Origin: Eubacterium sp.
GTDB lineage: Bacteria > Bacillota > Clostridia > Lachnospirales > Lachnospiraceae
NCBI GenBank assembly: GCA_022769785.1
Contig: JALEIY010000116.1
Location: forward strand, 1-40,561
Direction of reading: 5' to 3'
Length of the DNA: 40,561 bases
Shown here: piece after piece, positions 1 through 40,561 of the stretch
Numbering within the stretch: position 1 is the stretch's first letter
Layout: each line of letters begins with the position of its first letter
Notes under the pieces: model-generated
Told to the model about the DNA's origin: nothing
What the model saw: the letters and a program-made list of their open reading frames with translations, nothing else
The model's database searches: none
Program-made: the position numbers and the translations under genes

Positions 1-20
1 AGAGAGAAACGGGTGGGCAT

Positions 21-617
21 ATGAAACGAATGATGGCAGTCACAACATTTATGGTGTTTGTGATAACATTTGTAGTGATTGGGGCTTTTGCTTCTCTGCA
101 AAAAAGGCAGGAAAGACAGATTTCTGCTGCCGGGACAACCCGGAGAACCGATGCGGCAGCGGCACCGGGAAAAGCCGACAGTGAGGAGGCTGTTTCGGAA
201 GAGACAAACAGCAGTGTTGAAACGGAACAAAAGGAAGCAGAAGAGACAGTGGTTGCGGTTATTTCTTCAGAGGGAACGGGAGACGAGGCGGAAACAGAGA
301 TTTATCTGGTGACGGGCAATAAAAAAGGCTCCAGCAAATATGACAGGGCGGACCGACTTTCGTATACAGACAGTGTCAGATACACGGCAGAAGCGGTGGA
401 ACTGCTTGATCGATACGGCCTTCGTATTACGAGAAATGAAATATATGCCCGGCACGGTCGTATGTTTAACGATCAGGATATGCAGGATTATTTTAACCGG
501 CAGGCGTGGTATGTACCCCGTACATCAACCGGCAGCTTCGATGAATCCTGCCTGAATGAAATCGAAACCTACAATGTGAAGCTGATTCGTTCTTATGAAC
601 TGAAGCAGGGTTATTAA
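21..617 (+). CDS. YARHG-domain membrane-anchored/secreted protein
   Basis: N-terminal hydrophobic segment; C-terminal ITRNEIYARHGRMFND...W typical of YARHG domain. Confidence 0.8.
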   Translation: MKRMMAVTTFMVFVITFVVIGAFASLQKRQERQISAAGTTRRTDAAAAPGKADSEEAVSEETNSSVETEQKEAEETVVAVISSEGTGDEAETEIYLVTGNKKGSSKYDRADRLSYTDSVRYTAEAVELLDRYGLRITRNEIYARHGRMFNDQDMQDYFNRQAWYVPRTSTGSFDESCLNEIETYNVKLIRSYELKQGY

Positions 618-640
618 AACAGCAATTAAATCGGATGACA

Positions 641-684
641 TTTCATCTCAGTAGGGGATACCTCATTCTCAAATGTATGGAACC
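641..684 (+). repeat. Direct repeat copy 1 (TTTCATCTCAGTAGGGGATACC..TTCTCAAATGTRTGGAAC)
   Basis: About 40 of 43 nt identical to 1053-1096. Confidence 0.85.
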
Positions 685-794
685 TTAGGAGAGGAAATAA
701 GTCAAAAGCGGTTTTTTAGAGAAATCATAAAAATAAATACCGATTTTTCAGAAAAACTGATGGAAACTATTATGCATTTTCCATAAAAAAGTGG

Positions 795-823
795 TTGTAT
801 ATTAAAATGTAATGAGTTATAAT
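795..823 (+). promoter_or_regulatory. Sigma-A type promoter for rib operon (TTGTAT-17-TATAAT)
   Basis: TTGTAT 795-800, 17 nt spacer, TATAAT 818-823, immediately upstream of the riboswitch. Confidence 0.75.
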
Positions 824-842
824 GTCAACGAAATAAAAAATG

Positions 843-969
843 GTCTTCAGGGCAGGGTGAAATTCCTGACCGGCGGTAAGCATCCAGGCGGATGTAAGCC
901 CGCGAGCCTGTAAAAGGCATGATCCGGTGAGATTCCGGAGCCGACGGTACAGTCCGGATGGAAGAAGAT
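843..969 (+). ncRNA. FMN riboswitch (RFN element)
   Basis: Conserved core CAGGGTGAAATTCCTGACCGGCGGTAAG...AGCCCGCGAGC...GATCCGGTGAGATTCCGGAGCCGACGGTACAGTCCGGATGGAAGAAG. Confidence 0.97.
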
Positions 970-1016
970 GACAGGATGCAGAAAAGATTTTGCATTTTTA
1001 TTCGATATGTTTATAT

Positions 1017-1057
1017 GTCCTGAGATTTATCAAAGATAGATTTCAGGACTTTTTTCA
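1017..1057 (+). terminator. Riboswitch expression-platform terminator
   Basis: GTCCTGAGATTTATC-AAA-GATAGATTTCAGGAC followed by T6; a second T-rich hairpin (ATGCAGAAAAGATTTTGCATTTTTA) lies just upstream. Confidence 0.8.
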
Positions 1058-1096
1058 TCTCAGTAGGGGATACCCCTTTCTCAAATGTGTGGAACA
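1053..1096 (+). repeat. Direct repeat copy 2
   Basis: Near-identical to 641-684; contains GGGGATACCCC. Confidence 0.85.
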
Positions 1097-1111
1097 GGGA
1101 GGAGAATTCAG

Positions 1112-2209
1112 ATGATAAAACCGGAATATATGAGAAGAGCCATTGAACTGGCCAAAAAAGGAAGTGGCCGTGTGAATCCCAATCCCATGGTTGGCGCAGT
1201 AATCGTCAGAGATGGGGAGATTCTCGGAGAAGGCTATCACGAGTGTTACGGACAGCTTCATGCAGAGAGAAATGCTATCGCTCATGCCAAAGCAGCCGGA
1301 CACACATTGGAAGGCAGCACCATTTATGTTACCCTGGAGCCCTGCTGTCATTACGGAAAGACACCGCCGTGTACCGAAGCCATTATTGAAGAGGGCATTG
1401 CCCGGGTTGTCGTCGGTTCTGATGACCCGAATCCGAAAGTAGCCGGAAAAGGATTTCAGATTCTGAGAGAAAAAGGAATCGAAGTGATTCCTCATTTCCT
1501 GAAAGAAGAATGTGATGCCATTAATGATGTTTTCTTTCATTATATACAGACGGGACAGCCATTTGTGGCAATGAAGTACGCCATGACCATGGACGGAAAG
1601 ATTACCTGCCATACCGGAGATTCCAAATGGGTGACCGGAGAGACTGCAAGAGGATATGTTCAGCATCTGAGAAATCATTATAAGGGTATTATGGCAGGGA
1701 TTGGAACCGTACTGGCAGATAACCCTATGCTCAACTGCCGTCTGGAAGGCGGACGGAACCCGGTCAGAATTATCTGCGATAACCATCTGCGGATTCCGAC
1801 AGACAGTCAGCTTGTGGAAACAGCGGCTGTACAGCCGTTAATTGTGGCCTGTATGGAGGATGCCGACAGGGAAAAAGAGGAGCAGCTTACAAAAAAAGGA
1901 GTCGAGGTGCTCCGGCTGCCGGAAAAAGACGGCGTGATTGACCTTGCCGTCCTCATGAAAGAATTGGGTGAAAGAAAGATTGACGGCATACTTCTTGAAG
2001 GAGGCGGAATCCTCAATGAGAGCGCTCTCCGGGCGGGTATCGTACAGAAGGTATACGCCTTTGTGGCACCAAAGATTTTCGGTGGTGCCGATGCCAAAAC
2101 TCCGGTAGAGGGAACGGGACAATCTCTCGCTGCGCAGGCCTGGCAGTTTACGCAGACCGGCATAACACAGCTTGGAGAGGATATCCTTCTGGAATATCGG
2201 AAACAATAA
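1112..2209 (+). CDS. ribD: Bifunctional diaminohydroxyphosphoribosylaminopyrimidine deaminase / 5-amino-6-(5-phosphoribosylamino)uracil reductase
   Basis: HAERNA...EPCCHYGKTPPCTEA deaminase motif; start chosen with RBS GGGAGGAG. Confidence 0.96.
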   Translation: MIKPEYMRRAIELAKKGSGRVNPNPMVGAVIVRDGEILGEGYHECYGQLHAERNAIAHAKAAGHTLEGSTIYVTLEPCCHYGKTPPCTEAIIEEGIARVVVGSDDPNPKVAGKGFQILREKGIEVIPHFLKEECDAINDVFFHYIQTGQPFVAMKYAMTMDGKITCHTGDSKWVTGETARGYVQHLRNHYKGIMAGIGTVLADNPMLNCRLEGGRNPVRIICDNHLRIPTDSQLVETAAVQPLIVACMEDADREKEEQLTKKGVEVLRLPEKDGVIDLAVLMKELGERKIDGILLEGGGILNESALRAGIVQKVYAFVAPKIFGGADAKTPVEGTGQSLAAQAWQFTQTGITQLGEDILLEYRKQ

Positions 2210-2230
2210 TGCAATATGCGAGGTGGAATA

Positions 2231-2881
2231 ATGTTTACAGGAATTATAGAAGAAGTCGGAGTGATTAAAAGCATTCGCATGGGCGCACAGTCAGCCGTAA
2301 TCACCATTGAGGCGGAGAAAGTGCTTGAAGACATTCATCTGGGCGACAGTATAGCCATGAACGGGGTATGTCTGACCGTGACATCCTTTGACAGTCACAG
2401 CTACAGCGTGGATATCATGCATGAATCCCTGAAAAGAACCAATCTTGGCTCCCTGAAAAGCGGAAGCCGCGTGAATCTGGAGCGGGCCATGGCTGCGGAC
2501 GGACGTTTCGGAGGTCATATCGTTGCCGGTCACGTGGACGGAACCGGCAAAATCACAGCCATGGAAAAAGATGATAACGCTGTGTGGATTTATATACAGG
2601 CGGAGCCGTCCGTTTTGAAATATATCGTGGAAAAAGGCTCCATTACCATTGACGGAATCAGCCTTACCGTGGCAAAGGTTGATGAGAAAAGCTTTGCGGT
2701 TTCTGTAATTCCACATACGGGAACGCACACCACTCTTCTGGAGAAAAAACCGGGAGATACGGTCAATCTGGAAAATGACATGATTGGCAAATATGTAGAA
2801 AAGCTTTTAAATTATCAGGAAAAAGAGAATAAGCCCTCTTCCCGAATTACGATGGAGTTTTTGAGAGAAAATGGATTCTGA
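2231..2881 (+). CDS. ribE: Riboflavin synthase alpha chain
   Basis: [10 protein letters not shown] start, duplicated lumazine-binding domain. Confidence 0.96.
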
Positions 2882-2930
2882 AGATAAGACAGGAAGAAAA
2901 CGGACTTTTCATAAAGGAGGACACAAACAG

Positions 2931-4139
2931 ATGAGCGATTTTCAGTTCAATACGATTGAAGAAGCAATCGAAGATGTAAAACAGGGAAAAATGGTCATTG
3001 TCGTGGATGACGGTGAGAAAGAAAATGATGGTGTTTTAGTGGCGGCCGGAGAATATGCCGTTCCGGAAACCGTAAACTTTATGCTGACATACGGAAAAGG
3101 TCTTCTGACCATGCCGATTTCCGAAGAGGCGGCAGAAAAAATCGGTGTGAAGGAAATGATATGGGAGAACAGAGCGAAATATCACTCCGGTTCCACCGTA
3201 TCTTTAGACAGTGTGAAGGTCGAGGACGGTTTTTCCGCAGCAGACCGTTCTACTACAATTATGGCAGCAGCATCAGAAAATGCGGTGCCGACAGATTTCA
3301 AACGCCCGGGTAATATTTTCCCGAAGGTAGCCTTAAAAGGGGGCGTATTAAAGAGAACCGGATTTACCGAGGCTTCCGTGGATTTGGCAGTGATGGCAGG
3401 ATTGCAGCCGGTGGCAATTCGATGTGGTATTCTCGATGAAGAGGGTTCCGTGGCAAAGGTACCGGAACTCATTGAATTCTCCAAAAAGCATGACATCAAA
3501 ATTATTACCATCGCCGATATGATTCAGTACAGAAGAAGAACCGAGAACTTCGTAAACTGCGAAGCGGAAGCGGATTTCCCAACCAAATACGGTCATTTCC
3601 GGATTCGCGGATATGTCAATAAATTAAACGGAGAACATCATGTGGCAATTATCAAGGGAGATGTTTCCGATGGAAAACCGGTACTTTGCCGTATCCATTC
3701 CGAATGTCTGACCGGGGATGCCCTTGGTTCAAGAAGATGTGACTGCGGACAGCAGTATGCGGCAGCCATGAACATGATTGAAAAAGAAGGCCGCGGCGTA
3801 CTTGTTTATATGCGTCAGGAAGGCCGTGGAATCGGTCTGATTAACAAGCTGAAGGCCTACGTTCTTCAGGAACAGGGACTTGATACCGTGGAAGCAAATA
3901 TCGCCCTTGGATTCCCGGAGGATTTAAGAGATTACGGTATTGGTGCACAGATTCTGGCAGACCTTGGAATCAAAGAGCTTCGCCTTATGACAAACAATCC
4001 GGCAAAGGTAGTAGGATTATCCGGCTACGGCATTGAAATCGTGGAAAGAGTACCAATCGTCATGGAAGCGCATGAAGATGACCGCCGTTATCTGAAAACA
4101 AAACAGGAGAAAATGGGTCACTATACCTGGTATGAATAA
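2931..4139 (+). CDS. ribBA: RibBA-type protein: GTP cyclohydrolase II fused to a degenerate DHBP-synthase-like domain
   Basis: C-terminal RibA motifs [25 protein letters not shown] intact; N-terminal RibB fold with altered active-site residues (see findings). Confidence 0.93.
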
Positions 4140-4240
4140 AATCTGCAGCGGTCCGAAGCCGTCGCAGCCATAGTAATATTTTAAAAACAGCAGTTTCCGC
4201 AAAATGCGGAGGAAATAAACAATCACAGGAGGAAAATAAA

Positions 4241-4714
4241 ATGGGAGTAAATGTATTTGAAGGAAAACTGGTAGGCGGAGAAGAGAAAATCGGTATTGTC
4301 TGTGCCAGATTTAATGAGTTTATTGTATCAAAACTGTTAGGCGGTGCCGTAGACGGACTGGTTCGTCACGGAGTAAAAGAAGAAAACATTGATGTGGCAT
4401 GGGTTCCGGGTGCTTTTGAGATTCCGTTAATCTGTGAAAAAATGGCATCTTCCGGAAAATATGACGCAGTTATCGCACTTGGAACAGTCATTCGTGGAGC
4501 AACCAGCCATTATGATTATGTCTGCAACGAAGTTTCCAAAGGTGTGGCACAGGTTGGACTTAACGCAAAGATTCCGGTATTATTCGGTATCGTTACCACA
4601 GAAAATATTGAACAGGCTATCGAGCGTGCAGGTACAAAAGCAGGAAATAAAGGTTATGACTGTGCATTGGCTGCAATTGAAATGATTAATCTTATCAAGG
4701 AGATTGAAAAATAA
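4241..4714 (+). CDS. ribH: 6,7-dimethyl-8-ribityllumazine synthase
   Basis: [42 protein letters not shown]. Confidence 0.97.
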
Positions 4715-4810
4715 TTGAATTTTCAGAACCGATGTATTATACTGAGTGCTGGAAAGTAACAAAGAATTCAGATGCCTTACGGCATTGATAAGATTACAGG
4801 AGGTAATGTT

Positions 4811-5017
4811 ATGGCAGCACAGATTACAAAACAGACTTTGATCGGTGAGATGCTTCAGATGGATATGGGAATTGCCGCAATCTTAATGGCAGCCGGTATG
4901 CACTGTGTGGGATGTCCTTCTTCCGCAATGGAGAGCCTTGAGGAAGCGTGCATGGTTCACGGAATGGACGCAGACGATGTTCTTGCCCGCATTAATGAAT
5001 ATCTGGCAAATAAATAA
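4811..5017 (+). CDS. DUF1858-domain protein
   Basis: [19 protein letters not shown] motif; RBS AGGAGG. Confidence 0.85.
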
Positions 5018-5093
5018 GAGCATTTGTGGTACAGACAGGGGATAAGGCCTGTATAAGCAGTCTTAACCCCGTGTCTGCCTGCGCATTCACATT

Positions 5094-5142
5094 AAAAATC
5101 CCTGTGAAGCGGACCGTGCTGGTCTGTTTCACAGGGATTTTT
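5094..5142. terminator. Bidirectional rho-independent terminator between DUF1858 gene and mecA
   Basis: AAAAATCCCTGTGAA...CGGACC/GGTCTG...TTCACAGGGATTTTT. Confidence 0.9.
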
Positions 5143-5184
5143 GTCTGTATGGAAAACGGTAAGAATAAATCTGTGTCGATGAAA

Positions 5185-6012
5185 TTAGTTGTTAAGCTGG
5201 TTTAACATTTCGAGGGCATTTCCTTCAAACATGAGCTCAAAATGTTCCTGGCAATAGGAAAGAGAAGCATAGGAAGAAGTGCTCCGGGTTCCATAGTCGC
5301 AGGCAAGGGTGCAGGCTCGGGTGTAAAGCTCCCGGGAAATGTTATCCCGCAGGAAAAACAGGTAATAGCAGTTCTCACGTTTATCTTTAAAGAGTGTGCT
5401 TGCTCCGGTATAAAACGGGCAGAGAAAAGCACTCAGTTCAATAATACGGTCAAGAGAGCGGAACACATAAAGCTGCATGTTTTCCTTACTTTCGGCTGCT
5501 TCACGGCGCTTTTTGAGGACTTCTTTTTTGGCCTGTGCAATCGCCTGTGTAAAAGGAGCGAGCAGGTCAAGGGGATCCTCGGTAGAACGGGATTTCCCGG
5601 AGGATTCAAAGCTTTCGCCGAAAGGAACGGCTTCTTCATATTCCTCAAAATCTGTTCCGTCAAAATCCTCGGCTTCGTCTGTAAAACCCGTGTTGTAATC
5701 ATCCTCATCCGGCAACTCCTCGGAAAGGGTGGAAAAACGGGAAAATCTGGTATCCAGCTCATCGGGATCTTCCACCTTGGTTACGACCAGAACAAGACAG
5801 TCGCTCGAAACAGGGATAGCCTCAATCATAAGAGGGATATTATCTGCCTCAAAGCCCAGTTCATCGGATGCCTGACGGATTAAATCACGAAACAGGGCTC
5901 TTGCTTTCGCGGAGCCGTAGGCCAGTTCGGAAAGCCGAAGATGTCTTTTATCTAAATCTGCTCTGCTGAGAGTGCAGCGAATCTGGTTATCGTTCAGTTT
6001 TTCAAGCTTCAT
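5185..6012 (-). CDS. mecA: MecA-like adaptor protein (negative regulator of genetic competence)
   Basis: MKLEKLNDNQIRCTLSRADLDKR..LSELAYGS..A..LF.DL..QA; C-terminal MecA domain with RSLD..I. Confidence 0.85.
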   Translation of the reverse strand: MKLEKLNDNQIRCTLSRADLDKRHLRLSELAYGSAKARALFRDLIRQASDELGFEADNIPLMIEAIPVSSDCLVLVVTKVEDPDELDTRFSRFSTLSEELPDEDDYNTGFTDEAEDFDGTDFEEYEEAVPFGESFESSGKSRSTEDPLDLLAPFTQAIAQAKKEVLKKRREAAESKENMQLYVFRSLDRIIELSAFLCPFYTGASTLFKDKRENCYYLFFLRDNISRELYTRACTLACDYGTRSTSSYASLSYCQEHFELMFEGNALEMLNQLNN

Positions 6013-6190
6013 TGATTCACTTCCTTTTTCAAAAATTGGAAACACCAAAACAGTTCCGTATTTATGGTGTGTATAGTATAAACATTATTCGGGAAACTGT
6101 AAAGTGTTAAAATCAGTCACGGAATATATTTTTCCGTACCATCGGAAAATATTTGGTCTGTAAAAAAGAAAAAGGAAACAATAAAAAGTG

Positions 6191-6219
6191 TTGTAAAAAT
6201 ATGTAAAACATGATATACT
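6191..6219 (+). promoter_or_regulatory. Predicted promoter TTGTAA-17-TATACT not followed by a plausible coding gene
   Basis: TTGTAA 6191-6196, TATACT 6214-6219. Confidence 0.5.
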
Positions 6220-6339
6220 TCCCGGCACGGGGCTGAAAAGGAATACGAAGTTAAGAGGAAATGGTATCGGCAGACCTTGTCAAGGTAAAAGGACGACAGC
6301 AGCGGAGATTTTTAAGGAAGCTTTGGAATATCCGTGATT

Positions 6340-7038
6340 TCAGGAGCAGAGGTATTGCATAATCCCCATCGCAATCGCAAAGGCCGCTTTCTCCTGTACG
6401 GATTCATCCGCAATCATTTCAGCCTCGGAAGGATTCGAAAGAAAGCAGATTTCCGCGATGACTGTGGGGACAGGATTGTCCCGGAGGAGATAATAGTCCG
6501 CATTTGCCTTAATGGTTCTTTTGTTATCATTCGTCATAAGATACTGCGTTTGCTTCTGGATAAGGGAAGCCAGTTTTTTCCCTTCCTCATCGGTCGGATA
6601 ATAGAAGACCTGCGCACCGTGCTGTGCCGAATCGGGATAGCTGTTTTGATGGATACTGACCGCACAGTCGGCATGATTCCCGGTCATGATTTCCTTTCGG
6701 TTTTTCAGGTCGCTGGCTTTTTTCCGGGATACGTCAGGGTCTTCCAGGCTCCGGTCGGAGCTTCTGGTCAGAATGACCTTAATGCCGTTTTGCTCCAGAA
6801 TGGTTTTGCATTTGAGGGTAAGGGCAAGGTTAATGTCTTTTTCTCTGATTCCCGAGACGCTGACCTTTCCGGGGTCACTGCCGCCGTGACCGGCATCAAG
6901 AACTACGGTATAATGGCCGGTATCCCGGAAGATATCGAAGGTTCGGGAAAAATGTGACAGGGCGTACAGGACAACCGGAAGGCAAAATAAAAGAATAGCC
7001 GGAAGATAACGCAAAAGAGAGGGATGTTTGAATTTCAT
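6340..7038 (-). CDS. N-acetylmuramoyl-L-alanine amidase (Amidase_3, CwlD-like)
   Basis: VVLDAGHGGSDPG, REKDINL, SIHQNS, IAEICFLSNPSE; N-terminal TM segment. Confidence 0.92.
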   Translation of the reverse strand: MKFKHPSLLRYLPAILLFCLPVVLYALSHFSRTFDIFRDTGHYTVVLDAGHGGSDPGKVSVSGIREKDINLALTLKCKTILEQNGIKVILTRSSDRSLEDPDVSRKKASDLKNRKEIMTGNHADCAVSIHQNSYPDSAQHGAQVFYYPTDEEGKKLASLIQKQTQYLMTNDNKRTIKANADYYLLRDNPVPTVIAEICFLSNPSEAEMIADESVQEKAAFAIAMGIMQYLCS

Positions 7039-7236
7039 AAAAACGGTCTCCGGAGAATTTATTTTATCATATGCCCGGAGGCGGAGGGAAAGAAGAAAAA
7101 CCAGGTTTTTTTTGCATGCTGACGCATGACTCGCATTTACCGGCAAGAACGCCGGAGTATTTCCGAACTCTTCGGAGAAGACTCCAATAGTGGTGAGTAA
7201 AGGATAAAGGAAAGGTTTGCCACCTCTGTATGTTTT

Positions 7237-7265
7237 TTGACTTTGAAAATGATTCGTGTTATCAT
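7237..7265 (+). promoter_or_regulatory. Predicted promoter TTGACT-17-TATCAT upstream of the sua5/atp cluster
   Basis: TTGACT 7237-7242, TATCAT 7260-7265. Confidence 0.55.
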
Positions 7266-7348
7266 GTAGGGACGAATAGAGCCAGGGAAATTCTCTTTGG
7301 GATTCGCGATTTCAGATAAAATAGACACCGTTTCCAAAGGAAAAGGAC

Positions 7349-8491
7349 ATGGGAAATACGACAGGTATTTCTGTAATGGGAGTGTTTTGTGTGGATACAA
7401 AAATAATAAAAATAGACATGAATTCCTGTGATTTTGACGGGAAGGGGAAAGAAGATGACCGCGTTGTGGAAGCACTGCGGGATTCTCTTAAAGAGGCCGG
7501 GGAGATTATCAGAGAGGGAGGGCTTGTAGCTTTCCCGACAGAAACTGTATACGGTCTGGGAGCGGATGCCATGAATGCAGAGGCTTCCGCCAGAATTTAC
7601 AGTGCAAAAGGGCGGCCGTCGGATAATCCGCTGATTGTTCACATTGCCGATGTGGAGCAGGTGACGCAGATTGCCGCGGAGATTCCCCGGAGTGCGCAGG
7701 CGGTTATGGAACGTTTCTGGCCGGGCCCGCTTACGATTATTTTGAAAAAGAGGCCGGAAGTTCCGAAGGGAACGACAGGCGGTCTTGATACTGTGGCTAT
7801 CCGGATGCCTTCTCATCCGGTTGCCAGGGCACTGATTCGGGAAAGCGGCAGAGTGATAGCTGCACCCAGTGCCAATACCTCAGGCAGACCGAGCCCTACA
7901 AAAGCCGTTCATGTGTGGGAGGATATGAAGGGAAGAATCCCCATGATTATTGACGGAGGGACGGTAGGGATTGGAATTGAATCGACGATTCTTGATATGA
8001 CCGAAGAGGCTCCGGTGATACTTCGTCCCGGATATATTACCAGAGAGATGCTCGAAGAGCTGCTTGGGCCGGTGACGATTGACCCTGCGGTAGCCGGAAG
8101 GCAGATGCCTGTGGGAATCCGGGCGAAAGCGCCGGGTATGAAATATCGTCATTATGCGCCAAAAGGACAGCTTGTTCTGGTGGAGGGACCGGAAAAGCCG
8201 GTCATCGAAAAAATTAATGCCCTGACGAAGGAAAAAGAAGCGCAGGGCTGTCGCGTCGGAGTGATTGCAACGGATGAGACGCTGCCGTTTTATGATGCAG
8301 ATATTCGCAGAAGCATCGGAAGCCGCAGCCATCCGGAAACGATTGCGGCGAACCTTTATGATATACTCAGAGAAAGTGATGCTCTGGAGCTTGATTATAT
8401 TTATTCCGAGAGCTTTTTTGAAGAGGGACTTCTGGATGCGGTGATGAACCGTATGCTGAAGGCGGCAGGTTACCACCTGATTACTTTGTAG
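7349..8491 (+). CDS. L-threonylcarbamoyladenylate synthase (Sua5 type)
   Basis: GGLVAFPTETVYGLGADA, KGRPSDNPLIVHI, SANTSGRPSPT; C-terminal Sua5 domain. Confidence 0.95.
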   Translation: MGNTTGISVMGVFCVDTKIIKIDMNSCDFDGKGKEDDRVVEALRDSLKEAGEIIREGGLVAFPTETVYGLGADAMNAEASARIYSAKGRPSDNPLIVHIADVEQVTQIAAEIPRSAQAVMERFWPGPLTIILKKRPEVPKGTTGGLDTVAIRMPSHPVARALIRESGRVIAAPSANTSGRPSPTKAVHVWEDMKGRIPMIIDGGTVGIGIESTILDMTEEAPVILRPGYITREMLEELLGPVTIDPAVAGRQMPVGIRAKAPGMKYRHYAPKGQLVLVEGPEKPVIEKINALTKEKEAQGCRVGVIATDETLPFYDADIRRSIGSRSHPETIAANLYDILRESDALELDYIYSESFFEEGLLDAVMNRMLKAAGYHLITL

Positions 8492-8502
8492 GAGGTGATA
8501 CA

Positions 8503-8967
8503 TTGAATTATCGTAAGATTATCATTGTAGGGGAGAACAATCTTTGCAGAAGCTTTATGGGTGAGGCGATTTTAAGAGCGCTTCTTAAGAAAAAAGAGAT
8601 ACAGGATATTTCAGTGGTGTCGAGGGGGCTGGTTGTACTGTTTTCCGAACCGGTTTCTCCTGTGGCAGCAGGACTTCTCCGAAGACACGGCTATGATATA
8701 GAAAAGATTCGCTCGGCACAGCTCACGGAAGAGGAGATGGAAGAGGCAGATCTGGTTTTGACCATGACAGAGGAACAGGCGGAGCGGATTCACAATGATT
8801 TTGAATCGGGCACGCCATGTATGTCTGTCGGAACATTTATCGATGTGGAAGAACAGATTCCGGAAGTGAAGGAAGAAGAACCGGATACCTACACCAGCTG
8901 TTTTACTGCATTGGAGCAGGTGATGGAAGCGGTTGCCGACCGGGTGATCGGGGAGCTTCTTTTATGA
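8503..8967 (+). CDS. Low-molecular-weight protein tyrosine/arginine phosphatase-like protein lacking the catalytic Cys
   Basis: TTG start with strong RBS AGGAGGTGATACA; IIVGENNLCRSFMGEAIL aligns to VCTGNTCRSPMAEAIL. Confidence 0.8.
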   Translation: MNYRKIIIVGENNLCRSFMGEAILRALLKKKEIQDISVVSRGLVVLFSEPVSPVAAGLLRRHGYDIEKIRSAQLTEEEMEEADLVLTMTEEQAERIHNDFESGTPCMSVGTFIDVEEQIPEVKEEEPDTYTSCFTALEQVMEAVADRVIGELLL

Positions 8968-9338
8968 AATCAGAAGAAAAGAAGAGAAAAGAACGAAAAG
9001 CACTTTCTATGCTGGTGCTGATTACACAGATAGGAATCTGTATGCTCGTTCCGATTTTTCTGTGTGTATTTCTGGGGCAGCATATCAGCCGGATTACCGG
9101 TGTGGATATTCTTTTCCCGGTATTTCTGCTGCTGGGTATTCTGGCTGGATTTCGTTCCAGCTACACAATGATACAGCGCTTTGTGAGACTGGGAGATATT
9201 CGGAGCCGGAAATCATATCCGGACAGAGGATGTACACCGGAGCATCCATCCCCGCCGGAGAAAGATTTCGGAGGAGATGATATGCCGGAGAGCCGGTGGG
9301 ATGCAGAGTTTTTGGAAAAAAAGGACCCGGAAGATTAA
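8964..9338 (+). CDS. AtpZ/AtpI-like membrane protein
   Basis: Two TM helices, ATGA overlap with preceding gene, position ahead of atpI/atpB. Confidence 0.75.
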   Translation: MKSEEKKRKERKALSMLVLITQIGICMLVPIFLCVFLGQHISRITGVDILFPVFLLLGILAGFRSSYTMIQRFVRLGDIRSRKSYPDRGCTPEHPSPPEKDFGGDDMPESRWDAEFLEKKDPED

Positions 9339-9377
9339 TTTCTTAAGAAATATAATAGAAAGAGGAATCAGACCATT

Positions 9378-9794
9378 ATGAAATGGATAAAATGGTTGCA
9401 GGAGAAAAATGAAACCCTGCTGGATCTGGTCTTCGGATGTATCGTATACAGCCTTGTATTTGAACTGGCGGGTCTGCTTCTGGTTAAGAATAAGGCAAGC
9501 TATACGCTGGGACTTTTGCTGGGAACAGGGATTGCCATAGGAATGAGTATCAGTATGTACCGGGGACTGGATGAATGTCTCATGATGGAACCCGGTAAAG
9601 CCAGATGGTCTATGACCATCCGGAGTATCATAAGAACGCTAGTTATGCTGGTTGCAGCGTGGATAGGCATGAGGTTTCGGATGTTCAGTTTCCCGGGAGT
9701 GATTATCGGGATACTCGGATTGAAGGTTTCGGCTCATCTGCATATGTATACCAATGTTTATATAACTAAAAAAATACGGAGGAAAGGAAGGTGA
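9378..9794 (+). CDS. atpI: ATP synthase subunit I-like membrane protein
   Basis: Four predicted TM segments, immediately upstream of atpB. Confidence 0.75.
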   Translation: MKWIKWLQEKNETLLDLVFGCIVYSLVFELAGLLLVKNKASYTLGLLLGTGIAIGMSISMYRGLDECLMMEPGKARWSMTIRSIIRTLVMLVAAWIGMRFRMFSFPGVIIGILGLKVSAHLHMYTNVYITKKIRRKGR

Positions 9795-9798
9795 AGAT

Positions 9799-10533
9799 AT
9801 GGGATGCGGATTAACAGGACCAGCGGCAGGAGCGATGCTTCTGAAAGGTGATGTGGATTTTTTCATTCACAGCTACTTTGAGTTTGAATTGTTTGGGCAG
9901 ACTCTTTCCATCAATACCACTATGGTATCTACCGTGATTGTGTGTATTGTACTGTTGGGACTGATTTTATTTGCAAGGCATGAGATTATGAAAGATTATG
10001 ATGAACCCAATGCGGTGCAGAATGCCGTGGAAATGATAGTTGAGCTTCTCGACAATGTCGTGAAGGGCAATATGGGACATCATGCGAAGAGCTACTTAAA
10101 CTATGTGGAAGTGCTCATGGCATTCATCTTTTTGTCAAATATCTCGGGCCTGTTCGGACTTCGCCCGCCGACGGCGGATTTCGGAACAACATTTGCACTT
10201 GCTCTTATCACCTTTGTCATGATTGAATACGCATGGATTAAAAGTAAAGGTATTCGCTTTGTCAAAGATTTATTTGAGCCGTTCCCGATCTTTCTCCCGG
10301 TCAATATTATCAGCGAGTTTGCCACTCCGGTTTCCATGTCCCTGCGTCTGTTCGGAAACGTACTGGCAGGAACGATTATGCTGGGGTTGTGGTACAGCCT
10401 GCTTCCATGGTTTGCAAAGATTGGAGTTCCGGCATTTCTGCATGCCTACTTTGATCTGTTTTCCGGAGCAATCCAGACCTATGTATTCGGAATGCTGACC
10501 ATGACATTTATCACAGATAAATACGCTGATTAA
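9799..10533 (+). CDS. atpB: F0F1 ATP synthase subunit a
   Basis: SMSLRLFGNVLAG motif with essential Arg, QTYVFGMLTMTFI. Confidence 0.97.
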   Translation: MGCGLTGPAAGAMLLKGDVDFFIHSYFEFELFGQTLSINTTMVSTVIVCIVLLGLILFARHEIMKDYDEPNAVQNAVEMIVELLDNVVKGNMGHHAKSYLNYVEVLMAFIFLSNISGLFGLRPPTADFGTTFALALITFVMIEYAWIKSKGIRFVKDLFEPFPIFLPVNIISEFATPVSMSLRLFGNVLAGTIMLGLWYSLLPWFAKIGVPAFLHAYFDLFSGAIQTYVFGMLTMTFITDKYAD

Positions 10534-10556
10534 CAATGGGAGAATATCCGATTTAA

Positions 10557-10862
<306 letters not shown>

Positions 10863-10901
10863 AATCGTGCGCCCGAGGGCTATTCGAAAGGAGGCCAAAG
10901 A

Positions 10902-11432
10902 GTGTTATTAACACTGGATAACAGAATATTCGGACTGGATCCGCAGCTTCTTTTTACGCTTGTTTTTCAGGGTATCGCGATTTTCATTCTCTTTATGGCT
11001 GCCAGCTATCTTTTGCTGGACCCGGTCAGAAAGATTCTGAATGACCGTAAAGAAAGGGTCATGAAGGATCAGAGGGATGCGGCCCGTAACAAGGAAGAGG
11101 CTGTCCGGATGAAGGACGAATATGATGGAAAGTTAAAAGATATTGATAAAGTTGCAGAGCAGATTCTTTCTGATTCCAGAAAGAAAGCACTGCAGAGGGA
11201 GAACCAGATCATTGCAGATGCGAAGAATGAGGCTTCCAGAATCATCGAGAGTGCCCGTCAGGAGGCAGAGCTTGAGAAAAAGCGTGTCAAGGATGAAGTG
11301 AAACAGGAGATGATTTCTGTGGCGTCTCTTATGTCTGAAAAGATTGTTGCCGCTTCCATGGATGAGGCAAAACAGAATGCGTTGATAGAACAGACACTGG
11401 AAGAGATGGGTGATGACACATGGCTAAATTAG
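10902..11432 (+). CDS. atpF: F0F1 ATP synthase subunit b
   Basis: N-terminal TM plus long amphipathic helix; GTG start; operon position. Confidence 0.94.
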   Translation: MLLTLDNRIFGLDPQLLFTLVFQGIAIFILFMAASYLLLDPVRKILNDRKERVMKDQRDAARNKEEAVRMKDEYDGKLKDIDKVAEQILSDSRKKALQRENQIIADAKNEASRIIESARQEAELEKKRVKDEVKQEMISVASLMSEKIVAASMDEAKQNALIEQTLEEMGDDTWLN

Positions 11433-11968
11433 TAAGCAGTACTTACGGTGATGCTCTGTTTGAACTTGCACTCGAGGAAAACAGACTGGATAGCTTCTAT
11501 GAGGAGATTCTGGCATCACGGCAGATATTTCTGGACAATGAAGAACTGCTGAAATTGCTGAATCATCCGAAGATTATAAAAGAAGAAAAAATTACTATCA
11601 TGGAGAACGTCTTTAAGGGACGGGTATCAGATGAGATTCTCGGTTTCTTCCATATTATTGTGACCAAGGATCGCTATAATGATATTATCGCCATTCTGGA
11701 TTATTTTCTTCACAAAGTAAAAGAGCATAAAGGAATTGGGACTGCCAGCGTAACATCGGCGGTGGTTCTCTCCGATACGCAAAAGGCAGCGATAGAAAAG
11801 CGTTTGCTCGAAACAACCAGATATGTCTCTTTTGAAATCGATTACCGGGTGGATCCTGCTATTCTCGGAGGACTGGTAATCCGTATTGAAGACAGAGTGG
11901 TAGACAGCAGCTTAAAGACACAGATTGACAAACTGAAGGCACAGCTGTCAAAGATTCAGTTGTCATAA
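11420..11968 (+). CDS. atpH: F0F1 ATP synthase subunit delta
   Basis: STYGDALFELALEENRLD; overlap with atpF. Confidence 0.95.
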   Translation: MAKLVSSTYGDALFELALEENRLDSFYEEILASRQIFLDNEELLKLLNHPKIIKEEKITIMENVFKGRVSDEILGFFHIIVTKDRYNDIIAILDYFLHKVKEHKGIGTASVTSAVVLSDTQKAAIEKRLLETTRYVSFEIDYRVDPAILGGLVIRIEDRVVDSSLKTQIDKLKAQLSKIQLS

Positions 11969-12013
11969 GTATTACAAGAGATTTTACAGATATATAGAAA
12001 GAAGGTGCATTAG

Positions 12014-13522
<1,509 letters not shown>

Positions 13523-13537
13523 GGGTGGTGAAGTGAT

Positions 13538-14401
13538 ATGGCATCAATGAGAGACATTAAAAGGCGGAAAGACAGTATTCAAAGTACGCAGCAAATCACC
13601 AAAGCCATGAAATTAGTTTCCACCGTAAAGCTTCAGAGAGCCAGAGTAAGAGCAGAGAACTCCAAACCGTATTTTGAAAAGATGTATGAGACGGTACAGT
13701 CTATCCTGGAGAAGTCAGGCAATATTGACCATCCTTATCTTACGGCAAACGGTTCCTCCGGGAAAGCTGTGATTGCAGTGACAGCCAACCGGGGACTTGC
13801 CGGTGGATACAATAATAATATTGTAAAGCTTATTGTGGACAGCGGCCTGAAGAAGGAAGAAGTAGCTGTTTATGGTATCGGAAAGAAAGGCGTTGAGGCG
13901 CTGGCACGCCGCGGTTATCGTATTGTGGAAGATGATTCCGATATTATCAATGAGCCTCTGTTTTCTGACGCAGCGGCAATTGGCAGAAAAGTGCTGGAAG
14001 CCTATGCGGCCGGTGAGGTCGGAGAGATTTATCTGGCTTATACAGAATTTAAAAACACTGTGGTTCACACCCCGAAGCTCATTAAACTGCTCCCTGTAGA
14101 GGTAGAAACTTCACAGGAAAAAGAGACCGAGGCGTCCAAAAACGCTCCGATGAATTTTGAGCCGGAGGCGGAGGAGTCTCTGGATATGATTATCCCGAAT
14201 TATATCAACAGCACGATTTACGGTGCGTTTATTGAGGCTGTGGCCAGTGAAAACGGCGCAAGGATGCAGGCAATGGATGCCGCAACCAGCAACGCCGATG
14301 AAATGATTTCCGCTCTGTCCCTGGCATACAACCGGGCAAGACAGGGTGCAATCACCCAGGAATTAACTGAGATTATTTCAGGTGCGGAAGCACTGAATTA
14401 A
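13538..14401 (+). CDS. atpG: F0F1 ATP synthase subunit gamma
   Basis: MRDIKRRKDSIQSTQQITKAMKLVST; NRARQGAITQELTEIISGAEAL. Confidence 0.97.
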   Translation: MASMRDIKRRKDSIQSTQQITKAMKLVSTVKLQRARVRAENSKPYFEKMYETVQSILEKSGNIDHPYLTANGSSGKAVIAVTANRGLAGGYNNNIVKLIVDSGLKKEEVAVYGIGKKGVEALARRGYRIVEDDSDIINEPLFSDAAAIGRKVLEAYAAGEVGEIYLAYTEFKNTVVHTPKLIKLLPVEVETSQEKETEASKNAPMNFEPEAEESLDMIIPNYINSTIYGAFIEAVASENGARMQAMDAATSNADEMISALSLAYNRARQGAITQELTEIISGAEALN

Positions 14402-14422
14402 TGCGAAAAAAGGAGTAAATAG

Positions 14423-15817
<1,395 letters not shown>

Positions 15818-15825
15818 GTGATTTC

Positions 15826-16233
15826 ATGGCAGAAAGATTATTCAGACTTGAGATTATCTCTCCGGATAAAATCTTCTATTCCAATGATGTGGTTATGGCA
15901 GAATATAATACCACCGAAGGAGAAGTCGGCGTATATGCGGGGCATATCCCTATGACACAGATTATTGCTCCGGGACGTCTTACCATCACAGAGGAGAAAG
16001 AGCAGAAAACGGCTGCTCTTCTCAGTGGATTTGTAGAGATAACTCAGGATAAAATGACAATACTTGCCGAATCTGTGGAATGGCCGCAGAATATTGATGT
16101 GGAACGGGCGCGTGAAGCTAAAATTCGTGCGGAACGCCGACTGGGAGCTCCGGGAGGCGAAACGGATATACAGCGTGCGGAGCTGGCATTAAAAAGAGCC
16201 CTGATTCGACTGGATGTGGCAGACCATTCATAA
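15826..16233 (+). CDS. atpC: F0F1 ATP synthase subunit epsilon
   Basis: LEIISPDKIFY, EGEVGVYAGHIPM. Confidence 0.96.
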   Translation: MAERLFRLEIISPDKIFYSNDVVMAEYNTTEGEVGVYAGHIPMTQIIAPGRLTITEEKEQKTAALLSGFVEITQDKMTILAESVEWPQNIDVERAREAKIRAERRLGAPGGETDIQRAELALKRALIRLDVADHS

Positions 16234-16248
16234 TAAGAAAGACTGATA

Positions 16249-16290
16249 AAAGGACCGGTTTCGGGATATTCCCGAAATTCGGTCTTTTTT
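16249..16290 (+). terminator. atp operon terminator
   Basis: GGACCGGTTTCGGGA-TAT-TCCCGAAATTCGGTCTTTTTT. Confidence 0.9.
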
Positions 16291-16378
16291 GACGTTTACG
16301 CATTCTCAGCCTCTTCTTGTGTTTTTTTCAATGGAAAGTTATAATATATGAAAGTCACGGAAAGGAAGTTTTTGGAGC

Positions 16379-17230
16379 ATGGAAAAGAAGCAGTCAATCA
16401 TGGATACAATCATGATTTTATATGATACATTTTATGAACAGGAAAAAAAGATTGCCACTTATATAATGCATCATCACAAAGAAGTGGTGAACATGACCAT
16501 CGGAGAGCTGGCAGAGATCTGTGGAACCAGTGTGGCGACGATTTCCCGTTTTTGCCGGAAATGCAATGTGGACGGATTTCATCATTTGAAAATCGGTCTG
16601 GCAAAAGAAATTGCTGCCAATGATGTGAATACGCCGGTATCCAATACGATTTCCCGGGATGAAATCGGCCAGTCTCTTCAGAATATTCTCGCTAATAAGA
16701 TAGAAGAGCTGAAGCAGACCATTTCATACATTGATGAAACAACGCTGAATACGGTCCTTGACGGAATTCAAAAAGCAGGGGTTGTACAGCTGGTGGCTGT
16801 AGGCAATACCATTCCGGTGGCTCTGGACGGCGCATTTAAATTAAGCCAGATTGGGATTCGGGCAGTTTCGGGAACCATCTGGGAGACGCAGCTTTCCTTT
16901 GCATTATCTCTGAAGCCGGGAGATGTTATGATTGCGATTTCCAATTCAGGGGAATCGATTCGAGTGGTTAAGATGGTGGAGGAGGCCAAAAAAAGAGGCG
17001 TCATGACGGTTGGTATCACCAACAATCCAAAATCCACAGTGGGAAGAAATGTGGATTATCATTTCCAGACATCCACCAGAGAAAAACTGTTTATGAATGA
17101 ATTTTGTTTTTCTAGAGTATCTGCCATGACGCTGATGGAGATTTTTTATCTGTTCCTTACCGTTGGAAATGAAAAAAGCTACGAGGAAGTCAGAGAAAGA
17201 GAAAGTCTCATTGCCGATGAAAAAATTTAA
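16379..17230 (+). CDS. MurR/RpiR family transcriptional regulator (HTH + SIS)
   Basis: HTH_6 N-terminus (GELAEICGTSVATISRFCRKCNVDGFHHLKIGLAKE) and SIS domain (AISNSGESIRVVKMVEEAKKRGVMTVGITNN). Confidence 0.93.
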   Translation: MEKKQSIMDTIMILYDTFYEQEKKIATYIMHHHKEVVNMTIGELAEICGTSVATISRFCRKCNVDGFHHLKIGLAKEIAANDVNTPVSNTISRDEIGQSLQNILANKIEELKQTISYIDETTLNTVLDGIQKAGVVQLVAVGNTIPVALDGAFKLSQIGIRAVSGTIWETQLSFALSLKPGDVMIAISNSGESIRVVKMVEEAKKRGVMTVGITNNPKSTVGRNVDYHFQTSTREKLFMNEFCFSRVSAMTLMEIFYLFLTVGNEKSYEEVRERESLIADEKI

Positions 17231-17254
17231 CGGAAGAACGCTTTGAAACAGGCC

Positions 17255-17287
17255 AGGTTGTCACAGTAAAGTGGCAGCCTTTTTTTT
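17255..17287 (+). terminator. rpiR-family regulator terminator
   Basis: AGGTTGTCAC-AGTAAA-GTGGCAGCCTTTTTTTT. Confidence 0.85.
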
Positions 17288-17294
17288 GACTCTT

Positions 17295-17445
17295 CACGAA
17301 AATAATTATTTCCAAAATAAAAATATACAAAAATATATATCGTTTTTTATGGAATGTCACGAAAAATAATTTTCGCAAAGATATAAATTGACAAAAATAA
17401 TTATCGTGATATACTCAAGATACAAAAACAAATATTGCAATATTT
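17295..17445 (+). promoter_or_regulatory. Operator array plus promoter for the PTS operon
   Basis: CACGAAAATAATTATTTCC (17295-17313), CACGAAAAATAATTTTCGC (17358-17376), ACAAAAATAATTATCGTG (17391-17408) overlapping TTGACA(17388)-16-TATACT(17410); perfect palindrome AAATATTGCAATATTT (17430-17445). Confidence 0.7.
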
Positions 17446-17538
17446 AAAAGAAACAAAAAAAATTTTCGCCACGATTTCATCGGGGGAATGATGAAAAAAA
17501 CATATGACGTTTTAGAGAGAAGGATAGGAGGAACCCAT

Positions 17539-19455
17539 ATGAGAATCAATGAATTGCTGGACATTCGGTCCATTGAACTGGATGCTCAGGTATCTGATAA
17601 GCTGGAAGCCATTGATTATATGACGAAGCTCATGGAACAGAGCGGCAATCTGACAGACCGAGAAGCCTACAAAGAGGGGATTTTAAGCAGAGAACAAGAG
17701 GGCACCACAGGGATTGGAGATGGAATAGCCATCCCGCATTCCAAATGTGCAGCGGTAAAAAAACCGGGACTGGCAGCCATGGTTGTAAAAAATGGCGTAG
17801 ACTATGATTCCTTAGACGGACAGCCGGTTCAGCTCATTTTTATGATTGCAGCACCGGAGGGAGGAGCCAACGAGCACCTGGAAGCCCTTTCCAAATTATC
17901 TACCATGCTGATGAATCCTGACTTTAAAGAAAATCTGCTGAAGGCAAAGACAAAAGAAGAATTTTTACAGGTTATCGCAGAAAAAGAAACCCTGACCGAT
18001 GAAAAGAAAACAGAAAAACCACAGGCAGAAGGGTACCGTGTCCTGGCAGTAACCGCCTGCCCAACCGGAATCGCCCATACCTTTATGGCGGCAGAAAGTC
18101 TGGAGGAGACCGGAAAGAAAATGGGAATTTCAGTAAAGGTAGAAACCCAGGGTGCCGACGGAGCCAAAAATGTACTGACCAAAGAAGAGATTGCAGCGGC
18201 AGAATGTATCATCATTGCAGCAGATAAAAATGTGAATCTGGCTCGTTTTGATGGAAAGCCGGTCATTGTCACGAAAGTCGCTGACGGAATTCATAAAGCA
18301 GAAGAACTCATCAACAAAGCAGTCAGTGGAAACGTGGCTCCATATCATCACACAGGAACCGTAGAAAAAAATGAAGAAAAAACAGAAAAAGAAAGCATCG
18401 GACGACAGATTTACAAACATCTGATGAACGGGGTTTCCCATATGCTTCCGTTCGTTATCGGAGGCGGTATTCTCATTGCGATTGCATTTTTGCTGGATGA
18501 TTATAGCATTGACCCGGGCAATTTTGGAAAAAACACACCGGTTGCCGCATACTTTAAGACCATCGGAGAATTATCCTTTGGAATGATGCTTCCGATATTA
18601 TCCGGATTTATTGCCATGAGTATAGCAGACCGTCCCGGCCTTGCAGTAGGTATTGTAGCAGGTCTTGTTGCAAAGGCAGGAATGACCTTCGGCAATCCGG
18701 CCGGTGGAGACGTAAATGCCGGATTCCTTGGTGCCATTTTTGCCGGTTTTGCAGCCGGATATGTAATTCTCGCATTGAAAAAACTCACGGCGAAAATACC
18801 ACAGTCTTTAAACAGTATCAGACCGATGATAATTTATCCGGTATTTGGTGTGTTCATCGGTTCCGTTGTTACAACCGTAATCAATCCATTAATGGGTATG
18901 ATTAACACCGCACTTTCCAATGCCCTCAACAGCTTAAGCGGAACCAGCAAAGTCCTGCTCGGTGTAATTTGCGCAGGTATGCAGTCCGTAGATATGGGAG
19001 GTCCGGTAAATAAGACATCCTATGTATTTGCCACTTCCCAGCTGGCAGAAGGAAACTTTGAAATCATGGCAGCAGTTATGGCAGGAGGAATGATTCCGCC
19101 ACTGGCCATTGCCCTTTGTACCACATTCTTCAAGAACCGCTTTACCAAAAAAGAAAGAGAATCCGGTCTGGTCAATTATCTGCTGGGACTCTCCTTCATC
19201 TCAGAAGGAGCCATTCCATTTGCAGCCAGTGACCCGGTTCGCGTGCTTCCTTCCTGTATCGCCGGTTCTGCAGTAGCAGGCGGATTATCCATGTTCTTTG
19301 GATGTACACTGCGGGCACCGCATGGCGGAATCTTCGTACTGCCAACCATCGGCCATCCGCTGCAGTATGCATTATCCATTTTGATAGGCTCCGTTGTGGG
19401 ATGCCTGATTCTGGCGGTACTGAAAAAGCCGCTTCCGGAAGAAGAGGAAGAATAA
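17539..19455 (+). CDS. PTS fructose-family transporter subunit IIABC
   Basis: EIIA (GIAIPHSK), EIIB (VTACPTGIAHTFMAAE), EIIC membrane domain; RBS GGAGGA. Confidence 0.93.
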   Translation: MRINELLDIRSIELDAQVSDKLEAIDYMTKLMEQSGNLTDREAYKEGILSREQEGTTGIGDGIAIPHSKCAAVKKPGLAAMVVKNGVDYDSLDGQPVQLIFMIAAPEGGANEHLEALSKLSTMLMNPDFKENLLKAKTKEEFLQVIAEKETLTDEKKTEKPQAEGYRVLAVTACPTGIAHTFMAAESLEETGKKMGISVKVETQGADGAKNVLTKEEIAAAECIIIAADKNVNLARFDGKPVIVTKVADGIHKAEELINKAVSGNVAPYHHTGTVEKNEEKTEKESIGRQIYKHLMNGVSHMLPFVIGGGILIAIAFLLDDYSIDPGNFGKNTPVAAYFKTIGELSFGMMLPILSGFIAMSIADRPGLAVGIVAGLVAKAGMTFGNPAGGDVNAGFLGAIFAGFAAGYVILALKKLTAKIPQSLNSIRPMIIYPVFGVFIGSVVTTVINPLMGMINTALSNALNSLSGTSKVLLGVICAGMQSVDMGGPVNKTSYVFATSQLAEGNFEIMAAVMAGGMIPPLAIALCTTFFKNRFTKKERESGLVNYLLGLSFISEGAIPFAASDPVRVLPSCIAGSAVAGGLSMFFGCTLRAPHGGIFVLPTIGHPLQYALSILIGSVVGCLILAVLKKPLPEEEEE

Positions 19456-20126
19456 TGAAAAGAAAATGTGCAAAAATCGCCTATGACATGATAAAAGACC
19501 ATATGACCGTCGGGCTCGGCGGAGGCTCCACGGTTGCCTTGCTCATAGAAGAGCTGGAAAAAAATCCAAAACAGATTATGGCAGTCACACCCTCTGACGA
19601 TACCATGGAGCTTTGCCTCTCGCATCATATTCCACTGCTTCCCTTAGAAGCGGTGGAACAGGTGGATATCGCTTTTGATGGCTGCGACGAAGCAGATGAA
19701 AAGCTTCATGCATTAAAAAGCTGTGGCGGCATTCACACGAAAGAGAAAATCATTGCAGCCATGGCAAAGGACTATGTGCTTCTGGCAGACGAAACCAAAT
19801 TTCATGAGACCTTACCGTTTCGCTATCCCGTAACGGTAGAGGTGATTCGCTCCGCGAGAGCCTTTGTGAAAAAAACACTCATGGAAATGGGCGCAGAAGT
19901 GGTGGAACGAAAAACAGACAAAAAGGCAGGTCTGGTCATCAGCGATGACGGACATTACCTTATGGAAGCCTCATTTTCAGAAGTAAAAAATATAGAAACC
20001 TTAAATGCGGCGCTGAACGAAGTGCCGGGCATTGTGGAACACGGATTATTTTGCGGCGTTGTAACAAAAGTAATCGTTGCAGGCCGGGACAAATGTAAGA
20101 TAGTTGACAGGAGAAATGAAAAATGA
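19455..20126 (+). CDS. Ribose-5-phosphate isomerase A-like protein (divergent)
   Basis: VGLGGGSTV, IAFDGCDEADEKLHALKSCGGIHTKEKIIA correspond to RpiA motifs; TAATG start/stop overlap with PTS gene. Confidence 0.85.
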   Translation: MKRKCAKIAYDMIKDHMTVGLGGGSTVALLIEELEKNPKQIMAVTPSDDTMELCLSHHIPLLPLEAVEQVDIAFDGCDEADEKLHALKSCGGIHTKEKIIAAMAKDYVLLADETKFHETLPFRYPVTVEVIRSARAFVKKTLMEMGAEVVERKTDKKAGLVISDDGHYLMEASFSEVKNIETLNAALNEVPGIVEHGLFCGVVTKVIVAGRDKCKIVDRRNEK

Positions 20127-21094
20127 AAAAATATAATTGGGGAATACTTGGAACCGGATGGATTGCCCATGAAATGGGAGAAGCTCTTCTGGCAGTAAAC
20201 GGAGAGATTTATGCCGTTTGTGATACCACACTGGAAGGAGCCAAAAAATATGCCGGAGAATTTGGTGTAAAGAAAGCCTACGGCAGTGCGGATGAGATGA
20301 TTGCCGATGAAAACGTGGATATCGTCTATATTGCAACACCACACAGCCTTCATTACAAGTTCCTTTTACAGGCAGTAAAAGCAGGAAAGCATGTTTTCTG
20401 CGAGAAATCCATCACTGTCAACAGCCGTCAGCTGGAAGAGTGCGTGGCCGTTGCACAGGAAAAAGGTCTTGTGATTTGTGACGGTGTGACCTTGCTTCAT
20501 ATGCCTCTCTACAAAAAATTAAAAGGAATCGTGGAGAGTGGTGCCATCGGTGATATCAAAATGGTACAGGTCAACTTCGGAAGCTGCAAAGAATACGATG
20601 TAAACAATCGTTTCTTCTCCAAAGAGCTGGCAGGAGGAGCCTTACTGGATATTGGAGTATATGCCACATCCTTTGCCCGTTTCTTCATGAAGAGCAAACC
20701 AAATGTAGTTCTCACCACAGCCAATTATTTTGAGACTGGTGTGGATGAGACCAGCGGAATTATTCTGAAAAACCCGGATGGACAGATGGCAGTCATGGCG
20801 CTCACCATGCGTGCAAAGCAGCCGAAACGCGGAGTTGTTGCCGGCGAAAAAGGCTTCATTGAAATCTGTGAATATCCAAGAGCCGCCAAAGCAACAATCA
20901 CATACACAGAGGATGGACACACGGAAGAAATCACAGCAGGAGAATCCGAAAAAGCGTTACAGTATGAAGTACAGGATATGCAGGACTATGTGGAAAACAG
21001 CAGCGGAGCAGAAAACCTCCAGATTATCCGGGATGTGATGGAAACCCTGACATCTGTCAGAAACCAGTGGGGAATGGTCTATCCATTTGAATAA
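20123..21094 (+). CDS. Gfo/Idh/MocA family oxidoreductase
   Basis: GILGTGWIAHEM Rossmann, VFCEKSITVN, AGGALLDIGVY. Confidence 0.92.
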   Translation: MKKYNWGILGTGWIAHEMGEALLAVNGEIYAVCDTTLEGAKKYAGEFGVKKAYGSADEMIADENVDIVYIATPHSLHYKFLLQAVKAGKHVFCEKSITVNSRQLEECVAVAQEKGLVICDGVTLLHMPLYKKLKGIVESGAIGDIKMVQVNFGSCKEYDVNNRFFSKELAGGALLDIGVYATSFARFFMKSKPNVVLTTANYFETGVDETSGIILKNPDGQMAVMALTMRAKQPKRGVVAGEKGFIEICEYPRAAKATITYTEDGHTEEITAGESEKALQYEVQDMQDYVENSSGAENLQIIRDVMETLTSVRNQWGMVYPFE

Positions 21095-21105
21095 GGGGAA
21101 TAAGC

Positions 21106-21879
21106 ATGAGTAAAAAATACTTCTTTTTTGACATTGATGGAACATTGACAGACCGCAGTACGGGAGAGATTGTGCCCTCTGCCAGAAAAGCCCTGCAGAA
21201 ATTGCAGGAGGCAGGACATTTTGTGTCCCTGGCAACAGGACGGGCGGCCTACAAAGCAGAGAAATTCCGTGCAAAACACGATTTTCCAAACATGGTCTGC
21301 AACGGGGGTCATGGCATTTATCTGGATGGTGAATTAAAGGAAAATCGTCCGATTGATTACGAGAAAGCACTGGCGGTTTACCGCCAGGCCATCGAGCTGG
21401 GCTACGGCGTCTATGTGGCACTGGACGATTCAGAAAAAGTTTATGCCAACAGCTTCCTTTTCCATGAGCAGGTGGGATTGCGAAAAGAACCGACCGTTTA
21501 TATTATTGATGAAAACTTTGATCCGGCCAACTGCGATGCAATCTACAAATTATATATTTCCATCCCGGAGGCGGAAGAAGAAAAACTGACGCTGAAGGAC
21601 ACGCTGGGACATCTCCGGTTTGCCAAAGACTATCTGATGTTCCAGCCGGACGAAAAAAAAGAAGGAATTTTACGAATGCTTTCCTACGTAGGCGGCAGAC
21701 CGGAAGACGTGGTGGTATTTGGCGATGATTATAATGACCTCGATATGTTCGACGATACCTTTTATAAAGTAGCCATGGGAAACGGCTGCGATGCGTTGAA
21801 AGCAAAAGCGGATTATGTTGCCGCAGCAAATGTGGAGGACGGAATATACAAAGCCTGTGAGGAACACGGGTGGTTTTAA
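21106..21879 (+). CDS. Cof-type HAD-IIB family hydrolase
   Basis: FFDIDGTLTD, LATGRA, VFGDDYNDLDMF. Confidence 0.92.
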   Translation: MSKKYFFFDIDGTLTDRSTGEIVPSARKALQKLQEAGHFVSLATGRAAYKAEKFRAKHDFPNMVCNGGHGIYLDGELKENRPIDYEKALAVYRQAIELGYGVYVALDDSEKVYANSFLFHEQVGLRKEPTVYIIDENFDPANCDAIYKLYISIPEAEEEKLTLKDTLGHLRFAKDYLMFQPDEKKEGILRMLSYVGGRPEDVVVFGDDYNDLDMFDDTFYKVAMGNGCDALKAKADYVAAANVEDGIYKACEEHGWF

Positions 21880-22008
21880 GAAAAACATGGCAGCGATTTC
21901 CTTCTATTTTCTGAAAACTGCTGGACAAAGCCGAAAGAATCCTTATAATTATAAATATAAGATATCCGGAAAAATGAGCCGGACAAGTGGAAAAAGGAGG
22001 GAATAGAC

Positions 22009-22890
22009 ATGAATGTACAGGAGCTTGTAACATATGTAGAAGAACTGGCATTTAAGACATCCATGTTTGGTTATGATAAGGACGAGGTAGACATCCAGCT
22101 TGATAAAATCTGTGATGAGATAGAGGCCTTGGTAAAAGAAAAGGATGAGGAGATTGCCTCCTTAAGAAAAGGTATTGGAGCAGCGGCAGCTCCTGCAGCG
22201 GAAACTGCACAGGAGCCGGTCGAAGAAGCTGAAGCAGAGACGGTTGAGGAACCGATCGTGGAAGAACCGGTCGAAGAATTTGTGGAAGAGGCGGCAGAAG
22301 AGGAAGAGCCGGAAGAGGCAGCTGCTTTATACGAAGAGGAAGAAGAGCCGGAGGATAATGAATTATTAAGCCGGATTGCGGAACTGGAAGCGCAGCTTCA
22401 GGCAGCAAACGAGCGGGCAGACCGCGCGCAGCAGCAGCTGGCAGAATATATGGCGACCGTAGAACAGGCAGAACAGAAGGTGGCAGAGGCAGAGGCACGG
22501 GCAGAAGCCGCAGAGGCACAGAAACAGCCGCAGAATACCGACGAAGCCTATGAACAGTACATCAAAAATGCAGACCTGCTGTGTCGTCAGCTTTCCGATT
22601 TGCAGACCAGAAAAGATGATATCGTAGAAGAGGCACAAAAAGAAGCCGATAAGATTCTTGCCCAGGCTCAGAGTCAGGCAGAAGAGATGAATCAGCAGGC
22701 CGAAGAGAAGATAAAAGCAGCCGGTGAAGAAGCCGAAGCGATTCTGAAAGAGAATCAGGACAAAGTAGCAAAAGAACAGAAAGATCTGGAAGAGCTCAGA
22801 GAAAAGAAGAGCGGAGTTATCCGGTCACTCGAAGAAATTACAGCAGACATTCAGAGACTTTCCGACAAAATAAAAGCATCCGGAAAATAA
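22009..22890 (+). CDS. DivIVA-like coiled-coil protein
   Basis: N-terminal FGYDKDEVDIQLDKI resembles DivIVA N-terminus; Glu/Ala-rich linker and long coiled coil. Confidence 0.65.
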   Translation: MNVQELVTYVEELAFKTSMFGYDKDEVDIQLDKICDEIEALVKEKDEEIASLRKGIGAAAAPAAETAQEPVEEAEAETVEEPIVEEPVEEFVEEAAEEEEPEEAAALYEEEEEPEDNELLSRIAELEAQLQAANERADRAQQQLAEYMATVEQAEQKVAEAEARAEAAEAQKQPQNTDEAYEQYIKNADLLCRQLSDLQTRKDDIVEEAQKEADKILAQAQSQAEEMNQQAEEKIKAAGEEAEAILKENQDKVAKEQKDLEELREKKSGVIRSLEEITADIQRLSDKIKASGK

Positions 22891-22988
22891 ACCGGTTATA
22901 CAAGAGAGAAAAGATTAAGAGGGATTGTCTGGTCAGCATTCATACTGATAAGGCAATCCTTCTGTATTTGTGTGGAAGGCAGGTATTT

Positions 22989-23630
22989 ATGATAAAACTG
23001 GTCATATTTGATATGGACGGACTGATGTTTGATACAGAAGCGGTAACCTATCGGGCATTTTCCGAAGTATGGACAGCGGCAGGCTGTCATCCGGAATTTT
23101 CCCAGTATGTACAGCTTCTCGGACTGAATTCCGAAGATATCTGTAAAAAATACAGAGAAATGTTCGGGGCGGAGTTTGAACCCGCGCAAATGTATGCCCG
23201 TGTGGGCAGCCGGAAGAACGAGATAATGAAAAAAGAGGGCGTTCCGGTAAAAAAAGGATTAAAAGAGCTTCTTTGTGCGCTTGAGGACAGAGGAATAAAA
23301 AAAGCCGTGGCAAGCGGTTCCGACCGCTCGGTGGTGGAAGAGAATCTTCGGGTCACCGGGCTGGAAGGTCACTTTGATATGATTCTCTCCACAAAAGAAG
23401 TAAAAAGAGGAAAACCGTATCCGGACGCATTTCTTCTTATTTGTGAAACCCTGGGCGTGTCGCCGGAGGAGACTCTTGTATTAGAAGACTCTGCCAACGG
23501 AGTGGAGGCAGCTATCGCAGGAGAAATCCCGGTGATTCAGATACCGGATATGCTGGAGCTTCCTTCAGAACTTCGGGAGAAATGTCTGGCAATCGAAGAA
23601 TCCCTTGACAAAGTAATCAAATATTTATAG
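22989..23630 (+). CDS. HAD family hydrolase (beta-phosphoglucomutase-like)
   Basis: VIFDMDGLMFDTE, GKPYPDAFL, LVLEDSANGVEAA. Confidence 0.92.
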   Translation: MIKLVIFDMDGLMFDTEAVTYRAFSEVWTAAGCHPEFSQYVQLLGLNSEDICKKYREMFGAEFEPAQMYARVGSRKNEIMKKEGVPVKKGLKELLCALEDRGIKKAVASGSDRSVVEENLRVTGLEGHFDMILSTKEVKRGKPYPDAFLLICETLGVSPEETLVLEDSANGVEAAIAGEIPVIQIPDMLELPSELREKCLAIEESLDKVIKYL

Positions 23631-23736
23631 AAATCGGAGAAAACTCCCATCCCCAAAATTGGACAGAACATTCCCGGAACCAAAAAGAGGGTTTTTCATA
23701 TACTAAATCGAAAACCTGATGAGAGCAGGACATATT

Positions 23737-24327
23737 GTGAAAAAAGAGACAGTATATGGATATGAATGGCTTCCGGGATATAAAGAAATGATGGTCTGTC
23801 AGGAAGACCTGGCAAGACAAAATGAAGAAATGGAACAAAGCATGGAAGAGGGGCAAAAGGATTCTCCGGAGCCTTCCGGAACCAGGCAGGAAATGCAGCG
23901 TCCGCAGCCAAATCTTCTTCCGCCGGAAGAACTTCAGAAAGAGGAAGAAGGCTACTGGAAGGATTACGACTATATGGTACGTCTTCTGCCCCTGGCCGCC
24001 AGAGAGATATGGGCAGCGGTGGACGCAATATTAGACCGGTACGAATTTTGTGAAAGCTCCATGTATGCCGAATATCCAGACAAGGAAGCCGTCCGAAAAA
24101 TCGTGGATGAGGTATACAATAAGATGAAATATTATGAGGAGAAACCGATGGAGACTAAAATGGACGGTACGGAAGGAATCAATTACTATTACATTCCGGA
24201 AGAAAAAAGAGGAATGAATTCTCCTTTAAGAGACCTGATTTTTGTTATCATTTCTTGGAATATGTCTTATCGCAGACAGAGGTTCTGCCGCAGAAAAAAA
24301 GTGTTTCCACAGGCAAATCTTATGTGA
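23737..24327 (+). CDS. Hypothetical protein
   Basis: Open frame with no overlapping better candidate; possible GTG start at 23737 with AGCAGGAC RBS. Confidence 0.55.
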   Translation: MKKETVYGYEWLPGYKEMMVCQEDLARQNEEMEQSMEEGQKDSPEPSGTRQEMQRPQPNLLPPEELQKEEEGYWKDYDYMVRLLPLAAREIWAAVDAILDRYEFCESSMYAEYPDKEAVRKIVDEVYNKMKYYEEKPMETKMDGTEGINYYYIPEEKRGMNSPLRDLIFVIISWNMSYRRQRFCRRKKVFPQANLM

Positions 24328-24438
24328 AGATTTCAAACTTCTTACATTTGTGAGCGCTTAAGCTATCCCATGTTGCACGGGGTATCAAATCATGTTAAAA
24401 TCGGTCACGTAAGCAAAATGAAAAAGAAGGATTACCCG

Positions 24439-25605
24439 ATGGATTTACTGATAGAAAAAATAAAACAATCGTTAAATACAGAGCTGATTCGCATTGTAAT
24501 CAGCAATCCCCGCCGGGCGGAGGACATAAAAAAATATGATATTCGTCCGGTGCTTATCCGGGACAGATTGCTCTTCCAGAGCGCCGCTTATACAAAGACG
24601 CAGGTGTTCCATGAGAATCTCGAAAAAGAAGAACTGGAAGCAAAGCTCACGGAAGTGCTTCCCCGGTATAAACAGGTTCTGATGAAAACTGTCCGGGGAG
24701 ATGTGAATGCACTCATTAATAAAAAAGGAAAAGCAGCCGTGAAAATTATCCGGAATACTTCCAAAACACAGTCAGCACCGGTGAATTTGAGTCATAACCG
24801 GAAAAAGAAATATATCCTTGAAGAAGGGAAGCCGGTTCCTTTTCTTGTGGACCTTGGCGTGATGACTGCGGAGGGCCGGATCGTGCGGTCCAAATATGAC
24901 AAGTTTCGACAAATTAACCGTTTCCTCGAATTTATAGAAGATATCGTTCCGCATCTGGCAAAAGACCGGGAAATCACCATCCTGGATTTTGGCTGCGGCA
25001 AATCCTATCTTACCTTTGCCGTTTATTATTATCTCCGGGAGCTTCGGGGATATGATGTCAATATCATCGGACTCGACCTGAAAAAGGACGTCATCGCAAA
25101 ATGCAGCAGACTGGCTGCCGGATATGGCTATGACCACCTTCATTTTTATGAAGGCTCCATTGAAGAATTTGAGGGAGTAAAAAAGGTGGATATGGTCATT
25201 ACACTTCATGCCTGTGATACGGCTACGGATTATGCCATCTATAAAGCGGTTCACTGGGGAGCAGAGGTGATTCTTTCCGTGCCATGCTGCCAGCACGAAT
25301 TAAACGGTCAGTTTCAGAATGAGGATTTTGGACCGGTAGCCAATTACGGCATACTGAAAGAACGTTTTTCGGCTCTGGCTACGGACGGAATTCGTGCTGC
25401 CCTGCTGGAGGCAGTGGGATATGATACGCAGATTCTTGAATTTATCGATATGGAGCATACGCCGAAGAATCTTCTGATTCGGGCAGTAAAAGGGAAAACT
25501 CTTTCTCAGGGAAAATGGGAAAAAGCAGAAGATTTCTGTCGGCAGTTTCATTTTACCCCGACACTGAAGACGCTTCTGGAAAAGGAGACCAAAGAATGCA
25601 AATGA
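24439..25605 (+). CDS. Class I SAM-dependent methyltransferase (METTL25/RRNAD1-like)
   Basis: ITILDFGCGKSYLTFAVYYYL SAM motif; LHACDTATDYAI and SVPCCQHELNGQ. Confidence 0.8.
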   Translation: MDLLIEKIKQSLNTELIRIVISNPRRAEDIKKYDIRPVLIRDRLLFQSAAYTKTQVFHENLEKEELEAKLTEVLPRYKQVLMKTVRGDVNALINKKGKAAVKIIRNTSKTQSAPVNLSHNRKKKYILEEGKPVPFLVDLGVMTAEGRIVRSKYDKFRQINRFLEFIEDIVPHLAKDREITILDFGCGKSYLTFAVYYYLRELRGYDVNIIGLDLKKDVIAKCSRLAAGYGYDHLHFYEGSIEEFEGVKKVDMVITLHACDTATDYAIYKAVHWGAEVILSVPCCQHELNGQFQNEDFGPVANYGILKERFSALATDGIRAALLEAVGYDTQILEFIDMEHTPKNLLIRAVKGKTLSQGKWEKAEDFCRQFHFTPTLKTLLEKETKECK

Positions 25606-28148
25606 GAAAAACCATTCAGACAGTGCTGATACACGTACTGACGATTCTGCTGGCTTTTGCCGCCTCTCTGATTTTCTTTAATCATCGGATTTCGGCTGAA
25701 AAAGGGAATCCGGTGGCAGAACTGGCCGGGCCGACGTATCCTGTCATGAGTATTGAAGGAGATGACGGGGAATACAATATCATGTCTGCCTATCGGGGAG
25801 ATATTGACCTGTCCCTTGTGCGCAATCAGGTTACCGTCACAGATTATACGAAGACACTGAATATCAGGCTGTATCAATATGATTATGACATTACGGCGAT
25901 TCAGTACGAGCTTTTTACCAATAACCCTGAGGAACCGTTAGAAGAGGGAACGGTGAATCAGCTGCAGGAGGAAGACAATTACCGGAAAGGTCAGATTGTT
26001 TTTACAGAGGACCTGAAAGAAGGCAAAACCTATTATCTGCGAATGGCAGTTCGACTGAATAACAGCACCCGGGCATATTTTTATACAAAGCTTCAGTCGG
26101 GTTCCGATTATCATCTCAATGAATATTTTACATATGTCAGAGAATTTCATGAGAATCTGTTCGATAAAGAAGCCATGGAAAAGAATGCGGTTTATCTTGA
26201 ACCGGTGGCCGGGCAGGTAGACCGGAGCCTGAATTATGTAGATATTCATTCCAGCATTGATGCAGTATTTTTTGGCAGCATGAAGGTGAAACAGGAACGG
26301 GAGCCGGTGATTACCGTAAGGGAAATCAACGATACCTATGCGGTTCTGGAGCTGAATGGCATTTTATCCAGTGAGGTTTCCGACGGAGTGGTACAGTATT
26401 ACGATGTAAAAGAAACCTACAAGCTGCGTTATACGCCAGAGCGCATGTTCCTGCTGGATTATAACAGAACCATGGGAGCATACTACAATGAATCCATGAT
26501 TGATTCCGCCAATAATTATCTTGGTCTGGGAATCCAGGATAAAAACGGCATTGATTATCTGAGCTCCGACAAAGGCCGCCGTCTCTGCTTTATCTCGGAA
26601 GGACAGTTGTGGTATTACGATTACAATGCTTCCAATGTCACAAGAGTGTACAGCCTTACCTCTGAGAATCTTTCGGATTTGCGCAATAACGGAGATGAAC
26701 ACGGATTAAAGATTCTGGATATGGACGACAAAGGCAACATCACATATCTGGTTTATGGATATATGAGCCGGGGGCGTCACGAAGGTGCCAATGGAATCGA
26801 GATTATCCGGTTTGATGCGGAGACAAACTGTAATGAAACCCTTTCATTTCTTGCAACCTCGATACCGTATGACACTATGAAGGAGGACATTTCCAAGCTG
26901 TCCTATCTGAATGGGGAGAATGTCTTCTACTGTATTCTGGACGGAGATTTGCATGAGGTCGATATCCGCAAAAAAACCGATAAAATCCTTAAATCCGGTC
27001 TGGTGAATGAAAGTCTGACGGCATCAAAGGACCAGAGCATCATTGCCATAGAAAAGAATCAGAACATTCTGGAAAATCGGGAAATCGAAGTGATTCAGTT
27101 AGAGACAGGAGAGAGCCGGTTATTTTCCTGTAAGGAAGATGAGCGAATCCGTTCCATCGGATTTTTATCCGATGATTTCATATATGGAACCGCAGATGCG
27201 GCAAATACCAAAAAAGAGCGGAGCGGAGCAATCCTGTTCCCGATGGAGCAGATTCATATCATGAGCATTGACGGAAAGGAAATCAAAAAATATTCCAAAG
27301 CCGGAAAATATATTCTGAAAACCGAAATCGACGGAAGCGTCCTCGAAATGAAATTCGGCCAGAAAAAAGGCGGAACCATAAAGCAAATCGGAGAAAAAGA
27401 CTATATCCGTTATAAAGAGGAAGAAAATACGGAACAGGTTTCACTGGTATCGAAACATTCCGATACGTATGGGGACCAGATGTACTTCCGTTTCCCGGAA
27501 TATGTCTATATTCAGATAGAACCGGATTTGGTTCTTTCAAGAATTCTCACAAGCGAGGATGATGTATCTCTGACTCTGGAGAAAGGAGAAGATACGGCAA
27601 GGCAATATTACATTTATGCGGACGGACAGAAAAAAGAAAGCTATACCAATCTTTCCGAAGCGGTCAGAGCAGCCGCCGAAGAAAGAGGAAATGTCATAGA
27701 CAGTAACGAAAAGGTACTCTGGCAGTGTGTATTTGATGAATATCACATTGTGGCGGGGATGGACAGAGTAACAAAGGTTTCTTCTGATAAAGATTCCCTG
27801 GCAGCCTGCCTTTCCATGTTTGCCAGTGTAAATGGAAAAAATGTGACAGTCAGCCAGATTAAACGAAAAGACGGAACGATGGAAGACCTTCTGGCACAAT
27901 GTACCGGATATGAGACCCTGAATCTTACCGGCTGTTCTATCGATGAAGTTCTATATTATATCAGTCAGGGAAGCCCGGTTCTTGCAAGATACAGCAGCGG
28001 ACGTTTTGTAGTCATCATGAGCTATAATTCCACAAAGCTTCGTTATCTTGACCCGGTTACCGGCAAGTCAACGGCAGTAAGTCGGACAGAGCTGACAGAT
28101 ACCCTGCGAAAAGCCGGAAATGAATACTACAGTTATCTGGAAGAATAG
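25596..28148 (+). CDS. Large membrane-anchored extracytoplasmic protein with degenerate C39-peptidase-like C-terminus
   Basis: N-terminal TM (VLIHVLTILLAFAASLIFF), repeat-rich middle, C-terminal GSPVLARYSSGRFVVIMSYNSTKLRYLDPVTGK. Confidence 0.7.
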   Translation: MQMRKTIQTVLIHVLTILLAFAASLIFFNHRISAEKGNPVAELAGPTYPVMSIEGDDGEYNIMSAYRGDIDLSLVRNQVTVTDYTKTLNIRLYQYDYDITAIQYELFTNNPEEPLEEGTVNQLQEEDNYRKGQIVFTEDLKEGKTYYLRMAVRLNNSTRAYFYTKLQSGSDYHLNEYFTYVREFHENLFDKEAMEKNAVYLEPVAGQVDRSLNYVDIHSSIDAVFFGSMKVKQEREPVITVREINDTYAVLELNGILSSEVSDGVVQYYDVKETYKLRYTPERMFLLDYNRTMGAYYNESMIDSANNYLGLGIQDKNGIDYLSSDKGRRLCFISEGQLWYYDYNASNVTRVYSLTSENLSDLRNNGDEHGLKILDMDDKGNITYLVYGYMSRGRHEGANGIEIIRFDAETNCNETLSFLATSIPYDTMKEDISKLSYLNGENVFYCILDGDLHEVDIRKKTDKILKSGLVNESLTASKDQSIIAIEKNQNILENREIEVIQLETGESRLFSCKEDERIRSIGFLSDDFIYGTADAANTKKERSGAILFPMEQIHIMSIDGKEIKKYSKAGKYILKTEIDGSVLEMKFGQKKGGTIKQIGEKDYIRYKEEENTEQVSLVSKHSDTYGDQMYFRFPEYVYIQIEPDLVLSRILTSEDDVSLTLEKGEDTARQYYIYADGQKKESYTNLSEAVRAAAEERGNVIDSNEKVLWQCVFDEYHIVAGMDRVTKVSSDKDSLAACLSMFASVNGKNVTVSQIKRKDGTMEDLLAQCTGYETLNLTGCSIDEVLYYISQGSPVLARYSSGRFVVIMSYNSTKLRYLDPVTGKSTAVSRTELTDTLRKAGNEYYSYLEE

Positions 28149-28294
28149 GAAAATGCGGTATATTATCCGGAAAAAAATGTATATACTATTCAAAGAATGA
28201 TGAAAAGCAAAGAAAAATACAACAATCAGTAATTGCAATCTTCGGCACAGGATGAAAAATGCCGGAGACGCCAGAATCAGACACGGAGGTGACT

Positions 28295-30643
28295 ATGAGT
28301 CGGGTACAGCACAAACAGGAGACTCCCGGACATACGGGAAGGAGACACAGAAAACAGAGTAAAGTAAAAAAAGTGGGAAAAGTAATTGCCACGTGCTTTC
28401 TGATTGCTTTTATCGCAGTGGCGGCTCTGACCGTAAAAAGAGTGGTAATTCCTGTAATCGGGATGTATAAAGAAGCCATAAAAATGGTAGAGGAAAGTAC
28501 GGAAGATACTTTTAAAGCAGAACAGACCTCCATCGTTTACGATGTCAACGAAAAAGAAATCAAAAAGCTGAAAGGTGAAAAGGATGTGGCTTATCTGGAT
28601 TATGAGAAACTTCCGGATGCCGCAAAGCTGGCAATTATTGCTGTGGAAGATAAGAATTTCACCAGTCATAGGGGAATTGATATTGAGGGAATTGCCAGAG
28701 CTGTGCTGGCGCTGCTTCAGAACCGCGGAGAGATTACCGTGGGAGGAAGTACCATTACGCAGCAGCTGGCGAGAAACATATTCCTGAACTATGAGAGAAC
28801 CTACAGCCGAAAGATTGAAGAGATTTTTGTGGCGGTGGCATTGGAGCATAAATACACCAAACAGCAGATATTGGAATTTTATCTGAACAATGTATATTTT
28901 TCGAACGGACATTATGGAATACAGTCAGCGGCTCTGGCCTACTTTGATAAAGATGCCACCGATTTGACCATTTCACAGATTGCCTTCCTTTGCGCAATTC
29001 CGAACAGTCCGACCCATTATGACCCTTATGACCATCCGGAGTCAACCATGGCAAGACGGGATAAGATTCTCAGAAAAATGTGGGAAGAGGGATATATCAG
29101 CAAAGAACAGTATGATACATCCATGGCGGAGGAAGTAAAGGTTCTTCCGAAAAAGATTACAGAGTCCAACGACTATGCGGAGACCTATATTTTAAAATGT
29201 GCGACAGAAGCGCTCATGAAAAAACAGGGATTCGAATTTAAAACCAGCTTCCGTACCGAATCAGAAAAAGAAGCCTATAATGAAGAATATGATGAACTGT
29301 ACAGCAGTTGTAAACAGAGCCTTTACACAGCCGGTTACCGTATTTACACATCCATAGATATGGATATGCAGCAACAGCTTCAGACTTCGGTATCCACTCA
29401 GCTTTCCATGTTCACCGAAAAAACCGATGACGGTATCTATAAAGTCCAGGGTGCCGCCGTATGTATCGACAATGCCACGGGAAGAGTTGCGGCTATCGTA
29501 GGCGGAAGAGAGGAAGACCAGGAAGGCTATGGTTTAAATCGTGCTTATCAGAGTTATCGTCAGCCGGGAAGTGCCATTAAACCTCTGTTGGTATATGCAC
29601 CGGCATTGGAACAGGGATATACCCCATACAGCACCGTGGATGACAGTCGTATGACAGGAGAGGATAAGGTATCCAATGCAGGATATTCCTACTCCGGCTC
29701 CATCTCATTGAGAAGAGCAGTACAGAAGTCCAGTAATGTGGCAACCTACCGGTTGTATCAGGAACTGGGACCGGAGAACTGTCTGGAATATCTGGAGAAT
29801 TTGAATTTCAAAGGTCTTCAGGAAGAAGATTATAAATACGATACCACCTGTCTGGGTGGATTCACAAAAGGAACCACACCGGTGGAGATGGCAGCGGGAT
29901 ATGCGACCCTTGCCAACGACGGAGAGTACCGTAATCCGACCTGCATTGTAAAGATTATGGATATGGATAATAACATCATCGTGCCGGATGAACAGAAAGG
30001 CAAGGAAATCTATTCCAGCAATGCGGCAAGAATGATGACGGATGTATTAGAGAGTTGTGTTTCAAGCTCTCTCGGAACCGCTTCCGGCTGTGCCTTAGAT
30101 GTGGATATGCCGGCAGCCTGCAAAACAGGAACAACCTCTGATTATGTGGACGGATGGCTTTGCGGATACACTCCGTATTACACGACAGCGGTGTGGGTTG
30201 GTATGGATGTTTACAAATCCGTCGATGACCTGAAAGGAAATACCTATCCGGCATATATCTGGAAGAATTATATGGATAAAATCCATCAGGATCTGGAAAG
30301 AAAAGAGTTTTCCTATTATATCGGTCAGGAAGAAGATACAACGACAGCAACCACAGAGGAAGATGTGGATATGGAGGATAATCAGGGAGAAGAAATGCAG
30401 ATTCCGGATTCCCTGGAAACCGAGGATGACCGGAAAGAAGACCAGGAGAACCAGGGAAATACCGACCGGGAAGACGAAAATACTCCGGATAAGGATACGC
30501 CTGACTACGGGGATGAAGATAAAAATGAACCGGAGGACGACGGACAAAACGACAATAAAGAGGACCAGGAAGGCGGAGATGCACAGGGGGACCACGGAGA
30601 AGATAGTGTCCTGCCGGGTGATGACCTGCCGGAAGAAGAATAA
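28295..30643 (+). CDS. Class A penicillin-binding protein (PBP1A type: GT51 + transpeptidase)
   Basis: EDKNFTSHRGID, GGSTITQQLARN, PGSAIKP (SxxK), KSSNVA (SxN), CKTGTT (KTG); acidic C-terminal tail. Confidence 0.95.
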   Translation: MSRVQHKQETPGHTGRRHRKQSKVKKVGKVIATCFLIAFIAVAALTVKRVVIPVIGMYKEAIKMVEESTEDTFKAEQTSIVYDVNEKEIKKLKGEKDVAYLDYEKLPDAAKLAIIAVEDKNFTSHRGIDIEGIARAVLALLQNRGEITVGGSTITQQLARNIFLNYERTYSRKIEEIFVAVALEHKYTKQQILEFYLNNVYFSNGHYGIQSAALAYFDKDATDLTISQIAFLCAIPNSPTHYDPYDHPESTMARRDKILRKMWEEGYISKEQYDTSMAEEVKVLPKKITESNDYAETYILKCATEALMKKQGFEFKTSFRTESEKEAYNEEYDELYSSCKQSLYTAGYRIYTSIDMDMQQQLQTSVSTQLSMFTEKTDDGIYKVQGAAVCIDNATGRVAAIVGGREEDQEGYGLNRAYQSYRQPGSAIKPLLVYAPALEQGYTPYSTVDDSRMTGEDKVSNAGYSYSGSISLRRAVQKSSNVATYRLYQELGPENCLEYLENLNFKGLQEEDYKYDTTCLGGFTKGTTPVEMAAGYATLANDGEYRNPTCIVKIMDMDNNIIVPDEQKGKEIYSSNAARMMTDVLESCVSSSLGTASGCALDVDMPAACKTGTTSDYVDGWLCGYTPYYTTAVWVGMDVYKSVDDLKGNTYPAYIWKNYMDKIHQDLERKEFSYYIGQEEDTTTATTEEDVDMEDNQGEEMQIPDSLETEDDRKEDQENQGNTDREDENTPDKDTPDYGDEDKNEPEDDGQNDNKEDQEGGDAQGDHGEDSVLPGDDLPEEE

Positions 30644-30693
30644 TTTTTTATGAGAAACTCGCTCCATGCTTGAATAAACTAAAGTTCATAAAG

Positions 30694-30759
30694 AAAAAAA
30701 GAGCCACTGCAGGAACGATTGCAATCGTGGATTGAATCGTCCCCGCGGGGGCTCTTTTT
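30694..30759. terminator. Bidirectional terminator between PBP1A and prs
   Basis: AAAAAAAGAGCC...GGGGCTCTTTTT enclosing palindrome ACGATTGCAATCGT. Confidence 0.85.
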
Positions 30760-30779
30760 ACTGTAATAATACGGAATAA

Positions 30780-31973
30780 TTATAAGTCTTCTTTAATGGT
30801 ATGGTACTGTTCGTACTCTGCCAGACGTTTCTTGATTCGGTCATGAGGGTCAAGGATGGAGCTGATGGATGCCTCGTGATTCATGGAATCAATCAGAAGG
30901 GCAATATACTTGGAAATATCACAGTTTACATACCATGGACGGGAGAGAAGCTCCGGTGTCTGGTAGGTGGAGTTAGTTGTAATAACCTTGTAAATCAGGC
31001 CTTCTTCATGAGCCTTGTCAAAAGAATCAAGACCGTTGGTAAACATACCAAAGGTAGAGATGCAGAAGACACGTTTTGCACCGCGTCTCTTTAACTCTCT
31101 GGCAACATCCAGCATACTTTCTCCGGAAGAAATCATGTCATCGATAATCAGTACGTCTTTATCAACAACGGAATCTCCGAGGAACTCATGAGCAACGATA
31201 GGATTGCGTCCGTCAACAATGACAGAATAATCACGACGTTTGTAGAACATTCCGATATCGACTTCCAGCACATTGGCAAAATAAATAGCTCTTTGCATCG
31301 CACCTTCATCCGGGCTGATAACCATCATATGCTCACGGTCAATCTGCAAATCATCCGTGGATCGAAGCAGTGCCTTAACAAACTGGTAAGTCGGCATGAT
31401 ATTGTCAAAACCTTTTAAAGGAATCGCATTCTGTACACGAGGGTCATGGGCATCAAAGGTCAGTACGTTGTCAACACCCATATTGGACAGCTCCTGTAAA
31501 GCAAACGCACAGTCCAAAGACTCTCTGGAATTTCTTTTGTGCTGACGGCTTTCATACAGGAACGGCATGATGACGGTGATGCTCTTCGGTTTACCGGAAG
31601 CAGCGCCAATCAGACGTTTGATATCGCCGTAAATATCATCAGGGGACATATGGTTTTTGTGGCCGCAGACGGTGTATTCCAGACTGTAATTTAACACGTC
31701 GGCCAGAATATACATATCAACACCGCGAACGGAATCGGAAATCAGAGCTTTTGCTTCGCCGGTTCCAAAACGGGAACAGGTACTCGGAATAATGTAAGTG
31801 TCTTTTTCATAACCGTGAAAAACCACATTAGACCTGTGACTGGAATCGCGCTCCTTTCGCCAGTTTACGATATACTGGTCAATCTTTTTGCCGAGCTCTG
31901 CACAGCTGGGGTGTACAATGATTCCAAGTCTTCCCACAGGAACGGTTAAAAATTTACTGTCATCTGGCTTCAT
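30780..31973 (-). CDS. prs: Ribose-phosphate pyrophosphokinase (extended form)
   Basis: FDAHDPRVQN, VISPDEGAMQRAI, VLIIDDMISSGESMLD PRPP-binding loop. Confidence 0.9.
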   Translation of the reverse strand: MKPDDSKFLTVPVGRLGIIVHPSCAELGKKIDQYIVNWRKERDSSHRSNVVFHGYEKDTYIIPSTCSRFGTGEAKALISDSVRGVDMYILADVLNYSLEYTVCGHKNHMSPDDIYGDIKRLIGAASGKPKSITVIMPFLYESRQHKRNSRESLDCAFALQELSNMGVDNVLTFDAHDPRVQNAIPLKGFDNIMPTYQFVKALLRSTDDLQIDREHMMVISPDEGAMQRAIYFANVLEVDIGMFYKRRDYSVIVDGRNPIVAHEFLGDSVVDKDVLIIDDMISSGESMLDVARELKRRGAKRVFCISTFGMFTNGLDSFDKAHEEGLIYKVITTNSTYQTPELLSRPWYVNCDISKYIALLIDSMNHEASISSILDPHDRIKKRLAEYEQYHTIKEDL

Positions 31974-32047
31974 GGTTTGTCTCCTTTTATCTTCATTAAT
32001 TAAAAATGTAATTTCAGTGTAAATTCTTTATAACATTCCCCTTATGA

Positions 32048-33034
32048 TTAGTCAAGGGGAGAAAAAGCCTTTTTGATGCGAATATCTTCCCCGTAAATAT
32101 GAAAAAGAGTATAGGCTTCAATGATTCTGGAAAAAACTCTCTCCGTGTAAGTGCGGCTGATTTGCTTTAATGAGAGATTGGTACTGATAATGGTAGATTT
32201 CTTGTGGAGCATCCGTTCATTAATGCACAAAAAAAGCTGTGAATTAATAAAAGCGTTGTTAAGCTCCGTACCAAGGTCATCAATAATCAGCAAATCGCAG
32301 TCAAGAAGAAAGGACAGAGTCTCTTTATTATCCTCTTCCCGTCGGAACGTATAGTTCGCGAGCTGGTCAAAAAACTGGTACGCAGTCTGATAGACCACAC
32401 TTTTTTCCTGCTTTAGCAGCGCATCCGCTATACAGTGAGTCAGAAACGTTTTTCCCACACCGGCACTGCCGTAAATCAGGAGATTTTGTCCCGGCTCACA
32501 GTCAAAATGGTCAATAAATGCATGGCTCAGAGCGAGGATATCAAGAATATTATCCCGAGGAGAAAGCGTTTCCCCCGCAGGTACTTCCGTAGAGTAATAA
32601 TCTGTACGGAAGGTGGAAAAATTCTCCCGTGCCGTAATATCAAGAAGATTCGACTGGGCATAAAGGACATCAAGAATCTGGCGGGTAAAGCAGGAACACT
32701 TCTGTGAGCCGATATACCCCGTATCCTTGCATTGACTGCAGGAATAAATAGGCTCCAGATAATCTGCCGGATAACCGTGGGAGGTCAGAAGCTGTATCTT
32801 TCTGGCGGAAAGTCCGGCAATTTTGTCTCCGAGATTCTCACCCGAATCCGGTTGGAAAAGCCGTTTCCGGGCCTCCTCCATGGAAATATGAGCAATCGTT
32901 TCATCGATATGCGCGATATCAGGAATGGCAGCGAACACTTCATCACGCCGCCGCTGCTGTTCCATATAGTGATCTCTGCGGAGCTGTCCGTAGCGATTCA
33001 TAATTTCTGTATATTGCTGCATGGAAAGGGACAT
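32048..33034 (-). CDS. DnaC/DnaI-like replicative helicase loader (AAA+)
   Basis: LLIYGSAGVGKTFLTHCIADALL, LLIIDDLGTE; zinc-binding CSQCKDTGYIGSQKCSC. Confidence 0.92.
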   Translation of the reverse strand: MSLSMQQYTEIMNRYGQLRRDHYMEQQRRRDEVFAAIPDIAHIDETIAHISMEEARKRLFQPDSGENLGDKIAGLSARKIQLLTSHGYPADYLEPIYSCSQCKDTGYIGSQKCSCFTRQILDVLYAQSNLLDITARENFSTFRTDYYSTEVPAGETLSPRDNILDILALSHAFIDHFDCEPGQNLLIYGSAGVGKTFLTHCIADALLKQEKSVVYQTAYQFFDQLANYTFRREEDNKETLSFLLDCDLLIIDDLGTELNNAFINSQLFLCINERMLHKKSTIISTNLSLKQISRTYTERVFSRIIEAYTLFHIYGEDIRIKKAFSPLD

Positions 33035-33036
33035 AA

Positions 33037-34068
33037 TTACCTCCTGTTTTTATCCAGCAGACGAGACTCCAGATTGTCGTAATCATAAGAGCGCTGGTCA
33101 AAATTGTGGAAAGCATTTGTACTTTTTGGCTGGGATGGAGCTGCACCGCCCTGGGACTTGGCCTGTCCCGCCGCGGAAGCCGCCTGGTGATGCTTCTGGT
33201 CCAAAGAGCGGATGTCTGCCACATTGCGAACCCCCAGCTTTTTCCATTCCTCCAGAATCCGATTGGCATAAGGAAAGCTGGCCTGATGTGTGGCCAGAAG
33301 GGTACGGTTGCAGGCCTCAATAATAATATCCGTATCAAAGCCTAAAGAATTCCATTTCATAATGTAGTCAATCTCGGAAGGACCGGGATTACGCCCGGCA
33401 ATGCCAAAGGCCTTCATGACCGGAAAAACATTTTTGGAATAAAGAGAAGCCGCATCCCTTGCCTTGGGTACGCTGTCGATACCCTGCTGAAACCAGTTGA
33501 TGGCAACGCTTTCCATATAGCGCACACTTTTTTTCCCTTTGGTGACACAATATTCAATAAGATATTCCAGCAAATCCGAAGAAAAATGAAGGCTGTCGCT
33601 GATATAAAACAGGCTGTTTAAATCCGAAACAGAAAGAGGACGGCCAATATAGGTTTCTGCCATAAAAACCGTCTGCTCCAAATCCGTGCCTTTGATGGAT
33701 TTTTCCATATCTGCTGCGCTGTGGGATGTTTTTTCCGGAATGGCAGGAGAAGTCATGCAGGTTGCCGCGGATTCCGCAGGAGCGTCGGCGGCAGCAAAAG
33801 AAGCCCCGGGGGTTTCTTCTTCGCCAAAATCCAGAAGCCCTTCCTTTTTCCAGTAATTCAGAGCCCGGAGGACATCTTTTCTGGTAAGCTCCAGGGTGTC
33901 TGCCAGCTCTTCGGCCTGAATCGGACGGTTTTCACCTGCCAGCCGCTGTATCAATAAATATATTTTAACGTATTCGCCGTCTGCCTTTATCATGTGATGG
34001 TCGATGAACTCATTGGGCAGTATGGTTATGTTATGTAAAAGATTGTGTTTTAATGTGATGTTATCCAT
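33037..34068 (-). CDS. DnaD-domain replication initiation protein
   Basis: Adjacent to dnaC-like gene; YIGRPLSVSDLNSLFYISDSLHFSSDLLEYLIEYC DnaD domain. Confidence 0.9.
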   Translation of the reverse strand: MDNITLKHNLLHNITILPNEFIDHHMIKADGEYVKIYLLIQRLAGENRPIQAEELADTLELTRKDVLRALNYWKKEGLLDFGEEETPGASFAAADAPAESAATCMTSPAIPEKTSHSAADMEKSIKGTDLEQTVFMAETYIGRPLSVSDLNSLFYISDSLHFSSDLLEYLIEYCVTKGKKSVRYMESVAINWFQQGIDSVPKARDAASLYSKNVFPVMKAFGIAGRNPGPSEIDYIMKWNSLGFDTDIIIEACNRTLLATHQASFPYANRILEEWKKLGVRNVADIRSLDQKHHQAASAAGQAKSQGGAAPSQPKSTNAFHNFDQRSYDYDNLESRLLDKNRR

Positions 34069-34174
34069 GGTATTCGCCCCTTTATTTTTTTCAATGCGTT
34101 CAGGTATGTCATGTAAAGATCTGTTTAATCATAACATAATAAAATAAAAGTGCCAACGAATATTTTCTTCCTTC

Positions 34175-34454
34175 TTATTCACAGAAACGGAAATTCTGTG
34201 GATAAAAATGTGGATAAGTATGGGATAGAGATGGGACAGGTCATGTGAATAAAAATGTGGATAATGTGGATAACTTTGTGGATAGATTTGACTTACTACT
34301 ACAAAAAGGGGATTTTTTTTAAAAAACCGGGTGTGTCCTGCAAGATATAGACCAGATTTGGTGGTGAAAAAAAGTGGACAACTTGTATATATCCATTGAA
34401 AAACCCAAAATGAGAGAAAATTATGGGGAAAAAATTTGTGGATAATGTGGATAA
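34175..34454. promoter_or_regulatory. DnaA-box cluster with DnaA-trio-like tract
   Basis: TTATTCACA 34175; TGTGGATAA at 34197, 34209, 34256, 34265, 34437, 34446; TGTGAATAA 34244; TGTGGATAG 34277; weaker AGTGGACAA 34373; TTACTACTAC 34293-34302. Confidence 0.85.
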
Positions 34455-34515
34455 CTAAAAAACAGCCGGTCAGAGTAGGATACCCTGTCCGGCAGTGGAT
34501 GATATATGGAAATGA

Positions 34516-35895
34516 TTAACGGGCCAGAAGCTCTTCTCCGATGGTAACCACATCTCCGGCTCCCATGGTGATTAGAAGGTCATGTCCCTTCAGACTGGAT
34601 GAGAGGAACTCTTCAATCTCGGCAAAGGAAGGAAAATAATGGACATCGGTACCGGCCTCCTTCAGAAGACGGTAAATATCCATGGAAGAAACCTCTCCCG
34701 TATCGGCCTCTCTTGCGGCATAGATATCCGCCAGAACCACGTGGTCAGCGAGAGTCAGCACCTCGGCAAACTGAGAGAGAAATGCCTTGGTTCTTGTGTA
34801 AGTATGCGGCTGGAAAACAACCCAGAGCTCATCGTGAGGATATTCCCTTGCCGCTGTGAGGGTAGCGCGGATTTCTGTCGGATGATGTGCATAGTCATCG
34901 ATAACCACAACATCGCCAAGATTGCCCTTATACTCAAAACGACGATGGGTTCCGGTAAAGGAAAGGAGTCCGGAAAGAATCTGCTCCATCGGAAGTCCCA
35001 GGCTCTGCGCACAGGCAATGGCTGCCAGAGAGTTCATGATGTTGTGGCGGCCCTTGACACTGAGCTTAACGCTTCCGGCGGATTCTCCGTGAATCAGGAG
35101 GGTATAAGAGCCGTTTCCCTGTTCGTCAAATGCCACGTCGGCAGCAGAATAATCATTATCCGCGCCGAAACCGAAAGTAACGGACTTCTGGACAAGACCG
35201 GATAAAATCTCATCCGTATGCGGCATATCCCCGTTAATAATAATAAGACCGTCTTTTGCAGTCTGGGAGGCAAAAACATGGAAGGAATGCTTGATATCCT
35301 CAAGATCCTTAAAGAAATCCATATGGTCTTCTTCAATATTTAATATGATAGAATACATCGGATAAAATTCCAGGAAGCTGTTGGTATATTCACAGGCTTC
35401 AGTCAGGAATACATCCGAACGGCCAACGCGGATATTTCCCTGAATACGGTCGAGGATACCACCGACGCTGACGGTAGGGTCCAGTTCGCCCTGAAGAAGA
35501 ATGTGCGTCAGCATGGAGGTAGTAGTCGTTTTTCCGTGGGTGCCTGCAACAGCAATAGAATGAAGATAGTTTGCCATAATCTGTCCGAGCAGCGCAGCTC
35601 TTGTCATCATCGGAATTCCTTTGTTTTTCGCAGCGGCAAATTCCTCGTTGTCCTCGTGGATGGCAGCGGTATAGACAACCACATCAATATCATCAGTAAT
35701 GTTTTCCGCTTTTTGTCCGATGGCAATCTTTGCACCGTCTGCGGCGAGATGTTCAGTGATGTCAGATTTTTTCATGTCAGAACCGGATACGGTAAAACTG
35801 CGGTCCAGTAAAATCTCTGCAAGTCCGCTCATGCTGATGCCGCCAATGCCGATAAAATGAATGTGCACCGGCTTTTGAAAATCAATAATGTACAT
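34516..35895 (-). CDS. murC: UDP-N-acetylmuramate--L-alanine ligase
   Basis: HFIGIGGISMSGLAEILL, VAGTHGKTTTTSM, DDYAHHPTEI. Confidence 0.97.
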   Translation of the reverse strand: MYIIDFQKPVHIHFIGIGGISMSGLAEILLDRSFTVSGSDMKKSDITEHLAADGAKIAIGQKAENITDDIDVVVYTAAIHEDNEEFAAAKNKGIPMMTRAALLGQIMANYLHSIAVAGTHGKTTTTSMLTHILLQGELDPTVSVGGILDRIQGNIRVGRSDVFLTEACEYTNSFLEFYPMYSIILNIEEDHMDFFKDLEDIKHSFHVFASQTAKDGLIIINGDMPHTDEILSGLVQKSVTFGFGADNDYSAADVAFDEQGNGSYTLLIHGESAGSVKLSVKGRHNIMNSLAAIACAQSLGLPMEQILSGLLSFTGTHRRFEYKGNLGDVVVIDDYAHHPTEIRATLTAAREYPHDELWVVFQPHTYTRTKAFLSQFAEVLTLADHVVLADIYAAREADTGEVSSMDIYRLLKEAGTDVHYFPSFAEIEEFLSSSLKGHDLLITMGAGDVVTIGEELLAR

Positions 35896-36152
35896 TTTGA
35901 TACCTCTTATTCTATAGAATTCATTTACAGAAAAAATGTTGTGACAGTTTCTTTTTCATCCATAGTATACCGCAGCCATCGGGGAGATTCAAGGCTGCTT
36001 TTTTCAGGAGATTTACATTGAAAAATGACGATTAGTGGTATAATTTCCATAAAAAAATTTCGATTCTCTTAAGTTTTTTGTGCTAAAATACTTTTATTTT
36101 ATATGCATTGATGGTATAATTCAGATATATGCGACAAAGGGGTGATTCTTTT

Positions 36153-37415
36153 ATGATAAAGAAAGAAATGATAGCCATGCTGCTTGCAGGCGGACAGGGC
36201 AGTAGACTGGGCGTACTTACATCAAAGCTGGCAAAACCGGCAGTAGCTTTCGGCGGAAAGTATAAAATTATTGATTTTCCACTTAGTAACTGTATTAATT
36301 CCGGAATCGACACAGTTGGTGTACTGACACAGTATCAGCCACTGCGTCTGAATCAGCATATCGGCATTGGTATTCCGTGGGACCTTGACCGTAATATCGG
36401 TGGAGTTACTGTACTTCCTCCATATGAAAAGAGTGAGAATACAGACTGGTATACCGGTACAGCCAATGCGATTTACCAGAACATGGAGTTTATGGAATAT
36501 TACAATCCGGAATACGTAATTATCCTTGGCGGTGACCATATTTACAAGATGGATTATGAGCTGATGCTCAACTTCCATAAGAAAAACAATGCAAAGATTA
36601 CACTTGCCACCTACGAAGTACCTTGGGAAGATGCCAGCCGTTTCGGTCTGGTAATTACCGATGAGAACAACCAGGTTATGGAGTTTGAGGAGAAGCCGGC
36701 TAATCCTAGAAGCAATAAAGCTTCCATGGGTATTTACATATTTAACTGGGATGTATTAAAAGAGTCTCTGGAGACACTGAAGGATCAGCCTGGCTGTGAC
36801 TTTGGTATGCATGTCATTCCGTATTGTCATGAACGCGGAGACAAGATCATGGCTTACAACTATCAGGGATACTGGAAAGATGTCGGAACCTTATCCGCAT
36901 ACTGGGAAGCCAACATGGAGCTTATTGATATTATTCCTGAATTTAACCTTTACGAAGAGTTCTGGAGAATTTATACAAAGAGCAGCGTTCTTCCGCCACA
37001 GTACTTCTCCTCAGAAGCGAAGGTGTCCGGATGTATCGTCGGAGAGGGAACAGAGATTTTCGGAGAAGTATACAGCTCCGTTATCGGTTCCGATGTCACC
37101 ATTGAAGAAGGCGCAGTTGTCAGAAATTCCATCATTATGAACGGAACAGTCGTTAAGTCCGGTGCGTTTGTGGACAAGGCAATCATCGCAGAGAATACCG
37201 TAATCGGAGAGCGTGCACAGCTCGGTGTATTCGAAGAAGCGGAAAACAAGTTCAAACCGAACGTTTACAGCGGCGGACTGGTTACCATCGGAGAAGATTC
37301 CGTGATTCCGGCAGACGTAAAGATTGGAAAGAACGTTGCCATTGTAGGTACGACAACAGCCGAGGATTATCCGGATGGAATTCTTGCCAGCGGTGAATCC
37401 ATTATCAGACAATAG
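36153..37415 (+). CDS. glgC: Glucose-1-phosphate adenylyltransferase
   Basis: [41 protein letters not shown]. Confidence 0.96.
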
Positions 37416-37431
37416 GGAGCAGGTGACATAG

Positions 37432-38556
37432 ATGAAGGCAATAGGTATTATTTTAGCAGGCGGTAATAACAAAAGAATTGGCAAATTATCCGACAAACGT
37501 GCAGTGTCCGCTCTGCCAATCGCGGGAAGCTACCGCGCAATAGATTTTACATTAAGTAATATGACAAATTCCAGAATTTCCAAGGTGGCAGTATTTCCAC
37601 AGTTTAATGCCCGTTCATTAAATGAGCATTTAAGCTCCAGCAAGTGGTGGGATTTCGGCCGTAAACAGGGAGGACTGTATGTATTTACTCCTACCATCAC
37701 CAAGGAAAATAATTTCTGGTATCAGGGTACTGCAGATGCGCTGTATCAGAACATCGATTTCCTGAAAAAGAGCCATGAGCCATACGTGGTTATCGCAGCA
37801 GGCGATGGCGTTTACAAGCTGGATTATGGTAAGGTTCTGGAGAAGCATATCGAGAAAAATGCGGATATCACGGTAGTATATACTACCCTTTCCGACCAGG
37901 ATGATGACCTGACAAGATTCGGTATCCTGAAGCTTGACGATGATGAAAGAATCATTGATTTCGAGGAAAAACCGCTGGTTGCACAGTCCAATAATGTATC
38001 CATCGGCGTATATGTTATCCGTAGAAGACATCTCATTGAGATTCTGGAACGCTGCGCAAAAGAAGACCGTCATGACTTTGTAAAAGACGTTCTCATCCGC
38101 TATAAAAACGTACGTAAGATTTACGGCTACAAGCTGGATACCTACTGGAGAAACATTGCAACCGTAGATTCCTATTATAAGACCAATATGGATTTCCTGA
38201 AAAAGGATGTCAGAGATTACTTCTTTAAACAGTATCCGGATGTATACTCCAAGGTAGATGACCTTCCGCCGGCAAAATACAATGCAGGTTCTGAAATTCA
38301 CAACAGTATCATCTCCTCCGGCTGTATTATCAACGGAAAAGTGGAGAACTCCATCCTGTTTAAAGACGTATACATTGGAAACAACTGTACCATTAAGAAT
38401 TCCATCATCCTCAATGATGTATATATCGGAGACGATTCCTACATTGAGAACTGTATTGTAGAAAGCAGAGATACGCTTCGTCCGGGTACAAACTATGTGG
38501 GAACCGATGGTGAAGTTAAGATTGTCGTGGAGAAAAATGTAAGATATATTCTGTAA
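37432..38556 (+). CDS. glgD: GlgD-type regulatory subunit of glucose-1-phosphate adenylyltransferase
   Basis: [40 protein letters not shown]; follows glgC. Confidence 0.95.
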
Positions 38557-38576
38557 GATACATGGGAGGGGTTATG

Positions 38577-38852
38577 ATGCAGATCACAGACATACGTATC
38601 CGCAGGATAACAAAAGAAGGAAAAATGAAAGCGGTTGTATCAATTACATTTGATAACGCATTTGTCGTACACGACATAAAGATAATTGAGGGAGAAAAGG
38701 GATTGTTTATTGCAATGCCGAGCCGAAAGGCTGCAGATGGCGAATATCGTGACATCGCACATCCGATTAATTCAGAAACCCGTGATATCATACAGAACAT
38801 GACATTACAGAAATACGAAGAAGTGCTCAATGCACCGGAAGAAGAGCTGTAA
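38577..38852 (+). CDS. spoVG: Septation/sporulation regulator SpoVG
   Basis: [47 protein letters not shown]. Confidence 0.96.
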
Positions 38853-38883
38853 TATCCGGGAAGAAAATTAAACGATTTTAAAG

Positions 38884-38947
38884 AACTGCCGTAAAAGGTG
38901 CATCAGGTCCGGGAGGACAAAAATGCATCGTATGCGGCAGTTTTTTT
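38884..38947 (+). terminator. Complex nested terminator after spoVG
   Basis: AACTGCCG...TGCAT...GTCC-GGGA-GGAC...ATGCA...CGGCAGTTTTTTT. Confidence 0.8.
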
Positions 38948-39078
38948 GTGAAAACCGAATAATGTACAACAGGCGGAAAACATTGCTTTTTTCAATGATT
39001 TTTTGTACAATGATTTCTGGTAACAAAATATTGGAAATATTATAAAAAAATCATGAAAAAGAAAAAGAGATAAAGAAT

Positions 39079-40212
39079 ATGAATACCAACAGGATATTTG
39101 CACAGTGTTTTAATTTCTTTCGCCGTTTTAAGGTGAAGGAGAACCGAATAACATTAATAGAGAAGCTGGACACGGGAGGAACGGGAAGCCTTTTTTCCAT
39201 AAAAAAGGAATGTGAAAAAAGAGGGCTGCCCCTGGAATTTAATATTATCCGCCATTCCGATTACCGGGTGAGTCCGGGAAACATCGGGGGATTGATTCGT
39301 CTGTTTACGGTAAAGGCATGGCGGATGGCCACATCATCAAGAATATTTCTAAATGATAATTTTATGCCGATGGCATACATGGATATCGCGCCGGAAACCA
39401 TATGCATACAGCTCTGGCACGGCATGGGCTCCTTTAAAAAATTTGGCGGTTCCACAGAGCTGGCGCCGGAGATAAGAGAAGAACTTAAAAAAGTTAATGA
39501 AAAAGTGGACTGGATTCTCGCCGGTTCCGATAATATCCGGGGCAATTATGCCGAAGCCTTCTGTGTGCCGGAGGAAAAAATCATCAATATCGGATGTCCG
39601 CAGGCGGATTATTATTTTGAGACCCATGATGTGACCCGGAAACGGCGGGAGCTGGAAGAAAAGTATCCGAAGCTTTCCGGCCGGAAACTGGTGCTTTACG
39701 CGCCGACCTTCCGGGACGACCCGGAAAGAGATAAAGAACTGCTGACACATTTTGACTTTGCGCGTTTCGAAAAAGAATGCGGAGAAGAATACTGCCTTGC
39801 GGTGCGCCTGCATCCACAAATTCGGGGAGGAAAGGTTCCGGATTATGTGATAGACCTTACCACCTATCCAAATGTGCGGGAGCTGCTTCGAATGACCGAT
39901 GTACTCATCGCAGATTATTCTTCAATAGCCGTGGAATATGCTCTTTTGGGGCGGCCGATTCTTCTTTATGCCTTTGATAAGGAGTGGTATCTTGGCAAAG
40001 ACCGGGGCTTTTATTTTGACTATGAGAAAACGGCACCGGGGCCAATCTGTGAGACAATGGAGGCTCTTATCCGGCATCTTAAAGAGGAAGACTGGGATTT
40101 AAGTAAGGTCAGGGAATTTGCGGCCCTGCACAATGACCATTTTGATGCCGAATCCACAAAAAGAGTGGTTGACCGGTTTATTGACATGAAAAAACTTTCA
40201 GGAGGAAATAAA
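39079..40212 (+). CDS. CDP-glycerol glycerophosphotransferase family (TagF-like); no stop codon before pth, reads in frame into it
   Basis: QLWHGMGSFKKFG, LYAPTFRDD, VRLHPQ, LIADYSSIAVEYALLGRPI. Confidence 0.85.
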
Positions 40213-40561
40213 ATGAAAATTATCGCAGGTCTGGGCAACCCGACCGATCAGTATAAAGGAACAAGACACAATATCGGATTTATGGCCATTGATAAGCTGA
40301 GCGAGGCGTACGGTATTCCGGTGAATCAGCACAAATTTAAAGCCATGGTAGGAAGTGGTTTTGTGGAGGGACAGAGAGTTCTTTTGATGAAGCCGCTGAC
40401 ATATATGAACTTAAGCTGAGAAAGTCTGCGGGCAGCGGCAGAATTTTATAAAACAGAGATTGAAGATGTGATGGTCATTTACGACGATATCAGTTTAGAC
40501 CCGGGAATGCTGCGCATCCGGAAAAAAGGCAGTGCCGGCGGACATAACGGGATGAAAAGCA
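40213..40561 (+). pseudogene. pth: Peptidyl-tRNA hydrolase, interrupted by in-frame UGA at 40417-40419 and truncated by window end
   Basis: MKIIAGLGNPTDQYKGTRHNIGFMAID...[22 protein letters not shown]...[29 protein letters not shown]; own RBS AGGAGG at 40200-40205. Confidence 0.85.

Follow-up and report, generated by a model that had tools for sequence, protein, structure and literature searches.

In the gut butyrate-producing genus Anaerobutyricum, a complete riboflavin (vitamin B2) operon is kept by the whole genus, and yet one of the two riboflavin precursors depends on a sole enzyme that appears, from its sequence, to have no active site. This enzyme is the N-terminal RibB (DHBP synthase) half of a fused ribBA gene, which is very probably a folded pseudoenzyme with no activity, joined to a GTP cyclohydrolase II (RibA) half that looks intact. 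The missing precursor, 3,4-dihydroxy-2-butanone 4-phosphate (DHBP), probably comes from elsewhere, perhaps via a little-known sugar kinase placed under the same vitamin sensor.

The requirement for RibB has been used as a signature of riboflavin prototrophy (e.g. PMC6593275), and homology-based annotation counts Anaerobutyricum genomes as having RibB. If RibB were dead throughout this genus, either the predicted prototrophy would be wrong or an unrecognised route to DHBP would exist, and the riboswitch-linked kinase makes the question of the DHBP source directly testable.

The rib operon and the intact RibA half

The window, that is, the whole 40,561-nt stretch of DNA analysed, comes from a genome of Anaerobutyricum, with A. 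hallii DSM 3353 among its relatives. An FMN riboswitch is followed by the genes in the order ribD-ribE-ribBA-ribH (Table 1). The start codon of ribBA is the ATG at 2931, with AAAGGAGG upstream, and the Pfam domains DHBP_synthase and GTP_cyclohydro2 span residues 10-200 and 211-375 of its product, respectively.

Table 1. Features of the rib operon, of the RibB active-site positions (E. coli numbering) and of the riboswitch-linked kinase locus
Feature	Position	Strand	Evidence or state
FMN riboswitch aptamer (RF00050), upstream of ribD	839..973	+	115.4 bits, gathering score 66.2
Hairpin resembling an intrinsic terminator, with T tract, behind the aptamer; probable expression platform	1017..1055 (hairpin 1017-1049)	+	15-pair stem, T run
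ribD, deaminase/reductase	1112..2209	+	dCMP_cyt_deam_1 and RibD_C
ribE, riboflavin synthase	2231..2881	+	Lum_binding
ribBA, fusion of a degenerate RibB and an intact RibA	2931..4139	+	Pfam domains, alignment
RibB (DHBP synthase) domain, putative pseudoenzyme	2958..3530	+	PF00926, 217 bits; PDB RibB chains match the model
R37 position	3018..3020	+	Lys here; variable within the genus
D42 position	3033..3035	+	Val here; A/S/T/V in the genus
C67 position	3108..3110	+	Thr here; T/A/S in the genus
T107 position	3225..3227	+	Asp here; highly variable
H136 position	3312..3314	+	Asn here; N/S/T/M or H in the genus
H153 position, metal ligand	3363..3365	+	Phe here; Phe or Tyr across the whole genus
E174 position	3426..3428	+	Gly here; G/D/V/N/H in the genus
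GTP cyclohydrolase II (RibA) domain, intact	3561..4055	+	PF00925, 257.9 bits; 57/60 canonical-invariant columns invariant in Anaerobutyricum
ribH, lumazine synthase	4241..4714	+	DMRL_synthase, 204.3 bits
Second FMN riboswitch, terminator hairpin and FGGY sugar kinase	L061:792-2722 (own genome, contig C112)		hairpin between aptamer and kinase

The RibA half of the window scored 268 bits against TIGR00505, for which the cut-off is 205.85, and it has the zinc-binding Cys set and the active-site motifs, including RQEGRGIGL, which change little if at all among the other aligned Anaerobutyricum sequences. That the RibA half is intact and the operon riboswitch-controlled had been described in the first-pass annotation, and the PF00925 match, the motifs and the column invariance all agree with it. 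Across the genus, RibA, RibD, RibE and RibH are conserved with intact motifs and the riboswitches persist as well; the deaminase HAE and PPC motifs were present in all 19 RibD sequences, and the AGNKG motif in all 19 RibH sequences (13 of which also matched a stricter RibH pattern). Directly after ribH lies a gene for a DUF1858 protein (4811-5017), and a DUF1858-like gene is found behind ribH in some relatives also. A PADLOC run gave no matches.

Loss of the RibB active site across the genus

The RibB half scored 217 bits against PF00926, compared with 271-308 bits for canonical relatives and 277-308 bits for the canonical RibBAs from other genera of the same family and order. Alignment bore out every substitution that had been named in the first-pass annotation (R37K, E40D, D42V, GVTTG to VEDG, H136N, H153F and E174G) and revealed further changes, C67T and a Leu-to-Lys replacement in FPLRA. 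In RibB of Vibrio cholerae, His154, the equivalent of H153 in E. coli, coordinates the M1 metal, and the equivalents of E38, E40 and H153 are treated as catalytic (PMC5228156). On the other hand, E38 and several other pocket residues persist, which speaks against a pseudoenzyme; the window retains E38, D33, D34, D113, R114, R150, T154, E155 and C173. The metal ligand Glu38 is nevertheless D, T, S or N in 5 of the 23 genus sequences. The predicted structure of the RibB half is a high-confidence RibB fold (pLDDT mostly near 90), which PDB RibBs match with TM scores of 0.8-0.95 by target length. Thus the fold is kept but the residues that handle metal and substrate are gone, so that RibBA probably acts as a GTP cyclohydrolase II whose N-terminal domain has a structural role.

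The nine positions R37, E38, E40, D42, C67, T107, H136, H153 and E174 are invariant in the 17 canonical RibBAs taken from other genera, whereas R37, D42, C67, H153 and E174 were replaced in all 23 Anaerobutyricum sequences and retained in 17/17 of the others. Since all 23 Anaerobutyricum sequences share the core losses and none of the 17 RibBAs from elsewhere has them, chance or sequencing error is excluded. The first-pass annotation had left the spread of the H153 and E174 substitutions to be followed: the former position is Phe or Tyr, and the latter is replaced, throughout the 23, while both residues are kept in the 17 from other genera. A DHBP synthase domain (PF00926) was detected in 22 of 24 genomes of the genus. 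Scanning GTDB species genomes with patterns specific to the degenerate form retrieved 20 loci, of which those carrying a genus name were all Anaerobutyricum (A. hallii DSM 3353, A. stercoripullorum and A. avicola); the remainder were recorded as uncultured Lachnospiraceae or as Eubacterium, and many of these matched Anaerobutyricum genomes already in the sample.

Constraint on the two halves of RibBA

The divergence of the RibB half relative to the RibA half was 3.51 in Anaerobutyricum, compared with 1.07 in canonical RibBAs. Within the genus, dN/dS was 0.156 for the RibB half versus 0.036 for the RibA half, both rough values because dS is high. Columns invariant in canonical RibBAs were still invariant in Anaerobutyricum at 19 of 57 positions in the RibB half, as opposed to 57 of 60 in the RibA half. 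Anaerobutyricum formed one clade in the trees of both halves, which indicates that the RibB half decayed in place. One species (G021) has a deletion of about 60 residues in the RibB core, which removes T107, D113, R133 and H136; the same genome retains the RibA half, RibD, RibE, RibH and the riboswitch, in addition to the riboswitch-linked kinase described below.

The genus-wide loss of the active site, the faster divergence of RibB only and the large internal deletion in one species together support the earlier suggestion of a dead RibB half. As for its role, purifying selection still acts on the domain and a fold is predicted for it, as would suit a structural function that has been retained. 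Of the roles proposed before, the structural one is the best fit. A new catalytic role is unlikely, given the drift at positions that were once catalytic and the loss of the middle of the domain in one species.

A sugar kinase behind a second FMN riboswitch

Searching the genus for FMN riboswitches revealed a second one in most Anaerobutyricum genomes. In 20 of the 23 genus genomes that hold the gene, an FGGY kinase lies 126-472 nt downstream of this riboswitch on the same strand; in the other three (G011, G014 and G023) the kinase is present without a riboswitch. The kinase is absent from G005, which is 97% complete. The riboswitch upstream of the kinase scored 115.1 bits against RF00050, above the gathering score. 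Further FMN riboswitches precede RibU-like ECF transporter genes (L065:6631-7257, L143:5906-6523 and L144:1386-2030).

The kinase shares the FGGY architecture of XylB and LsrK, with both FGGY domains and with the conserved GAGD and ATP-site motifs intact, and it falls below every listed NCBIfam functional cut-off. It scored 220 bits where the xylulokinase cut-off is 380, and has a GDGIICGI motif in place of the M-H pair of XylB; for the AI-2 kinase LsrK, the score was 136 bits versus a cut-off of 528. An FMN-riboswitch sugar kinase was not found in our literature searches.

Outside the genus, close homologues were identified in only 7 genomes when the family was sampled twice, with overlap, at 250 and 397 genomes, and a class sample of 392 genomes gave no homologue besides that of the window's own genome. 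Three of the seven, each from another genus (G072, G230 and G714), carry the kinase with its own FMN riboswitch; in a fourth genus (G290), it is the fifth and last gene of the rib operon. Two genomes of one genus have it without an adjoining riboswitch (G118, with a RibB that is canonical by alignment, and G798, in which RibB is known only as full-length and high-scoring). The seventh (G263) has a kinase of 51% identity and neither RibB nor an FMN riboswitch. Among the genomes sampled from other genera, six thus combine the kinase with a full-length, high-scoring RibB, and the five of these RibBs that were aligned all have intact active-site residues. The kinase thus coexists with canonical RibB, and its distribution is not that of a strict replacement for RibB.

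Naming the neighbouring genes by eye, we observed that the rib operon with the kinase in G290 (L138:3707-8123) is followed by Sir2-like, NusG-II-like, transporter-like and ApbE-like genes, and that a Sir2-like gene adjoins the kinase in L140 and L180 too. In G263 (L142:4595-8098), the kinase adjoins a gene resembling a RuBisCO-like protein and a HAD phosphatase.

Possible sources of DHBP

As the motifs and the conservation of RibD, RibE and RibH are kept, a four-carbon donor is presumably still needed. Conservation of ribD, the RibA half, ribE and ribH behind an FMN riboswitch makes it probable that the genus still synthesises riboflavin and is prototrophic, and in that case DHBP would come from another route. 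The FGGY kinase is the best candidate for such an alternative route to the four-carbon precursor. It may phosphorylate 3,4-dihydroxy-2-butanone (1-deoxytetrulose) directly to DHBP, or make a precursor of DHBP, and a kinase repressed by FMN should help to raise flavin. Perhaps, then, the riboswitch-controlled kinase forms DHBP from a free ketone precursor and so released RibB from selection, a proposal that we put forward tentatively. The kinase is under flavin control also where RibB is canonical, so that its tie to flavin is independent of RibB decay, and formation of DHBP or its precursor is the best fit for both settings, as a dead RibB could make no use of ribulose 5-phosphate and the genomes searched already have RibF. 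A bypass that arose first and later allowed RibB to decay fits this distribution and is not proved by it.

It is also plausible, though short of an even chance, that riboflavin is made, RibB is dead and the kinase has nothing to do with DHBP, acting for instance as a ribulokinase or in flavin salvage. DHBP would then come from an unrecognised enzyme, or would be replaced by diacetyl reacting non-enzymatically with 5-amino-6-ribitylaminouracil. This would suit the FMN control of the kinase in genera with canonical RibB; however, a dead RibB would gain nothing from a ribulokinase acting before it, and RibH is conserved. A replacement flavokinase was rejected, as the RibF flavokinase was found in all 19 genomes searched and no replacement is needed.

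Another explanation is that the genus is losing riboflavin synthesis, with RibB decayed first, the rest residual and riboflavin imported. The RibU-like ECF genes under FMN riboswitches in several genomes and the presence of riboflavin in the published growth media consulted would favour it, and no published riboflavin-free growth test for the genus was found in the literature searched. We consider it rather unlikely, as the genus has kept RibA, RibD, RibE and RibH, motifs included, and the riboswitches persist.

It is still less probable that a rearranged active site lets the RibB half go on making DHBP, or that this half carries out just the final steps, starting from a 2,3-dicarbonyl (phospho-DPD-like) intermediate that the kinase provides. 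In chemical terms, phospho-DPD is both the dicarbonyl intermediate in RibB catalysis and what AI-2 kinases of the FGGY type produce, and E38, D33, D34, D113, R114, R150, T154 and E155 are mostly retained, with the GFTEA segment conserved. Nevertheless, the His ligand of the M1 metal is Phe or Tyr everywhere, other catalytic positions drift and the core is deleted in G021. The AI-2/DPD route was also lowered by the absence of LuxS, the source of DPD, from 3 of the 12 Anaerobutyricum genomes searched (G000, the window's own, G003 and G005).

Whether another ribB could supply DHBP had been raised from the window alone; whole-genome PF00926 searches of its own genome (89.7% complete) and of near-complete genus members found single copies, with no second match in the former and one degenerate copy each, with no second, in G004 (one contig, 99% complete), G008, G017 and G020. 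A second canonical ribB hidden in unassembled parts is thus most improbable: several genus genomes are incomplete MAGs and in one of them (G014) another contig (L010) carries a fragment of a canonical RibB, but that genome is 6% contaminated and the fragment is probably a contaminant.

Comparison with known RibBA proteins

Some plant RIBA paralogues, e.g. RIBA3 of Arabidopsis, are GTP cyclohydrolases II with a non-functional DHBP synthase half, and plants keep a bifunctional RIBA1. In Anaerobutyricum, unlike in plants, the degenerate RibBA is the only copy. The best PDB match of the window model was 4i14, the bifunctional RibBA of Mycobacterium tuberculosis (RibA2, Rv1415), with which it shares the order of the two domains, the fold and the operon context; it differs in that the RibB catalytic residues are lost and only the RibA half looks functional. 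The proteobacterial RibBX (Shewanella, Bradyrhizobium and Aeromonas; structure 6mnz) also has one degenerate half and belongs to a riboflavin operon, but there it is RibA that is dead and RibB that is active (PMC10012899), so that the window protein, with a degenerate RibB and an intact RibA, is its mirror image. Additional copies of rib genes are present in Aeromonas and Shewanella, whereas the ribBA of Anaerobutyricum has no other RibB beside it.

Follow-up and report, generated by a model that had tools for sequence, protein, structure and literature searches.

Between murC and dnaD, the 40,561-nucleotide contig of Eubacterium sp. analysed here (JALEIY010000116.1, hereafter the window) carries a dense array of DnaA boxes ahead of genes for a DnaD-like primosome protein and a helicase loader. 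What DnaA might do at such a site is the question we address. A first-pass annotation, made from the sequence alone, left three options: that the array is the chromosomal origin or part of a bipartite one, that it titrates DnaA, or that it gives DnaA control over the helicase-loader genes.

Composition and setting of the array

The murC-dnaD intergenic region (34069-34515) contains nine DnaA boxes and one weak box, all present at the positions given in the first-pass annotation (Table 1). Eight of the nine match TTATNCACA, and together they span about 280 bp. TTATNCACA occurs 148 times in the whole 2.33-Mb draft genome (225 contigs), so about 0.018 matches are expected per 280 bp, against the eight observed (P about 2e-19). 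The exact box TTATCCACA is the highest-affinity DnaA site, and DnaA also acts as a transcription factor in E. coli.

Table 1. Features of the murC-dnaD-dnaC locus, in window coordinates
Feature	Position	Strand	Basis or remark
murC	34516..35895	-	Pfam; upstream neighbour of dnaD, same direction
murC-proximal tandem pair TTATCCACATTATCCACA	34437..34454	-	exact
Weak box TTGTCCACT	34373..34381	-	73 bp past first box
Trio-like tract TTACTACTAC	34293..34302	+	spacer ATTTGAC; adjoining box faces away
Box CTATCCACA	34277	-	sequence match
Middle block CTATCCACA, TTATCCACA, TTATCCACA, TTATTCACA	34244..34285	-	steps of 12, 9 and 12 bp
Box TTATTCACA	34244	-	sequence match
Exact boxes TTATCCACA	34197, 34209, 34256, 34265, 34437, 34446	-	sequence match
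Promoter-proximal pair TTATCCACATTTTTATCCACA	34197..34217	-	starts 83 and 71 nt upstream of -10 hexamer
Single box TTATTCACA, opposite in orientation to the rest	34175..34183	+	sequence match
Predicted sigma-A-type promoter, TTGGCA-17-TATGAT	34128..34156	-	sequence; TG before -10
dnaD-like primosome gene (343 aa)	33037..34068	-	DnaB_2/PF07261
Helicase-loader gene, DnaC/DnaI type (328 aa)	32048..33034	-	PF01695

The two tandem pairs noted earlier at 34256 and 34437 are real, and the 20-mers at these two positions are identical. The first box of the window array lies 61 nt behind the murC stop codon, and a 9-bp-spaced pair directly behind murC is found again in most relatives. The 12/9 triple of the middle block is retained in the three closest relatives (L010-L012) and is found again ahead of hpf, on contig C205 of the window's genome. 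At the place of the weak box (34373), L010 and L012 have TTGTCCACA or TTATCCACA at equal spacing. A whole-genome search for close same-strand box pairs returned the murC-dnaD site, which had the most matches (more than oriC), oriC itself, the region ahead of hpf and, on a 4.4-kb contig, one weaker pair, and no other site.

Other clusters recur in the family. The one with the 12/9 triple upstream of hpf, the gene for a ribosome hibernation factor, lies at G000:C205:3230-3318 in the window's genome (L004, L007), and 10 of 20 other tandem-box sites collected from relatives also adjoin hpf (L192-L195, L202, L203, L205-L207, L210). In several Lachnospiraceae (L196-L198, L200, L209), a third recurrent cluster occupies the interval from mecA to an NlpC/P60 hydrolase gene; in it, a box is followed after about 53 bp by a tandem pair.

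The genes prs, dnaC, dnaD and murC (30780-35895) form a block on the - strand that opposes the surrounding + strand genes and the positive GC skew. The earlier description of mostly + strand genes on both sides fits the surroundings of the block but not these four genes themselves. The nearest matches of the window's DnaD come from Eubacteriaceae bacterium CHKCI004, Eubacterium sp. An11 and Candidatus Anaerobutyricum stercoripullorum (63-67% identity), which makes a member of Lachnospiraceae near Anaerobutyricum the probable source. Agathobacter rectalis has the identical gene order, with prs behind and glgC-glgD-spoVG divergent, and the homologous pair in C. difficile is CD3653-CD3654, in the region of the replicative helicase gene (PMC5204125). 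Of nine relatives in which the position of dnaA is known, seven have dnaD on the lagging strand; G185 is an exception besides G072, and we therefore do not use a conserved head-on orientation of dnaD to replication as an argument.

Location of the replication origin

The remark that no dnaA or dnaN is visible beside the array was correct: dnaA was located on contig C217, in the order rpmH-dnaA-dnaN-recF-gyrB (rpmH read from sequence alone). The murC-dnaD site therefore lacks the adjacency to dnaA or dnaN expected of oriC. The oriC at dnaA is bipartite, with one box cluster ahead of dnaA and another in the dnaA-dnaN interval; the latter contains TTATACACA-GATTCCACA-CCCCC-(TAC)x5 followed by AT-rich DNA. 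This arrangement matches that of the basal unwinding system (BUS), which has been described in B. subtilis and is predicted in most bacteria (PMC8287927, PMC6669920). We scanned for this system, defined as a DnaA box, a GC-rich spacer and at least three DnaA-trios of the CTA type in the correct orientation. The scan recovered the oriC element as a positive control and found none at 34069-34515 or in L010-L012.

The first-pass annotation had also pointed to a DnaA-trio-like tract with the layout of an unwinding element. The sequence, TTACTACTAC, is present, but the layout is not: the adjoining box is reversed and there is no GC spacer. The tract is also missing from the three closest relatives, and we rejected it as an unwinding element. 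In B. subtilis, the element is inactivated by reversing box 6 or boxes 6/7 (PMC6669920).

GC skew was examined in relatives and in the window, the window's own genome being a draft. The skew of one relative with a complete genome (G271) switches sign at dnaA (position 1) and close to 1.7 Mb, whereas at its dnaD (3.11 Mb, 407 kb from dnaA) it is negative on both sides, with no flip. Skew in the window stays positive along its whole length, with its lowest values in the part that contains the inverted murC-dnaD-dnaC-prs block. Neither the window nor the 250 kb around the A. rectalis locus showed a flip.

Because oriC lies elsewhere, the trio is reversed and not part of a BUS, and the skew does not flip, we reject the origin option, including its bipartite version. 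That a second or bipartite origin fires at the array is extremely improbable, although the box density and the AT-rich spacer look origin-like and a 252-kb circular A. rectalis record bears the dnaD locus without dnaA. That record is a piece of chromosome that includes a Tn916-like element with a replication initiation factor of its own, and the exact boxes at its dnaD are down to two.

A plasmid search with the array region returned only two records, both chromosome-like. The circle mentioned above is NZ_CP143948.1 (A. rectalis DFI.5.28 "plasmid unnamed1"; L131-L135), which carries ribosomal protein genes, rpoBC, murC and dnaD-dnaC and appears to close at the Tn916-like element with its integrase, excisionase and replication factor. 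It is probably an assembly or recombination product; if real, it would place essential genes on a secondary circle. Another record (NZ_CP154629.1; L110), labelled Acetoanaerobium noterae plasmid pTPELB2, is chromosome-sized at 2.63 Mb, and its plasmid label is probably wrong.

Conservation in Lachnospirales and spacing to a predicted promoter

The first-pass annotation had proposed looking for conservation upstream of dnaD in relatives, and this conservation proved to be order-wide. At least one exact box lies between murC and dnaD in 70 of 78 Lachnospiraceae loci, at least four of the 78 being repeats of the same genome; for the remaining families of Lachnospirales the count is 19 of 26 loci. 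In the Lachnospiraceae loci, the murC-dnaD intergenic regions hold 184 exact boxes against 9 in 343 kb of flanks, or 8.5 per kb between the genes and 0.026 per kb in flanking DNA of the same loci. As the counts in this section take in related genomes, we attach no probability to them beyond this contrast with the flanks. Exact boxes occurred in 1 of 25 loci from other orders of Clostridia (L191, in the class list, belongs to Lachnospirales); most of the loci outside the order still have dnaD next to dnaC, without murC upstream of them. Boxes and an upstream murC being frequent within the order and not outside it, the unit murC-array-dnaD-dnaC is, as judged from these sequences, a Lachnospirales feature. 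Eight Lachnospiraceae loci have dnaD and no exact box, so any control through the array would be dispensable or replaced in some lineages.

The arrays follow common rules. Boxes lie on the dnaD strand in 174 cases and on the opposite strand in 5, and the commonest spacing of same-strand boxes is 9 bp (101 cases), then 12 (27), 21, 23 and 14. The first exact box begins 2-3 nt behind the murC stop codon in 50 of 65 loci. A short layout reads TTATCCACA-TTTTCCACA-n5-TTATCCACA; in a long layout another pair or triple follows, usually at a distance of 150-180 bp. The window array is of the long layout with extra boxes, and many relatives retain just two or three boxes.

The boxes are also linked to a promoter, as at DnaA-regulated promoters, through an extended -10 element and preferred distances. 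With the search pattern TGnTATAAT and one mismatch allowed, an extended -10 was found between the boxes and dnaD in 68 of 72 box-bearing loci, against 4.6 expected in shuffles, at a place comparable to that of the window's predicted promoter. The last exact box usually lies about 60-100 nt upstream of the -10, and its distances cluster at 61, 66-69, 76-79, 84-90 and 96-97, whereas those from box to dnaD start codon showed no periodicity and no preferred classes. We also considered helical phasing between array and promoter. Anchored on the pair, R was 0.72 at 10.5 bp; this was not reproduced with the last exact box as anchor, for which R was 0.19 at the helical period and 9 bp fitted better. 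The choice of anchor decides whether the distance classes look like 9-bp box registers or like helical turns, and we therefore claim neither helical phasing nor direct contact with RNA polymerase.

In the window, the core promoter is free of overlapping boxes. Since no box lies on the core promoter and the last one is usually some 60-100 nt upstream, DnaA may be a little more likely to act as an upstream regulator, either an activator or a roadblock to murC read-through, than as a steric repressor, on what is weak evidence. In the strict form of the roadblock, DnaA would stop or attenuate murC transcripts so that only the dedicated promoter feeds dnaD-dnaC. The placement of the first exact box directly after the murC stop in most loci and the single box orientation would suit this reading, and no intrinsic terminator was found between murC and dnaD in the window. 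It would, however, make the second block near the promoter superfluous, and in the window the first box is set well back from the murC stop; we regard it as improbable.

Probable DnaA control of dnaD-dnaC and known systems

Of the three options, DnaA control of the helicase-loader genes is the best supported, because of the order-wide conservation and the coupling to the promoter. The array is probably a cluster of DnaA boxes outside the origin that lets DnaA regulate the dnaD-dnaC operon and, as a side effect, titrates DnaA; its placement and conservation suggest that DnaA may control or sense the supply of its partner proteins. The DnaA of the window's genome has intact AAA+ and box-binding domains. 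It could bind along the array cooperatively, perhaps with a loop that joins the two blocks, and might then modulate dnaD-dnaC transcription from upstream in step with the level of free, active DnaA. A role of DnaA as a transcription factor is well established in B. subtilis (PMC4447404, PMC13220808). As DnaD of B. subtilis is an inhibitor of the cooperative binding of DnaA (PMC5295017), feedback is conceivable. In a more elaborate version, the Lachnospirales array would be a half-orisome-like sensor of DnaA activity: its DnaA-looped blocks would tie loader supply to the activity of the initiator, as a main control of initiation, and DnaD would close the feedback on the array itself. This version appears doubtful.

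Each array would hold several DnaA molecules, from which some titration would follow. Titration may hold alongside operon control and is a likely by-product; as the main function it is a serious rival, even if an unlikely one. The array would then be chiefly a DnaA sink that keeps DnaA from oriC and delays initiation, like the B. subtilis clusters and E. coli datA, and its position at dnaD would be incidental. Its many boxes of exact consensus are consistent with a sink, as are the origin-side location in relatives (101 to 517 kb from dnaA in the eight with dnaA and dnaD on one contig) and the existence of conserved clusters at hpf and mecA-NlpC/P60; the joint deletion of the six such clusters of B. 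subtilis advances initiation (PMC5295017, PMC13220808). A pure sink, however, needs neither one orientation, nor 9-bp spacing, nor the same gene, nor a preferred promoter distance, and the arrays of two or three boxes in many relatives offer little capacity. Regulation of dnaD-dnaC by DnaA accordingly remains our preferred reading.

In a literature search that covered mainly open-access papers, we found no report on boxes at dnaD, in the murC-dnaD interval or in Lachnospiraceae. C. difficile lacks homologues of several well-known regulators of DnaA (PMC7561715). A DnaA array before the helicase-loader operon in a major order of gut bacteria would point to a concrete regulatory connection of initiator and loader that experiments can test.

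The array shares features with several known systems. Like the bipartite oriC with BUS of Firmicutes it has clustered boxes in an AT-rich neighbourhood, but it lacks a correctly oriented trio/GC element, dnaA, dnaN and a skew switch. With E. coli datA and DARS it shares the status of a non-coding DnaA-box locus away from oriC; the layout differs. Where DnaA controls promoters in B. subtilis and E. coli (dnaA autoregulation, nrdAB), a replication gene likewise has a sigma-A/70 promoter preceded by boxes, whereas the target here would be the helicase-loader operon, for which the open-access literature searched gave no such case. With its nine boxes in 280 bp, the array also resembles the short non-origin regions with several boxes that are known from B. 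subtilis as oriC-proximal clusters outside oriC (Okumura et al. 2012, per PMC5295017 and PMC13220808). Both consist of several high-affinity boxes outside the origin of a Firmicute chromosome, and the array, to judge from relatives, probably shares the origin-side position as well. Unlike the B. subtilis clusters, the array described here is tied to dnaD-dnaC order-wide and has one orientation, 9-bp tandem pairs and preferred promoter distances. Clusters outside oriC are as such already known; what is new is the conservation of the murC-array-dnaD-dnaC layout.
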